Assembly (NCBI GenBank): GCA_021734325.1
Contig: JAIPJF010000013.1
Coordinates: forward strand, 1 to 64,000
Reading direction: 5' to 3'
Source: Fidelibacterota bacterium
GTDB taxonomy: Bacteria; Fidelibacterota; UBA8477; JABMPR01
DNA: 64,000 nt
The notes below the pieces were generated by a model that worked only from the letters and a program-made list of their open reading frames with translations, made no database searches and was not told the DNA's origin. Of this stretch, positions 1 through 64,000 are shown in pieces. A program made the translations under genes and the position numbers. The number at the start of each line of letters is the position of its first letter. Within the stretch, counting starts at the first letter, position 1.

Positions 1-220
1 TCACTTTTCGCAGACTCATATTCATCGATTCAATGGCATTTGTTGTATAAATCACTTTCCTGATTTCCTTGGGATAATCAAAGAATGGGATCAGACGGTC
101 CCAATTAGCATACCAGGATTTGCTCACAGTAGGATGGGTTGGGCTCCACTTCTTTGCAAAAAGATCCAGGTTCTCCTCCGCCAATTCAACAGCAACAGCC
201 CGATAAAAGAAGCGTCTGCC
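1..220 (-). pseudogene. IS256-family (Mutator-type) transposase fragment
   Basis: Read on the minus strand, this stretch encodes a run ending in YPKEIRKVIYTTNAIESMN, the hallmark block near the end of IS256/Mutator transposases, preceded by FAKKWSPTHPTVSKSWYANW. It runs off the left edge, so the rest of the C-terminus may lie outside the window. Toward higher coordinates the similarity stops near the RRFFYRAV block, and the frame meets a TAA at about 288, so the N-terminal two thirds with the catalytic DDE residues are absent. It directly abuts an unrelated transposase fragment on the other strand. I call it a dead remnant; the family assignment is by motif recognition only. Confidence 0.75.
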
Positions 221-227
221 CAGAAGT

Positions 228-565
228 TTATGCACTTCCATAATGGTCGTGGGAATACTGAGAAGTTTATCGAAGATGCCAAATATGGTTTAAACCTGAA
301 AGTGGTTCCCACCGGGCAGATACAGGCCAATGCTTCCTACTAAATGATTGGAATGCTGGTCTTCAATCTGGTTAAGCTGATGCAGCTAATCTGCTTACCT
401 GAGAAATGGCGGCACAGTATGATCTCCAGTGTACGCCATAAGTTGCTCAAAACGGTGGCCCGGGTGGTGTCGAGTGGTCGTCAGCTCTGGCTGGCAGTCA
501 CAGCGCCTGTCGAAAAAGTCCTGATGCTTGTGGAAGCAAGGGACGTAATCTATGCCCTGGAATGA
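228..565 (+). pseudogene. IS1380-like transposase C-terminal remnant with internal stop
   Basis: One reading frame gives FHNGRGNTEKFIEDAKYGL, then a TAA at 341-343, then, in the same frame, LVFNLVKLMQL followed by a segment like the KLLKTVARVV end block of IS1380-family transposases, closing at a TGA at 563-565. The F-NGRG and FNL blocks are the conserved C-terminal part of that family, and the TAA sits where a sense codon is expected. No intact start or N-terminal half is present, because the left end is replaced by the IS256 fragment. The gene is therefore broken by truncation plus at least one nonsense mutation. The family call is from remembered motifs, so moderate. Confidence 0.6.
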
Positions 566-894
566 GATCTTATGTGAGATGAGCGTAAACAGCTTGGAGA
601 AAAACAATAGCAGGTAATACCTGGTGAAGAGTCACACTCAAAAAGTGACCCAAATAGCGGTGCGGGGCTAAAATACAGAAGACGGGAGGAGGCTAATCAA
701 ACAGAAGGTCGCTGAAGTGCAAACAATCTGAAACCTGACACATTTTTGGTGAAAATCATCAAACGAAATACAATAACCACGATCTATGTCGGAATCGGGG
801 AGGTATTGCAACCATAGCTTGCTATTGTGGCAGTTATAACACTTGTTATATTCACAACTAAAATTATCGGAACTCTCTAAGGATGGGTTGAAAA
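566..894. other. Gene-free stretch upstream of the restriction operon
   Basis: No coding region is supported here. The left part is probably further decayed mobile-element sequence. A short inverted repeat (GTCAC at 631-635, GTGAC at 645-649) is present but weak. The right end, from about 810, carries two palindromes and should hold the promoter of the regulator gene that starts at 895. Confidence 0.6.
814..850. promoter_or_regulatory. Pair of palindromes, candidate operators for the Xre-type regulator
   Basis: Two perfect inverted repeats lie just upstream of the HTH gene: ATAGC-TT-GCTAT at 814-825 and TATAAC-ACTT-GTTATA at 835-850. Their centres are 23 bp apart, about two helical turns. 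The second overlaps an AT-rich tract that could be a -10 region. Small Xre-like regulators commonly bind such sites in their own promoter, so autoregulation of the restriction operon is a reasonable inference. No binding data exist here. Confidence 0.5.
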
Positions 895-1098
895 ATGGGA
901 AATGATGATTTCAGTGAGCAGGTAAAGGCTCTACGTGGCGAATTGAATCTTAGCCAAAAGGAGCTTGCCCATTTGCTCGGTGTGAGCTTTGCAACAGTCA
1001 ATCGCTGGGAGAATGGTAAAACGACTCCATCGAAGCTGGCTCTAAGACAGTTTGAGCTATTTTGCCAAAAGCATGTGCCAGGGGGAGAGAAGAAGTGA
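895..1098 (+). CDS. Small Xre/Cro-type helix-turn-helix regulator of the restriction operon
   Basis: This 67-residue protein is almost entirely one HTH_3 domain. Residues about 10-60 contain LNLSQKELAHLLGVSFATVN followed by RWENGKTTPS, the classic helix 2-turn-helix 3 plus WE-G--P signature. It probably acts as a cytoplasmic DNA-binding repressor or activator. Its TGA overlaps the ATG of hsdR (TGATG at 1096-1100), so the two are translationally coupled, which points to control of the restriction-modification genes, as C proteins do in other systems. Two palindromes 45-80 bp upstream are candidate binding sites. The assignment as an HTH regulator is firm; its target is inferred. Confidence 0.85.
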   Translation: MGNDDFSEQVKALRGELNLSQKELAHLLGVSFATVNRWENGKTTPSKLALRQFELFCQKHVPGGEKK

Positions 1099-4000
1099 TG
1101 GTTTTCAACGAGGACTCAAGGGTAAAAATCCCTACAATTCTGCATCTGGTGCGTCTTGGGTATGAGTATGTCTCACTTAAAGACGTAGTATGGGATAAAG
1201 AAACAAATATTTTTCCTGAACTGTTCCATTCTTCAGTTAGTCGAATCAATCCAGGAATCAAGAATGAGGACAATAACCGACTCTTTGAAGAGGTTAAACT
1301 AGTCCTCGACAACGAAGATCTGGGCAAGGTCTTTTACGAGAAACTGTGCGATCAGTCCAACAATCGTCTCATTGATTTTGAGAACTTCTCGAACAACAGT
1401 TTTCATGTTGTAACAGAGCTCCCTTGCAAAAATGGTGATGAAGAGTTTAGACCGGATATAACGCTTCTATTGAATGGCATGCCGCTGGTGTTTATTGAAG
1501 TTAAGAAACCGAATAACCGAGAGGGCATTTTAGCAGAGAGGAATCGCATACAGAAACGATTTCAGAACAAGAAATTCAGAAGATTTGTCAACATCACTCA
1601 AATGATGATTTTCTCAAATAACATGGAATATGATGAGAATGATACAGAACCACTTCAAGGAGCATTCTACGCGAGTAGTTCCTATGTTGATCCGATGTTC
1701 AACTATTTTCGGGAGGAAGAAGAGCACAACCTTTCTGCTCTCTTAAATCCCTTGAGAGACGATATTGAATTGAAGGTTCTTAAAGACAACAACCTTGAAG
1801 TCATTCGTTCAAATCCAGAGTTTATTGCCAATAAAGACCCGAATCGACCCACCAATCGTATCTGTACGTCTCTTCTCAATCATGAGCGCTTAAGTTTCAT
1901 TCTCCGCTATGCATTCGCCTATGTGAAAGAAACTGACGGGTTACACAAACATATCATGCGGTATCCACAACTGTTTGCCAGTAAGGCAATCGTACAAAAA
2001 CTGGATACCGGTGAGAGGAAGGGTATTATTTGGCACACTCAGGGCAGTGGGAAGACAGCTCTAAGCTATTACTGTGTGAAGTACTTGACTGACTATTTTC
2101 AACAGCAGGGGGTAGTTCCAAAATTTTATTTCATCGTTGATCGTCTTGATCTTTTGCAGCAAGCTAGCAGTGAATTCACTGCACGAGGATTGAAAGTTCA
2201 TACAATTGATTCACGCGATGCATTTGCACGTGATATCAAGACAACACAGGTGATACATAATCATTCTGGTGAGCCTGAAATTACAGTGGTGAATATCCAC
2301 AAATTTAAGGATGATCCAGATGTCGTTTCAACAAACGACTACGATGTTAGCATACAGCGCATCTACTTTCTGGATGAAGTGCACAGAAGTTACAATCCCC
2401 GAGGAAGTTTCCTGGCAAATCTCAGCCAATCCGACACGAACGCCATCAAAATTGGGCTTACTGGCACGCCACTACTGGGTGATGACTACGACTCTAAAAC
2501 TCTCTTCGGTGGATACATTCATAAATACTACTACAATAAATCTATTGCCGACGGCTACACCTTACGTCTGATTCGTGAGGAAATAGCTACAAACTACAAA
2601 ATGATTCTCCAGAAGGCCCTGGATGAAATCGAAGTGAAGATGGGTGACATCGACAGAAGAGCTCTATATGCCCACCCAAGCTTTGTCAACCCCATGTTGG
2701 ACTATATCCTGACTGACTTTGAGAAAAGTAGAGGCACTTTTGGTGATTCAAGTATTGGCGGTATGGTCATCTGTGATAGTGCGGACCAAGCAAAAATGAT
2801 GTTTGACATATTTCAGGACCGGCTTGGTCCACAGATCCAGCCTATTGTGAGCGATGATACACAACAATATTCCCAGGCGGCTGAAGGTGTCGGTCTATAC
2901 GGCGCACAACAAAAAATGAAGCACAAAGTGAGAACATCGGCACTCATCCTCCACGATGTTGGGAATAAGGAAAACCGTAAGGATTGGATAGAGGATTTCA
3001 AGGCGGGCAATATTGATCTTCTATTCGTATATAACATGCTTCAAACGGGTTTTGATGCCAAACGCCTAAAAAAACTCTACCTCGGGCGAGTTGTTCGTAG
3101 ACATAATCTCCTACAGGCACTTACCCGCGTTAATAGGCCATATAAAGACCATCGGTATGGATATGTGGTGGATTTTGCCGATATCCGTGCAGAGTTCAAT
3201 GCTACAAATGAAGCCTACTTCAGGGAACTCCAAGCTGAATTAGGCGATGAAATTGAGCATTACTCCCAACTGTTCAAAACCCCAGAGGAAATCAAATCCG
3301 AGATTGAACATATCAAAGACGTGCTATTTCGTTTCGATATAGAAAATGCAGAAGCTTTTGCAGATCAGATTAGTCAAATTCAGGATCGGAAAACAGTCCT
3401 ATCTCTTAAGAAAGCGTTAGCAGATGCAAGAAGCCTTTATAATCTAATTCGATTGCAAGGTGAATATGCTCTCCTCGCTGACATGGATTTTCAAAAGCTC
3501 AATATCCTTTACCGTGAAACCAGCAATCATCTAGAGCTCCTCAATTTGAAGGAGAGCATAGAGCAGGGCACAAACATGTCCAACCTTCTAAACGTAGCTC
3601 TGGAAGATATTGTGTTCAAATTCACCAAGATCGGTGAGGAAGAATTGGTTATTGCTGACGAGTTGAGAGATACGCTGCGCAAAACCCGTGAAGCTATGGC
3701 AGGAAATTTTGATCAAGTGGATCCGAAATTCATCTCATTGAAAGAGGAACTGGAGCGATTGTTTAAGAAAAAGAAACTTAATGAAGTGACTCAGGATGAA
3801 ATGATTGCCAATATTTCAATGCTAAATAAAATTCATGAACGTGTCAAGGAACTCAACCGCCAGAATGATCAATTACGGCAAAAATATCTTGGTGATAAGA
3901 AGTATGCGCGCATTCACAAGCGGTTGCTAGAGCACGGTGGTTTTGGGGATTCCGAGCGGTGTATATTTGAAGCCCTTAAGTCGGTCAAACAGGATGCTGA

Positions 4001-4190
4001 CAATCAGGTACTTGAGAACACTCAGATGTTGAAAAACGAAAGTTACTTTGAACAGCAAATGGTACCATTGGTCATCAAGCGTTTCATGAATGATCAAAAA
4101 ATTAACCTAAATCCCGATGCGACGAGGTATATCAACCGTCTTGTCGTCTCGGAATATTTGAACGAATTTTATGCAAGGGTTGCCGTATGA
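1098..4190 (+). CDS. hsdR: Type I restriction enzyme, R (translocase/nuclease) subunit
   Basis: The motor and nuclease subunit of a type I restriction-modification enzyme, about 1030 residues, the usual size. I start it at ATG 1098, preceded by GGGGGAGAGAAG and overlapping the regulator stop, rather than at 1062. The N-terminal PD-(D/E)xK nuclease shows D120 (RPDITLLLNG) and E134-V-K136. The superfamily 2 helicase core follows: Walker A QGSGKT at 315-320, DEVH at 426-429, GLTGTPL, and motif VI-like LLQALTRVNRP. The C-terminus is helical, as expected for HsdM contact. It overlaps hsdM by 4 bp (ATGA). All catalytic motifs appear intact, so the enzyme should be functional. Confidence 0.95.
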   Translation: MVFNEDSRVKIPTILHLVRLGYEYVSLKDVVWDKETNIFPELFHSSVSRINPGIKNEDNNRLFEEVKLVLDNEDLGKVFYEKLCDQSNNRLIDFENFSNNSFHVVTELPCKNGDEEFRPDITLLLNGMPLVFIEVKKPNNREGILAERNRIQKRFQNKKFRRFVNITQMMIFSNNMEYDENDTEPLQGAFYASSSYVDPMFNYFREEEEHNLSALLNPLRDDIELKVLKDNNLEVIRSNPEFIANKDPNRPTNRICTSLLNHERLSFILRYAFAYVKETDGLHKHIMRYPQLFASKAIVQKLDTGERKGIIWHTQGSGKTALSYYCVKYLTDYFQQQGVVPKFYFIVDRLDLLQQASSEFTARGLKVHTIDSRDAFARDIKTTQVIHNHSGEPEITVVNIHKFKDDPDVVSTNDYDVSIQRIYFLDEVHRSYNPRGSFLANLSQSDTNAIKIGLTGTPLLGDDYDSKTLFGGYIHKYYYNKSIADGYTLRLIREEIATNYKMILQKALDEIEVKMGDIDRRALYAHPSFVNPMLDYILTDFEKSRGTFGDSSIGGMVICDSADQAKMMFDIFQDRLGPQIQPIVSDDTQQYSQAAEGVGLYGAQQKMKHKVRTSALILHDVGNKENRKDWIEDFKAGNIDLLFVYNMLQTGFDAKRLKKLYLGRVVRRHNLLQALTRVNRPYKDHRYGYVVDFADIRAEFNATNEAYFRELQAELGDEIEHYSQLFKTPEEIKSEIEHIKDVLFRFDIENAEAFADQISQIQDRKTVLSLKKALADARSLYNLIRLQGEYALLADMDFQKLNILYRETSNHLELLNLKESIEQGTNMSNLLNVALEDIVFKFTKIGEEELVIADELRDTLRKTREAMAGNFDQVDPKFISLKEELERLFKKKKLNEVTQDEMIANISMLNKIHERVKELNRQNDQLRQKYLGDKKYARIHKRLLEHGGFGDSERCIFEALKSVKQDADNQVLENTQMLKNESYFEQQMVPLVIKRFMNDQKINLNPDATRYINRLVVSEYLNEFYARVAV

Positions 4191-5821
4191 ACGAATTTGA
4201 ATTTCAGCAAAAAACCAGAAAACTGATCGACAGTTTGAAAAATATCTGTGCACAGTATGGGCTGGGAAATGATGGTAATGAATTCAAAATCATCACCCAG
4301 ACTTTCCTGTATAAATTTCTCAACGACAAATTTGCTTTTGAAGCTAAAAAGCTTGATGAATCCATTCGGAAGGCTGATAAGTGGGAGGAATCTCTAGCTA
4401 AAATGAGCGAAAATGACTTGGAAATGATCCAACTGCAAATGGGAGCCGATACTGCCAGGTTGAAACCAAGTCACTTCATTAGCACTCTTTTTAGTCAACA
4501 AAACAAAGCAGACTTTGCGAATCTCTTTGATGATACACTGATGGATATTGCCATCAATAACAACGATATTTTTGCAGTAAAAACCGATGGTGGTGCAAAG
4601 GTTGTCCTGTTTGACCGAATTAGTCGCTATATCGCAGACGAGTCAAAACGTGATGCATTTTGCCGGGCAATTATCAACAAACTGGTCGAATTCAGCTTCG
4701 AGCGTATTTTTAATCAGAAATTTGATTTCTATGCTACCATCTTCGAATACCTGATCAAGGATTACAATAGCAATTCAGGGGGAAAGTACGCCGAATACTA
4801 CACGCCCCACGCAGTTGCACGTATTATGGCGGCTATTCTTGTACCCACTGAGCAACACGGTAAGATCAAAGATGTGTGCTGCTACGATCCTTCTGCTGGC
4901 TCCGGTACACTGCTGATGAATGTGGCCCACGCCATAGGGGAAAGACGTTGTACAATTTTCACCCAGGATATATCACAAAAATCCTCAAATCTATTGCGCC
5001 TAAATCTAATCCTGAACAACTTGGTCCACTCAATACCCAATGTCATTCAGGGCAACACAATCTTATACCCCTACCACAGGGAGGGCCAGGGCAGGAAACT
5101 ATTCGACTATATAGTATCCAATCCACCATTCAAAATGGACTTCAGTGACTTCCGAGACAATTTGGACACAAAAGCTAATAATGAACGCTTCTTTGCCGGA
5201 ATTCCAAATGTACCGAAAAAGGCGGTTGATAAGATGGCCATCTATCAGTTGTTTCTACAACATATCCTTTGGTCGTTGAAACCTGGTGGAAAGGCGGCGG
5301 TGGTAGTACCTACTGGTTTCATCACTGCCCAGTCCGGTATCAATAAAAAAATTCGAAAAAAATTGGTCGACGAGAAGATGCTTGCTGGAGTAGTCTCAAT
5401 GCCCTCCAACATTTTCGCTACCACAGGAACTAATGTTACAATCCTCTTTATCGACGATAGCAATAAGGGAGATGTAGTGTTGGTTGATGCTTCCAATCTT
5501 GGCGAAAAAGTTAAAGAGGGCAAGAATCAGAAAACAGTTCTTAAGGCTGAGGAAGAAAGCCGCATCATCTCTGTGTTCAATTTAAAAGAAGTGCAGGAAG
5601 ATTTTTCGGTAAGAGTAAGTTATGAAGAATTAGCAGCAAATAATTACTCCTTAAGTGCTGGGCAGTACTTCGAAGTAAAAATTGAATATGTTGATATTAC
5701 CCCCATGGAATTTTCCACAAAGATGAAAGGTTATACTGATAGCCTAGACGAATTATTTAAACAATCTGGTGAGCTTGAAGCGAAGATAAAAAAGCAACTG
5801 ACAGGATTGAAAAATGAGTGA
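4187..5821 (+). CDS. hsdM: Type I restriction-modification, DNA adenine N6-methyltransferase (M) subunit
   Basis: This 544-residue HsdM transfers a methyl group from SAM to adenine N6 in the site read by HsdS. The N-terminal helical domain (about 1-170) is followed by the methyltransferase fold. SAM motif I is DPSAGSGTLLM starting at D234, and the catalytic motif IV is NPPF at 312-315. The upstream segment KYAEYYTPHAVARIMA is typical of the family. The C-terminal helices should contact HsdS. The gene begins inside the last codons of hsdR and overlaps hsdS by 8 bp, so the three subunits are translated as a coupled set. The start ATG at 4187 is fixed by this overlap. Confidence 0.96.
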   Translation: MNEFEFQQKTRKLIDSLKNICAQYGLGNDGNEFKIITQTFLYKFLNDKFAFEAKKLDESIRKADKWEESLAKMSENDLEMIQLQMGADTARLKPSHFISTLFSQQNKADFANLFDDTLMDIAINNNDIFAVKTDGGAKVVLFDRISRYIADESKRDAFCRAIINKLVEFSFERIFNQKFDFYATIFEYLIKDYNSNSGGKYAEYYTPHAVARIMAAILVPTEQHGKIKDVCCYDPSAGSGTLLMNVAHAIGERRCTIFTQDISQKSSNLLRLNLILNNLVHSIPNVIQGNTILYPYHREGQGRKLFDYIVSNPPFKMDFSDFRDNLDTKANNERFFAGIPNVPKKAVDKMAIYQLFLQHILWSLKPGGKAAVVVPTGFITAQSGINKKIRKKLVDEKMLAGVVSMPSNIFATTGTNVTILFIDDSNKGDVVLVDASNLGEKVKEGKNQKTVLKAEEESRIISVFNLKEVQEDFSVRVSYEELAANNYSLSAGQYFEVKIEYVDITPMEFSTKMKGYTDSLDELFKQSGELEAKIKKQLTGLKNE

Positions 5822-7040
5822 TCTTATTACAGCAAGCAAATATTGTGATTCAGTGTTCGATGGCACTCATGACACTCCCAAACCCGTCGAAGCAGGAAGG
5901 TTACTCATAACATCCAAACATATCTCTGGTGGAAAGCTTGACGTTTCAACGGCATATATGATTTCTGAAAAAGACTATTGCTCAATTCAGAAGCGAAGTT
6001 CTGTATCTCAATGGGATATTTTATTCAGCATGATTGGATCTGTGGGCGAAGTTTATTTAGAAAAGAATGATAATATCACATACGCCATCAAAAATATTGG
6101 GGTCTTTTCGTGTAAGGATGAGTATAGGGCAAAATGGCTTTACTATTATCTACTCAGCCCTTCAGCAAAGAATCACATAATTCGATATCTAAATGGAGCT
6201 GTTCAGAAATTCCTGCCACTTGGGGCTCTACGAAGCTTTCCAGTTATCCCTTTTAATGACGATAAGAAAATACTAGTAGGGGTATTAGAAAATATTGACC
6301 GGAAAATAGAGATCAACAGAGGTCTCAGCTTAGCACTTGTGGAGATGTCGAAGAGTATATACGACTACTGGTTTATGCAATTTAATTTCCCCATTTCTAC
6401 AGAGCTAGCAATAGCCTTGGGTGACTCCACGCTTGAAGGTCGACCTTATAAAACCTCCGGTGGGAAAATGGTCGATCACCCGACCCAAAAACGCAAGATT
6501 CCTGAAGGATGGTTAGTTAAAAGGCTGGATGAATTAGCAAAAGTTAAAGCTGGAGGGGATAGACCTGCATTGTTCTCAACTAAAATTACTGATACATTTT
6601 CGATTCCGATATATTCAAATGGTATCGATGACGAAGGTCTTTATGGCTATACAACAGAGGCAACAATCAACTCTCCAAGTGTAACGATTTCAGCGAGGGG
6701 TTCGATTGGATATACTGTTTTGAGAATGAAACCATTCACTCCGATTATCCGACTAATTGTTGTTACCCCCCGTATTCCGAATAGTATTCAGTATGTATAT
6801 GAATACATCAAAAGTATGGGACACAGCAAATCTGGGTCAGTTCAACAACAGTTAACAGCCCCTCTCGTTTCTTCAATGAAAATTTTAGAACCTTCGAGAT
6901 ATGTTTTGGAGAAATATGCTGAAGTGACGACTCCAATTACCAGAGAAATCGAAATTATTAAAGAAGAAAACGTAAAACTCAGCGAGCTCCGCGACTGGCT
7001 CCTTCCCATGCTAATGAACGGACAAGTCACGGTGAAATAA
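5814..7040 (+). CDS. hsdS: Type I restriction-modification, specificity (S) subunit
   Basis: HsdS supplies sequence recognition to both the methylating and the restricting complexes. The 408 residues split into two target-recognition domains: roughly 1-160 and 215-370, the second opened by PEGWLVKRLDELAKV, a typical TRD entry. Each is followed by a conserved helical spacer (about 165-200, VLENIDRKIEINRGLSLAL, and 375-405, ending in LRDWLLPMLMNGQVTV). The two halves are diverged, so the target is probably bipartite and asymmetric. The gene overlaps hsdM by 8 bp and is 13 bp from the ATPase gene. The actual target sequence cannot be read from the protein. Confidence 0.93.
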   Translation: MSDLITASKYCDSVFDGTHDTPKPVEAGRLLITSKHISGGKLDVSTAYMISEKDYCSIQKRSSVSQWDILFSMIGSVGEVYLEKNDNITYAIKNIGVFSCKDEYRAKWLYYYLLSPSAKNHIIRYLNGAVQKFLPLGALRSFPVIPFNDDKKILVGVLENIDRKIEINRGLSLALVEMSKSIYDYWFMQFNFPISTELAIALGDSTLEGRPYKTSGGKMVDHPTQKRKIPEGWLVKRLDELAKVKAGGDRPALFSTKITDTFSIPIYSNGIDDEGLYGYTTEATINSPSVTISARGSIGYTVLRMKPFTPIIRLIVVTPRIPNSIQYVYEYIKSMGHSKSGSVQQQLTAPLVSSMKILEPSRYVLEKYAEVTTPITREIEIIKEENVKLSELRDWLLPMLMNGQVTVK

Positions 7041-7053
7041 GAGGGGGGAAGAA

Positions 7054-9675
7054 ATGATTTGGGACGAATATCATCGCTTCTTGCAAACACTCGATATCGA
7101 GCCTGTTTCTGCCGACGTCCGGAAGATAGCAAACCTTGTATTGAATAACCTGGATGCACTGATCCCTCTTTCTACAGCACAGGGGCAGCGTGTTAAAAAG
7201 ATTGTCGAGCTTGCCCAGGCTAATTGGGATACTCTCTCCAATGATATTCTTCCAATTGTTGAAGAGACAACAGAAGAAGCTGATACAGTTTCTCGATTGT
7301 GTAAACTTACAGTCGGTCCATTCCGTGGTTTTGCAAGACAGGAAGTATTCGATCTGAACAGCAAACTGGTACTCGTTTACGGTCCCAATGGCACGGGAAA
7401 AACAAGCTTCTGCGAGGCACTTGAGTATGGGCTACTTGGAAATGTAGCTGAGGCTGAGAGTCGACGATTCCGTGATCAACGCGAATATTTGAAATATGCT
7501 CATGGCGGTTCGTTCGAGGAACCTATTTTGCTTGGATTGAATGAGAACGACGAAGTTGTGCCAGTTAGGGTCAATGAAGTATTGTACAGGTTTGGCTTTA
7601 TCGAAAAGAATCGAATCGAAAGCTTCTCACGTATTGCAGCTCAAACGCCCGCAAGGCAAACCGAGCTGATTTCAACGTTGTTTGGTCTAGAATCCTTCAA
7701 CGAATTCGTTCATAATTTTACAACTGAAATTGATAGTAGATACATTGACCTCGAAGGCATCAATACCAAGTTGCTAATCGAAAAACGCCAGGCGCTTGCA
7801 GGTACCAAAGAACAGCTCAAGTCCAACGGAGAAGAACTGAAAAGGATTGAAGTGGATGAACAAGCATTATCTACAAAATATGCTGAGGGAAAGTCATTCG
7901 TCCAGATGGTAGCTGATCTAAATGGTGATACTGAAAATCCTGGATTAATTCAAAGAGTTGAAGCTGAATTACAACAACCGATAGCCGCAAAAAGTAACCT
8001 AACAGCCTCCGCGCTAAATTCACTTGAACTGACGATGCAAGCCAATTTAAAAGAACTCACCGAGAAACAACAGGATCTAGCATCATCCAGTCAAGAAGTG
8101 TCATTCAAACACCTATTTGAAGCGGTCACGCAGTTACGCTCTAGCAGCCCAGAATATTGTCCCGCCTGCAAGACACCACTCAGCCAGGTAATGGTCAACC
8201 CATATGCTTACGCTGATGAAGAACTGGCGAAGCTACAACACCTTGCGATTTTGGAACAGGTCATCCAACAGCTGAATACTAAAATCCATCAAACACTAAT
8301 TGAAGTTTCACGGTTAGTAGCAATCTGTTGTCAGTATTTTCCAACAAGTAACCCGCTCATTGATTTTCAAGTTTCTGAAGGCACAATCGCAAACCTGGAA
8401 TGGTGGAATACTCTGTATGAGCCTTTAGAAGACACCTCTACTCCATGGCAAAACCTTGAAGTACAGGTGAAGCAGCTAGAAGAGATGGATAAGGGCATTG
8501 AGCAAACCCAACTGCAGCGTACCACTAAGCAAACAGAGTTGTCTCGCCTTAGAGAGTTTTCTAATGAGATTTTGAGATTGCAGACGCGGAGAACAACCGT
8601 CGAGGCTGCTATAACTGCTGCGAATCTGGCAATCGATACCTTCGATACGGAGAATGCTCAGCTGATTGCCGATGCTGAATCAGAAAAGGCGAGCGTTGTC
8701 AAAAATTGGCTAATTGCCTCAGCATATGCAAATTTTGTTGACCAGCTGAATCAATACAAGAACTGTTTGCCTGCAAACCTCGTCACAGATCTTGGGGAGT
8801 CCGTGGTAACCCTGTACAATGCATTCAATCGCAATGATGCAGAAATTGAGAAACTTGCTGCTGTTCGATTACCCTTAGAACAGAACCAGCGTTTGGAGAT
8901 TTCATATACAGGAGGCCCAGAAGTTTTTCTTGATGCCCTACATATACTAAGTGAGGGCCATATTCGGTGCATCGGGTTAGCAATTCTACTGGCAAAGAAT
9001 CTGAAGGTAGGATGCCCATTTATCATCTTCGATGATCCAGTAAATGCTATTGATGGTGATCATAAGGAGGGAATTCGAAAGTCGTTGTTTGAAGATAATT
9101 ATTTTGCAGATAAGCAGATTATTCTCACTTCTCATGGAGAGGAGTTTTTCAAGGACATCCAAAATTTGCTAACAGCCGATCAAGTAACTCAATCCAGAAC
9201 ACTGGCATTTTTGCCAAAACTTGGTGAACAGCATGTCAGGGTTGATTTCAATTGCGCACCTAGGAATTATATCGTTTCAGCTCGTGCGCATTTTGACAGG
9301 AATGAAATCAGAGATGCATTGGGGAAGTCTAGACAAGCCTTAGAGTCACTTACGAAAAACAAAATGTGGCCATATGTGAACAGATATGGCGATGGAAACC
9401 TAAGCATCAAAATGCGTTCCTCTAAATCCGAAATTGAACTACGCAATTTGACGGAACAGCTCAAATCAAAAATCGATAAGGCCGAATTTACAGATCCTGA
9501 TAAAAATCGTGTTTTAGCACCAACTGAGGCACTACTTGGTCTTAACGGTGATTCCCGGGAGTGGCGCTACCTAAATAAGGGAACCCACGATGAAACAGAT
9601 CGAGCGGAATTTGATCGGCATACTGTGGGTGGAATGCTTACCTACCTTGAACAGATTGATGCCGCACTGGGCTAA
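7054..9675 (+). CDS. SMC/RecF-like zinc-hook ATPase, candidate RloC-like nuclease, in the restriction operon
   Basis: An 873-residue ABC/SMC-type ATPase. Walker A is GPNGTGKT at 110-117. A coiled-coil middle carries a zinc-hook-like CPAC at 369-372. A signature-like LSEGHIRCIGLAILLAK precedes Walker B FIIFDDPVNAID from 656. The last 180 residues are not ATPase. They contain REWRYLNKGTHDE, in which R838 and H845 fit the R-x6-H active-site pattern of HEPN ribonucleases. The gene lies 13 bp after hsdS, behind a GGGGGGAAG ribosome-binding site, so it belongs to the operon. RloC anticodon nucleases share zinc hook, ATPase and type I linkage, but I cannot prove orthology. Other possibilities are an SMC-type defence effector or a repair ATPase. 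Confidence 0.8.
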   Translation: MIWDEYHRFLQTLDIEPVSADVRKIANLVLNNLDALIPLSTAQGQRVKKIVELAQANWDTLSNDILPIVEETTEEADTVSRLCKLTVGPFRGFARQEVFDLNSKLVLVYGPNGTGKTSFCEALEYGLLGNVAEAESRRFRDQREYLKYAHGGSFEEPILLGLNENDEVVPVRVNEVLYRFGFIEKNRIESFSRIAAQTPARQTELISTLFGLESFNEFVHNFTTEIDSRYIDLEGINTKLLIEKRQALAGTKEQLKSNGEELKRIEVDEQALSTKYAEGKSFVQMVADLNGDTENPGLIQRVEAELQQPIAAKSNLTASALNSLELTMQANLKELTEKQQDLASSSQEVSFKHLFEAVTQLRSSSPEYCPACKTPLSQVMVNPYAYADEELAKLQHLAILEQVIQQLNTKIHQTLIEVSRLVAICCQYFPTSNPLIDFQVSEGTIANLEWWNTLYEPLEDTSTPWQNLEVQVKQLEEMDKGIEQTQLQRTTKQTELSRLREFSNEILRLQTRRTTVEAAITAANLAIDTFDTENAQLIADAESEKASVVKNWLIASAYANFVDQLNQYKNCLPANLVTDLGESVVTLYNAFNRNDAEIEKLAAVRLPLEQNQRLEISYTGGPEVFLDALHILSEGHIRCIGLAILLAKNLKVGCPFIIFDDPVNAIDGDHKEGIRKSLFEDNYFADKQIILTSHGEEFFKDIQNLLTADQVTQSRTLAFLPKLGEQHVRVDFNCAPRNYIVSARAHFDRNEIRDALGKSRQALESLTKNKMWPYVNRYGDGNLSIKMRSSKSEIELRNLTEQLKSKIDKAEFTDPDKNRVLAPTEALLGLNGDSREWRYLNKGTHDETDRAEFDRHTVGGMLTYLEQIDAALG

Positions 9676-10305
9676 AAAGTACCTCCGCCTACATTGTCTA
9701 GTAATCATCAGTTTTACGCTATAAGCTAAGAGTCCAAGCCATTCCCAAAGAATTTCTAATCCTTCCGAATCTATAATCTTCCCTGTGGATGTTTTGCCGT
9801 AAACGTAAAATATCCTCCCGTTCCTCCCGTCACCCGTGTTGAAGCAACTTTCAGGCATATATTCTAATAATAGATATATATGTATCTACCCCCTAACCCC
9901 CGTTTCAGCGGACACCTCAACGTCGAGCACATGGATGATATGGTCCGGCAGTTCCCCAAAACTGCCGAACCTCGAGGCTGATCAACGACAAGACTTTTCC
10001 ACGTTATGTCGCTAATCAAGTTGTATTAGTCTCCATATTTGCAAATTATATTCTTTTCGGAGGGAAAATTTAAATCAGAACTCACTTTTACGGATTCATT
10101 GAGACGGTAGCGAACTAAATGTGTATTAAGATTATTTTAGTATTAATTATGCTTTATCTGGTGATTAATTGTTGGGGGAAAGCTCACTTACTGAAATGTT
10201 GTTGCCTTTACCATCAATTCATTCCCCTTATCCTGCCAGTTTGAAGCACGGGTAATTCATATCCCAGGAATAGTAGAAATTGGTTACTTAAACCACAGAA
10301 GAAAA
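9676..10305. other. Decayed intergenic spacer with one hairpin
   Basis: I see no supportable gene. A 22-bp perfect hairpin, CGGCAGTT-CCCCAA-AACTGCCG, lies at 9946-9967 within a short patch that looks more GC-rich than its surroundings. It lacks a T-run, so it is a poor terminator candidate. A 26-codon open stretch over the same patch has no family I recognise. The right part (10020-10300) is AT-rich and featureless. The region separates the defence operon from conserved housekeeping genes and probably marks an island boundary. Confidence 0.5.
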
Positions 10306-10392
10306 TTACACCCCAACCTGATACATCCATTGTGCCAGGGTCTGGATCAACGTGCCGGACAGGTCATACATTTGCAGGCTGAGCCAGCTCAT
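10306..10392 (-). pseudogene. Stray fragment of a C-terminal sorting (FlgD-Ig-like) domain
   Basis: On the minus strand this encodes 28 residues, with the core MYDLSGTLIQTLAQWMYQVG, before a TAA. It is nearly identical to IYDLSGTLIQTLAQGMYQAG in the C-terminal sorting domain of the FG-GAP protein at 11653-13614, and the DNA is also clearly similar. It lacks the preceding YPNPFNP block and the following strands. I read it as the residue of a deleted paralogue or of a recombination event between sorting domains, not a functional gene. Confidence 0.7.
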
Positions 10393-10399
10393 TATAGCA

Positions 10400-11575
10400 T
10401 TAATCAATTACAAATTGTTTCAATGGGGGAAAGCCGTTGAACTCAACTGCACTATAACTGGTTGTATATGCTCCGGTCGAAAGCCAGTATAACCGATCAC
10501 CGATCTCGAGAGTCAAGGGCAAACAGTACTTGTCTTCTTCATATAGAATATCTACACCATCACAAGTGGGACCAGCAAGAACAGCCTCCTCTAGCACTCC
10601 CTCCCTCTCGGTATGGATAGGATATTTGATTGACTCACCCAGAGTTTCTATAAGACCCGAGAACATCCCAATATCGGTGAAAACCCAGCGGTACAGTGAA
10701 GTTTGTGATTTGCGCGAGATAAGCACAACTTCACTTACCAAAATACCGGCGTTGGCACACATGGAACGACCAGGCTCGATTAGAATCTCGGGCAGATCGT
10801 CGCCAAAATCCTCACGCAGAAAACGGGTGATCTCACTTGCGTAGGTGTCAATTTCATGGGTGCGTGACAGGTACTTGGCAGGCAATCCGCCACCCAGGTT
10901 GATCATTTTTAAAGTGATCCCCTTTTCCTTGAGTACGCGGTCAAAGATGTTCTTCATTTTACCGATCGCAGCATCCCAGGCTGCGATATCCCTCTGCTGT
11001 GATCCAACGTGAAATGACAACCCATACGGTTCCAAACCGAGTTCCTGGGCCAGAGCCAGCAGTTCGATCCCCATTTCAGCCTGACAACCGAATTTTCGTG
11101 ACAATGGCCAGTCTGCAGTATGACTTCCTTCAGTCAGGATTCGCACATAGATTTTCGTGCCAGGTGCCTCCGTGGCGATATTCCGAATATCAGCTTCTGA
11201 ATCAGTGGCGAAAAGACGTACCCCTTTTTCAAAGGCAAAGCGAATATCTTGACGCTTTTTGATCGTGTTGCCAAAACTACAACGGTCAGGTGTCACATTT
11301 AGCCCAAGCACCCTCTCCAGCTCGTAGATGGAGGCGACATCAAAATTTGAGCCCATATCGCGCAACAATTCAAGGATACGCTTATCCGGGTTTGCCTTCA
11401 CTGCATAATGGACCCGCGCAAAGGGAAAGGACTCTTCCAGGTCCTTGTAATGCTGACGAATTATTCTGTTATCAATAACGACAAAAGGTGTTTCTTTGGT
11501 ATCTGCAAACGCCTTGATGCGCGAATAGCTATCTGCACTGTAATAGTCCTCAATCAGAACTTTGTTTTCTTGCAT
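10400..11575 (-). CDS. PLP-dependent ornithine (or lysine/ornithine) decarboxylase, fold type III
   Basis: A 391-residue alanine-racemase-fold decarboxylase that most likely turns ornithine into putrescine in the cytoplasm. YAVKAN near residue 60 holds the PLP-binding lysine. SFHVGSQ, INLGGGLPAKY and IEPGRSM are PLP/phosphate-contact blocks. GPTCDGVD near residue 340 carries the active-site Cys and Asp characteristic of eukaryote-type ornithine decarboxylases rather than diaminopimelate decarboxylase. Length fits the family. The ATG at 11575 has a GGAG site. A polyamine importer lies about 25 kb away. Lysine or dual specificity cannot be excluded from sequence alone. Confidence 0.88.
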   Translation of the reverse strand: MQENKVLIEDYYSADSYSRIKAFADTKETPFVVIDNRIIRQHYKDLEESFPFARVHYAVKANPDKRILELLRDMGSNFDVASIYELERVLGLNVTPDRCSFGNTIKKRQDIRFAFEKGVRLFATDSEADIRNIATEAPGTKIYVRILTEGSHTADWPLSRKFGCQAEMGIELLALAQELGLEPYGLSFHVGSQQRDIAAWDAAIGKMKNIFDRVLKEKGITLKMINLGGGLPAKYLSRTHEIDTYASEITRFLREDFGDDLPEILIEPGRSMCANAGILVSEVVLISRKSQTSLYRWVFTDIGMFSGLIETLGESIKYPIHTEREGVLEEAVLAGPTCDGVDILYEEDKYCLPLTLEIGDRLYWLSTGAYTTSYSAVEFNGFPPLKQFVID

Positions 11576-11652
11576 GATTCTCCAATCCTAGCTTAAATTA
11601 ATATTGATAGACCCAGTCCAGAGAAGGTAGGGAAAAATTAGGAGCTCAGTCC

Positions 11653-13614
11653 TCATTTTATAAACATGAGTTTGGTCACCTGCCGACGTAAGCCACTTTC
11701 CAGGACAGCCAGATAGACACTACTCGATACCTGATTTCCGTTTAAAGAATGGCCGTTCCAGTTCGCTGAGTACACCCCAGCCTGATACATCCCTTGCGCC
11801 AGGGTCTGGATCAGCGTACCGGATAAATCATAGATCTTCAGACTGATGTGGCTCATCTCTGAAAGCTCAAAATGGAGGGTCGTGGCAGGGTTAAATGGAT
11901 TTGGAAAAGCCGGATATAGGCATGCTCTTTGTGGTCGGTATTCAGGTTCCTCCACCTTCACAACGGATTGATTCTCGAAATAATTAAAAGTCCCATCGTA
12001 GTTCCCTACGGTCAGGTCCAGGTCCCCGTCACCATTAAGATCTGCCAGAGCTGGTGTTGCATTCTGTCCCACTTCCAGACCGGTGATATTTTCAGGATGT
12101 TCTACCCAAAGACCATTTTCAAGGGAGAAGAAATGCAAGCTATGAAATGCATCCCCAGTGATCATATCCAGACTGCCATTTTGATCAACATAACCGAAGG
12201 TGAGGGAGACATCGCTGCCTGCGTCGATACCGAAGAATAAGGTCTCATTCTTGTTCCAGCTTGCGCTTTCAACGCTCCCGATATTCTCATAATAGCTGAT
12301 ACCACCATCCTCACCGCCAATAATCAGATCCAAATCCAGATCATCATCCATATCCATGAGGTACGGGCTTGACCAACCGCTCACGCCAATCCCATCAAAC
12401 ATGCTGGCATCATAGGGAAAGCCGCTGCCCGTATTGTGATGATAGAAAAGGTTTCCACTAAGATCTCCAACCAACAGATCTATCAGACCATCTGCATCCA
12501 GATCACCGGCTGTCACCGAGGAGTAGATGGAATGATCGATGCTGCTGAAGATTGAGTGATAAGCCGTCCAGGCGGGACCATATTTATTCCCGGAGTTCTC
12601 AAAGTATTTGATATCTCCCAACTGACTGCCGCTGAGCATATCCAGATCACCATCACTGTCAAAATCAATAAAAAAGGGATTGCTGGCACCACCGACATCA
12701 AGTACACCGCCAAAGAGCGAGGTGACTTCGGTCCAGACGGCACTGGCCAACGTTCCAGAATTCCGGTAATATCTCAGGGGACCAGAGGCTGTCCCATGCA
12801 CCAGATCCATTTTACCGTCACCGGTTAGATCCACGAGACAGGGTGAATTCCAGTAGGTTGTTGTCCCCAGACCTGCGAACTGATTGTCTAGCTGGTTCCA
12901 TGACCAGTTTACGGCATTCCCATCATTACGATAGAAGAGGAAGTTGTAGCCGTCACGGCCGACGAGCAGATCAATATCTCCATCGGCATCCAGATCAGAA
13001 AACCAGGGATAGGCATACAATCCCACATCAAACCAGGCTTGACCATCTCCACTCTGAAAACTGGCAGCGGAGGCAGATCCAAAATTTTCATAGTAACGGA
13101 CGACACCACTTTCGCTCAGCCCCACCACAAGATCCAGATCCTCATCGGCGTCCATATCGGCAAAATGGGGAACCGGATTTTCACCGACATTCAGATTTGA
13201 AAAATAATCATCAACACGGACAAACTGGGCAGAATTTGCACTACCAATATTGTCATAAAGCTGCAAACCGGTAAAGCCGCCACTAACAAAGTCCAGATCA
13301 CCATCCAGATCCAGATCGACACATACTCCAACCTCACAATCCAATTCCCGGACATTGGCGAAGAGGTCAGCTCCAGGGGTAAATTTAGGTGAACTTGATG
13401 TCCCCGTATTCTCAAAATACAAGGGTTTGCCATTTATGTTGCCGAGGATCATATCCTGGTCATTATCACCATCCAGATCGGCAAATCGAGGCTGGGAAAA
13501 GGGGAGTGAAGGTATGCCGCTGGGATTAAAGATGTTGTCGTTTTGTAGCCATCCCTGGCCATGAAGAGAGACAATGAGGAGGGGAAACATCAGGATAAAG
13601 CTTTTTGTGCGCAT
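11653..13614 (-). CDS. Secreted FG-GAP/VCBS repeat protein with C-terminal sorting domain
   Basis: This 653-residue protein has a signal peptide (MRTKSFILMFPLLIVSLHG) and then about a dozen repeats of the pattern F-D-D-DGD-DL--G---G---Y--N, the calcium-binding beta-propeller blades of FG-GAP/VCBS proteins. The last 90 residues hold YPAFPNPFNPATTLHFEL and KIYDLSGTLIQTL, the FlgD-like/Por-type C-terminal domain used for export and anchoring in FCB-group bacteria. It is likely an outer-surface or released adhesin-like protein. The Asp codons make the DNA repetitive. A fragment of the same sorting domain lies downstream at 10306-10392. Ligand unknown. Confidence 0.88.
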   Translation of the reverse strand: MRTKSFILMFPLLIVSLHGQGWLQNDNIFNPSGIPSLPFSQPRFADLDGDNDQDMILGNINGKPLYFENTGTSSSPKFTPGADLFANVRELDCEVGVCVDLDLDGDLDFVSGGFTGLQLYDNIGSANSAQFVRVDDYFSNLNVGENPVPHFADMDADEDLDLVVGLSESGVVRYYENFGSASAASFQSGDGQAWFDVGLYAYPWFSDLDADGDIDLLVGRDGYNFLFYRNDGNAVNWSWNQLDNQFAGLGTTTYWNSPCLVDLTGDGKMDLVHGTASGPLRYYRNSGTLASAVWTEVTSLFGGVLDVGGASNPFFIDFDSDGDLDMLSGSQLGDIKYFENSGNKYGPAWTAYHSIFSSIDHSIYSSVTAGDLDADGLIDLLVGDLSGNLFYHHNTGSGFPYDASMFDGIGVSGWSSPYLMDMDDDLDLDLIIGGEDGGISYYENIGSVESASWNKNETLFFGIDAGSDVSLTFGYVDQNGSLDMITGDAFHSLHFFSLENGLWVEHPENITGLEVGQNATPALADLNGDGDLDLTVGNYDGTFNYFENQSVVKVEEPEYRPQRACLYPAFPNPFNPATTLHFELSEMSHISLKIYDLSGTLIQTLAQGMYQAGVYSANWNGHSLNGNQVSSSVYLAVLESGLRRQVTKLMFIK

Positions 13615-13647
13615 GGAAAACCTTTCAGAAAATCATAAAAAAACAAT

Positions 13648-14769
13648 CTACATAAATGTGGAGGCCTTCACCAGGATTTCTTCCCATTCAGCTTCCCAAT
13701 TTGAATCAATGGTTATACCGCCCCCTGTACCCAATTTGATGTTTCTTCCTTCCTGAACCAAGGTTCGGATAGCAATATTGAAGCTGAAGTCTCCATCAGG
13801 ATGAAAGTAGCCGAGACTCCCAGTATAGATGCCTCTTGATGATATTTCCAAGGCATCGATGATTTCCAGAGCTCTTTTTTTGGGACAACCGCTGATTGAT
13901 CCTCCCGGCAGCATGGATATCAATGCGTCGAGCGGGGCAAGGCCTGAACGAACATTCCCAGAAATACGGGAAGATGTGTGCCAGACTTTTGGTAATTGAT
14001 GGAGCTGTTTGATTGCCTTCAATGAAACGCTCCCGATCTCACAAATCTTCCCCAGATCGTTCCGCAACAGATCAGTAATCATAAATAATTCCGCTTGTTC
14101 TTTTTCGCTACCTAACAGAGCCATTTTCTGTGCGGTATCTTCTGCTGGTGTCGTTCCCCGGGGACGGGTTCCCTTGATTGGTTCTGTGGAGAGAATTCCA
14201 TCCTTGTAATGGAGAAAGAGTTCAGGGGAGAGCGAGTGAATGGCCTTATCTGCATGTTCAAAAAAACAGGCATAATCAGCTGGATGTCTCTCAAGCAGGG
14301 ATGGATAGAGCTCTCTAGGTGAAGAATCTATTTCAGATTTTAACTGTTGCGTGTAATTAATCTGATAAACATCGCCTGCACGGATAAAATTCTTGATCTC
14401 ATTTATACCCTGTTTGTAGTTCTGCCGCTGGACAGTAGCTTCAAATTTCAGCATTGGATTTTCATGGACATCATGTCCGATTCCACCCATCGCTGGCATT
14501 TTCTTTTCCCCCTCCACCCAATGGCGGTAGGCATGAAATACGGCTAAAGGGCTCTCAGAGGTATGTTGAGACTGGATCCCATGAAGGGCCAGACCCAGAT
14601 CATATGAAAAGTACCCTGCACAGAGATGATCAGAATACTTGTGCAGGAAAACCCTCAATAGAGCAATATCAGCAGGGTGGATTAAAACGAAAGTTTCAAC
14701 CGGGTCAAAAGCTAGCAATTTTCGCCAATATCTGGTTGAGTGACCATCTGTACGGAAAAGGGAATTCAT
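13648..14769 (-). CDS. pabB: Aminodeoxychorismate synthase component I
   Basis: Converts chorismate plus ammonia, supplied by the PabA partner, to 4-amino-4-deoxychorismate for folate synthesis. The 373 residues are shorter than the usual 450 or so because the N-terminal subdomain is reduced, but the chorismate-binding core is complete: FIRAGDVYQINYTQQL, PIKGTRPRG, GGSISGCPKKRALEII, GIYTGSLGY and the C-terminal GGGITIDSNWEAEWEE metal site. The lysine in PIKGT distinguishes aminodeoxychorismate synthase from anthranilate synthase (PIAGT). Its ATG begins one base after the pabA stop, so the subunits are made together. A pabC lyase is not next to it. Confidence 0.92.
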   Translation of the reverse strand: MNSLFRTDGHSTRYWRKLLAFDPVETFVLIHPADIALLRVFLHKYSDHLCAGYFSYDLGLALHGIQSQHTSESPLAVFHAYRHWVEGEKKMPAMGGIGHDVHENPMLKFEATVQRQNYKQGINEIKNFIRAGDVYQINYTQQLKSEIDSSPRELYPSLLERHPADYACFFEHADKAIHSLSPELFLHYKDGILSTEPIKGTRPRGTTPAEDTAQKMALLGSEKEQAELFMITDLLRNDLGKICEIGSVSLKAIKQLHQLPKVWHTSSRISGNVRSGLAPLDALISMLPGGSISGCPKKRALEIIDALEISSRGIYTGSLGYFHPDGDFSFNIAIRTLVQEGRNIKLGTGGGITIDSNWEAEWEEILVKASTFM

Positions 14770-14770
14770 T

Positions 14771-15331
14771 TTAAATGTCCAGAAAATTCTGGATGATCAT
14801 ATCACCATGTTTGTGCATAAGAAAGGATTCCGGGTGGAATTGGACTCCGAACAAAGGGAGGGATTGATGTTCCATGGACATAATATCACCTGAGTCATCA
14901 AGGCTGGTGACATCAAAACCTACGGGCGCCTGATCGATGACCAGAGAATGATATCGCGCAGAATCAAATCTCAAAGGGAGTCCATGCAGTATCCTTGAGT
15001 GGGTCCTGGTAATCGGACTTGTCTTTCCAAAAACCAATGTTTTAGCCGGGATAATATTTTGTCCAAAGGCCACACCCAGACATTGGTGTCCCAGACAAAC
15101 CCCCAGGATTGGGAGTGAATCATACAAAGATTTGATAAGTGGGATACATATCCCAGAGTCCGCAGGTGTTTTTGGCCCCGGGCTGATGATAATTTTTTCA
15201 GGATGCAGTTTATAAATCTCATCAATACTCAACTCATCATTTTTTACCACCAGCAGGTCTCCACCGAGGCTGGCAATCTGTTGGTATAAGTTATAGGTAA
15301 AAGAGTCATAATTGTCGATGAGCAAGATCAT
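14771..15331 (-). CDS. pabA: Glutamine amidotransferase subunit of aminodeoxychorismate (or anthranilate) synthase
   Basis: A 186-residue class I amidotransferase that releases ammonia from glutamine and channels it to PabB. MILLIDNYDSFTYNL starts the fold. GVCLGHQ supplies the catalytic Cys, and FHPESF near the C-terminus supplies His and Glu. SPGPKTPADSG forms the oxyanion region. Length is standard. It is the first gene of a tight pabA-pabB pair. PabA and TrpG are often interchangeable, but the PIKGT-type partner argues for folate synthesis. No other trp genes occur nearby. Confidence 0.93.
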   Translation of the reverse strand: MILLIDNYDSFTYNLYQQIASLGGDLLVVKNDELSIDEIYKLHPEKIIISPGPKTPADSGICIPLIKSLYDSLPILGVCLGHQCLGVAFGQNIIPAKTLVFGKTSPITRTHSRILHGLPLRFDSARYHSLVIDQAPVGFDVTSLDDSGDIMSMEHQSLPLFGVQFHPESFLMHKHGDMIIQNFLDI

Positions 15332-15611
15332 GGGTTGAAATTATGTATCACCAGGCGCTGTGGTATCAAAATATGCAGGTCATATAGAAGAAGAATCTCA
15401 CAGAACAAATTTCAAACCAGAAGTGCAAGGATGCCGATCGCGTGTCATATCCAGGTAACAGTCTGAGATTGCCCCGCTCCGCTCGCAATGACAAGACTGA
15501 AGTATCCCTCGAAATTGCTCAACCAGAGCAGCACGGCAAGCACTGCAACGTTTTTGTATTACCTGTGTCCCTTCGTAAAGAGAATAATGGGAAGGTTTGC
15601 CTGCTATGAAC

Positions 15612-16571
15612 TCATCTGGATTTGCCTGTGCCCAATTCTTTCAGACGGGCGAGACGCTCCCCTTCATTTTTTGTCAGCCATGGATCCTGGGAGAGAAGGG
15701 TCCAGGCTTTCAAAAAGTAGGGCGTCGCTGCAGCAGCATCATCTTTAAGATTCAGACATTCAGCAATCTCTTCAGCCACATAGCCATCTTCCGGCTTGCC
15801 CGATTCAAGAATTTCTTTTTCCAGGGCAAGTTGCAGCTCCAGAGCCAGGTCAACATTTCCCAGCGAACGATGAGTGCGGGCGATACACCATTTTGCAATC
15901 TGAGTTTCATTCACTCTATTTCTGGCTTTTTGCCAGTCGCGACCCTTCTGGAAGATTTCCAGTGCTTTTTCAAAGTCGCCGAGATCATGATAGGTCCAGC
16001 CTAGATTGTTGTAGAGTGAGCCCAGCCACTCTTGAGCACGCTCATCGGTGCTTTTTTCTGCCCTGGCCATGGCTATTTCATTCCAGAGAAATTGTTGATC
16101 GGGAGATTCCACAATTCCCAGCATATGGGCAGCATCAACAGTATAAAAGTCTGCATATGCTTTTTGTCCAAGCTCATACGCTTCGACAAAATATGCCTTG
16201 GATTCCTTCGGAAAGCCCGAAGAATTCAAGGTTCGGCCTCGCTCCAGCAGATAACGGATTCGGGCAATAGCATATTCCGGTTTTAATTCAGCCTCTACTT
16301 CATCCAGAAGTGCGAGGGCAGCCTCAAAATTTTGCTGCAGGCCCAGCGTTCTGGCAATCTGGGTCTTTAGCTCAAGTTTGTACTCTGGTGCTTTCTGATC
16401 AGAAACATTGGTCAAAATCTCACGAAATTTTACCTCAGTTCCAGCGGGATCTCCATAGTCCCACATTGTATCAAAATCTGGCAAAGCGCCTCCTTTGGGA
16501 TTTGAATGAAAGGTTGAACAAGCCATCAGAGTGAAAAGCATAGGGAAAATGACGATATACTTTAGGTTCAT
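15612..16571 (-). CDS. TPR-containing lipoprotein
   Basis: This 319-residue protein starts with a lipoprotein signal ending in the lipobox LMAC (Cys about 18), so it is likely anchored to a membrane from the periplasmic side. The body is alpha-helical with several tetratricopeptide-like repeats. The clearest is LYNNLGWTYHDLGDFEKALE, with further helix pairs such as QQNFEAALALLDEVEAEL. TPR lipoproteins usually act as assembly or scaffold factors in the envelope. Function beyond that is not visible. The gene is divergent from the lipoprotein at 16721, and the shared upstream region contains a 9-bp inverted repeat. Confidence 0.8.
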   Translation of the reverse strand: MNLKYIVIFPMLFTLMACSTFHSNPKGGALPDFDTMWDYGDPAGTEVKFREILTNVSDQKAPEYKLELKTQIARTLGLQQNFEAALALLDEVEAELKPEYAIARIRYLLERGRTLNSSGFPKESKAYFVEAYELGQKAYADFYTVDAAHMLGIVESPDQQFLWNEIAMARAEKSTDERAQEWLGSLYNNLGWTYHDLGDFEKALEIFQKGRDWQKARNRVNETQIAKWCIARTHRSLGNVDLALELQLALEKEILESGKPEDGYVAEEIAECLNLKDDAAAATPYFLKAWTLLSQDPWLTKNEGERLARLKELGTGKSR

Positions 16572-16648
16572 TTTTACTCCCCTGTTCGGTAAAAGTTCTC
16601 TTGGAAAAGCTAGTTGCTACTATCAAATTATTATGAAATTTAGTCATA

Positions 16649-16681
16649 TCATCATAAAAATTGTTAAAATGATTATGATGA
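16649..16681. promoter_or_regulatory. 9-bp inverted repeat in a divergent promoter region
   Basis: TCATCATAA at 16649-16657 and its exact reverse complement TTATGATGA at 16673-16681 flank a 15-bp AT-rich spacer. The pair lies between two divergently transcribed lipoprotein genes (starts at 16571 and 16721), about 40 bp from the plus-strand start. It could be a dimeric regulator site acting on both. No match to a named box is claimed. Confidence 0.4.
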
Positions 16682-16720
16682 CCAATAATTCATGAATTCA
16701 TACTCTAGAAGGGGGTAAGT

Positions 16721-17425
16721 TTGGTCCATATAAACGTCTTTAATCGGTTTACGCGAGGCGCGAGCTGGATACTCATCCTCTATTTATCATTCGCTCTCAG
16801 TGGTTGTAGCTTCAGACCGGATGTCCTGTCACCTGAAGAAGCCAGGATCATGCAGACCCGGGAACTGAATGGTACGCCAGAGGAAATTGCCAGGGCTGTC
16901 GTTGTCGTTCTTCAGGAAATGCACTACACATTGGGCAATGTTGATATGAATCTGGGTGTCATCACTGCAGAGCGATCTTCGGAAAGAAAATTAGCCCCGA
17001 TCAGCAAGGAACCAGTATCGGAATCAGAGATTGATGATGGGGTCAAAACATTTTTTATTGTCGCCGGTATCGTACTTGTTGTAGGTTTTATTGCAGCATT
17101 GATATTTGGTGGCAATGACGATGATGACGATGATGATGAAGAATATGAGTATGGCAATAGGCATAGGTCTTCCCGCTGGTCAAGACGACATTCTCACCAT
17201 GAAACTTCGACTGTATTCGTGGATTCTGGTAATTCTGGTCCGGCCTCCTATCTCTATACCATGACCATCTCCCTGGAAGAGATTGTTCCCCTGCAAACAA
17301 GGGTTAGGGTAACAGTTCAGGGTGAACATTATGATGGTCCAGCTGTCAGTGAATCAGGTCCCATCCAGGCACAGGAATTCTACACAGACTTCTTTAATCG
17401 ACTCCAGATTGCCCTTAATCAATAA
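16721..17425 (+). CDS. Lipoprotein with a membrane helix and an acidic-histidine-rich linker
   Basis: This 234-residue protein begins at TTG 16721, the only start with a good site (GAAGGGGGT upstream). The signal peptide ends in the lipobox ALSGC. Residues about 45-90 form a small alpha/beta segment (EEIARAVVVVLQEMHYTLG). A predicted transmembrane helix (FFIVAGIVLVVGFIAALIFG) follows, then seven Asp, acidic residues and an Arg/Ser/His-rich stretch that might bind metal. The C-terminus is a beta-rich repeat of the first segment type (YLYTMTISLEEIVPLQTRVR). It heads an envelope cluster through 21878. I do not recognise a characterised family. Confidence 0.75.
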   Translation: MVHINVFNRFTRGASWILILYLSFALSGCSFRPDVLSPEEARIMQTRELNGTPEEIARAVVVVLQEMHYTLGNVDMNLGVITAERSSERKLAPISKEPVSESEIDDGVKTFFIVAGIVLVVGFIAALIFGGNDDDDDDDEEYEYGNRHRSSRWSRRHSHHETSTVFVDSGNSGPASYLYTMTISLEEIVPLQTRVRVTVQGEHYDGPAVSESGPIQAQEFYTDFFNRLQIALNQ

Positions 17426-17561
17426 GGGACAGCACTTGCAGATCTAAGCCATTCGATTGGCAATAGAAAAATTGGGTGACAATAAAATGTTATTGGCAGG
17501 TGTTGCATCATTCAACAACTGCATTAGTTTTGGGTACACACAAAATGAGGAGGGTATTAAG

Positions 17562-19070
17562 ATGCTAACAAGAGTAATTTTAAGTGTCATATTTATCTTG
17601 AGTGGGTTGATGGCTCAGGATGGCAGTATTGCACCGGCTCAAAAGTCTGCCATTGCCGCATTAGCAACCCAAAATGGATTTACCCAGCTTACCCTGGATA
17701 ATTATCTGCAGATCAACTACAACTCAAGTCTTGAGAATCTCTCCAAGGCCAATGCGGCTCACATCATTCAGACGTTCCAGTCTGATGATCGACCTGTTCC
17801 CGAAGCTCCAACTTTTAATAATCTAGGAATTTCACAGACCTCATCATCTATGCAGACCTCACCAAAATCAGTGGGAACAACGATGATGGCTCAAACTGAA
17901 GAACGTCTGAAGGCCAGTATCCTGGAGCCAGGGATGTCCAAGCGTTTTTATCTAGCAGATGGGAATATCATCAATGGCACCATTCTGCAGATCAAAGGCG
18001 ATGTGTGTGAGATCGAAACACCTGATGGTACCCTGCAAATTCCTAAATCTGATATCCTTGAAGAAACGGCCAAGATCACAAAAAAAGATGATACACGATA
18101 TGTCGGACCGGTTTTAAAGGATAGCATGCAGGAGATTGTGATCCGCTCCAAATACGGTGATGTAGTGATTAATAAGAAAGACATCAAGGATATGGATCGC
18201 TTCCATGGAGGGAAGCGGGTGGCCTGGGCTGAAGAGAAGAAGACCTTTTATCAGGGGGAAGCTGTGCTTACGGATATTTTTATGGATCCCACTGCCTTTC
18301 CACTACCGGCACATACATTTTATATCAGCGGACTTTCTCTGGGCTACGGCTTTACCGATCGATTTATGCTCAGGACCAAATTCGGCAGCAATTTTTCAGG
18401 TGATCTCAATTTGCAGGGACACTGGCGCTTTTATTATCGTCCCACTGCAGCAAAAGAATCTGCCGCAGCTATTGGTGTAAGTCTTCATAGAAATTACCCC
18501 CTCCAAAACCTGGTCGCCCGGTATTCACAATTTGTCGTTGTTGATCAGAGCGATGGGACAACTTTAAATGATTTAGAGGGTGTCAATGTTGAATCAGTTA
18601 TGAATCCCGAATCCACCGAAGGCATTTATGGGGAAATCTACTATGTGATGTCCTATCGTCGAACCATGGAGAGTGGGCGCGGAAAAGTGGGTGCCCATTT
18701 TGGTGCGCGAACCAATAGTTTTCCGCTTCTCAAGGACGATCTTCTGAATCCAGACTCCTCATTTGCATGGGATAGCGGTTTCAAATTACCCTTTCGACTC
18801 TTTGCCGGCTTCGAATATGACCTCTCTAAAAACATGAAGTTTTTGGCCGAGGTTTGGGCTGATAATGGGAACAAGTATCGCTCCTTTTCAGAATCATGGG
18901 ATGATTATTTTGGGGATGATACAAAATTCGTGCTGGATGGGACCGAGGGCAAATACAGCATGCTTGATTTTGACTTTGGATTTCTGTATGCCGTTAATGA
19001 GACCTTTCGAGTCGGTGTGCATTTCCAGCAACCCTATCTGGTCTTTTATTGGGAGTTTTACGAACTCTAA
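17562..19070 (+). CDS. Secreted outer-membrane beta-barrel-like protein with N-terminal small beta modules
   Basis: I start at ATG 17562, which follows GAGGAGGG at ideal spacing and opens a clean signal peptide (MLTRVILSVIFILSGLMA). An upstream TTG at 17457 would bury it. The roughly 502-residue protein has a low-complexity N-terminal region, then two Sm-like beta segments (GTILQIKGDVCEIETPDG and IVIRSKYGDVVINKKDI). From about residue 230 there are amphipathic beta strands typical of an outer-membrane barrel (TFYISGLSLGYGFTDRFMLR onward), ending in aromatic residues. It probably resides in the outer membrane. The same small beta module recurs in the next two genes. Function unknown. Confidence 0.72.
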   Translation: MLTRVILSVIFILSGLMAQDGSIAPAQKSAIAALATQNGFTQLTLDNYLQINYNSSLENLSKANAAHIIQTFQSDDRPVPEAPTFNNLGISQTSSSMQTSPKSVGTTMMAQTEERLKASILEPGMSKRFYLADGNIINGTILQIKGDVCEIETPDGTLQIPKSDILEETAKITKKDDTRYVGPVLKDSMQEIVIRSKYGDVVINKKDIKDMDRFHGGKRVAWAEEKKTFYQGEAVLTDIFMDPTAFPLPAHTFYISGLSLGYGFTDRFMLRTKFGSNFSGDLNLQGHWRFYYRPTAAKESAAAIGVSLHRNYPLQNLVARYSQFVVVDQSDGTTLNDLEGVNVESVMNPESTEGIYGEIYYVMSYRRTMESGRGKVGAHFGARTNSFPLLKDDLLNPDSSFAWDSGFKLPFRLFAGFEYDLSKNMKFLAEVWADNGNKYRSFSESWDDYFGDDTKFVLDGTEGKYSMLDFDFGFLYAVNETFRVGVHFQQPYLVFYWEFYEL

Positions 19071-19094
19071 TAAACCTGGGGGGAGGGTCACATC

Positions 19095-19577
19095 ATGTAT
19101 ATAATCAGATCAATAGCTGGTCTGCTTCTGATCTCATTCATGGCTGGAAGCCCGGTATATGGAGATGATCAAGCATCCCAGGGATTTGAAGATCAGACAA
19201 AAACAATCAGAATCAAAAAGATTGCCAGCGAATGGAAGGGTGCTATTCTCACTCTGCATACTCGAGACGAAGAGGAGATTCACGGACGCCTTGTTGAGGT
19301 TATGGGTGGTCAATATCACATGGAAATTGGCGATAACGTTGTACAGATCCCTCTCGAAGATGTGATTATGGTTAGTTTTGATCCAGGAATGCCGGAGGCA
19401 TTTTTAAGTCTGGCTTCGACGTTCATGGGATCGGCTTTTCTAAGTGGTGCCATGATGCTTGTACAAGACGATGCCAGCACTGCTCAGTTGGGCATCTCGG
19501 CCCTCCTTGGTCTTATTGGAGGCGGTTTGTGGGGTTATTCTACCTTCTATGAAAGTGAAGTCATTTATCTTGAATAA
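19095..19577 (+). CDS. Small exported protein: Sm-like beta module plus two membrane helices
   Basis: A 160-residue protein with a signal peptide (MYIIRSIAGLLLISFMAGSPVYG), a beta module around residues 45-95 (ILTLHTRDEEEIHGRLVEV, then VVQIPLEDVIMVSFDPG), and two hydrophobic helices (about 100-150). The ribosome-binding site GGGGGGAGG lies just upstream. The layout matches the C-terminus of the next gene, suggesting duplication. The protein probably sits in the inner membrane with the beta module outside. It is 24 bp after the preceding gene and overlaps the next by 29 bp, so it is part of one transcription unit. No named family is assigned. Confidence 0.72.
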   Translation: MYIIRSIAGLLLISFMAGSPVYGDDQASQGFEDQTKTIRIKKIASEWKGAILTLHTRDEEEIHGRLVEVMGGQYHMEIGDNVVQIPLEDVIMVSFDPGMPEAFLSLASTFMGSAFLSGAMMLVQDDASTAQLGISALLGLIGGGLWGYSTFYESEVIYLE

Positions 19578-21240
19578 ATATTTTACTCATATTGGAGCAG
19601 GCATTTTTCTCGGTCTTGTCTTGACCAGCTGTTACAATAATACCCACATCCGGACCCAGCGCATCCTGGAACCTGGAGAAAAAGTATTTTCAGTAAATTC
19701 GGGGATCGCCGCTGCTTTTGCAGATAATGAGGCTGGATATCAGATTGAAGAAGGGGGTATTGGTGCCTTCCGATTTGGTGTCTCTTATCTTGGCGTGCAT
19801 GGAGAATATGAGCAGGGTTTGAATGTTGGTTATAGCCTCGTTGATTATGGTGATAAATCAGATATCATAGTGGGGTATGACATCCGTAAGGTGGAAAGCG
19901 ATGCAGGAAAACGACTCTATCGCAAGGGTTTTTATATTGAGGCGAACATGATCAACGGAGGCGATTCATATGAATCGCTGAGCGGAACAATCTTTCAGAT
20001 CAGACCCTATCTGATGACTTGTACTTCTGAACAAAAAAACTGGTACGGAGGTATTCACGGGCTGTTTAGTCTCGGCAATATGAATGCTAATATTAATGAC
20101 TATTATTATTCTGGAGTGTCTGGGATGCAGGATATTGATTATCAATATTCTGTTATTTCAGTTGGAGCAGGAGTGAGTTTTGGAAATGAAGCAAGACTTG
20201 GCAATATCCTGTTTCAGACACAGATAGATATGTCCATGTTAAGTCAGAACCATAACCTTCTCAGTGACGCACCCGATTATCTGGAATACGGCTATGAGGA
20301 TTGGGAACCATTTAAGCGTACTGGTCCGGTCATTGGATTGAGCACCGCAATTCGAATCGCACCGCCCCGTAAGGCGCCCACGCGATATTATCCTAGCATT
20401 ACAAATACTTTACCTGCAATTGGCACTATCAAAGAACAAGATTCAGCCCCTAAGCTTATTTATGACCCGTTCACTGGCCAGGAAGTGAGCACCCAGAATA
20501 AGCCGCCCGACTTGTTCTTTAATCCTGAGACAGGTGAAGAGAAAAAGTCAGCCACGGAATTGATGTTTGACCCGGTCACAGGTGAACCGGTTGAATCTCA
20601 ACTGCTACTCCAATTTGATCCAGTCAGTGGAGAAGCGATAGCTCCTGATCAAGGGATGAAATTCGATCCTGAAACAGGATATGTGCTGGAAAACCAGCCT
20701 GCTCAGTATGAAGCGCCCTACTCACTGTTGACCCTGGGGGAACAGTCACTTTTACTCTCAAATGGACTGAAAATAAAATCATTGAATGCAAAACCGGTCC
20801 AGATGAAGGTGCTGGATATTACCAATGAGGGTCTATTCGTTGTTCATGAGACGAATTTTAGGCCTGAGCAGGAAGTGATCCCCTTTGATAAAATCCTGCA
20901 AATAAGTTTTGAGGGTGGTCGCAAAGGGATGAGTGAAAGTTTTGGTTCGGCATTAAGCGGGTGTGGATCCTGCGTGGGAATTGCCCTTGGTGTAAGCTTG
21001 CTGACCAGTGATTTTGAGGCCATGTATCTTGCATTATATGCCCCTGTTGTTGGTCTGGGAACATGGATTTATAGTTCAACAGAAAAGGATGCTTATCATT
21101 TGATCATGACCACAAACAGTACAACCCATCCAGACGGTGAATATCGAGAAATAATTCTCCTCGAGGTGATCAGAACTTACTTACAAACCAGGTCATTTCC
21201 GCAAACCAAACTCAATGCCACTGGGGGAGGACGCTCCTGA
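19549..21240 (+). CDS. Lipoprotein with five DPxTG-type repeats and a C-terminal beta/membrane module
   Basis: The start is placed at ATG 19549, giving the signal MKVKSFILNKYFTHIGAGIF ending in lipobox LTSC. Residues about 30-290 are beta-rich and barrel-like. Then come five spaced copies of a (F/Y)(D/N)P-(T/S)G motif: YDPFTGQEV, FNPETGEEK, FDPVTGEPV, FDPVSGEAI and FDPETGYVL. After them is a beta module (MKVLDITNEGLFVVHE and VIPFDKILQISFEGG) and two hydrophobic helices, the same architecture as the protein at 19095. Start choice is not certain, since an in-frame TTG exists at 19570. About 563 residues. Function unknown; likely an envelope structural component. Confidence 0.7.
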   Translation: MKVKSFILNKYFTHIGAGIFLGLVLTSCYNNTHIRTQRILEPGEKVFSVNSGIAAAFADNEAGYQIEEGGIGAFRFGVSYLGVHGEYEQGLNVGYSLVDYGDKSDIIVGYDIRKVESDAGKRLYRKGFYIEANMINGGDSYESLSGTIFQIRPYLMTCTSEQKNWYGGIHGLFSLGNMNANINDYYYSGVSGMQDIDYQYSVISVGAGVSFGNEARLGNILFQTQIDMSMLSQNHNLLSDAPDYLEYGYEDWEPFKRTGPVIGLSTAIRIAPPRKAPTRYYPSITNTLPAIGTIKEQDSAPKLIYDPFTGQEVSTQNKPPDLFFNPETGEEKKSATELMFDPVTGEPVESQLLLQFDPVSGEAIAPDQGMKFDPETGYVLENQPAQYEAPYSLLTLGEQSLLLSNGLKIKSLNAKPVQMKVLDITNEGLFVVHETNFRPEQEVIPFDKILQISFEGGRKGMSESFGSALSGCGSCVGIALGVSLLTSDFEAMYLALYAPVVGLGTWIYSSTEKDAYHLIMTTNSTTHPDGEYREIILLEVIRTYLQTRSFPQTKLNATGGGRS

Positions 21241-21266
21241 TATCAAAGATTCACCAGAATGCCATT

Positions 21267-21878
21267 ATGCTCATTCTACTGGTCTTTGCAAGCATCCTAT
21301 CGGCCCGAGAGGCAACTCCCCTGGATACACTGTATTCAATGGACTCACTAAGTTTTGGGATGAAAACAGTTCTTAAACCGATTCAATGGTGGCAGCATAT
21401 CAGTTACAACAGCTCTGCCCTGAACTGTCAGTTTGAACATTCGTGCTCAAATTTCATGGTGGATGCCATTTTGCAGAAGGGTATCGTGGCAGGTGCGATA
21501 GCAGGAACAGACAGGATCGTGCGCTGCAACCCGGCAGCGCGTCACTATCATCTCCATACCCCAGGTTCGAAAATTCAATATGATGGTCGTTTGGTCGAAC
21601 CTTTGAATTGGACTGGAGAAGTGAAGCCGGGGAAAAATGTCCCACTTGCGACCTCCCTTTCAATCATCCCTGGCCTGGGCAGGGCCTACGCAGGTCACCC
21701 CGTGGACGGATTCTTTAGTTTCTTGATCGTGGCCAGTTTTGCCAATAACACCTATCGGCATGCTCAAATGGGGAATTCAGTGCGCGCTGGGATAAATGGC
21801 GCCATCATGACCCTGTTTTGGGCAGCAGATTTTTATGGTGCCTACCGAACGGCGAAATTGACCCCACCAGAGGATTGA
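21267..21878 (+). CDS. YidD-like protein fused to a C-terminal membrane domain
   Basis: Residues about 38-95 carry the YidD (membrane protein insertion efficiency factor) signature: WWQHISYNSS, the Cys pair in CQFEHSCSNF, KGIVAGAIAGTDRIVRCNP. YidD assists YidC-mediated insertion of inner-membrane proteins. Normal YidD is about 70-90 residues; this one is 203, with a C-terminal part containing PGLGRAYAGHPVDGFFSFL and two membrane helices. ATG 21267 lacks a visible ribosome-binding site. A CTG at 21237, right after GGGGGAGG, would add a basic n-region (LISKIHQNAI) and is a plausible true start. It ends the envelope cluster that starts at 16721. Confidence 0.78.
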   Translation: MLILLVFASILSAREATPLDTLYSMDSLSFGMKTVLKPIQWWQHISYNSSALNCQFEHSCSNFMVDAILQKGIVAGAIAGTDRIVRCNPAARHYHLHTPGSKIQYDGRLVEPLNWTGEVKPGKNVPLATSLSIIPGLGRAYAGHPVDGFFSFLIVASFANNTYRHAQMGNSVRAGINGAIMTLFWAADFYGAYRTAKLTPPED

Positions 21879-22003
21879 TCCTCCAAGCTCCGACCGATTT
21901 GCAGTATTGAAATAGCCCTCCATTTACAATAGATTAATCGTCTTGAACGCACAATGATTTCACGTCCTTGAAACAGAGGGACAGATTCTCAATAAGGGGT
22001 AAT

Positions 22004-23260
22004 ATGAAAAGCATTCACTGGTCAAAATTATTGATATCTATCATTCTCATGCTGTTTGGCTCCTGCTCAAGCGATCCGCACATCAGGAAAATCCCCAAGA
22101 ATCAATATGTTGTGATGCTCTCACTCGATGGATGTCGCTGGGATTACCCTCAAATGGCAGACATGCCAAATTTGGAATCCATTGCCCGGGCTGGAGTGAA
22201 GATGGGATCTCTTCAACCAACTTTTCCAAGTAAAACATTTCCCAATCATTATAGTATAGCAACAGGGCTCTATCCTGATCATCACGGTATCATTCAAAAT
22301 ACGTTCTATGACCCCGAAATGGATAAGTATTATAACATCAGTAACCGCGAAGCTGTTGAGAATGGTGATTTCTACGGCGGTGAGCCAATCTGGGTCACGG
22401 TAGAGAATCAAGGCCTGAAAACGGCATCCTTTTTCTGGGTTGGAGGTGAGGCTCCAGTAAAGGGAGTCTATCCATCCATCTGGAAAAAATATGGTCATGA
22501 TTTTCCCTATGAAGCCAGGGTTGATAGTGTGATTTCCTGGCTGGAATTACCTGAGAAGCTGCGGCCACGGCTAATTACCTGGTACTATCCTGAACCAGAT
22601 GGTGTCGGTCACGAATTCAGCCCGGAGAGCCCGGAAGTAATAGAAAAACTCGAATATCTGGATCGTCTGATTGGTGACTTTCTCGAGAAACTTTCCAAAC
22701 TTCCCATTGCTGATCAAGTGAATGTGATCGTCACCTCGGACCATGGGATGACAAGGATAAGTGGAAATAAAGTTATTTATCTGGATGACTATATCCAAAC
22801 AACCTGGTTGGATACAGCCCTTGGATCAAATCCTGTCTGGCTAATCGATGCTAAAGAGGAATATCGGGATTCCATCATGAACCATCTGGAAAATGTGGCT
22901 CATTTGCAGATATGGGAAAAGGACAGTATCCCTGACACTTTACATTACGGATCGAATCCCCGAATCCCAGATTTTGTCGTGACGGCGGCTCTTGGGTGGG
23001 GCGTCGAATGGCGCTCCCAAGAGGTTCCAGCTGAATATATCGGGGGTACTCATGGCTACGACCCGCGTCACAAGGATATGCATGGGATCTTTTATGCTGC
23101 CGGACCGGCTTTTAAGAATGGCTATGTCAATCCAAGTGTGGAGAATATCAATATCTACCCACTTATCGCGAAAATCTTGGATCTGGAATCGGCAGAAACG
23201 GATGGAAAACTTGAGACTGTCAGTCGAATGCTCAAGCCAAAAATGTTGATTGAAGACTAA
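22004..23260 (+). CDS. Ectonucleotide pyrophosphatase/phosphodiesterase-like lipoprotein
   Basis: A member of the alkaline-phosphatase superfamily, NPP type, which hydrolyses phosphodiester or pyrophosphate bonds outside the cytoplasm. ATG 22004 follows AAGGGGT; the earlier ATG at 21968 has no site. Lipobox LFGSC anchors it. Two-metal residues are visible: the Asp of MLSLDGCRWDY, the Thr nucleophile in FPSKTFPNHYSIATGLYPDHHG, the Asp/His pair in YPEPDGVGHEF, TSDHGM, and GTHGYDP. About 419 residues, normal for the family. A tiny membrane-protein ORF starts 3 bp later. The substrate could be nucleotides, nucleotide sugars or lysolipid head groups. Confidence 0.9.
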   Translation: MKSIHWSKLLISIILMLFGSCSSDPHIRKIPKNQYVVMLSLDGCRWDYPQMADMPNLESIARAGVKMGSLQPTFPSKTFPNHYSIATGLYPDHHGIIQNTFYDPEMDKYYNISNREAVENGDFYGGEPIWVTVENQGLKTASFFWVGGEAPVKGVYPSIWKKYGHDFPYEARVDSVISWLELPEKLRPRLITWYYPEPDGVGHEFSPESPEVIEKLEYLDRLIGDFLEKLSKLPIADQVNVIVTSDHGMTRISGNKVIYLDDYIQTTWLDTALGSNPVWLIDAKEEYRDSIMNHLENVAHLQIWEKDSIPDTLHYGSNPRIPDFVVTAALGWGVEWRSQEVPAEYIGGTHGYDPRHKDMHGIFYAAGPAFKNGYVNPSVENINIYPLIAKILDLESAETDGKLETVSRMLKPKMLIED

Positions 23261-23263
23261 AAT

Positions 23264-23362
23264 ATGATGGACATGGTTTTCCCAGGTGGCCTGTATCTAT
23301 TTGCCGGGATTGTTGTACTGCTCATAACTTTTTACCGATGGATCCATAAGGGTGATGAATGA
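23264..23362 (+). CDS. 32-residue single-helix membrane protein
   Basis: A short ORF, MMDMVFPGGLYLFAGIVVLL and onward, is one hydrophobic helix followed by a basic tail (YRWIHKGDE). It starts 3 bp after the phosphodiesterase stop (ATG at 23264 or 23267), and its TGA overlaps the ATG of the following lipoprotein gene (ATGA at 23359-23362). The tight packing on both sides and the helix with positive-inside tail argue that it is translated. It may be a membrane microprotein, or serve translational coupling of the next gene. Confidence 0.6.
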   Translation: MMDMVFPGGLYLFAGIVVLLITFYRWIHKGDE

Positions 23363-25569
23363 GATCAATCCCCAGTAGATTGATTTTTCATTACGTTTTA
23401 ATGACCCTCTTCATTCTGGGTTATTCGTCTTGCTCTCTGCCAAATCTGGGTGTCCGGGAATATCTTCGTCCTGTGAGAAAGTACCTGAATAAGGAACGAA
23501 ACTACTGGACTGACAGGATAGAGTTTAAAGGTGAATCTGGGACGGAAATAATTTACTACAAGAACGGTCGACCGGCCCTGGAACGGTATTTCAATGAAGA
23601 TGGTCTTCTTAAAACGGTAAGTTATATGGGTCGGGATGGTGCGGTTGTCCGGTTCGACTCACTGGTGTATAGTGGTGATCAGCTTGTTTCAGGCTACTAT
23701 TTTTCTGAGCCGGAACATCGACAGATTTTAAAATTCCTGAGCTACAAGAAACAGGGTCAATTGAGTCAGAGATCCTGGTTCGATTCGGATGGGTCCCTGT
23801 TAAGCAGGGAGTTTTTTTTATTTGATCGCAATGGTGATCGACGGATGCGGATGATCTTCAGTGGTGAAGACTCCCTGCTTTTTTCAGAAACCTTCAAGCC
23901 AGGCAGCGATGAGCTTGAAATTCAGAGCATCTATTCAGTGCGTGGTAACCTTGCCAGACAGATCCAGCACGCGAGACAACAGCCCACTTATCAATATGAT
24001 TTTGATGAGGATGGAACATTAATCAGATTATCTCAAATAAATGATGATGGTTCCACCTCCTGGTCATCTGACATGTACTATGACAGTAAAGGCGGGCTTG
24101 AGCAATGCGCCTTTAGTACAAATGGGCATTATTTATTCTCCTATACAGGAGATCTGGAGGTCAGCAGGAAAAGTCTGAGGTCATGGCAGAATCCCTACCA
24201 ACCCAATATCAGCACTCAAAGCATTCGAATTGACCACAAAAACCTATTCATTGTTGAAACTATCAATCGGGACGGTTTGAATATTAAAGAATTTCGGCTC
24301 CCTGAGAGTAAAGCACTTTTTAAGCGTAGTACCTACAATGAAGCGGGGCAGCATTTAACTGACACCCTGTTTACAAATAATGCCGGACCTCAACCCATAA
24401 GTGTGATCCTGTATGATACATTGGGCCTGGTCAAGAGAGAATATAATTACAATCTTGCCGGTATTCCTGAATGGCGTCATACCTGGTACAGGGATGACAG
24501 GCAGAGGGTTATCCGTGAAGAACTGACTGAGCTCCCGAATACTTTTTCTCAAGCCGTAACCCGCTTCTATGATTGCTTTGGTCAACCTGCCCTATCTGAA
24601 CGTTTTAGCAGTCCCGACTCTTTTGATGGTAGCTGGGTTTTTTATCATGGCGGAGGGATCAACAAGACCTTGTTCTATGATAATGAATCTGTGTTAAGGG
24701 AGTCCTGGCTTATCCGTCCTGCCGGGGACACCGTTCGGCATTCAATGTTCACCACTGTTGACTATATCAAGATTGAATCAAAACTGGGTCCGAAAGACAG
24801 TCTTCGATCCTATCGTCGCTATACGGATGATGGTCTCCTGAATTGGGAGTTATTGTTTGATCGAGAGGGACGACTGATTCAGGAAACACACAGGAAAAAG
24901 GATGGGTCGATATATCGTGAGGTTGTTTACGAACCAGCATCCAGAATTTTCACCAGCAGTACATACGCACCAATAAATTCAGGCGAGGTCGTTGCGGGGT
25001 CTGTCATAAGGGGAGAGTTGGCCTCACAAATCGTCAACCGTCTCAATCCACGGGGGGAGGTCGTTCAGATCGTCTCCAAAAATTCCAGCGGACAGACGGA
25101 ATGGGAAAAACGCTACGCGTATCGCGCTGGACTTCTGGTCAAATCAGCCCAATTAGGTGCTGATGGTAAGCCGATCTTTATCTCCACATATACTCACAAT
25201 GACCTGGGTCAGCTGCTAACAGAAAGGGCTGTTGATAAATATGATAGTCTGGTTCATACTGTTGACTACCGATATGAGGGGAATCAATTGATATTGAAAA
25301 CCTTTTCATCGAAGTTCACCGGGATAACCAGTTCAAATAGATTTTACTACGATGAATCCGGCCGGCTCCAGAGAAATGAGATCATCGAAGCCCAACGATT
25401 TATTGAAGCAGTTGAATATTCATATTACCCAGAATTTTATTTACGGATTGCGATCCACTATGATCCATCTGGAGCGATTTTAAGAAAAGAGATAGAGAAT
25501 TATTTTAATGGAAGTGTTTTTGATCTTGGTAAATCTGACCCTGAAAGGTCGGATCCTCCACAACCGTGA
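23359..25569 (+). CDS. Large lipoprotein with RHS/YwqK-like short beta repeats
   Basis: A 736-residue protein with lipoprotein signal (FILGYSSC, Cys about 25). Nearly the whole length is built from 20-25 residue repeats resembling the MORN/YwqK and RHS (YD) patterns, for example YYKNGRPALERYFNEDGLL, DRNGDRRMRMIF, YDTLGLVKREYNYNLAGIP, DREGRLIQETHRKKDGSI and YDESGRLQRNE. Such repeats form long beta solenoids or shells. It should be exposed at the outer membrane or in the periplasm. No toxin-like C-terminal domain is present, so an RHS polymorphic toxin is unlikely. It is translationally coupled to the upstream microprotein. Role unknown. Confidence 0.72.
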   Translation: MRSIPSRLIFHYVLMTLFILGYSSCSLPNLGVREYLRPVRKYLNKERNYWTDRIEFKGESGTEIIYYKNGRPALERYFNEDGLLKTVSYMGRDGAVVRFDSLVYSGDQLVSGYYFSEPEHRQILKFLSYKKQGQLSQRSWFDSDGSLLSREFFLFDRNGDRRMRMIFSGEDSLLFSETFKPGSDELEIQSIYSVRGNLARQIQHARQQPTYQYDFDEDGTLIRLSQINDDGSTSWSSDMYYDSKGGLEQCAFSTNGHYLFSYTGDLEVSRKSLRSWQNPYQPNISTQSIRIDHKNLFIVETINRDGLNIKEFRLPESKALFKRSTYNEAGQHLTDTLFTNNAGPQPISVILYDTLGLVKREYNYNLAGIPEWRHTWYRDDRQRVIREELTELPNTFSQAVTRFYDCFGQPALSERFSSPDSFDGSWVFYHGGGINKTLFYDNESVLRESWLIRPAGDTVRHSMFTTVDYIKIESKLGPKDSLRSYRRYTDDGLLNWELLFDREGRLIQETHRKKDGSIYREVVYEPASRIFTSSTYAPINSGEVVAGSVIRGELASQIVNRLNPRGEVVQIVSKNSSGQTEWEKRYAYRAGLLVKSAQLGADGKPIFISTYTHNDLGQLLTERAVDKYDSLVHTVDYRYEGNQLILKTFSSKFTGITSSNRFYYDESGRLQRNEIIEAQRFIEAVEYSYYPEFYLRIAIHYDPSGAILRKEIENYFNGSVFDLGKSDPERSDPPQP

Positions 25570-25644
25570 TCCATTAACGCTAAATTATATCCCCATCTGA
25601 AATACAAGCTGGCGCCAGGGGGTGCAAAATGTTATGATACACCC

Positions 25645-26433
25645 ATGAAAAATCTTCACACTCTGGCTGTTGACGCTGCGCTCAAGGCAGGAGAAATCGT
25701 TCTCAAATACTACAAAAACTCATATGAAATTCAGGATAAAAGCTATCGCAATCCGGTGACCACGGCAGATCATGAGGCAGATGCCTTTCTACGGAATTTC
25801 CTCATGGAGGCGACCCCTGCTTTTGGTTGGCTATCTGAAGAAACAGTTGATTCTAAAGAACGCCTTGACAAGGAATTTGTCTGGATCGTTGACCCTCTGG
25901 ATGGGACCAAAGAATTCATTGAGGGCGTACCCCACTTTGTTATTTCCATTGGTCTGGTACAAAATGGTAAACCTGTATTGGGTGTACTCTACAATCCAGT
26001 TCGCGATGAATTGATCCGGACAGATGAGTCAGGAATTGTCTGGAACAATGTTGACAGGACCACATTATGTCAGTCAGCCACGCTCCAGGAGGTGGGCTGT
26101 TTGAACTCCCGTTCTGAGACCCGTAAAGGTTTGTGGGAGTCCTGGAAAAATGAATTCAAGGAATTAATCCCAATTGGAAGTGTTGCCTATAAACTGGGTC
26201 TGGTGGCTTCAGGCAAGGAAGATTTCTTTGTCACATTGCGACCCAAAAATGAGTGGGACGTTTGTGCAGGGCATGCCCTTCTTTTGGCAAATGGTGGTAC
26301 TCTGAAGACAAACACAGGGGAAGAGATCATATACAATCAGGAAAAGACAATCATAGAACCGGGAATAGCTGGGGGAAATATCTCTCTGGTCGATGCATTT
26401 ATAAAGCGATTTAAGGAACGGGAAGGAAGATAG
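25645..26433 (+). CDS. cysQ: 3'(2'),5'-bisphosphate nucleotidase (CysQ-type inositol monophosphatase family)
   Basis: Hydrolyses 3'-phosphoadenosine 5'-phosphate to AMP, removing an inhibitor made during sulfate assimilation. The 262 residues hold the lithium-sensitive phosphatase metal motifs: the Asp of TTADHEAD near 40, SEET near 70, WIVDPLDGTKEF at about 90-101, and WDVCAGHALL near 205. The KEF after PLDGT and overall length favour CysQ over inositol monophosphatase, although members of this fold overlap in substrates. That matters here because an inositol-phosphate pathway is encoded 14 kb away. No ribosome-binding site is obvious before ATG 25645. The next gene starts 1 bp after its stop. 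Confidence 0.88.
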   Translation: MKNLHTLAVDAALKAGEIVLKYYKNSYEIQDKSYRNPVTTADHEADAFLRNFLMEATPAFGWLSEETVDSKERLDKEFVWIVDPLDGTKEFIEGVPHFVISIGLVQNGKPVLGVLYNPVRDELIRTDESGIVWNNVDRTTLCQSATLQEVGCLNSRSETRKGLWESWKNEFKELIPIGSVAYKLGLVASGKEDFFVTLRPKNEWDVCAGHALLLANGGTLKTNTGEEIIYNQEKTIIEPGIAGGNISLVDAFIKRFKEREGR

Positions 26434-26434
26434 C

Positions 26435-27136
26435 ATGAGTATGGAGTCAAAACGATTTGAGGCTTATGATGTACTTGGAGATGGAATCAGTTTTGTTCGC
26501 CTAATCAATACCATGGGATCAGATGTTGAAATCGTGAATGGTGCCCGGGTCTCATTCGGTAAACGGAGAGAGGAACTGGATGAAAAAGACAAGGTTCTGA
26601 TCCAATACCTGGCCGATGAGCGCCACACCTCGCCCTTTGAACATGTTGCCTTTACCTTCCATGTTAAATGCCCTCTGTTCGTAACCCGTCAATGGCATCG
26701 TCATCGCACCTGGTCATATAATGAGATCAGTCGCCGTTACACATCATTGAATCTTGAATTCTATGTCCCCAAAGCCTATCGCCAACAGGCAGAGACCAAT
26801 CGTCAGGCCAGTACAGATGAACTTTTGGTTGAAACCAAGGATGGTAAAAACATTCATAACTTAGTGGAAAAACACACTCGGGAAGCTTACAATTTTTATG
26901 AATCACTGATCGAGCAAGGTGTTGCCCGAGAACAGGCGAGGATGGTCCTCCCGCAAAATATGTATACAGAAATGTATGCGACGGTAAATCTACATAATTT
27001 AATACACTTTGTAGAACTACGAATTCACTCTGGGGCACAGTGGGAAATTCAACAATATGCCCTCAAACTGCTGGATCTGGCTGAAGAGGCTGCACCCTAC
27101 GCAATCAAAGCCATCCGAAAAGCCCGCAACTGGTAG
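26435..27136 (+). CDS. thyX: Flavin-dependent thymidylate synthase
   Basis: Makes dTMP from dUMP using methylenetetrahydrofolate and reduced FAD. The diagnostic RHRx7S motif is R89-H90-R91 to S99 (RHRTWSYNEIS), preceded by HTSPFEH and followed by a C-terminal block around REQARMVLPQNMYTEMYATVN. The 233 residues match the family. The ATG at 26435 lies directly behind cysQ. It regenerates tetrahydrofolate directly, consistent with an organism that may lack dihydrofolate reductase, but that cannot be judged from this window. Confidence 0.96.
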   Translation: MSMESKRFEAYDVLGDGISFVRLINTMGSDVEIVNGARVSFGKRREELDEKDKVLIQYLADERHTSPFEHVAFTFHVKCPLFVTRQWHRHRTWSYNEISRRYTSLNLEFYVPKAYRQQAETNRQASTDELLVETKDGKNIHNLVEKHTREAYNFYESLIEQGVAREQARMVLPQNMYTEMYATVNLHNLIHFVELRIHSGAQWEIQQYALKLLDLAEEAAPYAIKAIRKARNW

Positions 27137-27145
27137 GAGATAATA

Positions 27146-27286
27146 ATGGGAACGATTGGATTTGTCTTTGGACTAGCTGGACTTGCCTTTGCACTTATTG
27201 CTAATTCCCGACTAAATAAACTTGAAGAAAAACTAAAAGAATTAGGTGTGCTGGATAAGGATTTCGTGTCCAGAGAAAAAGTATAA
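27146..27286 (+). CDS. 46-residue single-pass membrane protein
   Basis: A short ORF 9 bp after thyX, with a site (TAGGAGATAATA) right before ATG 27146. The N-terminus is one transmembrane helix (MGTIGFVFGLAGLAFALIAN) and the rest is a charged helix (RLNKLEEKLKELGVLDKDF), a layout typical of small membrane-anchored coiled-coil peptides. Codon structure and site argue for a real gene. No function is known to me. Confidence 0.7.
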   Translation: MGTIGFVFGLAGLAFALIANSRLNKLEEKLKELGVLDKDFVSREKV

Positions 27287-27319
27287 TAGAACAATTACGC
27301 AGGATGAATATTGGAGAGA

Positions 27320-28567
27320 ATGATGGCTAAGGCGAACGCAGTTTATGCACAGTCAGGTGGGGTAACCAGTGTTATTAATGGATCAGCCTATGGTGTGATC
27401 AAAGCAGCTCAGAAATCGGATCTCATCGAGAATATTTATGGTGGGCTCTATGGCATTAATGGTGTTTTGGAAGAGAATCTTGTGGATATATCACAGGAGG
27501 ACCCGGCTGATATTGAGCGATTGCCGTTTACTCCTTCTGGAGCCTTTGGATCTTGCCGTAAAAAACTTCCCTCATTAGAGAAGAATCGTGCTGATTTTGA
27601 GCGGATCATTGAAGTATTCAAAGCGCACGATGTGCGATACTTTTTCTACAACGGTGGCAATGACTCCATGGACACTGCCCATAAAATATCCCAGCTTTCC
27701 CATGACATGGGCTATGAAGTGACCTGTATTGGTGTACCAAAGACTGTGGATAATGATTTACCAGTCACAGACAATTGTCCGGGATTTGGTTCCGTTGCCA
27801 AATACAATGCCGTTTCTATCCAGGAAGCGTCATTCGATGTTGCCTCCATGCACCATGATAGTACCAAGGTCTTTGTTACCGAGACCATGGGCCGCCATGC
27901 TGGTTGGATTGCCGCCTCAGCTGCCCTTGCTGCCAGGACTGAAAACGATGGCCCACATATCATCCTCTTGCCAGAGATCGCTTTCAAGGAAGCTGAATTC
28001 CTGGCTGAGGTCGAGCGTATCAGATCGAAAATAGGGTATTGTGTCGTTGCGGTTTCAGAGGGTCTTCAGAATCCAGATGGAAAGTTTGTGGCTGATGCAG
28101 GGACAGTGGATATGTTCGGTCATACTCAGTTGGGCGGAGCCGGTGATTTTATTGCCAATCTGGTTAAAAACAAATTGGGAATAAAGGTTCATAACGCCCT
28201 GCCAGATTATTTTCAACGTTCTGGAAGACATATTGCCTCGAGAACTGATGTGGAACAGGCTATTGCTGTTGGCAAAGAGGCAGTCAGACTGGCTGCTGAA
28301 GGATTGAACGGTGAAATGGTTACCATTGTGAGAGACTCAGATTCTCCCTATTCATGGTCGGTGGGGCATACAGATATCGCGAATATTGCCAATAAGGAAA
28401 AGGTGCTCCCGCCAGAATATATTCGGGAAGATGGATTCCATGTTACAGATGCATTCCGGCAATATTGTCTTCCGCTCATTGAAGGTGAGTTATGGCCTGA
28501 ATATTCCAATGGAATCCCTCTATATACCCAATTAAAGAGGAATTTAGTACCTAAAAAACTTGGGTAA
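27320..28567 (+). CDS. pfp: PPi-type 6-phosphofructokinase
   Basis: Phosphorylates fructose 6-phosphate reversibly, probably with pyrophosphate. Key blocks: GGVTSVINGSAYG (phosphate-binding loop), GGNDSMDTA, the pair PKTVDNDLP and CPGFGSVAKYNA, and MGRHAGWIAA. An Asn or Asp after GG in the second block, rather than the ATP-type GGDGS, together with PKTVDND, marks the PPi-dependent and related long groups. About 416 residues. The start is ATG 27320 or 27323 behind GGAGAG; a TTG at 27311 is less likely. ATP use cannot be fully excluded by sequence alone. The tRNA genes follow. Confidence 0.88.
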   Translation: MMAKANAVYAQSGGVTSVINGSAYGVIKAAQKSDLIENIYGGLYGINGVLEENLVDISQEDPADIERLPFTPSGAFGSCRKKLPSLEKNRADFERIIEVFKAHDVRYFFYNGGNDSMDTAHKISQLSHDMGYEVTCIGVPKTVDNDLPVTDNCPGFGSVAKYNAVSIQEASFDVASMHHDSTKVFVTETMGRHAGWIAASAALAARTENDGPHIILLPEIAFKEAEFLAEVERIRSKIGYCVVAVSEGLQNPDGKFVADAGTVDMFGHTQLGGAGDFIANLVKNKLGIKVHNALPDYFQRSGRHIASRTDVEQAIAVGKEAVRLAAEGLNGEMVTIVRDSDSPYSWSVGHTDIANIANKEKVLPPEYIREDGFHVTDAFRQYCLPLIEGELWPEYSNGIPLYTQLKRNLVPKKLG

Positions 28568-28638
28568 TCAGCTGTAAGAAAAGTGGTTGGTGGAGCATTT
28601 GTTGTCTTCTATATTGACCAGCTTTTTGTATAGCACAT

Positions 28639-28712
28639 GGTGGGCGTAGCTCAGTTGGTAGAGCGCACGGTTGTGGTCCGTGTGGTCGTCGGTTCAAGCC
28701 CGACCGTTCACC
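28639..28712 (+). tRNA. tRNA-His (anticodon GTG)
   Basis: A complete cloverleaf. The acceptor stem pairs GTGGGCG (28640-28646) with CGTTCAC (28705-28711). The extra G at 28639 faces discriminator C at 28712, the G-1:C73 pair that defines tRNA-His. The anticodon stem CACGG/CCGTG encloses TTGTGGT, with GTG at 28673-28675. The T loop is GTTCAAG. The 3' CCA is not encoded. Confidence 0.97.
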
Positions 28713-28781
28713 CCGATTCGTCGATGAAATTAGCATTGTTATTTCTTTGGATCATGATAGTTTCGCGGCGATTTAAAGTCT

Positions 28782-28853
28782 GGCTCCTTCGTCTAGTGGT
28801 TAGGACTCGAGATTTTCATTCTCGCAACAGGAGTTCAATTCTCCTAGGAGTCA
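28782..28853 (+). tRNA. tRNA-Glu (anticodon TTC)
   Basis: The acceptor stem GGCTCCT (28782-28788) pairs with AGGAGTC (28846-28852), with one G-T pair; A28853 is the discriminator. The anticodon stem CGAGA/TCTCG encloses TTTTCAT, with TTC at 28815-28817. The T arm is CAGGAGTTCAATTCTCCTA-like. CCA is not encoded. It lies 69 bp after tRNA-His and directly before a terminator. Confidence 0.96.
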
Positions 28854-28854
28854 C

Positions 28855-28878
28855 AACCCCGCCAATGGCGGGGTTTTT
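28855..28878 (+). terminator. Rho-independent terminator after the tRNA genes
   Basis: AACCCCGCC (28855-28863), loop AAT, GGCGGGGTT (28867-28875), followed directly by a T-run. A nine-pair GC-rich stem with T-tract right after tRNA-Glu is a textbook intrinsic terminator. Confidence 0.93.
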
Positions 28879-28900
28879 AATTTTATCAGGTCTAGATAAT

Positions 28901-28934
28901 AAAAAGGACCCTGGGACATTCCAGAGTCCTTTTT
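28901..28934. terminator. Bidirectional terminator between tRNA genes and the convergent lipoprotein gene
   Basis: AAAAAGGACCCTGG (28901-28914) and CCAGAGTCCTTTTT (28921-28934) form a 14-bp stem with one C-A mismatch around the loop GACATT. The A-run and T-run at its ends give U-tracts on both strands. It sits between tRNA-Glu and the end of the minus-strand gene at 28950, and mainly serves the latter. Confidence 0.88.
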
Positions 28935-28949
28935 ATTGTTCAGGTATGA

Positions 28950-30554
28950 CTAGATCTCAAGGGCCTTATAGGCTTCAACCCACTTATTTAGTGCCATGGC
29001 ATAGGCCTGCATAAAATTATCGACCTTAAAAGCTCTAAGGAATTCCTCGTAAGTGGTGTCTTCGTTTATTTCTATGGTCTCAGATTTATACACGGCTGTG
29101 GCTCCCGGGATATAACTGCCCCATACGATATTACCCAGGTATGCCTTATAAACGACGGTGATGTTCATGTCAAAGGCGAATGTCGTACCAGCTGCTCCTT
29201 CTTCTGGTTTGATGCGCTTGGCTTTAACATAGCACTCGGCAAGGGCATCAGCACCTGACGATTTGATCATATCATAATACCAGGATTCCATGCCGCCAAA
29301 TTTGAACTGATAATTTTCCCACGCGTCAAAGTTTGCCAGATTCCTGGCAGTTACAAAAAAGTTATACGGATTTGATTTCCCTTCACCTGAGGCCATGCGC
29401 TTGTATGAAGGATTCTCGAAAAAGGCTTCTTTTGGAAGCTCTTCAGCCCCAAATCCCTTGGTAACCGTTGCCATGAAATCATCAGCCATTATATCTGCGA
29501 ACTGAGTGAGCACAGGAACACCGAAATCATAACCCCAGGTTGTGGTCGTGATTGTCGTTGTTGTTGTTGTCACTTTTTGCAATTCAGTATTTCCCCGGAA
29601 AACAAAAGAACTCAAACCAATCTTCTTGATCTTGTTGATATCCGCTATCGCACCTGCACCGGGATTGTATAGAGCCCTGGTGGGAGCGATGGTGACAGTT
29701 ACATCACCAACAGTTTCAGTGATTGCAGGGATATAGGGATTATTATCACCATGCTCGCTTTTCACATTCCCGGTTATCGTGACTTCGATAACATCAGAAT
29801 CAACTGAGCTTACAATCATATCACCATTCATGATATTTCGAACCACATCTTTGTGCCGTTCGAGCATAATCATGTTTGGACCAGCCTGAAATTTTTGAGC
29901 TGGACCGATACTCTCTCCCAAGATTTCAGGAGAGATAAACTCAGAACCATCATCATCTGTCAAATAGATCGGTAAAACGTTTTGTAAACCGATCTGTGTC
30001 ATGAGCATGGAAAGCTTGATTATCTTTGTTGTGTCCGCGCCGGGTGTCCACTCCAGTTGAAATCCTTTAGCAAGGTCGATCTCATCACCCTCGGCAGGTT
30101 TTGTGATGGTTATTTTTTCACCGTGATAGGTTTCTTCAAATGTGATGGGCTCACTGGCAGTACCATCAAGAGTGAAGGAGAAAGTTGCTCCAGGTTGCAC
30201 ATCTTGTTTACTAAGGTACATGCCATTCCCATAGAAATCCATGGGATCACCATTACAGGTAATATCGCCATCGACCTCAAGAAATTTCATACCCCGGGAG
30301 AGCATGATCCACGCATTGCTTGGAGTAGGTTCTAAATCAAAGCCTTTGCTTTTAATGTACTCAATCTCCAGATCGGTCCAGGGTCTTCCCCGATTCACGT
30401 TATTCAGTTTGACAAACGCCGTTGCATCTGAGATGTCACCTGTTTTTTCCTGCATAAGCGCAGCAGTTAAACTACCGGCCTTCAACATGATTTTTGCGCA
30501 TCCAGCTATGAGCAGAATGGCGATGATGATGAAAATCAATCTTCCAATCTTCAC
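28950..30554 (-). CDS. Lipoprotein of unknown function
   Basis: A 534-residue protein with lipobox LIAGC (Cys about 19). The middle contains Ig-like beta segments (about 115-200, including ITITKPAEGDEIDLAKGFQL, a typical opening of beta-sandwich ligand domains). A threonine run of 10 Thr in 11 residues sits near 330. A mixed C-terminal domain is rich in Trp/Tyr/Phe. Codon use looks like its neighbours. It is transcribed alone and has its own terminator (28901-28934). I do not recognise the family. A periplasmic or surface-exposed location is inferred from the lipid anchor. Confidence 0.72.
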   Translation of the reverse strand: MKIGRLIFIIIAILLIAGCAKIMLKAGSLTAALMQEKTGDISDATAFVKLNNVNRGRPWTDLEIEYIKSKGFDLEPTPSNAWIMLSRGMKFLEVDGDITCNGDPMDFYGNGMYLSKQDVQPGATFSFTLDGTASEPITFEETYHGEKITITKPAEGDEIDLAKGFQLEWTPGADTTKIIKLSMLMTQIGLQNVLPIYLTDDDGSEFISPEILGESIGPAQKFQAGPNMIMLERHKDVVRNIMNGDMIVSSVDSDVIEVTITGNVKSEHGDNNPYIPAITETVGDVTVTIAPTRALYNPGAGAIADINKIKKIGLSSFVFRGNTELQKVTTTTTTITTTTWGYDFGVPVLTQFADIMADDFMATVTKGFGAEELPKEAFFENPSYKRMASGEGKSNPYNFFVTARNLANFDAWENYQFKFGGMESWYYDMIKSSGADALAECYVKAKRIKPEEGAAGTTFAFDMNITVVYKAYLGNIVWGSYIPGATAVYKSETIEINEDTTYEEFLRAFKVDNFMQAYAMALNKWVEAYKALEI

Positions 30555-30785
30555 TGTTCGATCCCCTCTTTTTTAATTAAACCAACTTGTCTATTTACAA
30601 TTCACGCTAGAAAGTGATAATAATCAAGCCAAACAGGTCCCCCACGGAATCCCAAGCTATTGTTTTTAATCATAGAAATTATTCTCAATAATGCAAAAAG
30701 CAATATGATGATTAACTTTACAGCAATTCAGCTATAACAAGTGATTTACGTTTTTAAAAATAAAGCCAACATTAATTTGAGAACC

Positions 30786-31763
30786 ATGCTCTACGATCAA
30801 TACAGATATAAGCAAATCATGTGCTCACTTCGAATTGAGGAAGTGATAGCTCTGGTCTTCATCATTCCGACCCTTATGATTCGAGTTTATGCGTTTCTGG
30901 ATTTATCAGATGATCAGTCACTCCCTGGCATGGGCAGAGATGAGAATCTGTGGTGGATCGCCTTGATTTCTATACTTACCATCTGGTTTTTTGCAGCACT
31001 TTTGAGCAGGGCTGAGAATAAAATCTTCAAGGTGATGCGAGATTTTGCTCCCTTTCTGTTTGTGATTGCCATTTTCGCTAATATCCAGGTTCTTATTTAT
31101 TATGTGAATCCCCATGATTTCCATTTCGCTCTGCAAGATCTGGAACAATGGATATTTGGAAACCAACCAACAGTGAGACTGGAGAGAATAGTCCATCCAT
31201 TACTCACTGAATGGTTCGCGTTTTCGTATATGAGTTATTATTGGATAACCCTGGTCTTGTTGATCATGCTGTATGTCAACAAGCAGGAAATAGCCTTTAG
31301 AAAGACGATGTTCACAATGATCATTTCGTACTATCTGGGATTCCTGGGTTATGTGTTATTCCCTGCTGCGTCTCCATACCTGGTCATCCCGCATCAATAC
31401 ACAGTCGATATCTGGAAGAATACCTCTGTATGTTCAGAGCTAGCTCAGTGGATTGTCAGTTTATCACCAGTAAGAACCAGAGATGCTTTTCCCTCGATGC
31501 ATAATTCCATTACCCTGCTGACGATGATTATGGCCTGGCGTTATCACAGACCGCTGTTTTGGGTCTTCTTACCTCTGGCCATTTCCCTCCCCGTAGCTAC
31601 CCTTTATCTGCGATATCATTTCGCTGTCGACGTTTTAGCAGGTGTAGGGGTCACTTTTTTAGCCTTGTATCTTTCACCGCTTCTGGAGAGCTGGTGGACT
31701 GGGGTGCAGAGCGAGCGTGAAAACTTGCAAGGGGTTGATGAATCCATGGATATCAGAACATGA
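30786..31763 (+). CDS. AUR1-like PAP2 membrane enzyme, paralogue A
   Basis: An integral membrane protein of about 325 residues with five or more helices. It has the lipid-phosphatase/inositol-phosphorylceramide-synthase (PAP2_3) active site: AFPSMHNSITLLTMIMAWRY, then YLRYHFAVDVLAG, giving the paired His and Asp. ATG 30786 is preferred because the paralogue at 38174 aligns from the following LRIEE block; GTG 30741 is the upstream alternative. Candidate substrates are phosphatidylinositol phosphate (as phosphatase) or phosphatidylinositol plus a lipid acceptor (as head-group transferase). The stop overlaps the next ATG (ATGA). The upstream region has an inverted repeat, ATTATT-CTC-AATAAT, at 30678-30692. 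Confidence 0.82.
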   Translation: MLYDQYRYKQIMCSLRIEEVIALVFIIPTLMIRVYAFLDLSDDQSLPGMGRDENLWWIALISILTIWFFAALLSRAENKIFKVMRDFAPFLFVIAIFANIQVLIYYVNPHDFHFALQDLEQWIFGNQPTVRLERIVHPLLTEWFAFSYMSYYWITLVLLIMLYVNKQEIAFRKTMFTMIISYYLGFLGYVLFPAASPYLVIPHQYTVDIWKNTSVCSELAQWIVSLSPVRTRDAFPSMHNSITLLTMIMAWRYHRPLFWVFLPLAISLPVATLYLRYHFAVDVLAGVGVTFLALYLSPLLESWWTGVQSERENLQGVDESMDIRT

Positions 31764-32194
31764 CAAAGGGACAAAACATATCAATCTCGATCATTACTTC
31801 AGAGTCTGCAATGCAGGAAGCCATGAAGATCAGACGGGAGGTGTTTGTCGTGGAGCAACTGGTTCCTCCTGAAATAGAATATGATGAGTTCGAGCAATCT
31901 GCCACCCATGTGCTAGCCAGATTGAAAGATCAAGCTGTTGGTACAGCAAGATGGAGAGAAACTGAAAATGGCTACAAGCTTGAGCGCTTTGCTGTATCTC
32001 TCTCTGCAAGGGGTAGCGGGGTGGGGAGAGCACTTGTTGAATTTGTGTTGAACCAAATAGAGGATAGCGCTCGAGTCTATCTGAACTCACAAATTTCAGC
32101 GCTGGGTTTTTACTCGAAATTGGGGTTCGTTGCCACAGGAGAAATCTTTTATGAGGCCAATATCCCACATCGTAAAATGCTCTATCAACCTTAG
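31760..32194 (+). CDS. GNAT family N-acetyltransferase (ElaA-like)
   Basis: A 144-residue acetyl-CoA-dependent acetyltransferase. The start SISIITSESAMQEAMKIRRE plus VFVVEQLVPPEIEYDEF is the ElaA/YjcF-type opening. RFAVSLSARGSGVGRALVEF is the acetyl-CoA pyrophosphate loop (motif A, R/Q-x2-G-x-G/A pattern). FYSKLGFVATGEIFYEANIPH is the C-terminal motif. It is translated from an ATG overlapping the stop of the PAP2 enzyme, so the pair is one unit, but the acceptor molecule cannot be read. Confidence 0.88.
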   Translation: MTKGQNISISIITSESAMQEAMKIRREVFVVEQLVPPEIEYDEFEQSATHVLARLKDQAVGTARWRETENGYKLERFAVSLSARGSGVGRALVEFVLNQIEDSARVYLNSQISALGFYSKLGFVATGEIFYEANIPHRKMLYQP

Positions 32195-32206
32195 ATACTG
32201 ATATAT

Positions 32207-33181
32207 TTATCTGATGGTAGCAAGATTTTCAAGAAGATACCCCCAGCCCCGATCATCCAATAGTTTAGACATTTTTTGATACCCGAGACCATAATCCGGA
32301 TCCCGATCCGCCATCATACTGGACAAGCGAAATTTTGAATACCTGGAGTTATCCGCTTGATATACCAATTCACTTCCCAGATTACAAAAGCCTTCCCGGA
32401 TGTCTGATCTTAAATCCAGGTCGTTTTCAAACAGATAAATATGCATCAATTCATGAGCCAGTACTGCTCTGAACATGATCAAGGGTAATCCAGTCAGAAT
32501 GTAAATGTGACTGTTTCTGGAGATGATTTCACCGTTTCGCGTTTGAGCGCTGTGATCTGTAAATCCCTGCATGGCGTCCGAATAGGTTTTTGAAATGGAT
32601 CTCAGCGTGGTCTTATTCACGAGGGATATGGGAATCTCACGGGGAAGGCCATCAATTCCATGATATGCCAGCAGATCTCTTACATAGCTCAAAGAGGTTT
32701 CAACCACATAAGTATCTTCAACCGAACTCTCATTGCACAAACTGCAGATATACCGGCCATCGTTTAAACTGAACCCGCCTCCGGTAAGACTTTCACAGAT
32801 CAATCTGCCACAGGAATTGCATTCGTGGAGCTCCTGACGGTGAAAGGCGTGAAAAGCATTACCCCAATAATCATTATAGTATTCTCCAATGAGTGGTTCG
32901 CCGCAGATATCACATTTTGCAAGGATATGGTCCCGATAGCATTCAATGTGATAATGCTTGCCGTCCATGACATTGTGTTGACCATCAATAGGCTTATCGC
33001 AATAATCGCATCTTATCTGAACATGCTCACGGAAACAGACCTCATGATAGGATTTCCCATCAACGATGAGATACTTCCCGGTAATAGGTTTACCACAGTA
33101 CTCACATTGAATATCAGCCATCAAGCTTGAAAACAAGCCCAGGGAAATGAGAAGAAAAATCAGTTTGGGTGAAAAAAGCAT
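32207..33181 (-). CDS. Secreted LIM-like zinc-finger/DA1-like metallopeptidase
   Basis: A 324-residue protein with a signal peptide (about 1-22) followed by four Cys/His zinc-binding clusters of LIM type: C26-C29 with H46-C49, C58-C61 with H78-C81, C90-C93 with H111/H114, and C121-C124 with C146-C149. The C-terminal half has LAHELMHIY with H243-E-x-x-H247 and a downstream E263 in IREGFCNLGSELVYQ, as in the peptidase domain of plant DA1. It is thus probably an exported zinc peptidase using LIM-like fingers for substrate binding. It lies convergent to the GNAT gene. Substrate unknown. LIM domains are mainly eukaryotic, so the combination in an exported bacterial protein is noteworthy. Confidence 0.82.
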   Translation of the reverse strand: MLFSPKLIFLLISLGLFSSLMADIQCEYCGKPITGKYLIVDGKSYHEVCFREHVQIRCDYCDKPIDGQHNVMDGKHYHIECYRDHILAKCDICGEPLIGEYYNDYWGNAFHAFHRQELHECNSCGRLICESLTGGGFSLNDGRYICSLCNESSVEDTYVVETSLSYVRDLLAYHGIDGLPREIPISLVNKTTLRSISKTYSDAMQGFTDHSAQTRNGEIISRNSHIYILTGLPLIMFRAVLAHELMHIYLFENDLDLRSDIREGFCNLGSELVYQADNSRYSKFRLSSMMADRDPDYGLGYQKMSKLLDDRGWGYLLENLATIR

Positions 33182-33372
33182 ATTAAAAAATAAGCGAAGG
33201 TTTTTCTATCCATATAAAATATTTTAATTATTAATCACTCGCAGGTGAAATGCCATACAAGCAATACTCACATAATCATCATCACTACCAGAGATAGGCC
33301 TAAATCAGCAAATAACTCCAGAATTCAGGCATATCCCTGGTAAATCATGGTGTGTCTGGAGCAGGCTGGATA

Positions 33373-34053
33373 TTATTCCTCAGAACCACCAGCTGAAATA
33401 TTGATCTCAAAAACCAGACCTGATGGTGCCGCAGTCATATCCTCGTCTCTGAAGCCCTGTGGGATGAAGTGATATGCAATGGAAGGGGTGACGCCCAGGC
33501 CGATAACTTCAAAATCCTTGGCAACTGCGAACTGTAAATTGCTGATGCCTGCATAACCCTCCCAACCATATATGCCGGCACTTGCCTGAAGGTTTATGGG
33601 AAAAGCATCCTCCAGGATTGCCTTGCTAGCTGCGAGCTCTATATAGTAGGTCTCCAGGGTAAGATCATAGCCCACAAGCAGTTGTGGTTCTGCAGGTAGT
33701 GAATAACTGTAAATTGTAATGAACGGTTCATAGCTGGCTTCAGCACCATCCATTCCCGGGTATGTGTATACCACCAGACCAAGATCAGCACCAAAATTAT
33801 CATTTGGTTCCAGATAATAAGCTGCGGTGAGATCAAGTTCTTTGTAATCCTGATTCAACCCAGTCCAGATATCAAACCAGATATTGTCACCCAACCCCAA
33901 TGTGATGCCTGGGGTCACCATCGGTTTATCGGAACTTAGATCATATCCGCGCCAGATATAGTGATCCTGTATTCCGGTATAATACTCCAGACCAATCTCT
34001 GCATGAATGAATGAGACGAATATCAAGGAAGAAACGAGAATTGATTTGAACAT
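33373..34053 (-). CDS. Outer-membrane beta-barrel protein (TorF-like), linked to the pot operon
   Basis: A 226-residue protein with a signal peptide (MFKSILVSSLIFVSFIHA) and alternating amphipathic strands, beginning IGLEYYTGIQDHYIWRGYDL, which resembles the start of TorF-type putative porins (RG---S--P----G). It starts 16 bp after the potD stop on the same strand, so it is probably cotranscribed with potABCD and might serve as the outer-membrane entry for polyamines, or be an unrelated small barrel. The C-terminus does not end in the canonical aromatic residue. Confidence 0.72.
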   Translation of the reverse strand: MFKSILVSSLIFVSFIHAEIGLEYYTGIQDHYIWRGYDLSSDKPMVTPGITLGLGDNIWFDIWTGLNQDYKELDLTAAYYLEPNDNFGADLGLVVYTYPGMDGAEASYEPFITIYSYSLPAEPQLLVGYDLTLETYYIELAASKAILEDAFPINLQASAGIYGWEGYAGISNLQFAVAKDFEVIGLGVTPSIAYHFIPQGFRDEDMTAAPSGLVFEINISAGGSEE

Positions 34054-34069
34054 GATTATTTCCTTATGC

Positions 34070-35098
34070 TTATTTCAGCTTTAATTCGGACCAGGCCCGG
34101 TCCATGACAGCGTTATAGTCACCCAGGTCAGTCAGGAACTCACATCGATCCAGAATTTCGGGTGGTGGGAATATGTTTCCGTCTGTGCGGATCTCTTCAT
34201 CCACATATTGAAGTGCCTCTGGAATTGGCATGGCATACCAGATCTCGTTGATCACTTTTCCGGCGACTTCAGGAGTTAAAATGTGATCAATGAATTTGTG
34301 TGCCAATTCTTTGTGAGGTGCATTTTTTGGTATTGCCATGCAATCAGTAAAAAGCACGGCACCTTCCCTTGGGATAGTAAAGGCAAAGACACTATCTTCA
34401 TCAATAACCTGATACATGTCACCTGCCCAGAAATGACTGAGTAATGCTTCCCGATTTAAGAGCAGGTCTTTATTCATTGAAGATTCATATTTAAGGAGAA
34501 ATTCCTTTTGCTGAATGAGCAACTGTTTGGCCTCCTCAAGGTGGGCTGGATCTGTGTCATTGACAGAATATCCCAAATATTTAAAGGCCAGACCAAATAC
34601 TTCCCGCATATCATCCAGGAGCAGAATGCGCCCTGCATATTTTGGGTTCCAGAAGGCACCCCAGCTGTCGATCTCTTCTGCTACTTCACTGGTATTGTAT
34701 CCAATCCCTGAGGTACCATAGGTAAAGGCAACAGAATGCTTACTGCCTGGATCAAAGGGTGGGTTTAAAAATTTGGAATCTATACTGCTCAAATGAGGGA
34801 GGAGGGTATGATCCAGATTTGCCAGGATATCCTCTTCGATCATGATTTCTACCATATAATCCGAAGGGAATATTACATCATAGCCTTGAGCTCCTCCTTC
34901 CAGCTTGGCAAGTAATTCCTCGTTGCTGGCGAAAGTGTCATAGATGACCTTGACCTGATATTTATCCTCAAAATCCTTTACAACAGCTGGATCGATATAA
35001 TCCGACCAATTATATACATTGAGCGCAGCTTCTTCTTTACTGCTACAGGAATAAATGAGGATGGTTAACAAAACGACACTGAGAATACGGTAAAGCAT
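34070..35098 (-). CDS. potD: Spermidine/putrescine ABC transporter, substrate-binding lipoprotein
   Basis: Captures polyamines outside the inner membrane and passes them to PotBC. About 342 residues of the PotD/PotF type: LNVYNWSDYIDPAVVKDFED, GYDVIFPSDYMVEIM, TYGTSGIGYN, and the C-terminal EIWYAMPIPEA block. A lipobox ending IYSC anchors it. I start at ATG 35098, which follows AAAGGGAA at good spacing; ATG 35113 would overlap potC by 4 bp. The four pot genes lie in the order A-B-C-D, as in classical polyamine importers. Confidence 0.94.
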   Translation of the reverse strand: MLYRILSVVLLTILIYSCSSKEEAALNVYNWSDYIDPAVVKDFEDKYQVKVIYDTFASNEELLAKLEGGAQGYDVIFPSDYMVEIMIEEDILANLDHTLLPHLSSIDSKFLNPPFDPGSKHSVAFTYGTSGIGYNTSEVAEEIDSWGAFWNPKYAGRILLLDDMREVFGLAFKYLGYSVNDTDPAHLEEAKQLLIQQKEFLLKYESSMNKDLLLNREALLSHFWAGDMYQVIDEDSVFAFTIPREGAVLFTDCMAIPKNAPHKELAHKFIDHILTPEVAGKVINEIWYAMPIPEALQYVDEEIRTDGNIFPPPEILDRCEFLTDLGDYNAVMDRAWSELKLK

Positions 35099-35109
35099 GG
35101 TGTTCCCTT

Positions 35110-35913
35110 TCATTTTTTTTCTCTATCAAATAAATGAATGCTGCTCACGGCTAAGGTCGAAAACAGGACCAGAACCGTGCTGATAGCGTTGATCTCTGGT
35201 GTTATCCCAAACTTGATCATGGAATAGATTTTCAGTGGCAGGGTTGTTGATCCGACACCTGAGGTAAAAAAAGTGATCACAAAGTCATCAATACTCAAAG
35301 TAAAAGCCAAAAGACCGCCTGCGAGAATGCCGGGCCAGATATTCGGCAGAATGACTTGGGTGAGAACTTGAAAACGATTTGCCCCAAGGTCCATGGCGGC
35401 TTCTTCCAGACGACGATCCAAATTTGATAGTTTTGCCATGACGACAAGAGCTACAAAAGAAATACTAAAACTAGCATGGGCAAGAATCACAGAAACCAAA
35501 CCCAGAGTGAAATGGAAGAACGCAAAGAGCATGAGCAGGGAAACCGCCTGAACAACATCTGGAATGACGATGGGCATGTGCAATATCTTGTGATAAACGC
35601 CCATAAAGCGATAACGATGTCGACTAAGAGCCAGAGCAGCCAGCGTTCCGAGAAAGGTTGAAACCAGTGTGTTGGCAGTGGCAATGATCAAGGTATTTTT
35701 GATTGCCGTCCAGAGTGGACCATCATGCCACATGATCTTATACCATTTAAAGCTGAACCCATTCCAGCTTGCAGAAAAGCGAGAATCGTTGAAACTATAT
35801 ACAATCAGAATAAAGATTGGGAGATATAGAAAGACGAGACCACTGATGGTGACTATGGAGACGCTTTTCCCCTGACCAAAACCCACGTTACTTGTCGCGT
35901 CTCTATGACTCAT
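35110..35913 (-). CDS. potC: Spermidine/putrescine ABC transporter permease
   Basis: A 267-residue inner-membrane permease with six helices. The EAA loop contacting PotA is LEEAAMDLGANRFQVLTQVILP (about 180-200), the standard permease signature. The conserved core includes FNDSRFSASWNGFSFKWY. It starts 1 bp into the end of potB (TAATG), so the permeases are coupled. Confidence 0.94.
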   Translation of the reverse strand: MSHRDATSNVGFGQGKSVSIVTISGLVFLYLPIFILIVYSFNDSRFSASWNGFSFKWYKIMWHDGPLWTAIKNTLIIATANTLVSTFLGTLAALALSRHRYRFMGVYHKILHMPIVIPDVVQAVSLLMLFAFFHFTLGLVSVILAHASFSISFVALVVMAKLSNLDRRLEEAAMDLGANRFQVLTQVILPNIWPGILAGGLLAFTLSIDDFVITFFTSGVGSTTLPLKIYSMIKFGITPEINAISTVLVLFSTLAVSSIHLFDREKK

Positions 35914-36758
35914 TACAGATATTCTCCCAGGGTCATGGATTGATCCCTACCCTGACGCAGATAGGCACTCACCCCCAGAAGTACGAGAACCATCAGTATG
36001 ATTGATAGAGATGAGCCAAATGACCAGTCCCTGACGGTCATAAACTGATTTTTGATCGTATTGCCGATCATGAAAGAATCCCTACCCCCTAAGATGTCTG
36101 GGACAACAAATGAACCCAAGGCCGGGATAAACACGAAAATAGAGCCTGCAATTATCCCTGGTGAGGCAAGAGGGAGCACAAGTTTCTTAAAAACCATAAA
36201 ACGATTTGCCCCAAGATTGGTAGCAGCCTCGAGCAGAGATATGTCCATTCTATCCATGGCTGCGATGATCGGTAAAATCATAAATGGAATTTCACCGTAG
36301 ACCAAGCCCAGTACAACGGCACCAGATGTATGGAGCAGTTGGAGGGGCTCATTTATTATCCCACTCCACAAAAGGAATGAATTAATCAATCCCTGCCTGC
36401 CAAGAATAGTAAACCAGGCAAATATTCTGACCAGAAAATTGGTCCAGAATGGCACCAGAACCAAAAGGGTAAGCAGAATTTTTCGCTTGGGATTCGAAAA
36501 TGAAATATAATAGGCCATGGGCAAACCGATAAGCAGGGATCCCAAGGTGGCAAGGACAGCAAAAATGAGGGACCTAATCAACACTTTTAAATAAAGGGGG
36601 TCCAGAATCAACAGATAATTTTTCAATGTAATGCCTTGACTCCAATCACGATTATGAGTGAAGCTCAAGATCAGAATAATAAGCACAGGCAGAATGAAAA
36701 AAACCGTCAGGAAAAAATAGGGAGGCAGGATCAGGGCTGAAGATTCTCGAATTTTCAT
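35913..36758 (-). CDS. potB: Spermidine/putrescine ABC transporter permease
   Basis: A 281-residue inner-membrane permease with six predicted helices, partner of PotC. Its EAA loop is LLEAATNLGANRFMVFKKLVLP (about 175-197), and the N-terminus has the typical PotB opening helix (FFLTVFFILPVLIILILSF). It starts 3 bp after potA and overlaps potC by 1 bp. Confidence 0.94.
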   Translation of the reverse strand: MKIRESSALILPPYFFLTVFFILPVLIILILSFTHNRDWSQGITLKNYLLILDPLYLKVLIRSLIFAVLATLGSLLIGLPMAYYISFSNPKRKILLTLLVLVPFWTNFLVRIFAWFTILGRQGLINSFLLWSGIINEPLQLLHTSGAVVLGLVYGEIPFMILPIIAAMDRMDISLLEAATNLGANRFMVFKKLVLPLASPGIIAGSIFVFIPALGSFVVPDILGGRDSFMIGNTIKNQFMTVRDWSFGSSLSIILMVLVLLGVSAYLRQGRDQSMTLGEYL

Positions 36759-36761
36759 TTA

Positions 36762-37853
36762 CTATTCAGGGAGTAAAGATCCAGCCCTCTTATTCCAGCA
36801 AGCATAAACCTGTTCCCCCTCCTGAAAGGATTCCAGATTGATACCAGATGGTAAATAATTCTGATGCATGATAGACAGGGTCTGATCATTTTCGAGATGA
36901 ACAATAAAAATGGAAGAGTCACCGTAGTAGACTTCGTTTGAGATCACACCCTTAAAACCCACCTCTTGGTTTCCAGGTCTTTCACGACGCATTTTTACTT
37001 GTTCCGGACGAATTCCAAAACATAGATCAGATGTCTCACAATTGGGGTTTGATAGATGACTGATAAATTGCAGACCTGTATTGGCGGTTAGTAACAGACC
37101 CTCATCTGTTTGTTCAAGATGATCAAGCTCAATAAAATTCATTTGGCCGATAAAACTGGCAACAAAGCGATTTTTTGGTCTTAAGTAAATATCATCAGGG
37201 GTCCCGATCTGTTGGATCTGGCCTTCATCCATGACGGCAATTCTGTCTGCCATGGTCAAAGCTTCTTCCTGATTATGGGTAATAAAAATAAAGGTAATTC
37301 CAATTTCACGCTGAAGATTGGCAAGCTCGACCTGCATTTGAAGTCGCAATTTCTCATCAAGAGCTGCCAGTGGTTCATCCAGCAAAAGTATTTCAGGTTG
37401 ATTCACCAGCGCTCGTGCCAGCGTCACCCGCTGCTGTTGCCCACCACTCAATTGTGCCGGGAAGCGTTTTTCAAATCCCTCCAGAGCAACAGTTTCAAGC
37501 ATATTTTTAATGCGCGCACTAATTTCGACTTCCGGTTTTTTACTCATTCGTAGTCCGAAAGCAATATTGTCAAAGACATTCAGGTGGGGGAAGAGCGCAT
37601 AGCTTTGGAAAACAGTTTTAATGTTCCGCTTATGGGGGGGGACTGAGACCAGGTTATTGCCATTGAGCTTGATCTCCCCTGAGTCAGGTGCATCAAACCC
37701 AGCGATCATCCGCAACGTGGTTGTTTTCCCACATCCAGATGGTCCCAGCAAGCAAAAGAATTCTCCCTTGAGAATATCAAGATTCAGATCCTTTACTGCA
37801 GCATAATCACCAAAAAGTTTGGTCAAGCCTCGAATTTCGAGCAAGTTATTCAA
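36762..37853 (-). CDS. potA: Spermidine/putrescine ABC transporter ATPase
   Basis: A 363-residue ATP-binding subunit that powers polyamine import. Walker A GPSGCGKT at 37-44, Q-loop FQSYALFPHLNVFDN, signature LSGGQQQRVTLARAL, Walker B ILLLDEPLAALD, then the switch His in FIFITHNQEEA. The C-terminal 120 residues form a TOBE/OB-type regulatory domain (for example CFGIRPEQVKMR), as in PotA and MalK. First gene of the potABCD unit; its promoter should lie in the 320 bp upstream. Confidence 0.95.
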   Translation of the reverse strand: MNNLLEIRGLTKLFGDYAAVKDLNLDILKGEFFCLLGPSGCGKTTTLRMIAGFDAPDSGEIKLNGNNLVSVPPHKRNIKTVFQSYALFPHLNVFDNIAFGLRMSKKPEVEISARIKNMLETVALEGFEKRFPAQLSGGQQQRVTLARALVNQPEILLLDEPLAALDEKLRLQMQVELANLQREIGITFIFITHNQEEALTMADRIAVMDEGQIQQIGTPDDIYLRPKNRFVASFIGQMNFIELDHLEQTDEGLLLTANTGLQFISHLSNPNCETSDLCFGIRPEQVKMRRERPGNQEVGFKGVISNEVYYGDSSIFIVHLENDQTLSIMHQNYLPSGINLESFQEGEQVYACWNKRAGSLLPE

Positions 37854-38173
37854 TCAATGGACCACTGATTTGAACAAGGTGTATCCCAAATTATGGTAAC
37901 ATGGAAAAGCGGATCGAAGGTGTCTAGCCTGAATATGCTCCCGGTAAATTTCCAACTCGCATATAACCCCTAATATTAGTATTGTGCATCTGGTGGAGTA
38001 ACGATCAAAGATTGGCATTAGAGGGAATGGAAACAAATCCTGCGAGCCACCAAATCAGTTATCGTTCATCAAGATATATATTCCAGATGCGACGTTTTAG
38101 ATGATAACTGAACCAGTTCCCCTGAGCAAGATGAATTTTCTGGACTTGAATAATTTGGTCCACTCCATAAATA
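37854..38173. other. Spacer upstream of potA with a long-loop inverted repeat
   Basis: No gene is supported in these 320 bp between the end of the PAP2 gene and the start of potA, both on the minus strand. They should hold the pot promoter. TCAGTTATC (38055-38063) and its reverse complement GATAACTGA (38103-38111) form a 9-bp inverted repeat separated by 39 bases, perhaps a looped operator. No known riboswitch is recognisable. Confidence 0.4.
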
Positions 38174-39175
38174 TCATGAAACTTTTTCACAGACGCCAAA
38201 TACAGGAGGACTCTTTGATATAATTCCTCGCTTTACCTGATATGCCCTCCACCAGATATCGATCTTTGGCGTCAGATACCAGACCAGGGTCACCAGGAAT
38301 AATCCAGCGTAAATATCAATGATATAATGATGTCGTAGATATACGGTCGCAACAATCAATGAGATACCAATAGGCAGAAAGACCCAGAATAGCAGTTTAT
38401 GAAATCTCCACGCCATTCCCAGAGTCAGAAAGGTGATCGTACAATGGAGTGATGGGAACGCCCCTCTTGCAGATGAAGAGCTGATATTGACAACTTTTCG
38501 GGCGCTGTCTGAGATGAGCGAGGTGCCTTTGAAAATATTGATGGTATACTGATCAGCGAGGGCAAGCCTGGGCGGGGCAGCCGGGAAAAGGATATAGAGC
38601 AAATAGCCCCCATAGTAGCACAACATCATCGTGAGCATGACGGTGCGGAACTGTCGGTCTTCCTTCTTGTAGTACATGTACATGACCAGAATGACTGTGA
38701 TCCAGAAATAGTTCATATATGCGAAAGACAGCCAGTCAGTCAACCATGGGGAGTAAAATTTCTCAGCCCACACCGTTGGTGAAACACCAAACATCCATTC
38801 ATCGATGGCATTAAGCTGAAAATGGACATCATTTGGATTGACAAAATGAATGGTGTCATGAAGGTTTGTGTAAATCGCAATGGCAAAAATAAATGGAGCC
38901 ACTTCCCGAATGAACTTGAAGATCCTTTTTTCAGGGCGAAACCATAGATACCAGTAAAAGATCACCATGAGTAAAAGTGTGACAAGGATACGCCAGATGC
39001 CGCCTTCAATCTTAACCGATCGTTCCACCGGAGAGGTGTAAAAATACCAGTTTGCTCTCAGAGTTATCAATATTGAGGGGATGAGAAAAACCAGGAAGAT
39101 GATTTCCTCAATTCGTAAGCTTTGTAAACGGCGTTTCCAGATTTCCATGTTTGAATTGCTTTCTATCTTCGGCAA
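38174..39175 (-). CDS. AUR1-like PAP2 membrane enzyme, paralogue B, in the inositol-lipid operon
   Basis: A 333-residue polytopic membrane protein, paralogous to that at 30786 (shared LRIEE, HFVNPNDVHF-like and PAPF blocks). Active site: GAFPSLHCTITFLTLGMAWRF, then YLRHHYIIDIYAG, the pattern of AUR1/inositol-phosphorylceramide synthases, with His nucleophile and His/Asp pair. Such enzymes swap a head group from phosphatidylinositol to a lipid acceptor or remove phosphate. It ends the operon behind inositol-3-phosphate synthase and a CDP-alcohol phosphatidyltransferase, starting 15 bp after the gene between. That context favours an inositol-lipid substrate. Phosphatase activity on PI-phosphate is the alternative. 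Confidence 0.85.
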   Translation of the reverse strand: MPKIESNSNMEIWKRRLQSLRIEEIIFLVFLIPSILITLRANWYFYTSPVERSVKIEGGIWRILVTLLLMVIFYWYLWFRPEKRIFKFIREVAPFIFAIAIYTNLHDTIHFVNPNDVHFQLNAIDEWMFGVSPTVWAEKFYSPWLTDWLSFAYMNYFWITVILVMYMYYKKEDRQFRTVMLTMMLCYYGGYLLYILFPAAPPRLALADQYTINIFKGTSLISDSARKVVNISSSSARGAFPSLHCTITFLTLGMAWRFHKLLFWVFLPIGISLIVATVYLRHHYIIDIYAGLFLVTLVWYLTPKIDIWWRAYQVKRGIISKSPPVFGVCEKVS

Positions 39176-39190
39176 AGAGGAATGTTATTG

Positions 39191-39571
39191 TTAGTCGCTG
39201 GGTATTTCTACGATACTGACAAAACCCAAAGCGGCCAGTGTATAAATCGAGCACCCCAGTACTGCACCGATCCCTACAGCCCAGATGGTTTTTCTGGTTG
39301 AAAGAACCATCACGCGAGCGAGTGCCATCCCAGTCCAGACGCCACCGGAAAAAGGAATCGCAGTGATAATCAGGGGTCCCAGCCATCCCAGTTGAATCAG
39401 TTGTGCACTCCATGCCCCGGTTTTTAGCTTTTCCTGAAATCTCTCGGATCGTTCTTTCAAGGCTCGAGTCCAGTTAAATCGATCCAGGGACCAGGTGAAT
39501 AGAAATTCGACTACTGCAATAAGTATGAATTCGCATATGACAACAATAATTGAGATTTCAATAATGCCCAA
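39191..39571 (-). CDS. Small multidrug-export-like (PF06695-type) membrane protein
   Basis: A 126-residue membrane protein with three or four helices in this form. AIPFSGGVWTGMALARVM, then an IGAVLGCSIY helix, matches the conserved C-terminal half of the so-called small multidrug export family, whose true role is unclear. The TTG start at 39571 probably truncates it. The frame stays open upstream to about 39667 and encodes LGKKVAFPLGILLGLG, like the family's PLG block; a CTG at 39667 or ATT at 39664 behind GAGGAAGAG could be the real start, overlapping the previous stop. It lies inside the inositol-lipid operon. Confidence 0.7.
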   Translation of the reverse strand: MGIIEISIIVVICEFILIAVVEFLFTWSLDRFNWTRALKERSERFQEKLKTGAWSAQLIQLGWLGPLIITAIPFSGGVWTGMALARVMVLSTRKTIWAVGIGAVLGCSIYTLAALGFVSIVEIPSD

Positions 39572-39663
39572 ACCAAGGAGAATTCCCAGAGGGAAGGCAA
39601 CCTTCTTGCCCAGGACGTATTGGGCTAAGGCTACGGAAAAAACAGCACCGATTTCCCGGGAAA

Positions 39664-40275
39664 TCAGCTTTGCTCTTCCTCAACTTGTTTGACCACCATC
39701 AGCCGTTGATAGGCAGTGTAATTGGTTCCGATGGCCAATATGATAATTCCCAGTTGCAGAATTATTTCAGAGCCCCAATATTCCACACCAATTGGATTCA
39801 GGATAGCAGCAAGGGAAAGAATAACGAATCTTTCAAAACGTTGCATCATTCCCACCAGGCGATCCACGCCAAGCGATTGGGCTCGTGCGCGAATATAACT
39901 GACCATCATAGATCCCATGAGGGCAAAAAGGGTCCAGAAGAACATGGAGCTGTCTCTGAAGTGAAAGGTGATCCCCATAAAGACAAACATTTCCACATAT
40001 CTGTCCAGACTGGAATCAAGGGTTGCTCCAAATTTACTGGAACGCTCACCTAAACGCGCAACAGTTCCATCAAGGGTATCCAAAATTCCACTGATGAGCA
40101 ACACAACGCCCCCCGTGGCGCTAAAGCCAACGAGGAAAAAGAAAGCGGATATCACTCCTATGATCGACGCGGTAAAGGATATGATATTTGGATTCTTACC
40201 TACCAGGGGTGTTCTGCTTACAATGGCTTTGACGCCAGTGTAATAGGCGTCAACCAGACCCTCTCTCAAATGCAT
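39664..40275 (-). CDS. CDP-alcohol phosphatidyltransferase, probable phosphatidylinositol phosphate synthase
   Basis: A 203-residue inner-membrane enzyme with six predicted helices. The complete signature D-x2-D-G-x2-A-R-x8-G-x3-D-x3-D is present, from DTLDGTVAR through FGATLDSSLD (about residues 67-92), binding two metals and the CDP-diacylglycerol. N-terminal NPNIISFTASIIG is typical of the PgsA/PIP-synthase group. Being 15 bp after the gene for inositol-3-phosphate synthase, it most likely joins inositol phosphate to CDP-diacylglycerol. Phosphatidylglycerophosphate synthase and di-inositol-phosphate synthase are alternatives, the latter less likely without the CTP:inositol-phosphate transferase. 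Confidence 0.85.
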   Translation of the reverse strand: MHLREGLVDAYYTGVKAIVSRTPLVGKNPNIISFTASIIGVISAFFFLVGFSATGGVVLLISGILDTLDGTVARLGERSSKFGATLDSSLDRYVEMFVFMGITFHFRDSSMFFWTLFALMGSMMVSYIRARAQSLGVDRLVGMMQRFERFVILSLAAILNPIGVEYWGSEIILQLGIIILAIGTNYTAYQRLMVVKQVEEEQS

Positions 40276-40290
40276 GATGATCCAGCAAAT

Positions 40291-41601
40291 TTATTCATAG
40301 CTATCATAATATTCATGCCCCAGGTGAGTGATCAATTCTTCTCCCATCATCCATCTTAATGTATTCTTCAGCTTGGTGAGCTGGATAAATAAGTCATGCT
40401 CAGGATAGAGATTCGGAGCCACCATTGGCGCTTTGAAATAAAAGGAAAGCCATTCCTGAATCCCCCGCATATTATTGCGAAGAGCCAGATCAGTGAAAAG
40501 CACCAGATCTAATACGATAGGTGCTGCAAGGATGGAATCCCGACAGAGAAAATCAATCTTAATCTGCATCTTGTAACCCATCCAGCCAAAGATATCAATA
40601 TTATCCCAACCTTCTTTTTGGTCCCCACGAGGAGGGTAATAATTGATCCGAACTTTATGGTAAAGGTCCTTATAGAGATCCGGATAGGTGTCAGGTTGGA
40701 GGATGTAGTCCAGAGCACCCTTTTTAGAGACTTCTTTGGATCGAAACGACATTGGATCATCCAATACTTCACCATCTCGATTCCCCAGAATATTGGTTGA
40801 GAACCAGCCTTCAACGCCGAGCATCCTGGATTTTAGTCCAGGCGCCAGAATGGTCTTGATCAGAGTTTGTCCTGTTTTGAAATCTTTCCCTGCGATGGGA
40901 AGTCCCTGTGCCATAGCCAGCTCCTGAATGGCCAGAGTGTCCACAGCCAAATTTGGGGCGCCCATTAAGAAGGGGACGCCACTTTTTAGCGCGGCATAGG
41001 CATAGATCATACTGGGAGCAATCAGAGGATCATTGTTCCTCAGGGCAGCCTCAAATTTTTCCAAACTACTATGGATCTCTGTCGGTTCAATATAGGCTTC
41101 AGTACTTGCACACCAGATCATGACATCGCGTGTGGTTCCATTTGTTTTTCTGAAATTTTCAATATCCTCCATGAGCATTTCAGCAAGCTGCATTTTGGTG
41201 GCGGCTGATTTTTTATTTGGACCATCTATGTTTTTTACATACTCGTGATCAAAAACTGCACTCATAGGTTTTATTTTTTCCAGAGCTTCTCTGGCTTGTT
41301 CTAGATCCGGGGGGCTTAAAACCTGAGCGTTGCAGGCTGCCTGATACGCATCTTCCTTAAAAATATCCCAGGCACCAAAAACCAAATCTGACAATTCTGC
41401 AAGAGGAACAAAGTCCTTGATCTTCGGACTACGATTTTCTGTGCGCTTTCCAAGCCGAATGGTGCCCATCTGGGTTAAACTTCCGATGGGTGGTGTTTGT
41501 TTTTTAATAATGGCATCAACACCAGCAATGAATGTTGTTGATACAGCCCCTAAACCAGGTATGAGTACACCCAGCTTCCCCTTTGGTGCTTTAAGATCCA
41601 C
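40291..41601 (-). CDS. ino1: Inositol-3-phosphate synthase (MIPS/INO1)
   Basis: Converts glucose 6-phosphate to inositol 3-phosphate with NAD as internal redox cofactor. About 436 residues. The NAD-binding N-terminus is KLGVLIPGLGAVSTTFIAGV, followed by the family blocks MIYAYAALKSGVPFLMGAPN, GKDFKTGQTLIKTILAPGLK, STNILGNRDGEVL and the C-terminal KMQIKIDFLCRDSILAAP. I start at GTG 41601, behind GAGAGGAG at 7 bp; TTG 41616 lies inside that site. It is the first gene of the operon and should feed the CDP-alcohol phosphatidyltransferase. Confidence 0.93.
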   Translation of the reverse strand: MDLKAPKGKLGVLIPGLGAVSTTFIAGVDAIIKKQTPPIGSLTQMGTIRLGKRTENRSPKIKDFVPLAELSDLVFGAWDIFKEDAYQAACNAQVLSPPDLEQAREALEKIKPMSAVFDHEYVKNIDGPNKKSAATKMQLAEMLMEDIENFRKTNGTTRDVMIWCASTEAYIEPTEIHSSLEKFEAALRNNDPLIAPSMIYAYAALKSGVPFLMGAPNLAVDTLAIQELAMAQGLPIAGKDFKTGQTLIKTILAPGLKSRMLGVEGWFSTNILGNRDGEVLDDPMSFRSKEVSKKGALDYILQPDTYPDLYKDLYHKVRINYYPPRGDQKEGWDNIDIFGWMGYKMQIKIDFLCRDSILAAPIVLDLVLFTDLALRNNMRGIQEWLSFYFKAPMVAPNLYPEHDLFIQLTKLKNTLRWMMGEELITHLGHEYYDSYE

Positions 41602-41703
41602 AGTGACTCCTCTCAATCTATCTTATTTAGCTGATTCATAAAACGGTACGGAAGTTAACCTGACAGGTGTTCATATCAAGCTGTGGATTAGCGTAATGCA
41701 TTG

Positions 41704-41719
41704 AAGAACAGGTGTTCTT
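41704..41719. promoter_or_regulatory. Palindrome of GAAC-N4-GTTC form in a divergent promoter region
   Basis: AAGAACA-GG-TGTTCTT is a perfect 16-bp palindrome with the core GAAC-N4-GTTC, the form of LexA boxes in Firmicutes and some other phyla. It lies 103 bp upstream of the inositol-phosphate synthase start and about 120 bp upstream of the NlpC/P60 lipoprotein start, between divergent genes. A LexA link is speculative; another dimeric regulator is equally possible. Confidence 0.4.
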
Positions 41720-41840
41720 TAATTAAGGAATCTAAAAAAATCGATGCAGCTGTATGTCTGCAGAAATAGCAGCATTGCACTGTGATGAGTAGGGAGTATA
41801 TTTTGCCACCTAAGGGGTACAACAATTCGGGAGATTGTTC

Positions 41841-43064
41841 ATGCTGCAAAAGAGATTAGTCTTTGTCGTGATTATCATCATTTTGATGAATGCGTGTAGT
41901 TCGCAAAAGGTTGGTGTTTATGATGATTTGAACAAAAGCAAGATGGAAAAATCATTTGACAAATATATGGGCACCCCCTACAGATGGGGCGGCACAGAAC
42001 CTGGGCGAGGAGTGGATTGTTCTGGTTTGACCTCCGGCGTATACAGGGATCAAGGTATTATCATACCCCGGACCTCTCAATTGCAGTATACCGTAGGGGA
42101 TGAGGTCTCCAAGGATGAAATCCAGTATGGAGATTTGCTCTTTTTTGATACGCTTGGGAAAGGTGTTACCCATGTCGGTGTGTACACAGGAAGAAATAAA
42201 ATGGTGCATGCCAGCACATCATCCGGGGTCGTTGAGGTTCCCGTGAATACGGATTACTGGAAGAAACGCTATATTGGTGCCAGGCGATTAACCGGCTCAG
42301 ATCTTAGGTCCGGCGAGGTCAGTGGAGAATTTCACCTGATGCCCAAAGCGTATCCGATGCAAATTCGACGGCTTATTGATGTTCCCACTGCAGATATCAT
42401 TGATAATCGCTTTATCGGTCTGAATATTCAAAATGACGCAGAGGGAAATTTACGTGTAGCCAGTGATATCAGTATCTGGAATCATTGGGAATGGGGCCTT
42501 GAGCTGCAGGTAAATAAATTTCTGTCCAAAGAGACACAAAACATGGGGGTTGAGTTGCCTTTTGTGAGTACGAAATTCAGGATCTGGGAGCAAAGAGGGA
42601 AAATATTGCCGTCCCTGGCAGTTGGTGCAGAAAGCAGCAGTCGCAAATGGACGGTGAGCGCAGAGGCTGATTCAGTTCGGAGACAATGGAGTCCAGCTCA
42701 TAATGCCTATGTCGTTGCCTCCTATAAATATAATCGATTCAGATTTCTACACATTGGCAGAGGTCGGTTAAGTGGGGGTATCGCGGCGACTGATCTGTTT
42801 GTCTATCATGATAAGAATGCTAATAATGATGGTTTGAATGATGTTTTTCTTTTCCTTGGTGTCGAGCAACAGATCACCAGACGTTTTCTGACAACCATGG
42901 AATTTGATCATATTTTTCTAAAGGATGTGGGAATCACATGGAATATGGGTTTCCAGTTTGCACTAAATAATACATCTAGTATTGCTTACACCTGGCGTAA
43001 TATCGGTGCCACCGAACGATCCATGGAACGAGCCATGCAGTTCACGTATATTCTCGACTACTAA
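41841..43064 (+). CDS. NlpC/P60 cell-wall peptidase lipoprotein fused to a beta-barrel-like domain
   Basis: A 407-residue protein with lipobox MNAC (C19), then an NlpC/P60 domain (about 35-155) that cleaves peptide bonds in peptidoglycan stems. The catalytic Cys60 is in DCSGL, with H111 (THVGVY) and H123 (MVHAST). YRWGGTEPGRG and GDLLFFD are standard family blocks. Residues 170-407 are beta-rich with alternating strands and GLNIQND/YNRFRF-type patterns, likely a small outer-membrane barrel or sandwich. Coupling of a P60 peptidase with such a domain is unusual; it would hold the enzyme at the outer membrane. ATG 41841 is used rather than TTG 41835. Confidence 0.86.
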   Translation: MLQKRLVFVVIIIILMNACSSQKVGVYDDLNKSKMEKSFDKYMGTPYRWGGTEPGRGVDCSGLTSGVYRDQGIIIPRTSQLQYTVGDEVSKDEIQYGDLLFFDTLGKGVTHVGVYTGRNKMVHASTSSGVVEVPVNTDYWKKRYIGARRLTGSDLRSGEVSGEFHLMPKAYPMQIRRLIDVPTADIIDNRFIGLNIQNDAEGNLRVASDISIWNHWEWGLELQVNKFLSKETQNMGVELPFVSTKFRIWEQRGKILPSLAVGAESSSRKWTVSAEADSVRRQWSPAHNAYVVASYKYNRFRFLHIGRGRLSGGIAATDLFVYHDKNANNDGLNDVFLFLGVEQQITRRFLTTMEFDHIFLKDVGITWNMGFQFALNNTSSIAYTWRNIGATERSMERAMQFTYILDY

Positions 43065-43075
43065 GGAGGAAAAAA

Positions 43076-43948
43076 ATGCCTTTTCGCTGGAGACCAGATG
43101 GAACCTACGTTAAGAAACTGTCACATACCCGTCGTATTATGCCCTTTCTCATGCATGGCAGAACCGAGTCCACCGTGTACTATGAGCAGCACATTGAAGT
43201 GGAAAAAGCGTGGAAGTACGTCGAAGAATTTCGGGGAAAGGCGGGTCTAAAAGCAAGTATTCTGCATTTTATCATCTGGCGGGCAGCTCAGGTGCTCGAT
43301 CAGCGTCCTGCATTAAATCGCTTCGTGGCTGGTCGTCGAATTTATCAACGCGAAGGGATCTGGGTAAGCTTCTCTATGAAAAAAGAGATGAATGATGATG
43401 CTCCTTTGGTGGTTGTCAAAAAGAAGATTGATCCGAGCTGGACTTTTGAAGAGACCGTCAGACAGATCCAGAGTGGCATAGAAAAGGGTCGTGCAGGCGG
43501 TAAATCAACCTCAGATAAAGAAATGGCCCTAGTCTTCAGTTTTCCCAATTTTATGGTCAGTTTTTTTACCTGGTTGCTGAAGACGGTCAATCATTTTGGA
43601 TGGTTGCCCAAATCTCTCATTCAGGCAGATGAACTGTTTGGGAGTGTATTTATTGCTAATCTTGGGAGTATTGGGCTCCAGCCAGCCTATCACCATCTCT
43701 ATGAATGGGGAGACATTCCTATTTTTATGGCCCTGGGAACCAATGAACCACGCATGATGCTGGATGATCGAGGTCGTCCTGCCGTAAAAGATATGATGAC
43801 CATTCGTTATAGCTTTGACGAACGTATCAATGATGGCTTTTACAGTATCAAAGCACTGGAATTGCTCAAACAACTGGTGGAGAACCCAGAGATGGAGATC
43901 CACTCAGAAAGGGACAATTCGCTGCCAGATGAAGCACCGGGGATATAA
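43076..43948 (+). CDS. Acyltransferase-fold (CAT/E2-like) protein lacking the catalytic histidine
   Basis: A 290-residue protein with the chloramphenicol-acetyltransferase/dihydrolipoamide-acyltransferase fold. KLSHTRRIMPFLMHGRTEST, ASILHFIIWRAAQVLDQRP and NRFVAGRRIY are recognisable fold blocks. The active-site motif, normally DHRxxDG, reads DERINDG, so the catalytic His is replaced by Glu. There is no lipoyl domain. It may act on a different substrate, or be non-catalytic. AAGGAGG precedes ATG 43076, 11 bp after the NlpC/P60 gene, so the two are probably cotranscribed. Confidence 0.8.
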   Translation: MPFRWRPDGTYVKKLSHTRRIMPFLMHGRTESTVYYEQHIEVEKAWKYVEEFRGKAGLKASILHFIIWRAAQVLDQRPALNRFVAGRRIYQREGIWVSFSMKKEMNDDAPLVVVKKKIDPSWTFEETVRQIQSGIEKGRAGGKSTSDKEMALVFSFPNFMVSFFTWLLKTVNHFGWLPKSLIQADELFGSVFIANLGSIGLQPAYHHLYEWGDIPIFMALGTNEPRMMLDDRGRPAVKDMMTIRYSFDERINDGFYSIKALELLKQLVENPEMEIHSERDNSLPDEAPGI

Positions 43949-43952
43949 TTAC

Positions 43953-43980
43953 GAATTATGAATTATGAATTATGAATTAT
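43953..43980 (+). repeat. Tandem 7-bp repeat (GAATTAT x4)
   Basis: Four perfect copies of GAATTAT at 43953-43980, followed by two degenerate copies (GAATGGT, GAATGAG) to 43994. The last copy contains the ribosome-binding site of the next gene (GAGGAG). Copy-number change by slippage would alter the spacing upstream of that site. Confidence 0.9.
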
Positions 43981-44003
43981 GAATGGTGAATGAGGAGCAA
44001 AAC

Positions 44004-44216
44004 ATGCAGCACGAAAACTGGCAATGTCCCAAATGCAAGAACGATGAGTTTGAAACCGATCAGTTCGCCGCAACGGGTGGTGGATTAACGAAGATATTTG
44101 ATATTCAGAACAAAAAATTCACGACAGTCACATGTACCCGCTGTAAATATACTGAGATTTATAAATCAGACCCGGGGAGCACCCTGGAAAATGTGCTTGA
44201 TTTCTTTACAACCTAA
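44004..44216 (+). CDS. Zinc-ribbon nucleic-acid-binding-type protein (PF09855-like)
   Basis: A 70-residue protein with two Cys pairs: CPKC near the N-terminus and CTRC further on. Between them the family pattern ATGGGLTKIFDIQNKKFTTV is clear. It ends in KYTEIYKSDPGS. This is the conserved zinc-ribbon family usually annotated as nucleic-acid-binding, without experimental function. ATG 44004, behind GAGGAG at proper spacing, is preferred over 43983, which lies in the repeat. Confidence 0.85.
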   Translation: MQHENWQCPKCKNDEFETDQFAATGGGLTKIFDIQNKKFTTVTCTRCKYTEIYKSDPGSTLENVLDFFTT

Positions 44217-44519
44217 TGCCAATCGAATTCAAGAGGTGATCCTCGTCCATCCATATTGGGTAAAACACTTATTTTTTTAAAAAGATTTAGCCCATATTTA
44301 TCGCTAGCAAGTCACAATTGTTTTTAGGTATATTTAACGCCTCAAAAGCCCGAACCCGGCTTGATTTGATTAGCGGTGGCCAGTGAGGAGCCATAGTGGA
44401 ATAAGGGATTTAAGTATGTCCATTTTTGCTGCGCAACTACCGTGAAAGAATAATCCTTAATAGTAGGGAAAATCAAGCCTTCACATCGCAATGTTGTCTA
44501 AATTTAGTGGGAAAGATCT
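44217..44519. other. Gene-free spacer before the methyltransferase/ligase fusion
   Basis: These 303 bases hold no gene I can support. An AT-rich stretch at 44270-44340 may contain the promoter of the next gene, which starts at ATG 44520 behind GGGAAAG. No terminator hairpin, palindrome or RNA motif stands out. Confidence 0.4.
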
Positions 44520-46445
44520 ATGCAAAAAAATGTGAAAAACAGAAATAAAAAACTGATAGAGGTTCTAGGGCCCGTTGAAAATCTCGAAAGTTATGTCCGC
44601 TCTGATTGGTGGCGACACCTGTTCAATGCTGCATATCTGCGAACAGATGGTGATGTTGTCGAAGATCAGGATATTACGAAAAATGAAGTCAACATTTTTC
44701 TTGAGGCTCTTGATCTGCCAACGGATGCAAACATTCTGGATCTTTGTTGTGGTCAGGGTCGGCATGCGCTTGAAATTGCCACAAGGGGGTATAAGGCGGT
44801 CGTGGGACTTGATCGTTCACACTATCTTATTGATCGGGCGAGAAAGGTCAATAGATCTCTCGGATTGAATGTCACCTTTAAGGAAGGTGATGCTCGCAGA
44901 CTGCCATTTTCAAATGATACTTTCACGGCAGTGATTATTGCCGGAAATAGTTTCGGATATTTTGATTCTGCAGAAGATGATATTGCCATCCTGAACGAAG
45001 TCATGCGTGTGCTTCAACCAGAGGGAAAGCTTCTGATCGATATCACAGATGGCACTTATATGCGCGATTCTTTTCAGCCAAGGAGCTGGGAGTGGATAGA
45101 CAAAAATTATTTTGTGTGTCGGGAACGATCGCTTTCAGCGGACAGTGAGCGCTTGATATCAAGGGAAGTTATCACCCATGTGACTAAGGGTGTGATTGCA
45201 GATCAGTTTTACGCTGAGAGACTCTATTCACAAGAAGACCTGCATAGATCCTTTTCCAAGGCAGGATTCATAAATATTACCAATTCTGCCAATGTCTTCG
45301 CAGATTCGAAACGTAACCAGGATCTGGGTATGATGGCCCAGCGGATGATCGTAACGGCCACAGCCAAGAAAGATTGGTCACCGGTCAAGAAACATTCTGC
45401 TGAAAAAACGGCTGTACTCGTTTTACTGGGAGATCCAAGTAAATCAGATATAGTTAAGCCTGGATTGAGTTTTGATACCGACGATCTTTTTACGATCAAC
45501 GAACTGAAAAAAGCGTTAGCTGATCTATCAGCATATAAATTTACTTTTCTGGACAGACATGACAGCCTTATCAAGGATCTGCAAAAATACCAGAATAAAT
45601 GTGATTTCGTTCTAAACCTGTGTGACGAGGGCTTTAATAATGAAGCAACCAAAGAACTGCACATTCCGGCAATTCTTGAGATGATGGGTTACCAGTACAC
45701 AGGGGGAAATCCACAGTGTCTTGCCTATTGTTATGATAAATCCCTCGTCCGTGGAATTGCCCAGGAAATGGACATTCCAGTACCCCAGGCATTTATTGTC
45801 AAACCGGAGGATTTTCATTTTGTTGAATTTCAGTTGGTCTTTCCAGTCATTGTAAAACCAAATTTTGGTGATTCAAGTATGGGTATTCATCAGGAGAATG
45901 TTTGTTATGATCTCCCTGCACTGGAGAGCGCCATTTTAAGGATCAGGCAGGATTTCGGTCAGAATAAACCCATCCTGGTTGAGGAATTTTTAAGGGGCAA
46001 GGATTTGAGTGTTGGTGTGATAGGAAATCCTACGACCTCTTATTCTATTCTACAAATTATTGAAGAGGATTATTCAGCTCTGCCGAATGATCTTCCCAGA
46101 ATTTGCGGTTATGAAGCCAAATGGGATCCAAAATCACCTTATTGGAACATTAAATCCATTCCAGCAGAGTTGGATGAAGATGTGGAACGTTTTTTAGGTG
46201 CCAGTTGTCTGAAATTGTTCAAGCGTTTGGATTGTCGAGACTATGCCCGCTTTGACTGGCGAGTAGATGATAATGGAACCCCACGTTTATTGGAAGTTAA
46301 CCCCAATCCTGGCTGGTGCTGGGACGGACATCTAGCCAAAATGGCTGGATACCAGAGCATTTCTTACAAGGGAATGCTAGAAGAGATACTGGAAGCATGC
46401 AAAACACGTTTGGTCCTAACTGACCGTGTAAGGGCTTCCTCCTAA
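44520..46445 (+). CDS. SAM methyltransferase fused to a D-Ala-D-Ala-ligase-like ATP-grasp enzyme
   Basis: A 641-residue two-domain enzyme. Residues about 60-200 are a class I methyltransferase: motif I ILDLCCGQGRHALEIA (D74 onward), EGDARRLPF and the motif-IV-like AVIIAGNSFGYF. Residues about 300-630 form an ATP-grasp fold like D-Ala-D-Ala ligase: FVLNLCDEGFN, YTGGNPQCLAYCYDKSLVR, FPVIVKPNFGDSSMGI (ATP lysine and glycine loop), LVEEFLRGKDLSVGVI, RFDWR and RLLEVNPNPGW (metal site). It presumably ligates an amino acid or peptide and methylates the same molecule. Substrate unknown. Standing alone after an intergenic gap, it may belong to a small-molecule or cell-wall modification. Confidence 0.85.
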   Translation: MQKNVKNRNKKLIEVLGPVENLESYVRSDWWRHLFNAAYLRTDGDVVEDQDITKNEVNIFLEALDLPTDANILDLCCGQGRHALEIATRGYKAVVGLDRSHYLIDRARKVNRSLGLNVTFKEGDARRLPFSNDTFTAVIIAGNSFGYFDSAEDDIAILNEVMRVLQPEGKLLIDITDGTYMRDSFQPRSWEWIDKNYFVCRERSLSADSERLISREVITHVTKGVIADQFYAERLYSQEDLHRSFSKAGFINITNSANVFADSKRNQDLGMMAQRMIVTATAKKDWSPVKKHSAEKTAVLVLLGDPSKSDIVKPGLSFDTDDLFTINELKKALADLSAYKFTFLDRHDSLIKDLQKYQNKCDFVLNLCDEGFNNEATKELHIPAILEMMGYQYTGGNPQCLAYCYDKSLVRGIAQEMDIPVPQAFIVKPEDFHFVEFQLVFPVIVKPNFGDSSMGIHQENVCYDLPALESAILRIRQDFGQNKPILVEEFLRGKDLSVGVIGNPTTSYSILQIIEEDYSALPNDLPRICGYEAKWDPKSPYWNIKSIPAELDEDVERFLGASCLKLFKRLDCRDYARFDWRVDDNGTPRLLEVNPNPGWCWDGHLAKMAGYQSISYKGMLEEILEACKTRLVLTDRVRASS

Positions 46446-46479
46446 TCTGTTTAAGCCGAAAGAGAAGGTGATACGCATC

Positions 46480-46722
46480 ATGGGTAAACAAGAACGGGGG
46501 GATTTAGGATATGATTTTCAAATTTTAGAGAATGGTGACCTTAGGATAGTCCTGGACGGTCGTTCTGTGATGACATTACGAGGAGGCAGGGCAAATTCTT
46601 TTATAAAAAGACTAAACAGTGCCAGCTATTCTGAGCAGCAGAAAATAATGGCTCGTATGGCTGGTGGTCACAAACGAGGAAATGAGAGGTCTGAATACAA
46701 AAAAATTGAAAGGGACTTTTAA
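46480..46722 (+). CDS. Small conserved-looking cytoplasmic protein, unknown
   Basis: An 80-residue protein starting at ATG 46480, with AGAGAAGG 11 bp before; a GTG at 46468 sits too close to that site. The sequence GYDFQILENGDLRIVLDGRS suggests a short beta hairpin followed by two basic helices (FIKRLNSASYSEQQKIMARM). The C-terminus is strongly charged. No membrane segment. It follows the fusion enzyme by 34 bp and may be cotranscribed. I do not recognise its family. Confidence 0.6.
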   Translation: MGKQERGDLGYDFQILENGDLRIVLDGRSVMTLRGGRANSFIKRLNSASYSEQQKIMARMAGGHKRGNERSEYKKIERDF

Positions 46723-46890
46723 AAGCTTATCTGATCTCCACAGAATTGTGTAAATGCCCCAATGTTCTACATTGAGGCAGAAAAATCTGAAATTCGGATA
46801 TACCAAGACTTAAAATATTGTGATCTAATCGCTGCTCAGATTAAAACCCCCTCGCATTCATCCCCTAATTCTCTATTTTAGATCTCTATC

Positions 46891-49800
46891 ATGAGCATTG
46901 ATCTTAATAAAGTATTCGACCTGAACAGGAATGTCCTGATCGAAGCCTGCGCCGGTGCCGGCAAGACATGGTTGTTGTCAAAGCGTTATGCCGCGATCAT
47001 GGACGATTTTGCCCGCCAACATGCAGAAAATCCGCAGGTCCGACTGGATGCGTCAAATATTCTGGTCCTGACCTTCACTCGCAAGGCAGCGGCTGAAATG
47101 TCTGGACGCATATATGCTGACCTGAATCAACTCCTGAATGATCAGGTGCTGGAAAATGTACCAGCCAATTTTGGCCAGCATCTCCGGATATCAGATCAAA
47201 GCTACAAAATGCATTTGCGGTCGACCTATTCCAGAAATGCCATCTCAACCATTGATTCATTCTGTACTCAGATATTGAGAGACCAGGCTGAGAGATTAGA
47301 TGATATAGACCCGGAATTCAGGATCCAGGATGAAGCAGATACACAGCGGATGGAACTGGAGACCTGGGAGAACTTTCTGCGGGAACGTAGTCGAAACCAG
47401 GATAAAGATCTAAAAATTCTGCTGGATCACCTGTCGGAATTTCACCTGACTCAATACGTAAAGAAATTTTTATCCCACGCTCAATTGATGATGGATTGGC
47501 TTGTAGATCGAAAATCACACTCTCCAGGCGAACTGGTCGAACGGTTTAAACAAGAGCATCCACTACCAGTATCCCTCCAGAGAATCAATGACCTGTTGCT
47601 TGATCTGGTTGCCAGTCTTCCGGAAGCTGAAGCAATACTCAAACCTGATAGTTCACAATACACCAGATTGATTGATCTGAGAGCCTTTCTGAATGAATCA
47701 CCAGAAGATGTGTATCTCTATGAGCTGAACCTTATCCATCATGTCCGGCAAATCGGCTTAAAGAGCACTGGCACAGAGTATCATACAAAACCACAGGTCC
47801 ATGGAACTGTCTGGCCCAAAGAGTGGCTTCCCGAGATAAAAAGCCGACTTCAGACCTTCCTGGACGAATTACCTGAGCTGATACCCTTTGAAACACTGAT
47901 GAATGATATCCCTAGCATATGGGACCTGGAAGCGTGTACCGTTCACCATCACCTGGCAAAATTCTTTCTGGATTATTGGGATGTATTGAATCAAAGACTT
48001 AAAAGGGAAGGTGTACTCAGTTTTAACGAAGTGATTCTACAAACACATCAACTGCTTCAAAATCCAGCAGTAGCTGCTCATTACGGACAACGTTTCCAGC
48101 ACATTCTGATCGATGAATTTCAGGACACCAATGATATCCGTTGGGATATCGTCCGGCTGATTGCTCAAAATAAGCAGGCTGTGCTCCGTGATAGGGGGCT
48201 TTTTATTGTTGGGGATACCAAACAATCCATTTATCGATTTAATCAGGCTGATGTTCAGGTCATGAATCGGGTAAGGCGCATGATTGACTCAAGTGGCGGA
48301 TCAATATTGAATGCTGATGAAACCTTCCGGTCCTCAAGCAAATATGTTAAGACAGTGATCAATCCATTGAGTAGCGTTGCCTTTCCTTCTGCTGAGGAAA
48401 AAGATGGGCTGGAACTATTCGAAACTCATTTCAATCCGACCGCTGTCTCGAAGGACAGCCCCCTTACGGAAGCACAGCACCAACTGGCGCGATGTGAACT
48501 GAGTGCAGTACTGGAGGGTGGCGATTCCAGAGGGATGAAAGCAGATATTTACCATACGGCGGATCTTGCCCAGAATTGGCTCACATGGATGGACCAAAAT
48601 GCAGTTCCGGCCGGCGATGGTCCATCGGTGGGTATCCTCCTCAGGTCTTTCAGCCATATCCTGGACTACATTCGAATTTTTACGGCAAAGGGTCTGGATT
48701 TCGAGGTCTTATCCAGTAAAGGCCTGTTTCAACAACAAGAGAGTTATGATATTTACCATCTGCTCAGTGTCCTGATCAATCCGCTAGATGATCTGGCGCT
48801 TGTGGGGGTACTCCGGAGTCCTTTCTTTGTTCTGACCGATGCGGAGATCCAGGAGCTTAGAGAATCGGCAGAAGATAATACCAACCCTGGCTGGGTCTGG
48901 TTCAATCTCCTGAAGCTTAGAAACGGACTGGCTAAAGAAATACAAAGCTGGCAAACGGAGTCGGCCAGACAGCCGGTAGATCGTCTTATAACACACATAG
49001 TAAGCAATAATGAAAGACAGCTGGGCTGGATCTCAGAAACAGGTGGGAATCTCCGTTTAGCGAATCTGAATCGTCTCATTCATTTGATCCATCAATTGTC
49101 CCTGGATGGATTGGGTCTTAGGGAAATTCATGAGTACTTCAAATTTCAAATTCAACATGGTGATGCCCCGCAAGCTGAATTGCCGGGGACGACACGAATT
49201 CAGATTCTTTCCATTCATAAATCCAAAGGTCTGGAATTTCCTGTTGTCATATTACCCAATCTTCAAGCGCCAGAAAAAAATGAAACCAGCGGCATATTCC
49301 TCGGCCAGGGTGATGACGGCCACTGGGAGGCTGGAATAAGCCTGGACACCTTGAAAACCAGCCCCAAAACCTGGTTGTATGAGCGTATAAAGACACGCAC
49401 CAAAGCAGAGGAATTAGCTGAGGACAAGCGATTATTCTATGTTGCCATCTCAAGAGCCCGATATGGTGTGAGTTTTGTTGCCAGAATTAATCCAGCGACC
49501 AAGCCCGGCAGCAATACCTGGTGGAAACGATATCTTCAACCTGTTTTTGATCTGGAGCTTGATAAGGATGCCATTCAGAGTGATCCAAGATCTGTTCAGA
49601 CTGAATGGGTAAATCGCTCGACACCGGAAATGGTCTATAATTTTATTCTGGGATCTGATCTTTTACAAAATGAATCGGTCAGGCCACCTGAAGCAGATAT
49701 AAATATTCAGCCACTTCCTGAATTAGCCCCTGCCTATCTCTACGAGGAGATTTCCCCACACACCATCATGAAATGGATGGATCCAAAGAGTTATCCTCAA

Positions 49801-52800
49801 AGCGATGAGAAAAAAATTGGGGAAGATCACGGGGAAGATACCAGGCCCAGGAAATTTGGAACCTTGCTGCATCGGGTGATGGAAATGTCGTGGTTTGATC
49901 AGGAGCAGCATGCAGAGGACATTCGATTATTTCTGGAAGGTCTGGACATAAGCGATACAAGTGTTCAGCAGGTGTTCCTGTCAGATCTTTCAGATTGCCT
50001 GTCGATATATCGAGGAAGCGATCTGGCAGAAAAATTGGCTGGACTCACCGAATCCAACAAGCTTGCTGAGTTGCCCGTATTCGGGTATTTACAAAGCAAA
50101 ACTCGAGTCTATAAGGTTTCCGGGATCATAGATCTCCTGTACTATGATGGCAATGAATGGATTGTCCAGGATTACAAATCCGATAAAGAGCTTCCCCCTG
50201 ATCCTGAGGAAAATGACTACCCCTACTGGTACCAGATACAGACCTATTTATGGATGCTCAAACTACTCTACGGGATCGAAGCACGAGGTGAATTATATTT
50301 TAATCGTTTTGACCAGCTCATTTCAATCGACTACGACGAAGATCTTTACTTCTCTCGATTAGGCAAGACAGAGCAGGGACGTGGACTCAGACCTCTATTG
50401 CCTTCCAATACTGAGCTTGACCCCGGCATCCAAGGGATACTCAAACGGATAGATCCAGAATTAAGTGTCATCCTGATAGAACCTACAAAAAACAGTGGTG
50501 AGCGATTGGTACAGGCATTGGCTCAGAGTGGGTTCAACAAGCCGAGAATCCAGGTTATGACGCTGAATGAGCTACGCAATCTGACATTGCCGGAAGGCAG
50601 GAGTTTAACGCCATATCTCACCCGTTTGGCTGTTGCCGATTTATTGGGAAGAGATCTCAAATGGGGCGTCATTAATCGACTCGGTGCTGCTTTTTATAGA
50701 GCAAGCCAGGGTGAAGTGGTCATAGATTCAAAACAGGAACTGTATAAAAAGTTTATTCTATGGTGTGACCAGCATAAAATAATACTCCCTGGAAAATCAA
50801 GGGAGCTTTCAGGGATTTCGAGTGATACAAAGATCATTATTGACTCTATTCATTCGACCGCTCCAGCTGATTATGCTTTCCTGGCGAGGCTCGCAGAGCA
50901 AAATGAGACCATCTTTCTCAATCCGCTGAAAGAGGGGAGCGCCTCCGCAGGGTTTGCCATGTCTATTAGGGACTGGGCAGATCAGGATGAAATGCCCGAC
51001 AAGCAGCCCAGGCACAGCTATACGCCATGTTTTTCTGTTTATGAAGAAGTTGTCCTGAGTGCTCATCATATTCGCAATCTTCTCGCAAAAGGTGTGGTAC
51101 CAGCTAATATTCTGGTGGCTGTTTCTTCAATGGAGCGCTATATCCCATCCATTAAACGCGTCTTTAGTGACCTCGGAATATCCGTGCGTTTAAGCAAGCG
51201 CGAGCCAGTCATGGAACGCCCCGTCACCCATTTGGCCTTTGCCCTGATCCAGGGTCGTCTGAGGCGTCATCTGACCTGGGATATGGCGATGTCAGTTTGG
51301 CTTCATCCCCTCGTTCTTCCGCCAGGCACTGAGGGGAATGATCGATTGCGTTTGGACATTGAAGCCCGCAAACTGGGTATCACACTTTTTGATGAGTCCC
51401 TGATAGATAACCTACGGTCGTCCAGCCTGAAACAAGCTGCGAAAGAATTATTGGCTTTTATTTCCGAAGTATGGCGAAGCAAGCAAAAAGGCAGCCTGCT
51501 TGAAGAAATTGAATGGCTCAGCCAGATCCTTGGCAGTTTTCAATTTACACATCGATTGGAGCCCGGCAGTGTCGCCTCCAAAGCGTATACTTCCTTAAAG
51601 AATGCCCTGGATGGTATCAGGAATGATTGGGATAGATATCTCAAGCAGAAGGGAAGTCTGAGCGATTTAAATCGAGAGTTGCGAGAACGTCTGAAGGGGG
51701 TGGAGGTTGCTTCGGCACAGCAGGGGTTTGGAGTAGATGTGATCTCCATACTTGATACTCTGAATCTGAAGAATAAGCATTTGTTGGTTATGGGATTGAC
51801 AGAAGGGCAGTTTCCCCTGGCGCCGGACAGTAATCCCTACCTGGTGCAATCTGAACTAAATCCCTGGTTCCTCAATCTGTATTTATTCAAACAATGGTTA
51901 AGACGGCCAGCAGGGAGCCTGCATCTGACCGCACCCCTCCGCAATGTGGATGGTGCCAGTTTAGAGCTAAGTACCTTCTGCCAGTACTTGATCAAAAACG
52001 ATTATCCAAAACTACCCATCGTCAGTCGGGACCAGTATCTGCATTATCTGGCCGGCAAACTCATTCCGGAAGCGAATTCAAAATATCAGGTTCGGCATAA
52101 TGCAGTCCTGACTGATGCCGGAAAGGGTGATTGGTACGGAAAACTCGGGCCCCATGATCAACGTTCCTTCGATCAGATCTCAGCTTCCGCCTTTGATGAA
52201 TTGATCAAATGTCCACAGCGCTATTGGTACAGTCGGATGCTCAGGCTTGAACCGGCAGAAACGGACATTACGGAGCGAAATGAGATAGAGATCGGGAACC
52301 TGGTTCATCAGGTATTGGAAAAATTTGGCAAGGCAGGTAGCTTTCTTCTGGTTGGCAGCGATCTGAATGCCGCCCTTGTGCAACTGGAAACCATTGCGCT
52401 ACAACATCTCAAAGATAAAGATGTGAAACCTGAGCTGGACCTTCTGGATAGCAAATGGAGTGAATTGTATTTCAAAAACTTCTCTGATCCTGATCAAAAT
52501 TTATTAGCGGCCATGCTTCAAATAGAAGCCGATGCACTTTCCAGTTATGGCGATATCGGTCTTCATGAACAGGCCTTTGGATATAGTGATGATCTCGAAT
52601 CCTGGCCATCCATCAAAATCTCTGATGAATCCATAACATTATCCTTGGTGGGCAAAATTGACCGTGTCCTAGTTAGCGGGGAGCATGTTTGGGCTTCGGA
52701 TTACAAAACAGGTAAGGTTGATATTAAGGATAGTCAGGATTTCTGGACAAGCCAGATGCTTTTTTATTTTCTGGTGTTAAAATCCCGTTTCCCTGACAAA

Positions 52801-53100
52801 AAGGTTGTTCTTACCTATGATCAAGTCAGGGCATTCAAGGAAAATGAAGTTGGGCTGAAAGGGTACCTTGGTGATGTTGAGTCGGAGAGCCCCATCATGT
52901 CCACGGTGAGATCAAAAAATCAATTGCTGGCGATTGGTGACCAGGGTGATTGGTCTATTAAACGAATCCAGGCAGAGACCCTTGCCTGTGCCCAACATCT
53001 CGCAGACAATGAGTTTCCCCTGACCAGTCGCGATGAAGATAAAGCCTGCGCCTATTGTCATTTTGAAAGGATATGCCGTAAGACGGCCCTGCCTCGATAG
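46891..53100 (+). CDS. Single-chain AddA-AddB fusion: helicase-nuclease for double-strand break repair
   Basis: A 2069-residue protein joining two normally separate subunits that process DNA ends for RecA. The AddA half (1 to about 1180) has Walker A ACAGAGKTW (19-27), DEFQDTND from 408, GDTKQSIYRFN, IHKSKGLEFPVV, and a nuclease with LLHRVM, GIIDLLY and D1094-Y-K1096. The AddB half (about 1185-2069) starts LSVILIEPTKNSGERLVQAL, has a second nuclease (VHQVLE, GKIDRVL, D1937-Y-K1939) and four Cys of the iron-sulfur clasp: C1774 (KCPQRYWY), and C2053-x2-C2056-x5-C2062. Both nucleases look intact. No stop interrupts the frame. The start at ATG 46891 is supported by the first motif. Confidence 0.9.
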   Translation: MSIDLNKVFDLNRNVLIEACAGAGKTWLLSKRYAAIMDDFARQHAENPQVRLDASNILVLTFTRKAAAEMSGRIYADLNQLLNDQVLENVPANFGQHLRISDQSYKMHLRSTYSRNAISTIDSFCTQILRDQAERLDDIDPEFRIQDEADTQRMELETWENFLRERSRNQDKDLKILLDHLSEFHLTQYVKKFLSHAQLMMDWLVDRKSHSPGELVERFKQEHPLPVSLQRINDLLLDLVASLPEAEAILKPDSSQYTRLIDLRAFLNESPEDVYLYELNLIHHVRQIGLKSTGTEYHTKPQVHGTVWPKEWLPEIKSRLQTFLDELPELIPFETLMNDIPSIWDLEACTVHHHLAKFFLDYWDVLNQRLKREGVLSFNEVILQTHQLLQNPAVAAHYGQRFQHILIDEFQDTNDIRWDIVRLIAQNKQAVLRDRGLFIVGDTKQSIYRFNQADVQVMNRVRRMIDSSGGSILNADETFRSSSKYVKTVINPLSSVAFPSAEEKDGLELFETHFNPTAVSKDSPLTEAQHQLARCELSAVLEGGDSRGMKADIYHTADLAQNWLTWMDQNAVPAGDGPSVGILLRSFSHILDYIRIFTAKGLDFEVLSSKGLFQQQESYDIYHLLSVLINPLDDLALVGVLRSPFFVLTDAEIQELRESAEDNTNPGWVWFNLLKLRNGLAKEIQSWQTESARQPVDRLITHIVSNNERQLGWISETGGNLRLANLNRLIHLIHQLSLDGLGLREIHEYFKFQIQHGDAPQAELPGTTRIQILSIHKSKGLEFPVVILPNLQAPEKNETSGIFLGQGDDGHWEAGISLDTLKTSPKTWLYERIKTRTKAEELAEDKRLFYVAISRARYGVSFVARINPATKPGSNTWWKRYLQPVFDLELDKDAIQSDPRSVQTEWVNRSTPEMVYNFILGSDLLQNESVRPPEADINIQPLPELAPAYLYEEISPHTIMKWMDPKSYPQSDEKKIGEDHGEDTRPRKFGTLLHRVMEMSWFDQEQHAEDIRLFLEGLDISDTSVQQVFLSDLSDCLSIYRGSDLAEKLAGLTESNKLAELPVFGYLQSKTRVYKVSGIIDLLYYDGNEWIVQDYKSDKELPPDPEENDYPYWYQIQTYLWMLKLLYGIEARGELYFNRFDQLISIDYDEDLYFSRLGKTEQGRGLRPLLPSNTELDPGIQGILKRIDPELSVILIEPTKNSGERLVQALAQSGFNKPRIQVMTLNELRNLTLPEGRSLTPYLTRLAVADLLGRDLKWGVINRLGAAFYRASQGEVVIDSKQELYKKFILWCDQHKIILPGKSRELSGISSDTKIIIDSIHSTAPADYAFLARLAEQNETIFLNPLKEGSASAGFAMSIRDWADQDEMPDKQPRHSYTPCFSVYEEVVLSAHHIRNLLAKGVVPANILVAVSSMERYIPSIKRVFSDLGISVRLSKREPVMERPVTHLAFALIQGRLRRHLTWDMAMSVWLHPLVLPPGTEGNDRLRLDIEARKLGITLFDESLIDNLRSSSLKQAAKELLAFISEVWRSKQKGSLLEEIEWLSQILGSFQFTHRLEPGSVASKAYTSLKNALDGIRNDWDRYLKQKGSLSDLNRELRERLKGVEVASAQQGFGVDVISILDTLNLKNKHLLVMGLTEGQFPLAPDSNPYLVQSELNPWFLNLYLFKQWLRRPAGSLHLTAPLRNVDGASLELSTFCQYLIKNDYPKLPIVSRDQYLHYLAGKLIPEANSKYQVRHNAVLTDAGKGDWYGKLGPHDQRSFDQISASAFDELIKCPQRYWYSRMLRLEPAETDITERNEIEIGNLVHQVLEKFGKAGSFLLVGSDLNAALVQLETIALQHLKDKDVKPELDLLDSKWSELYFKNFSDPDQNLLAAMLQIEADALSSYGDIGLHEQAFGYSDDLESWPSIKISDESITLSLVGKIDRVLVSGEHVWASDYKTGKVDIKDSQDFWTSQMLFYFLVLKSRFPDKKVVLTYDQVRAFKENEVGLKGYLGDVESESPIMSTVRSKNQLLAIGDQGDWSIKRIQAETLACAQHLADNEFPLTSRDEDKACAYCHFERICRKTALPR

Positions 53101-53105
53101 ACTCT

Positions 53106-53136
53106 GAGAGTAAAGACGCGAGGCGTCGTGTCTCTC
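53106..53136. repeat. Imperfect palindromic element between convergent genes
   Basis: GAGAG-TAAA-GACGC-GAG-GCGTC-GTGT-CTCTC: an inner perfect 5-bp stem (53115-53127) and an outer 5-bp stem separated by mismatches. It sits in the 47-bp gap between the convergent AddAB fusion and the Uup gene, so it may act as a terminator for both, though there is no T-run. The GACGC core resembles dispersed palindromic repeats seen in many genomes. Confidence 0.45.
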
Positions 53137-53147
53137 CAGGGCACCTC

Positions 53148-54965
53148 TCAAGAGCTTTCCATCTCTGCGATCTCGCTCCCTGTGGATTCCCAACGCCCTA
53201 ACAGATTTTCCAACTCAGTATTTACAAGCTCAATAGCCTGAGAGAATTCAGCCAATTTCGCCGGATTCCTTGCATGTTCTGGATGATTGAGCTTACCCTC
53301 CAGATCAGATACTCGGGCCTCAGCTTTCTCAATATCACGCTCAAGTTTCGAAAATTCTCTCCGTAAATTCTTTAAATGTTCATGCCGCTGTTTATGAGAG
53401 CTTGGACTGACTGCCCTGGGCAGAGTCGCTTTTGTGTTTTTCACCCTTGATTTTTCAAAATTGGATAGCTGGTAGCTGTCTGCAAATAGTTTTACAGATC
53501 CATCGCCAGCAAGATACAGGATCTGATCACAGACTCGATCCATTAAAAAGCGGTCGTGAGTTATGAGCAGTAGGGACCCCTCGAACTCGGTGAGACTATC
53601 TTCCAAAACTTCCAGTGTCGGGATGTCAAGATCATTCGTCGGCTCATCCAGGATTAATATATCGGCTGTTTTCAGCATCAAATTGGCCAGCAGTACCCGT
53701 GCCCGCTCGCCTCCGGACAATTGTGCCACGGGTAGATCCAGCTGATCACTCTTGAACAGGAAACGTTTTGCCCAGGCGCTTATGTGGATGGGGTTTCCCT
53801 GGTAGATGACAGTATCTCCGTCAGGAGCCAAGACACGTCTTAATGACAGGTTTTCATCAGGGAGCTTCCGGGATTGATCCAGAGTGATGATCCGAACGGC
53901 GTGACCTAATTCTATTTCTCCTGCGTCTGGCTCCAGTTGACCTCGTAGTATCTCGATCAAGGTGCTTTTACCACTCCCGTTTGCACCCATAATACCGGTC
54001 TTCATCCCTGGAGATAGCAATATTTCAAGGTCCTTGAACAGCAGCTTCCCACCTCGGGACTTTGTGAGACCTCTTGCGAAAAGCAGTTTTTTTGACCGCC
54101 GTTCACTACTCGTGAATCGTATATCAGCCTCATCTGAAAGATTGTTGCGCTGTTGCAGATCGCTAAGATTAGAAATCATATCATGGGCTTTATCGATACG
54201 GTACTGGGCTTTGGTTGTTCTGGCCTTAGGTCCGTGGCGAAGCCATTCGATCTCACGTCTTACTTTATTGGAGAGGGACATTTCTTCTGCCTGCTGTTCG
54301 CTTAAATATTTTTCTCTATCCTGAATAAATTGTGAGTAATTGCCTCGGACCTTTAAGTAGCCCTGCTTGTACCGTCGATCAAGATCCATGATATTATTGC
54401 AGGTGTTCTCCAGAAAAAGTCGATCATGACTGATGAGAATAAACGCAAAAGTCGCTACCTTCAGCAGATCTTCCAGCCAAAGGATACCAGCCAGATCCAG
54501 ATGATTGGTTGGTTCATCCAGTAAAATTAGGTCACAATCCCTTGCCAGGATCGTTGCAATGCTGACCCGCTTTTTCCAACCTCCGGAAAGCTTGTTGACC
54601 TTTGACCCCAGATCAGGAAAGCCAACCTGCTCCTGGATCTCATTCAATCGTTTCTGGATCTCCCATTCCTCAAGATGGTCCGGTATGGCTTGGAGTAAAA
54701 CCTGTCTAATGGTGATGTCTGCTTCAAAAACATCGATTTGGGGAAGATAGGCTATCCTGGTATTACCAGCGATTGAGATTTCGCCTTGATCCACGCTCTC
54801 CATGCCGGCGAGGATTTTTAGCAGGCTCGACTTCCCAGCTCCGTTGGGACCCACTAATCCTGTTCGCTCACCAACATGAAAGTTTGTAGAAAGATCCTGA
54901 AACAGATCAGTGTTGCTATAGGACTTATAAATATTCTGAGTGGAAATAAGAACGATGGGTGTCAC
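53148..54965 (-). CDS. uup: ABC-F family ATPase, Uup type
   Basis: A 605-residue soluble protein with two ABC domains and no membrane helices. Domain 1: GPNGAGKSSLLKIL, LSGGWKKRVSIA, ILLDEPTNHLDL. Domain 2: GANGSGKSTLIEIL, LSGGERARVLLA, ILDEPTNDLD. The linker between them is charged and helical. A C-terminal coiled coil (LKNLRREFSKLERDIEKAEA) marks Uup, which binds ribosomes or branched DNA. ABC-F proteins rescue or tune translation. The start is GTG 54965 without a visible ribosome-binding site, so a nearby start is possible. The upstream CHAD gene ends 14 bp before. Confidence 0.9.
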   Translation of the reverse strand: MTPIVLISTQNIYKSYSNTDLFQDLSTNFHVGERTGLVGPNGAGKSSLLKILAGMESVDQGEISIAGNTRIAYLPQIDVFEADITIRQVLLQAIPDHLEEWEIQKRLNEIQEQVGFPDLGSKVNKLSGGWKKRVSIATILARDCDLILLDEPTNHLDLAGILWLEDLLKVATFAFILISHDRLFLENTCNNIMDLDRRYKQGYLKVRGNYSQFIQDREKYLSEQQAEEMSLSNKVRREIEWLRHGPKARTTKAQYRIDKAHDMISNLSDLQQRNNLSDEADIRFTSSERRSKKLLFARGLTKSRGGKLLFKDLEILLSPGMKTGIMGANGSGKSTLIEILRGQLEPDAGEIELGHAVRIITLDQSRKLPDENLSLRRVLAPDGDTVIYQGNPIHISAWAKRFLFKSDQLDLPVAQLSGGERARVLLANLMLKTADILILDEPTNDLDIPTLEVLEDSLTEFEGSLLLITHDRFLMDRVCDQILYLAGDGSVKLFADSYQLSNFEKSRVKNTKATLPRAVSPSSHKQRHEHLKNLRREFSKLERDIEKAEARVSDLEGKLNHPEHARNPAKLAEFSQAIELVNTELENLLGRWESTGSEIAEMESS

Positions 54966-54979
54966 TTTTTGAGCCTGGT

Positions 54980-55765
54980 TTAATTCTTTTCAAAATGATG
55001 AGAAATGTGAGTCGGGACATATAATTTTGTGCCGAGCAGGAGTGATTGTTTTAACAGGTGCAGTCTCGGTTCCTGGGCTTTTGCAAAAAGCTTTGTACGA
55101 TTTTCCCGGACAAGCATATCGATAAAGATGTCAAGGTCATGGATCAAACCAAGCTGGATGCCCAATTCCTGGCTTTGATTGAGAGGATGATCGGGCTCTG
55201 CCAATTCGTCACCATACAGAAGCCTTAATTGATACCAAAGACGTTTGGTTTTCTTCCGTAAGTTATGGAGCAACTGACTTTCTGATGATGTTTGTGCCTG
55301 CCTGAAAAGCCGCTTCCCGGATTGGTAGGTGTCTTCAAGATGATCATGGATGGTTTCCAGGGAGATTTCTGTTGTACTTATCCTCATCTGAAGCCTGAAA
55401 TCTAGAAGCAACTTGTGAATGGTATCGATCACTGCTTCATGGGGGACGGGATTTACAATAAACGGATTTTGATAGAGGGATGCTTCCAGAGAAGGGTCTG
55501 GTTCAACATGGGGTGATTCAGTAAGCTGTTTGTAAGTTCCCAGCATGACCCCGGCTTCACGATAAGGGGCGACAATACGATTGATCATATGCATTGAGCG
55601 ACCCAGGTTTGGCGGGAAGTCTTGATTAAATTTTAACAATGCCCGGATATATTTTGATCGCTTGCGAATACCGTGGATTGAAATTTCAGGTTGTTCCTCA
55701 ATCGTTGTTACGAATGCATCTAATTCGTTGAGCAGCTCTGAGATTTTATCGTCAAGATTTATCAT
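54980..55765 (-). CDS. CHAD domain protein
   Basis: A 261-residue all-helical protein with two copies of the conserved His/Arg/Lys pattern of CHAD domains: IHGIRKRSKYIRALLK (about 30-45) and LHNLRKKTKRLWYQLRLL (about 170-187). CHAD domains bind inorganic polyphosphate through these basic helices. There is no CYTH (triphosphatase) domain fused to it. It is cotranscribed with uup, 14 bp apart. A polyphosphate-granule or stress role is inferred. Confidence 0.87.
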   Translation of the reverse strand: MINLDDKISELLNELDAFVTTIEEQPEISIHGIRKRSKYIRALLKFNQDFPPNLGRSMHMINRIVAPYREAGVMLGTYKQLTESPHVEPDPSLEASLYQNPFIVNPVPHEAVIDTIHKLLLDFRLQMRISTTEISLETIHDHLEDTYQSGKRLFRQAQTSSESQLLHNLRKKTKRLWYQLRLLYGDELAEPDHPLNQSQELGIQLGLIHDLDIFIDMLVRENRTKLFAKAQEPRLHLLKQSLLLGTKLYVPTHISHHFEKN

Positions 55766-55879
55766 CCTTCAATATAGACCGCGTCCTTGATGAGGGTCTC
55801 AAAAAAGTATCTTAATTCTAATGGACAAACAGGCTCTGAAAACTACATTTCAGCATCTAAAAAAGTGGGAGATCGGGAC

Positions 55880-58303
55880 ATGAGAACACTTAAGCTTCTT
55901 TTAAGTATTGTAGTCGTTTTAGTAATCATTCTGTTTGTGTGGTTAAAATTTTTCTATTTAAGAGGTCCGCTGGCCATTCAAGACGGACAGCTGACCATGC
56001 CACAGCTTTCTGCCCCAGTGGATGTGTATACTGATGAATTTGGCGTGCCCCATATCTATGCTGAGAATGAGGAAGACCTTTTCTTTGCCGTCGGGTATAT
56101 CCAGGCATCAGAAAGACTATATAAAATGGATGTTATCGCAAGAGCTGTTGAAGGTCGATTGGCCGAAGCATTTGGTGCCGATCTTGTTGGTGACGATAAA
56201 TACTTAAGAGTCTGGGGTTTTCATCGCATTGCCAAGAACATGGTCCAAAACATGTCGGCTGAGAGCAGAACTCTGCTGGGTCGTAGTCTGGAAGGGATCA
56301 ATGCCTATATCGACGAGCATATGGATGATCTTCCAGTTGAATTTAAAATCGCCGGTCACAAACCCATTCACTGGACCTATGAACATATCATCGGTTATGC
56401 ACGCCTCATGGGGCACGATCTATGTCTGGCCTGGATGCCAGAGGTTATCTTTGGCGGTGTTCTGGATAAACTTGGGGATGTAAAGGCCAGAGAGTTGTAT
56501 CCGGTGTATCCTGATACCAAACCCTATATCGTACCCAAGAAGGTTGATAATTTTAGCAGTGTCGCTGAATTCATGTTTGAACGAGAGCGGCGGGTACGAG
56601 AGATCACGGGGGCTATTGGGTCACATATTGGAAGCAACAGCTGGGTTCTGAGTGGTTCATTAACGAAAAGTGGCAAACCCATTTTGGCTAATGACCCGCA
56701 TTTAGGATATTCCCAACCTCCGGTTTGGTTTGAAATGCATCTCGTGGGTGGTCGTTTTGATGTCGCTGGCGTTACCCTGGCAGGTGTACCGCTGGTGGTC
56801 CTTGGTCAAAATCAGTACTATGCCTGGGGATTTACCAATGTTATGGTAGACGATACGGACTTTTATGTTGAGATAACCGATGATCAGCACCCGAATCAAT
56901 ATTTCTATGATGGTGAATGGCATGACATGATCATTCACGAGGAGCTCATTCAGGTGAAGGGCGGTGATCCTGTCGCCTTCCAGGTGAGAGAGACCCATCA
57001 TGGCCCCATAATAAATGACGTCCATAGCATACTGATGAAAAATGAATCACCACCTATTTCCATGTCGTGGGTGGGGAACTACATGACCAATGAATTAGAG
57101 GCATTTTTTGGACTAAACACAGCCAGGAATTGGAATGATTTCTCATCTGCTGTTTCAAAATTCTGGATACCTGGTCAAAATATGATCTATGCTGACCTTG
57201 AAGGAAATATTGGCTGGAGACCTGCTGTTGCATTGCCGCTGAGGGCGAAGGGGACGGGATTGGTTCCCCTGCCTGGAGATGATCCACAGTGGGATTGGCA
57301 AGGCTTTGTTCCCTTTGATGAGATGCCCTATCTCTTTAATCCTGACCAGGGATATATTGCCACTGCCAACAATAAGACCATTGGTGATGAATTTCCGTAT
57401 TACATCAGTGCGTACTGGGAACCGCCTGCTCGTGCCAATCGAATAAACGAGATGCTAAGGGTACCCGGGAAAAAGTATGATGTCAACGATATGCAGGCCA
57501 TTCAAATGGATGTTCTCTCCGATCACGCCCGCGATCTGACTCCCTATTTTGTTGAGCTGCTGGCCACTTCAGACAGATCACAAGCAAATTATCAAGCGGC
57601 ATATGATGCGTTGATAAATTGGGATTATGTGGTGGGAAAAGAAGATTTGGCGGCTGCCGTATTCAATGTCCTGTGGTTTAAATTTGCCTATAATCTTTAT
57701 GGAGATGAGATGGACCTGATCGGTCCGGCTTTTAAGGATGGCTTCTTTAAACTGGTGAACATCGCTATTCGAAATTCAATTTTCCTCCTGGAGAATAATC
57801 CCCAATCCTCATGGTTTGATGATGTGTCAACACCGAATATTACAGAAACACCTGCCATGATCGTTGAACGATCCTTCAAAGAAGCAATTGCTGATCTTGA
57901 AGAACGCTTTGGTGCCGATCCAAATGATTGGAATTGGGGAAATATGCATACACTCACCCATGAGCACCCCATGGCCAAGATCAAGATCCTGGACATGCTG
58001 CTGAATTTAAATGTAGGTCCCTTCCCGGCAGCCGGATCAGGTACGACGGTCAATAATATGCAGTATAGTATGCTCGATCCGTACAGCGTGGTTCTTGGTC
58101 CCTCAGTCAGACATATATATGATTTTGCCAATTTCCATAAGGGTGGTCTCAGTGTGTTGCCAACGGGACAGTCTGGGAATCCATTATCTCCCAATTACCG
58201 GGATCAGGCGGAGAAATTCAATACAGGTGCTTACCGTGATTTCCCCGTTGATGAACAAACTGTCAAATCTGCCGGATACCACCACCTGATTATGTCTCCC
58301 TGA
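55880..58303 (+). CDS. Penicillin-acylase-family N-terminal-nucleophile hydrolase
   Basis: An exported autoprocessed amidase of about 807 residues. ATG 55880, behind the GGGA purine tract, opens a strong signal-anchor (LLLSIVVVLVIILFVWLKFF). The alpha-chain start (VDVYTDEFGVPHIYAENEED) is typical. The nucleophile is S252, after G251 (HIGSNSWVLSG), where autocleavage makes the beta chain. ANDPHLGY and the later NNKTIGDEFPYY and SAYWEPPARANRI blocks are conserved. Possible substrates are acyl-homoserine lactones, N-acylated peptides or lipids; which one is not visible. Its stop is followed by a hairpin at 58324. Confidence 0.9.
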   Translation: MRTLKLLLSIVVVLVIILFVWLKFFYLRGPLAIQDGQLTMPQLSAPVDVYTDEFGVPHIYAENEEDLFFAVGYIQASERLYKMDVIARAVEGRLAEAFGADLVGDDKYLRVWGFHRIAKNMVQNMSAESRTLLGRSLEGINAYIDEHMDDLPVEFKIAGHKPIHWTYEHIIGYARLMGHDLCLAWMPEVIFGGVLDKLGDVKARELYPVYPDTKPYIVPKKVDNFSSVAEFMFERERRVREITGAIGSHIGSNSWVLSGSLTKSGKPILANDPHLGYSQPPVWFEMHLVGGRFDVAGVTLAGVPLVVLGQNQYYAWGFTNVMVDDTDFYVEITDDQHPNQYFYDGEWHDMIIHEELIQVKGGDPVAFQVRETHHGPIINDVHSILMKNESPPISMSWVGNYMTNELEAFFGLNTARNWNDFSSAVSKFWIPGQNMIYADLEGNIGWRPAVALPLRAKGTGLVPLPGDDPQWDWQGFVPFDEMPYLFNPDQGYIATANNKTIGDEFPYYISAYWEPPARANRINEMLRVPGKKYDVNDMQAIQMDVLSDHARDLTPYFVELLATSDRSQANYQAAYDALINWDYVVGKEDLAAAVFNVLWFKFAYNLYGDEMDLIGPAFKDGFFKLVNIAIRNSIFLLENNPQSSWFDDVSTPNITETPAMIVERSFKEAIADLEERFGADPNDWNWGNMHTLTHEHPMAKIKILDMLLNLNVGPFPAAGSGTTVNNMQYSMLDPYSVVLGPSVRHIYDFANFHKGGLSVLPTGQSGNPLSPNYRDQAEKFNTGAYRDFPVDEQTVKSAGYHHLIMSP

Positions 58304-58323
58304 TCAGGTTTCAGGATATAGAT

Positions 58324-58359
58324 ATTACCAGGTTGGGTTAGAAAACCTGACCTGGTAAT
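58324..58359. terminator. Strong hairpin after the acylase gene
   Basis: ATTACCAGGT (58324-58333) and ACCTGGTAAT (58350-58359) pair perfectly over 10 bp, with further partial pairing inside (TGGGTT with AACCTG). There is no T-run beyond it, so it could be a weak or factor-assisted terminator, or an mRNA-stabilising hairpin between the acylase and GDPD genes. Confidence 0.55.
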
Positions 58360-58419
58360 AATTAGGTCTAGCAATATCCTGCAGCTTGTGATGTAAATAT
58401 TCTACAGTATTTTGCAGTC

Positions 58420-59256
58420 ATGTTTGAACTTCTCCTGCTCCTCTCAATCCTTACCATCCTTTTGTACCATTTTTTTATCTGGAAACCCCTGGATACCTCT
58501 GTACTCTACAAAAATCACCCCTTTCTTCTTTTTGCCCACAGGGGTGCGCAGCTTAAGGAGCCGGAGAATACAATCCCCGCATTCAAACAAGCCATTGCCG
58601 ATGGCTGCAATGCGATTGAACTCGATGTCTACCGTACCAAGGACGGTCATCTGATCGTATTTCATGACAATTCACTGGAAAGGATAACCGGAGCCGTTGG
58701 CAGAGTGGCAGAGAAAACCCTGACCGAACTGCAATCATTAAATGCCGCCAACCACTGGTCTGGCAGAACTGAACGGATTCCCACACTTAAAGCAGTCGTT
58801 GATGCCGTACCAGATCATGTAGTATTCAATTTTGAAATTAAAAATTTTTCCTTCTTTTCGGAACAACGAACCGAATTGGAGCTGGTTCGGTTCATTCATG
58901 AAAATGATCTCAGAGATCGTGTGATTTTATCGTCTTTTAACCCATTGAACATCTGGCGGGTAAAAATGGCAGATCCGAGCATATTCACAGCACTCCTATG
59001 GTATAATCCAAGCCTGTTTTCCCTCAGGCACCCCATGGGTGTTCATTTATCCCACCCCGATATATTTCATCCATATATGGACAACCTGAATTGGGGTGTC
59101 AGGTTTTGGTCAAGGATAAAACATATCCCCATGCACGTCTGGGTGGTCAACGAACCTGAAAGGATGGAGCAATTTGCCAGAGAGCCCATGATAAAGGGCA
59201 TCATGTCCGATGATGCTGAACGACTTGCCAAAACACTTGGATATAAGGTGAAATAA
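58420..59256 (+). CDS. Glycerophosphodiester phosphodiesterase
   Basis: Hydrolyses deacylated phospholipids such as glycerophosphocholine or glycerophosphoinositol to glycerol phosphate and an alcohol. The 278 residues have the GDPD TIM-barrel: H40-R41-G42 with E49 (EPENT), E67 and D69 (AIELDVY), and H82 (FHDNS), all metal or acid-base residues. An N-terminal hydrophobic segment (LLLLLSILTILLYHFFI) anchors it. The stop overlaps the ATG of the MarC gene (TAATG). Confidence 0.93.
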   Translation: MFELLLLLSILTILLYHFFIWKPLDTSVLYKNHPFLLFAHRGAQLKEPENTIPAFKQAIADGCNAIELDVYRTKDGHLIVFHDNSLERITGAVGRVAEKTLTELQSLNAANHWSGRTERIPTLKAVVDAVPDHVVFNFEIKNFSFFSEQRTELELVRFIHENDLRDRVILSSFNPLNIWRVKMADPSIFTALLWYNPSLFSLRHPMGVHLSHPDIFHPYMDNLNWGVRFWSRIKHIPMHVWVVNEPERMEQFAREPMIKGIMSDDAERLAKTLGYKVK

Positions 59257-59906
59257 TGGACGTTTTAAAATATGTACTGGAAATATTTCCTGCTGTTATT
59301 GTGATCTTGAACCCCTTTGGGGCAGCCCTGATCTTCGTATCACTAACCCAGGATGACGATCGGAAAGAACTAAGTAAAAAGTCACGTAGAACAGCACTGA
59401 CAGTAATCATTACCCTTTTTGTCTTTATGTTTCTTGGACAGTTGATTTTCGATCTCTATCGTATTACGCTGGATGCCTTTAGGATTGCCGGTGGAATTTT
59501 GTTGTTTGGAATGGGTATGAGTATGATCAGGGGTAAACACCCCCAATCGCAAATCACAGACAAAGAGAGAGCTGAGGTGGTGGATCAGGAGGATATTTCC
59601 ATCATCCCGATGGGAATTCCTGTTTTGAGCGGTCCCGGTAGTATTGCCACCATAATGGTTTATCGCTCAGAAGCCCATATGAACTTTCAAATAGTCACCT
59701 TAATCCTTTCCATCCTGAGCGCAGGGATAATTGTGTTTTACACATTAAAATATTCCCACATAATGGTGAAACGGTTTGGGAAGACAGCGCTACGGATAAT
59801 TTCCCGGATCATGGGCTTGCTGGTGGTAACCATGGCGGTTCAATTTATTATTTCCGGAACAACTGCCGTCATGACAAAATCTTTCCCCGGATTGTTGCTC
59901 AAATAG
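59256..59906 (+). CDS. MarC family integral membrane protein
   Basis: A 216-residue inner-membrane protein with six predicted helices. NPFGAALIFVSLTQDDDRKE near the start, a following FDLYRITLDAFRIAGGILL helix and MGIPVLSGPGSIATIMVY are the MarC/UPF0056 blocks. The family's transport role is not established. It is translated from an ATG overlapping the GDPD stop. Confidence 0.9.
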   Translation: MDVLKYVLEIFPAVIVILNPFGAALIFVSLTQDDDRKELSKKSRRTALTVIITLFVFMFLGQLIFDLYRITLDAFRIAGGILLFGMGMSMIRGKHPQSQITDKERAEVVDQEDISIIPMGIPVLSGPGSIATIMVYRSEAHMNFQIVTLILSILSAGIIVFYTLKYSHIMVKRFGKTALRIISRIMGLLVVTMAVQFIISGTTAVMTKSFPGLLLK

Positions 59907-59917
59907 GATCGCTTTTA

Positions 59918-60979
59918 ATGGCCGGGAACTCCCAATTAGGCAGACTTCTACCGTTTTTTTTCATTTATGCTGGATTAATGGGATCCTTGTACGGTCAGCA
60001 CTTTCGACAGATAAAAATACCTGAACTAAAGGATTTTATTTCTGATACCCTGCATATTGAGCTGTCGGAAGAGACAATTAATGAGTGGGGAACCAGGATC
60101 AGGGTGGTGGATTCAAGAGCCCTGAATGGCTCAATCCTGGGAATCCAGCAAATAAAGAAGTGGAAAGTCATCCCGGTTGATCAATACCTGGCAATGGATG
60201 CATCCCTCTCAAATCTATTTGAGACCCAATTCAGTAATGATTCTTTGAATCTGTCAGGAACCCTCCATGTTTCTCATCTCATTCTCTGGTACGACAATCA
60301 ACAGGCGCTAACCCATGGGCTCTGTCTGAATGCTTATACCACCTTCCATGATTCTTTGGATAATCCCATCAGTAACTGGATATGGGAAATCCGTGTCAAA
60401 CGTGAGCGGAAGGAAGAAGAAGCTCTTTTCCTTGCCAGAGTGGTCCGGCAATTGATCAAGGACCAGTCCAGCGCTTTGTCAAAGCAGAACTTCAATCCGG
60501 AATTTTACCCATATCTTTTCCGTCGTCAACTGTTGTCCTGGTCAGAGTTCATATACCTCAAGGACGGTTATGCCCTCAATGTCCATTTTACTCTGGATTT
60601 CCCACCTGATCAGAAATCTAAATGGCAACGAGGATCTCCAGGGATATTTTATCGAAAATCTGCCATTCATGAATCCATTGCCATGGGGGGCAAGGATCAG
60701 AAATGGTACTGGCGAATTTCCCCTTCCTGGATCGCCAAAACTTCAACCACCTTCCGATTGGGCTTCAATAATTTTGAAAGGGGGCATTTTGATCATCTTG
60801 AGTTCCAGAATTTTTTGTATGTCAATGTCTCCGCACTCGCCAGTGTTGAATATCTACCAATCTTTCATAAAGGTCTGTTTGGAGGAGTTGGCATATACAG
60901 CGGATATAATTTTCTTCCCGATATCATTCCTCGAACGGAGTTGGGACTTCTCCTAAGTCTGGGAATATTACTGCCATGA
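59918..60979 (+). CDS. Secreted protein of unknown function upstream of the TonB receptor
   Basis: A 353-residue protein with a signal peptide (RLLPFFFIYAGLMGSLYGQ). The first two thirds are a mixed fold; the last third (KWYWRISPSWIAKTSTTFRL onward) has alternating strands and ends in LGILLP, suggesting an outer-membrane anchor. It starts 11 bp after MarC, and its stop overlaps the ATG of the TonB-dependent receptor (ATGA), so it is likely part of the same uptake system. No family recognised. Confidence 0.7.
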   Translation: MAGNSQLGRLLPFFFIYAGLMGSLYGQHFRQIKIPELKDFISDTLHIELSEETINEWGTRIRVVDSRALNGSILGIQQIKKWKVIPVDQYLAMDASLSNLFETQFSNDSLNLSGTLHVSHLILWYDNQQALTHGLCLNAYTTFHDSLDNPISNWIWEIRVKRERKEEEALFLARVVRQLIKDQSSALSKQNFNPEFYPYLFRRQLLSWSEFIYLKDGYALNVHFTLDFPPDQKSKWQRGSPGIFYRKSAIHESIAMGGKDQKWYWRISPSWIAKTSTTFRLGFNNFERGHFDHLEFQNFLYVNVSALASVEYLPIFHKGLFGGVGIYSGYNFLPDIIPRTELGLLLSLGILLP

Positions 60980-63309
60980 TCAGGATTCGATTCATGAGGA
61001 TTGCGCTGATTCTTTTCACGCTACTGCCTGCAGCACTCTTGGCAACTGATCTCTCAGGCTTTGTTCATGATGCCCAAACCGGTGAAAGCATCATTGGTGT
61101 GAATGTATTTATTACTGAATCAGGTAAAGGGGCGGCCAGTGACCTTAAGGGTTTTTTTGTCTTGCGAAATATTGGCACGGATCCAGTGATGGTGACCTTC
61201 TCACACATTGCCTATTCAGACACTTCCCTGATAATAGAAGCAGGCAGACAAAACTATTTTCTGGAAAGTGTCAGGCTGCACCCACATTCGATTGATACCA
61301 GAGCAGTTGAAGTCCTTGGTCAGGGTCCTGGCATCATTCAGGATATGGATATCTCAAGCCTTCAGGTTGATCCGATCATTCTGACGGAAATCCCTCAGCT
61401 CCGCAAGGACGTATTTAACCTGGTGAGATTCTCACCCAGCGTCACCACTTCAGACCCCATGTCACCGCAATATTATGTTCGGGGTAGTGACCCGGGAGAA
61501 AACCTGGTCCAACTGGATGGAATGACCATATATAATCCACAGCACTTCATGGGATCCAGCGCTGTTTTCAATCCGTACTCGATAAAGAATATCGAAATGT
61601 TGGTTGGCGGTTTTGATGCTGAATATGGTGGCCGCAACGCCTCCATTATGAATATCTCCACCCGGGAAGGTCATGAGACAGAAATCCATGGTGAATTTCG
61701 TCCCTCTATTTCTGGCATTAGCGGTGCAGTTGAATTCCCAATGGGCATGGGTGGCACGGCCATGCTCTCAGGCAGGCTATATACCGATCTTATGCTGCGG
61801 GTCATGATGGGATCTCCCAACCTGCTAACAGATTACAATGCAGCCTATCAAGTGTTGATCGGGAAGACACGATTGAGGTTCTCAGGATTTTTTGCCCGCG
61901 ATTACATGGATTACGCTATCGACAATTTACTGCTCTTTTTCCCGGAAGATCTTTTTGACACTTTCGAGGAGGGCTTTGTCACCAATACCACCAACATGGC
62001 ATTTGGTGTGAAATCTAACACGGTTCTTTTTCCCACACTGATCCTGGAAGGACAGCTGTATCATTCGGCTTCCACAGTGGATAATCTGACCAGATTTAAT
62101 TACGCCATATCTGATAGTCTGGGTAATTTGCTGGCAGCTCTGGATTACAAAACCCATATCGAGAACACCATCACGGAAAATACCGGAAAAGCAGGTTTGA
62201 ATTGGTATGCCTTCTGGAACCAGACCATAAAACTGGGTGCGGAGGTGAACGATCTCTACTTTGAAAATGAGGTAGGCCGCTTTGATGCAGATCCCGATCC
62301 CCATGAATCAGGAACCCAGTTTCAAGCACTATTCCTCCAGGATAAAATTAATCTGGGTCCCTTACAGATAAAACTTGGCATGCGGACCTCCAGATCCCTG
62401 GCTCAGGGGGATTGGAATATGGAACCGCGGGCATCCTTTAATTTGAACATCCCAGGAGGCCATCAATTCAAAGCGGCCTACGGCAAGTACTTCCAATATC
62501 TTACCACCATGGATTCAAAGGGAGATGAATTCGTTCAGTTTCTGGATTATTACCAGTCACTGGAAGATCGCAAACCTTTGAATTCGATCCATTATATACT
62601 GGGTTTAAACGGCCCATTATTTGGAGAGCTGAATTATGAGCTAAGCGCATACTATAAGGATCTTCAGCAGTTGTACCGGGCAACATACAGCAATACCCTC
62701 ACAGCAGGGGAAAGATCTGCTTTGATCGAAGGAGGGACTGGAACGGCATACGGGCTGGAAGTGCTCTTGAAGGGTGAAGTTGGGCGCTTGTCAGGATGGG
62801 TCGGTTACAATTATTCCAAGGGATACCGACAATATCCTTCCATACTCGATGGACAGAAAAGTCTATTTGATGCGGATCAACCCCATAACCTGAAAGCAAT
62901 TCTTCTGTTCAAGTTGACCCCGGATATTGTTGCCAGCTCTACTCTGCAGATTACCTCAGGATTCCCAAGAACATGGGAAACCGGAATGCGTCTCCATGCA
63001 ACTTACGATCCTCTCACAAACAGTATTGGATCCTTTGCTACCTATTTGACCCCGGAAAGAAATAATGTTCGTTTCCCTGCCAGGCTGATCTGGGATATAG
63101 GCTGGAAGAAAAAGCTGCGTTCCGGTTTTGGATTCTATCTGGCAGAATATCTGGGAGGAGTGGATGCGTATATGACCATGACCATCAAGAACCTGCTCTT
63201 CCTCCATCGGAATCCAATCTATTACTTCTATATCCCGGATTATGGATACTACGGCATGAGTACGGAATTTGTCCCATCTGTTTCAATCGGCTATAGTTTG
63301 CAATTCTAG
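60976..63309 (+). CDS. TonB-dependent outer-membrane receptor with carboxypeptidase-like N-terminal domain
   Basis: A 777-residue receptor. After the signal peptide comes an N-terminal beta domain, DLSGFVHDAQTGESIIGVNV (about 23-105), found in SusC-like receptors. The plug follows: PQLRKDVFNLVRFSPSV, YYVRGSDPGENLVQLDGM and EMLVGGFDAEYGGRNASIM. The remaining 500 or so residues form a 22-strand-type barrel ending in SIGYSLQF with a terminal Phe. It imports an unknown large nutrient with TonB energy. A lipoprotein gene follows immediately, forming a receptor-lipoprotein pair. Its start overlaps the upstream secreted protein gene. Confidence 0.92.
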   Translation: MIRIRFMRIALILFTLLPAALLATDLSGFVHDAQTGESIIGVNVFITESGKGAASDLKGFFVLRNIGTDPVMVTFSHIAYSDTSLIIEAGRQNYFLESVRLHPHSIDTRAVEVLGQGPGIIQDMDISSLQVDPIILTEIPQLRKDVFNLVRFSPSVTTSDPMSPQYYVRGSDPGENLVQLDGMTIYNPQHFMGSSAVFNPYSIKNIEMLVGGFDAEYGGRNASIMNISTREGHETEIHGEFRPSISGISGAVEFPMGMGGTAMLSGRLYTDLMLRVMMGSPNLLTDYNAAYQVLIGKTRLRFSGFFARDYMDYAIDNLLLFFPEDLFDTFEEGFVTNTTNMAFGVKSNTVLFPTLILEGQLYHSASTVDNLTRFNYAISDSLGNLLAALDYKTHIENTITENTGKAGLNWYAFWNQTIKLGAEVNDLYFENEVGRFDADPDPHESGTQFQALFLQDKINLGPLQIKLGMRTSRSLAQGDWNMEPRASFNLNIPGGHQFKAAYGKYFQYLTTMDSKGDEFVQFLDYYQSLEDRKPLNSIHYILGLNGPLFGELNYELSAYYKDLQQLYRATYSNTLTAGERSALIEGGTGTAYGLEVLLKGEVGRLSGWVGYNYSKGYRQYPSILDGQKSLFDADQPHNLKAILLFKLTPDIVASSTLQITSGFPRTWETGMRLHATYDPLTNSIGSFATYLTPERNNVRFPARLIWDIGWKKKLRSGFGFYLAEYLGGVDAYMTMTIKNLLFLHRNPIYYFYIPDYGYYGMSTEFVPSVSIGYSLQF

Positions 63310-63320
63310 GAGATGACAGG

Positions 63321-64000
63321 ATGAATATGAAACCACTATATTTGTTGGCATGGACAATCTTCTTGATATCAGGTTGTGACATGCCCCAGGACCCGGGACC
63401 CATGCCCTCGGAGATTGTTGCAACAGAATTTGAACCCGGTTTGAATATTCTCGGTGTTCTCCGTGCTGACAATCAGCAAGGATCCTCATTTATTAATGTC
63501 AACAGGGCTTTGACCACTGAGGAGATATATTCGGATTCGATCATCAATTTTTCGCCCGCCCTTGATTTTGTCAGAGTAAGCGCCAGCAGCACGGGAACCG
63601 ACTACGTGTTCCTCCCTGCCGGGGATTCGAGCAATGTGGAAAATTATCAGGATACCAGTTTGACAGTCCAGGTGGGGGAGGCGTACAGTCTGGAGATCAG
63701 TGCACCCGATTTCCCAGTACTCAGTGCGTATACTCAGGTCCCCGAACAGCCACAATTGGTCGCTAATACACTTTCAGTTGCAGCTGGTAGCATTTCATTT
63801 CAACTGCAACATCAGACCAGTGCCTTCGAATACAAGCTATATCTGATATTTCCTGACGGTGCTCTGAAAAAACTGATAAAGCCCACGGATCAGGATATTA
63901 TTGCAGTCGATTGGGATTATGAGGTCACGAAGGGGGATCCCCGATCTCTCATGCTATGTGCCCTGGATGAAAATCTTACCCGCTATGAGAACAGCCCGAT
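63321..64000 (+). CDS. Partial lipoprotein (DUF4249-like), partner of the TonB receptor
   Basis: Starts at ATG 63321 behind AGGAG and runs off the right edge with 226 codons visible and no stop. The lipobox LISGC is followed by a Pro-rich spacer, then beta-rich sequence: LNILGVLRADNQQGSSFINV, and EAYSLEISAPDFPVLSAYTQ. These segments resemble DUF4249 proteins, which accompany TonB-dependent receptors in Bacteroidota. The likely role is a surface-exposed partner that captures substrate for the receptor. It is 11 bp after the receptor stop. Confidence 0.8.
   Translation, partial: MNMKPLYLLAWTIFLISGCDMPQDPGPMPSEIVATEFEPGLNILGVLRADNQQGSSFINVNRALTTEEIYSDSIINFSPALDFVRVSASSTGTDYVFLPAGDSSNVENYQDTSLTVQVGEAYSLEISAPDFPVLSAYTQVPEQPQLVANTLSVAAGSISFQLQHQTSAFEYKLYLIFPDGALKKLIKPTDQDIIAVDWDYEVTKGDPRSLMLCALDENLTRYENSP

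Follow-up and report, generated by a model that had tools for sequence, protein, structure and literature searches.

The question raised by this locus is which inositol lipid, if any, is made by an uncultured marine bacterium of Candidatus Neomarinimicrobiota, in whose DNA four minus-strand open reading frames occupy positions 38174–41601 of the 64,000-nucleotide stretch analysed (the window). An earlier note on this DNA had described the four as an inositol-lipid operon of an uncultured lineage, which is borne out, and had implied that the product is inositol phosphorylceramide. Synthesis of an inositol lipid by this operon is well supported by the analysis described here, while inositol phosphorylceramide as its product is not. 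Bacterial inositol lipids are described mainly for actinobacteria and Bacteroidota in the accessible part of PMC9246714. Among the papers listed by a literature search that covered few subscription journals, none dealt with inositol lipids of Candidatus Neomarinimicrobiota, which is weak evidence of absence.

Arrangement of the gene cluster

The first gene (40291..41601, minus strand) encodes an inositol-3-phosphate synthase, MIPS (INO1), of 436 aa from GTG at 41601 or 441 aa from TTG at 41616. It is followed by genes for a phosphatidylinositol-phosphate synthase-like CDP-alcohol phosphotransferase, here PIPS (39664..40275, minus; 203 aa; PF01066), a small membrane protein, SM (39191..39667, minus; about 158 aa), and an AUR1-like PAP2_3 enzyme, PAP2-A (38174..39148, minus; 324 aa from ATG at 39148; PF14378). 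The operon is compact and partly overlapping, with the start of SM lying over the end of PIPS. The close spacing of four minus-strand genes reported before was thus confirmed, and their order is kept across the genus: among the 16 further genomes with PIPS, 14 have the complete set, and in the remaining two the contig ends inside the cluster. Given the same order in these 14 congeners, the gene set is not a chance assemblage. The sister family has the same operon with an extra open reading frame, and its PAP2-A is 75–78% identical. The locus is a minimal, conserved inositol-lipid gene set in Candidatus Neomarinimicrobiota.

A search of 199 genomes of the phylum found high-scoring orthologs of SM in 19, namely 17 of the 19 genomes of the genus and two of the three of the sister family, and these 19 are the PIPS-bearing genomes of the two groups. 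The loci of the best 80 of 586 MIPS relatives, several of them cut by contig ends, were also surveyed. Among these 80, SM profile matches occurred in five (L077–L081), which were also the five with a PAP2 profile match above 500 bits and which belong to genus genomes already in the sample; three further loci gave weak PAP2 matches (18–31 bits). PIPS exceeded 150 bits in 23 of the 80 loci, and PgpA was present in five. The genome carrying the window is 84% complete.

Predicted synthesis of inositol phosphate and phosphatidylinositol phosphate

MIPS contains the domains PF07994 (316 bits) and PF01658 (112 bits), and its closest solved structure, 7nwr, was matched at 530 bits over residues 7–428 of 441, which is essentially the full length. 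Homologues are mostly of 434–436 aa. By its family, gene 1 is an inositol-3-phosphate synthase, in agreement with the earlier assignment.

PIPS matched PF01066 at 52 bits and, as had been pointed out, carries the complete CDP-alcohol signature D-x2-D-G-x2-A-R-x8-G-x3-D-x3-D. The same pattern is matched by the three other CDP-alcohol phosphotransferases of the genome (PgsA, a second such protein and PssA), so that the signature cannot separate PIPS from them. The best NCBIfam models were three (archaetidyl/phosphatidyl)inositol-phosphate synthases, with 134, 124 and 113 bits, each below its equivalog cut-off (180, 350 and 170 bits, respectively), and the best PDB matches were phosphatidylinositol-phosphate (PIP) synthases. 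With respect to the inositol-phosphate site residues named in the accessible parts of PMC4634129 and PMC6506517, PIPS retains the equivalents of mycobacterial (Mt) R94, S132, Y133, R137, R152, R155 and R195, with K135 replaced by Arg; these binding patterns were not found in PgsA, the second CDP-alcohol phosphotransferase or PssA of the genome. A tree of 29 CDP-alcohol phosphotransferases had little resolution, with 7 of its 26 inner branches starred and one PIPS row, L050, beside PgsA at support 50/40, and the identity of PIPS is therefore argued from residues. A phosphatidylglycerophosphate synthase was rejected for gene 2, the pgsA model reaching 25 bits against the 113–134 of the inositol-phosphate synthases and the binding residues also being against it. 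As for clustering with phosphatidylglycerophosphate synthases, which the earlier note had named as the contrary outcome, the residues separate PIPS from the other three proteins, but the tree is too unresolved to decide the clustering itself. Judged from its sequence, gene 2 resembles a PIP synthase.

AUR1-type PAP2 enzymes

PAP2-A probably starts at ATG 39148, which matches the starts of its homologues, and reaches 90.9 bits on PF14378. A second, accessory AUR1-like paralogue, PAP2-B, is encoded in the same window (30741..31763, plus strand; PF14378, 75.7 bits) and is 44% identical to PAP2-A. Its gene is divergent from and adjoins MIPS in 10 loci of the genus, and it was not found in four genus genomes that retain PAP2-A (G009, G045, G072 and G088, the last being 72% complete).

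The structure model of PAP2-A (pLDDT 76) had AUR1 as its top two Foldseek matches, the best at E 1.2e-3, with none reaching E 0.001. Among the VIA-align matches listed, the best was AUR1 9vj4 (Z 18.3 over 264 residues), with AUR1 9ivc at Z 17.3 over 274 residues and the PAP2 phosphatase LpxE at Z 13.7 over 162 residues. The AUR1 matches span almost the entire model, N-terminal helices included. In sequence profile comparison AUR1 gave E 0.0014, with the B. subtilis phosphatase YodM nearly as close (E 0.0024).

The motifs PAAPPR, PSLH and HHYxxD are present in every PAP2-A row aligned, and H244, H283 and D287 are invariant across 21 PAP2-A and PAP2-B proteins, the motifs aligning with those of AUR1. 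We take PSLH and HHYxxD to be the catalytic motifs of AUR1 and of phosphoinositol dihydroceramide synthase. PAAPP, PSLH and HHYxxD are also common to PAP2-A and two Bacteroidota relatives of the latter enzyme, to which PAP2-A is about 25% identical over 227 columns. On the corresponding model, NF052609, PAP2-A scored 24 bits against an equivalog cut-off of 480, and the two Bacteroidota proteins, with 325 and 315 bits, likewise fell under it. Canonical PAP2 phosphatases of the PgpB/LpxE type have the consensus KxxxxxxRP, PSGH and SRxxxxxHxxxD. KxxxxxxRP occurred in none of 42 PAP2_3 rows, and PAP2-A and PAP2-B have AT instead of SR before the VYLR..H stretch, together with PSLH or PSMH. Among three further PAP2 proteins encoded in this genome, both the K..RP and the SR patterns occur in L213 (with PSGH) and L214 (with PSNH), and L215 matched K..RP only. 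The charge distribution of PAP2-A places both active-site loops outside.

A phosphatase of the UppP/PgpB type was rejected as the closest kin of PAP2-A, given the higher Z of AUR1 and the absence of KxxxxxxRP and SR; the kinship with undecaprenyl-diphosphate phosphatases that had been named as contrary evidence was thus not observed, and the structure comparison upheld the AUR1-like assignment. Both the modelled fold and the motifs place gene 4 among the AUR1-type PAP2 enzymes, and its reaction would be predicted from them. PAP2-A has nearly the whole-length fold and the PSLH and HHYxxD motifs in common with the fungal inositol phosphorylceramide synthase AUR1 (9vj4, 9ivc), but it is only 16–17% identical to it, and ceramide synthesis was not found in its genus. 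PAP2_3 proteins occur elsewhere in the genome in 26 of 44 genomes with MIPS of the same kind (E <= 1e-6), one of them being the f16 genome of Neomarinimicrobiota. Of 18 such loci, L240 and L241 were left out because the reading frame chosen there was not the PAP2 gene, and the P(A/S)xPPR / PSLH / HH signature was found in two of the remaining 16 (L226 and L228). Kin of PAP2-A are not confined to inositol-lipid clusters, so that their presence alone proves nothing.

The small membrane protein

Full-length homologues of SM have about 40 more N-terminal residues than the open reading frame from TTG 39571. The frame is open upstream of this codon back to CTG 39667, overlapping the PIPS stop codon, with no ATG, GTG or TTG between the previous stop and 39571. 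Since the N-terminal extension is conserved in homologues, the true start lies upstream, at CTG 39667 or ATT 39664.

SM matched PF06695 (“Sm_multidrug_ex”) at 37.9 bits against a gathering cut-off of 30.7, and two homologues reached 43.6 and 48.2 bits; in the sense of this Pfam name, the exporter-like gene seen inside the set holds. Drug export was rejected, as the name is its sole support and the gene instead co-occurs with PIPS. The accessible part of PMC7818093 links PF06695 distantly to the DedA proteins, some of which, according to the same source and other abstracts, are undecaprenyl-phosphate flippases. SM belongs to PF06695 by its score, has no profile match to the DedA proteins of its genus and is fixed in the inositol-lipid operon. 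Comparison by hhalign of shallow alignments gave no signal between SM and any of five profiles (DedA, reversed DedA, PIPS, PAP2 and GtrA). The structure model was poor (pLDDT 60) and too weak for a structure search, and of the PDB sequence searches one returned only ribosomal chains at E 0.7–0.9 and another no match.

Supply of ceramide

The best full match to the serine palmitoyltransferase (SPT) superfamily in the genome, which is 84% complete, is Kbl, and none of the 19 genomes of the genus had a match at SPT level: 18 of them gave a single match, never above 344 bits, and one gave none. This result speaks against the inositol phosphorylceramide implied by the earlier note, and, as SPT was not found, the acceptor of PAP2-A in the genus is probably not ceramide. 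The sister family has a candidate of 547 bits (next non-SPT family 421; cut-off 640), which by these scores is likely an SPT. Ceramide could be the old acceptor, since this candidate accompanies the PAP2-A of the sister family described above.

Comparison with the Bacteroides cluster

According to the accessible parts of PMC9246714 and PMC8791184, the B. thetaiotaomicron cluster BT_1522–BT_1526 likewise groups MIPS, a PIP synthase, an AUR1-like PAP2 enzyme and a small membrane protein whose role is uncertain. That cluster also has a PgpA-type PIP phosphatase and a GtrA protein, both absent here, where a PF06695 protein is found instead; the PgpA and GtrA kinds were found in the related Bacteroides locus L156. 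The Bacteroides inositol phosphorylceramide system differs further from the present genus, in which SPT was not found. As reported in the part of PMC8791184 consulted, loss of BT1524 lowered inositol phosphorylceramide and raised phosphatidylinositol (PI) in total membrane, while in the part available of Heaver et al. (PMC9246714) BT_1524 was without lipid phenotype by TLC. By analogy with BT1524, SM may have a lipid-carrier role.

Proposed pathway and alternatives

The order of reactions proposed earlier, from inositol phosphate to PIP to a step by the AUR1-like PAP2 enzyme, is supported. In the pathway that we favour, with a probability of about 0.45 for the whole, an inositol phospholipid is made that then donates phosphoinositol at the outer side of the cytoplasmic membrane. 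By its family, MIPS would convert glucose-6-phosphate into inositol-3-phosphate, which PIPS, whose active-site residues are observed, would join on the cytosolic side with CDP-diacylglycerol to give PIP. This would be dephosphorylated to PI by a phosphatase, probably the housekeeping PgpA beside pgsA, and PI or PIP would be moved across the membrane by SM, the weakest step. Finally the outward-facing PAP2-A, to judge from its fold and motifs, would transfer phosphoinositol from PI through a histidine-linked intermediate to an acceptor alcohol. The SM gene sits between those of the proposed inward-facing synthase and outward-facing transferase, and such a partner makes testable how PI of the inner face reaches an enzyme of the outer face. 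We suggest, more tentatively, that the AUR1-type enzyme is uncoupled from sphingolipids and transfers phosphoinositol on the outer side of the membrane from PI to a non-ceramide acceptor, with SM as the dedicated carrier supplying it, a slot that in the Bacteroides cluster GtrA would fill. As an AUR1-type enzyme is here separated from ceramide synthesis, acceptor and product are possibly new, and the final inositol lipid may be as well.

The step from PIP to PI bears on a rival reading, in which PAP2-A (or PAP2-B) supplies the PIP phosphatase that the set otherwise lacks and the product of the operon is PI itself. PIP needs to be dephosphorylated, and, as had been remarked before, the set includes no separate phosphatase: a PgpA-type gene was not found within the operon, and the single PgpA gene of the genome overlaps pgsA on another contig. 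The solved PAP2 proteins among the VIA-align matches listed are mostly phosphatases, and a hydrolase needing no acceptor fits the 75–78% identity of PAP2-A across SPT-positive and SPT-negative genomes. We nevertheless hold this reading to be somewhat unlikely: PAP2-A is without the KxxxxxxRP and SR that L213 and L214 show, its AUR1 match takes in almost the full length with the N-terminal helices, and in another family (f3) five genomes have PIPS but no PAP2-A at E <= 1e-10, so that there PIP is not dephosphorylated by PAP2-A.

The AUR1 match itself, with the ceramide complex 9vj4 as closest fold among the matches listed, would also suit a Bacteroides-type synthesis of inositol phosphorylceramide with ceramide from an unrecognised or unsampled route, to which the motifs common with the two Bacteroidota proteins and the likely SPT of the sister family, albeit under its cut-off, also lend themselves. 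The lack of an SPT-level match throughout the genus and the score of PAP2-A far under the NF052609 cut-off make it improbable. We regard as very doubtful that the gene set channels inositol phosphate into an envelope or lipid-linked glycan rather than a membrane lipid, in which case PIPS and PAP2-A would act on lipid carriers. The B. thetaiotaomicron capsule also receives minor inositol in the account accessible in PMC9246714, and the distant DedA link of PF06695, with its undecaprenyl-phosphate flippases (PMC7818093, as far as available), is in keeping with it; however, no glycosyltransferase was recognised in the conserved gene set, and the residues of PIPS suit inositol phosphate as acceptor.

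A lipid-facing position of PIPS

The actinobacterial PIP synthase (PDB 6h53, 5d92) has the CDP-alcohol signature and the R155/R195-type inositol-phosphate site in common with PIPS. The PIP synthase cluster of actinobacteria is not known to include an AUR1-like partner. The two differ at the lipid-facing P153 of the actinobacterial enzyme, which is Phe in all 17 PIPS rows of the genus; in 21 other PIPS rows the position is Pro in 12, Ala in five, including both rows of the sister family, and Thr in one, the pattern being unmatched in three.

Organization and conservation of the operon

The four minus-strand genes at 38174-41601, which the earlier note had read as an inositol-lipid operon, were confirmed to encode an inositol-3-phosphate synthase (MIPS), a CDP-alcohol phosphotransferase resembling phosphatidylinositol-phosphate synthase (PIPS), a small PF06695 membrane protein (gene 3) and an AUR1-like PAP2_3 protein (PAP2-A). 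Genes 1 and 2 are separated by 15 bases, genes 2 and 3 overlap, and gene 3 ends 42 bases before the ATG of gene 4. Judging by its homologues, the start of gene 3 has to be corrected. Homologous ORFs are 163-172 aa long in 16 of 18 cases (the remaining two, 110 and 126 aa, are inside longer open frames), and most include an N-terminal stretch ending in AQYxLGKKxAFPLG. In the window this stretch is in frame and reaches a CTG overlapping the stop codon of PIPS, while no standard start codon was found in the frame from the preceding stop to the TTG at 39571. The CTG may serve as a rare start codon, or the assembly may contain a sequence error here.

In a draw of 199 genomes from the phylum, which the nearest named relatives identify as Candidatus Neomarinimicrobiota, PIPS was found in 27, namely 17 of the 19 genomes of the genus, two of three in the sister family of the order (f2), one in family f16, five in family f3, and two with weak matches. 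Apart from the genome of the window, 16 genus genomes carry PIPS; 14 of them have all four genes in order, and G065 and G088 are cut by contig ends. In the two genus genomes without PIPS the contig ends inside PAP2-A (G094) or about 600 bases past the PAP2 gene (G033). In the sister family, one extra ORF separates genes 3 and 4 in G015; in G025 the contig ends after gene 3, and gene 4 is located on a second contig, preceded by part of this extra ORF. A PF06695 ortholog was detected at high score in 19/199 genomes, the 17 PIPS-bearing members of the genus and two of the sister family, and two further phylum genomes gave E values of only ~6e-6. Identity to the window within the genus is 81-91% for MIPS, 82-87% for PAP2-A, 69-77% for PIPS (78% for one fragment) and 49-63% for gene 3 (local, against the shorter ORF); thus the last enzyme of the pathway almost equals MIPS in conservation. 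The operon is real, conserved and of the inositol-lipid type; we infer its product, its acceptor and the carrier role. It is akin to the Bacteroides inositol-lipid cluster but differs in its small membrane partner (PF06695), in the absence of PgpA from the operon, and in that the AUR1-type enzyme occurs in a genus where no sphingolipid synthesis could be recognised.

MIPS and PIPS

MIPS matched PDB entry 7nwr, named inositol-3-phosphate synthase, with 530 bits; we take this entry to be BT_1526. Among the matches listed, this type of MIPS also occurs in MAGs labelled Acidobacteria, KSB1, Kryptonia, Gemmatimonadota and others (loci L082-L156). A PIPS above 150 bits was inside the fetched stretch at a minority of MIPS loci (23 of the best 80 of 586 relatives). 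Going by these loci, PI-type lipids may be widespread beyond Bacteroidota.

The best PDB matches of PIPS were 6h53 and related PIP synthases. The inositol-phosphate-binding residues named for the Renibacterium and M. tuberculosis enzymes in PMC4634129 and PMC6506517 are all retained, K135 as Arg, and these patterns were absent from the three other CDP-alcohol phosphotransferases of the genome. P153 of the M. tuberculosis enzyme is described as abutting the lipid chain, its replacement with Trp nearly abolishing activity and with Ala having little effect (PMC4634129). The equivalent position of the window PIPS (39664-40275) is Phe in 17/17 genus rows, and in 21 other rows it is Pro (12), Ala (5) or Thr (1), three being unmatched by the pattern. 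This Phe may indicate a different, unusual lipid donor.

PAP2-A and membrane topology

The AlphaFold model of PAP2-A was built from 21 sequences, PAP2-B rows included, with pLDDT 76. AUR1 provided the top two Foldseek matches (E 1.2e-3 and 1.7e-3, TM 0.57-0.67), and no match reached E 0.001 or better. VIA-align gave Z scores of 18.3 (rmsd 3.7, 264 aligned) and 17.3 (rmsd 4.1, 274 aligned) with AUR1, 13.7 over 162 residues with LpxE and 11.6 over 175 with PgpB. Sequence profiles agreed weakly (AUR1, E 0.0014 and 0.002), but the B. subtilis phosphatase YodM was almost as near (E 0.0024); hhalign with two Bacteroidota relatives of phosphoinositol dihydroceramide synthase yielded 96.7% probability over 227 columns. 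PAP2-A has the motifs PAAPPR, PSLH and HHYxxD; those of the two relatives are PAAPPW, PSLH and HHYxxD. KxxxxxxRP and SRxxxxxHxxxD are both missing from PAP2-A and PAP2-B. The genome encodes three further PAP2 proteins, of which two contain both motifs and the third matched KxxxxxxRP only.

With helix borders hand-adjusted from the model, 18 Lys and Arg residues fall in the N-terminus, loops 2, 4 and 6, and the C-terminus (69 residues), and nine in loops 1, 3, 5 and 7 (98 residues); therefore active-site loops 5 and 7 are predicted to be outside. PIPS is placed at the cytosolic boundary in PMC4634129. Should both placements be right, PI has to cross the membrane.

Gene 3 is a putative lipid carrier, as suggested by its position, its co-occurrence with PIPS, this topological need and the analogy with BT1524. 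The latter is a small GtrA-type protein of the B. thetaiotaomicron cluster; in one study, cells without it had less inositol phosphoceramide and more PI (PMC8791184), though another reports no change by TLC (PMC9246714). PF06695, called putative small multidrug exporter, has been tied to the DedA family (PMC7818093), whose members, according to published work, include flippases of undecaprenyl phosphate as well as VMP1 and TMEM41B, which are scramblases. PF06695 is not mentioned in the excerpts of the DedA-subfamily study PMC10127716, and our own hhalign of gene 3 against DedA of the genus, with shallow alignments, did not recover the link.

Phosphatase and ceramide supply

In Bacteroides the conversion of PIP to PI is performed by PgpA (PMC9246714). 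Of the 19 genomes of the genus, 16 carry PgpA once, one has it split into two fragments, and in the other two it was not found; in the genome of the window its gene overlaps pgsA. Eleven places in this genome match the broad aminotransferase family, and one resembles the serine palmitoyltransferase (SPT) group; the others were discarded on visual inspection. The SPT-like candidate proved to be glycine C-acetyltransferase, scoring 671 bits against a cut-off of 493.

The Bacteroidota-type SPT model matched once in each of 18/19 genus genomes, never above 344 bits, and not at all in the remaining one; the three sister-family genomes scored 537-547 bits. None of the 199 phylum genomes passed the cut-off of 640, which only one of 14 control genomes passed, eight giving a match. 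Two sister-family proteins were scanned, and in both the SPT model outscored every non-SPT family by more than 100 bits. On these scores, the genus probably does not synthesize ceramide by the known route, and the sister family, whose PAP2-A is 75-78% identical, is probably able to make it. Either a compound other than ceramide is the acceptor in both groups, or PAP2-A is a hydrolase, or ceramide is obtained from another source.

PAP2-B and other features

PAP2-B, the paralogue of PAP2-A, is divergent from and adjoins MIPS in 10 genus loci. It is displaced in the window (30741-31763, plus strand) and in G020, lies on a separate contig in G061, and was not found in G009, G045, G072 and G088, all of which keep PAP2-A. 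Its tree branches are longer than those of PAP2-A. PAP2-B is accessory.

Outside families f1, f2 and f16, a distant PAP2_3 protein (E between 1e-10 and 1e-25) occurs in 17 phylum genomes (families f9, f5, f13 and f24), none of which gave a PIPS match; the five proteins that were read show PSTH and YHY motifs. By our reading of the listing, 14 of the 17 have an SPT-like match above 500 bits; across the phylum, such a match reaches about 497 bits or more in 43/199 genomes. The distant PAP2_3 proteins may be sphingolipid head-group enzymes. AUR1-like PAP2_3 genes also occur as a tandem pair in a MAG labelled Bdellovibrio sp. (L226, G217:C17:3000-13000) and singly in L228 (G237:C3:5000-14000); P(A/S)xPPR, PSLH and HHW signatures are present in the latter and in one member of the pair, and both stretches lack MIPS and PIPS.

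The gene at 32207-33181 (minus strand), which adjoins the operon in many genus loci, encodes a secreted-looking protein with paired Cys-rich motifs, presumably LIM-like, and a zinc-peptidase-like HELMH motif. By eye, the 2069-aa ORF at 46891-53100 (plus strand) looks like a fused helicase-nuclease with an AddA-like N-terminus and an AddB-like C-terminus, and that at 44520-46445 (plus strand) like a fusion of a methyltransferase with an ATP-grasp domain resembling D-Ala-D-Ala ligase.

Follow-up and report, generated by a model that had tools for sequence, protein, structure and literature searches.

The window analysed here, a 64,000-nucleotide stretch of contig 22 of a 2.93-Mb genome bin that is ~84% complete, contains a gene in which AddA and AddB are encoded as one chain. 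The frame runs from an ATG to a stop codon over 2069 amino acids and has no internal stops (Table 1). Based on Pfam, the protein contains a UvrD helicase domain (residues 8–463), a UvrD_C domain (579–858) and two PD-(D/E)XK nucleases, the matches to which map to positions 49,828–50,304 and 52,174–53,079. Residues 1–1157 were assigned to AddA and residues ~1166–2069 to AddB using family profiles, profile–profile alignment and predicted folds. The original prediction, made from the nucleotide sequence, was of AddA and AddB joined in a single 2069-residue chain, and it is confirmed by the single frame, the family profiles, the folds and 31 homologues. The gene upstream (44,520–46,445) is itself composite: one 641-aa frame combines a class I methyltransferase (residues 72–169) with an ATP-grasp domain of the D-Ala-D-Ala-ligase type (432–625), an unusual pairing.

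Table 1 Features of the fused gene and their positions in the window
Feature	Position	Strand	Basis or remark
Fused AddA-AddB gene	46891..53100	+	2069 codons + stop; one open frame; 31 full-length homologues
AddA SF1A helicase motor, residues ~1-900	46891..49590	+	PF00580, PF13361; TIGR02785; fold 4cei_A
AddA Walker A, ACAGAGKT, residues 19-26	46945..46968	+	G22, G24, K25, T26 invariant in alignment A1
AddA Walker B / motif II DEFQDT, residues 408-413	48112..48129	+	Invariant in alignment A1
AddA PD-(D/E)XK nuclease, residues 985-1157	49843..50361	+	PF12705/Cas4 matches
AddA nuclease residues H994, E1060, D1081, D1094, K1096, Q1115, Y1119	within 49843..50361	+	Present in all 31 fused proteins
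Linker and first AddB elements, residues 1158-1177	50362..50421	+	Model secondary structure; purifying selection
AddB helicase-like (Chi-scanner) domain, residues 1178-1755	50422..52155	+	AddB profile, fold matches
I1320 at the B. subtilis AddB F210 position (Chi pocket)	50848..50850	+	Joint alignment; same column in hhalign
Shortened latch segment, residues 1641-1666, 26 residues	51811..51888	+	L1656 in place of latch Arg R629
AddB PD-(D/E)XK nuclease, residues 1762-2065	52174..53085	+	PF12705, E = 8.6e-27
AddB nuclease residues H1806, E1893, D1924, D1937, K1939, Q1955, Y1959	within 52174..53085	+	Intact in the 31 fused proteins apart from one E-to-P
C1774, first Fe-S ligand	52210..52212	+	Cys in 27/31 fused proteins
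C2053, C2056, C2062, other Fe-S ligands, CxxCx5C	53047..53076	+	Cys in 27/31 fused proteins

The best profile scores of the first half are to AddA models (TIGR02785 addA, E = 1.6e-73). This half has a complete set of SF1A motifs (Walker A, DEFQDT, GDxKQSIY, HKxKGLEFP and VAxxRA), and most of their positions are invariant in alignment A1. The second half scores weakly against AddB-type models. When its profile was compared with solved structures, B. subtilis AddB ranked first (3u44_B, E = 3.7e-22), followed by AdnA and RecC, and profile–profile alignment with separate AddB proteins (hhalign) returned 100% with E = 1.8e-64 at ~16% identity. The predicted structure of residues 1–1190 is closest to AddA (4cei_A, E = 1.8e-47) and that of residues 875–2069 matches AddB (4cei_B, E = 8.3e-27); the two models have a mean pLDDT of 83.6 and 82.9 and a pTM of 0.65, and describe each half rather than the packing of one against the other. 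No helicase family was matched in the AddB half using Pfam, no ATPase motifs were seen there, and comparison with the N-termini of separate AddB proteins revealed no recognisable AddB Walker A in residues 1158–1177. As judged from its sequence, the AddB half is an inactive helicase-like AddB fold with a complete nuclease and the cysteines of a predicted Fe-S cluster.

Within the model, the AddA nuclease extends to residue ~1157 and the first AddB-like structure appears at ~1166–1178, so that the join comprises ~10–20 residues. A junction near residue 1185 had been proposed; the junction exists but lies slightly earlier. Among the fused proteins there is no conserved internal Met at the junction, so it is unlikely that AddB is started separately from an internal site, and the 1:1 stoichiometry that had been anticipated follows from the single frame.

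Most of the genomes are metagenome bins, in which a missed stop, a frameshift or a chimeric assembly could join two genes. We retrieved 31 full-length homologues, each in one frame, from 30 genomes in seven families of the phylum Neomarinimicrobiota (Fidelibacterota), including one on a single 2.79-Mb contig (genome G036). Copies from the same genus retain the full frame at 50–65% identity and those from related families at identities down to ~23%. A protein that is 59% identical is encoded on JAERTG010000095.1, from 'Candidatus Neomarinimicrobiota bacterium BH26', and assigns the bin to this phylum, which the NCBI taxonomy lists as Fidelibacterota. In five close pairs dN/dS is 0.10–0.19 at the junction (residues 1140–1215) and 0.06–0.14 over the whole gene, indicating purifying selection across the join. 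Separate genes in related strains, together with an assembly error at the junction, had been named as the finding that would speak against a fusion. Instead, whole same-genus copies are always in one frame, and the partial ones are pieces cut by contig ends. Thus, we consider an artefact excluded. One long frame (L040) proved to be an unrelated overlap and was dropped from the fused set. Two full-length fused copies that are 80% identical occur in one bin (G006, contigs C20 and C37; L013 and L163); they may reflect a duplication or the binning together of two strains.

The AddA tree groups the fused and re-split proteins (the latter are described below) in a single clade (SH-aLRT 99), and the AddB tree does the same for the fused forms (100/99). 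From this we infer that the fusion arose once, in Neomarinimicrobiota and in reversed gene order, although finer placement in these trees is unsure given the long branches at such divergence. AddA-first order had been noted as unlike the usual addB-addA arrangement, and the comparison bears this out. Four other families of the phylum (f3, f9, f5 and f11) encode AddA (1121–1211 aa) and AddB (916–1069 aa) of the same protein families as two genes, addB then addA, mostly with other genes between them, and neither tree places these proteins within the fused clade. The same order of separate genes is found in many other phyla in our sample. Given its reversed order, the fusion did not originate from an addB-addA operon merely by losing a stop codon. 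At two loci from two different families (L154, 10,376–11,191; L158, 4208–5716), addB and addA are separated by an oppositely oriented gene for a membrane protein, similar at the two loci.

Outside the phylum, no fusion was present among the matches in 40 Calditrichota-, 296 Bacteroidota- and 301 Chloroflexota-centred genomes, nor among those obtained with the AddB half as query in 247 Acidobacteriota-centred genomes. The 80 loci of a genome-wide scan included no fusion except for one Neomarinimicrobiota record, a plasmid search returned no AddA-AddB fusion, and the viral matches listed are confined to the helicase part, with no fusion. Given the strict thresholds, and with part of the known phyla covered, these searches may have overlooked a divergent fusion of independent origin. 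Our search of the open-access literature turned up no account of a naturally fused AddA-AddB, and public databases may list fused proteins under generic names. Within the phylum, 179 out of 245 genomes have no AddA-like match at E ≤ 1e-30; many of these may use another resection system.

In one genus (g22, family f6) the fusion is re-split within the AddA nuclease into two unlinked genes (L149, L150, L151, L152 and L174). The first gene (1038 and 1044 aa) carries the AddA motor and reaches as far as the opening helix of the nuclease (FHKVME). The second (~1005 aa if complete) starts just before 'YPELPVVGW' and encodes the remaining AddA nuclease followed by the whole of AddB. The genes are on different contigs, and in one genome (G068) several kb separate them from the ends of their contigs (42.7 and 25.1 kb). 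Their neighbours are the same in both genomes that show them; in a third (G069) the second gene is truncated, and its start region and upstream neighbour match. Purifying selection acts on both genes (dN/dS 0.15 and 0.20), and the re-split form is placed inside the fused clade in the AddB tree. We considered a split intein and rejected it, as the homology runs to within a few residues of the end of the first gene, too little space for one. The AddA-nuclease residues that remain covalently joined to AddB are most readily explained as left over from the fusion. The fusion was thus undone at a different point, and one nuclease, if active, would be built from two chains. Because the chain has been re-split elsewhere, the joining of AddA to AddB is not essential.

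Nuclease motifs had been noted in both halves, and all tracked catalytic residues are present in the protein from the window. The seven tracked positions of the AddA nuclease are kept in all 31 fused proteins, and those of the AddB nuclease are intact apart from one E-to-P replacement. In same-genus pairs, the AddB parts have dN/dS values as low as those of the motor (0.05–0.08). The four-Cys clasp noted in the AddB half is present as C1774, C2053, C2056 and C2062, and its cysteines are kept in 27 of the 31 fused proteins. The other four (G024, G219, G220 and G216; L144, L146, L147 and L148) lack all four cysteines and retain the AddB nuclease residues. These four form one clade in the AddB tree, which suggests that the Fe-S cysteines were lost once.

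In B. subtilis AddAB, a loop-helix-loop of AddB (the ionic latch, with its E129-R629 pair) shuts the exit channel until Chi binds, and F210 of AddB is a residue of the Chi site (PMC4824097). In our joint alignment, the segment from a conserved 'FP' to the next helix is 26 residues long without exception in the 31 fused proteins, and equally in the re-split form, compared with 34–44 residues in 39 separate AddB proteins. The R629 column contains R or K in 34/39 separate AddB proteins but in only 2/31 fused ones, and the F210 column contains F in 29/39 and 0/31, respectively. An independent profile–profile alignment places R629 and F210 in the same columns. The E129 column is uncertain, as the B. 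subtilis fragment is misaligned there and the AddB half is ~16% identical to separate AddB, and the latch claim therefore rests on segment length, R629 and F210. The E129-R629 latch of AddB domain 2A was not recovered in the fused forms, pointing to a Chi gate that is absent or rebuilt, and another structure could stand in for the latch. The suggestion that a single-chain form may differ in Chi recognition thus gains indirect support, from a short latch segment and a lost Chi-pocket residue in all fused forms.

Our preferred reading, which we consider probable, is that the fused protein is a functional single-chain AddAB end-resection enzyme in which Chi gating is altered or absent. By analogy with the AddAB family, the AddA part would load on a broken DNA end and translocate 3′-5′, the two nucleases would cut the two strands, and the AddB part would guide the 3′ strand to yield a 3′ tail for RecA. 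The short join between the AddA C-terminus and the AddB N-terminus would fix 1:1 assembly. We are less sure of the gate: with the latch segment shortened and the charged pair gone, the exit channel may be ungated or differently gated. In that case Chi would exert weak or no control over degradation, or the control would respond to a different signal.

The fusion might instead be neutral, yielding an ordinary, fully Chi-regulated AddAB in one chain with another local structure in place of the latch. The retention of the catalytic residues, the short linker, the good overall fold match to AddB and the moved break point of the re-split genus, which entailed no gene loss, are all compatible with this. 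However, it leaves unaccounted for the uniform cut of the latch to 26 residues and the loss of the latch Arg and Chi-pocket Phe in the fused forms, whereas separate AddB proteins of the same phylum (families f3, f9, f5 and f11) retain the segment, the Arg (or Lys) and the Phe. We regard a neutral fusion as rather unlikely. Less plausible still is a vestigial or structural AddB half, which would make the protein a RecB-like helicase-nuclease with a spare nuclease. The loss of Fe-S cysteines in one clade, the lack of ATPase motifs in the helicase-like domain and a length ~150 residues below that of separate AddB fit such a decay, but the near-universal retention of the AddB nuclease residues and a dN/dS no higher than that of the motor do not, and we judge it improbable. 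An anti-phage defence helicase-nuclease, suggested by weak GajB/UvrD profile matches limited to helicase motifs, is very improbable given the far better scores from AddA/RecB profiles, the wide retention of the gene across the genus, the failure to find a second UvrD-family resection enzyme in the ~84% complete bin and the absence of defence genes among the four neighbours examined.

In the ~84% complete bin, the UvrD-family helicases found are the fused protein and one of UvrD/PcrA size (765 aa). With only this one other member, the fused, single-chain AddAB is probably the main end-resection enzyme of the genome. A fuller history of the single-chain AddAB is possible, and we put it forward tentatively: one reversed-order fusion and loss of the Chi gate would have given a latch-less, Chi-independent enzyme; one branch would have lost the Fe-S cluster, and one genus would have re-split the chain in the AddA nuclease, with an active site drawn from two unlinked genes.

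Among known systems, B. subtilis AddAB (RexAB; PDB 3u44 / 4cej) is most similar, with the same profile and fold for each half, two nucleases, one motor and the Fe-S cysteines. The fused form differs in being one polypeptide with A before B, and its AddB part has no recognisable Walker A, a shorter latch segment and a replacement at F210. AddAB has two separate subunits, whereas the fused protein is one conserved frame; we file this natural single-chain form as a variant of AddAB. The mycobacterial AdnAB (PDB 6ppj, 7sjr) is a heterodimer with a nuclease in each subunit, and its sequence and fold matches are weaker. AdnA and AdnB each bear helicase motor domains. AdnAB is thus two chains with motor motifs in both, while the fused protein is one chain and has no ATPase motifs in its AddB half. 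RecB and RecC of E. coli RecBCD match the folds of the two halves; RecBCD has three chains, one nuclease and a second motor, RecD.

AddAB and RecBCD decide between repair and destruction of broken DNA, a choice for which the Chi latch has been proposed as the switch. A conserved natural single-chain enzyme without the latch segment would be a direct test of the Chi-latch model, and the one-gene AddAB should lend itself to single-molecule and structural studies. The re-split genus would likewise offer a natural test of how far an active site tolerates construction from two chains.
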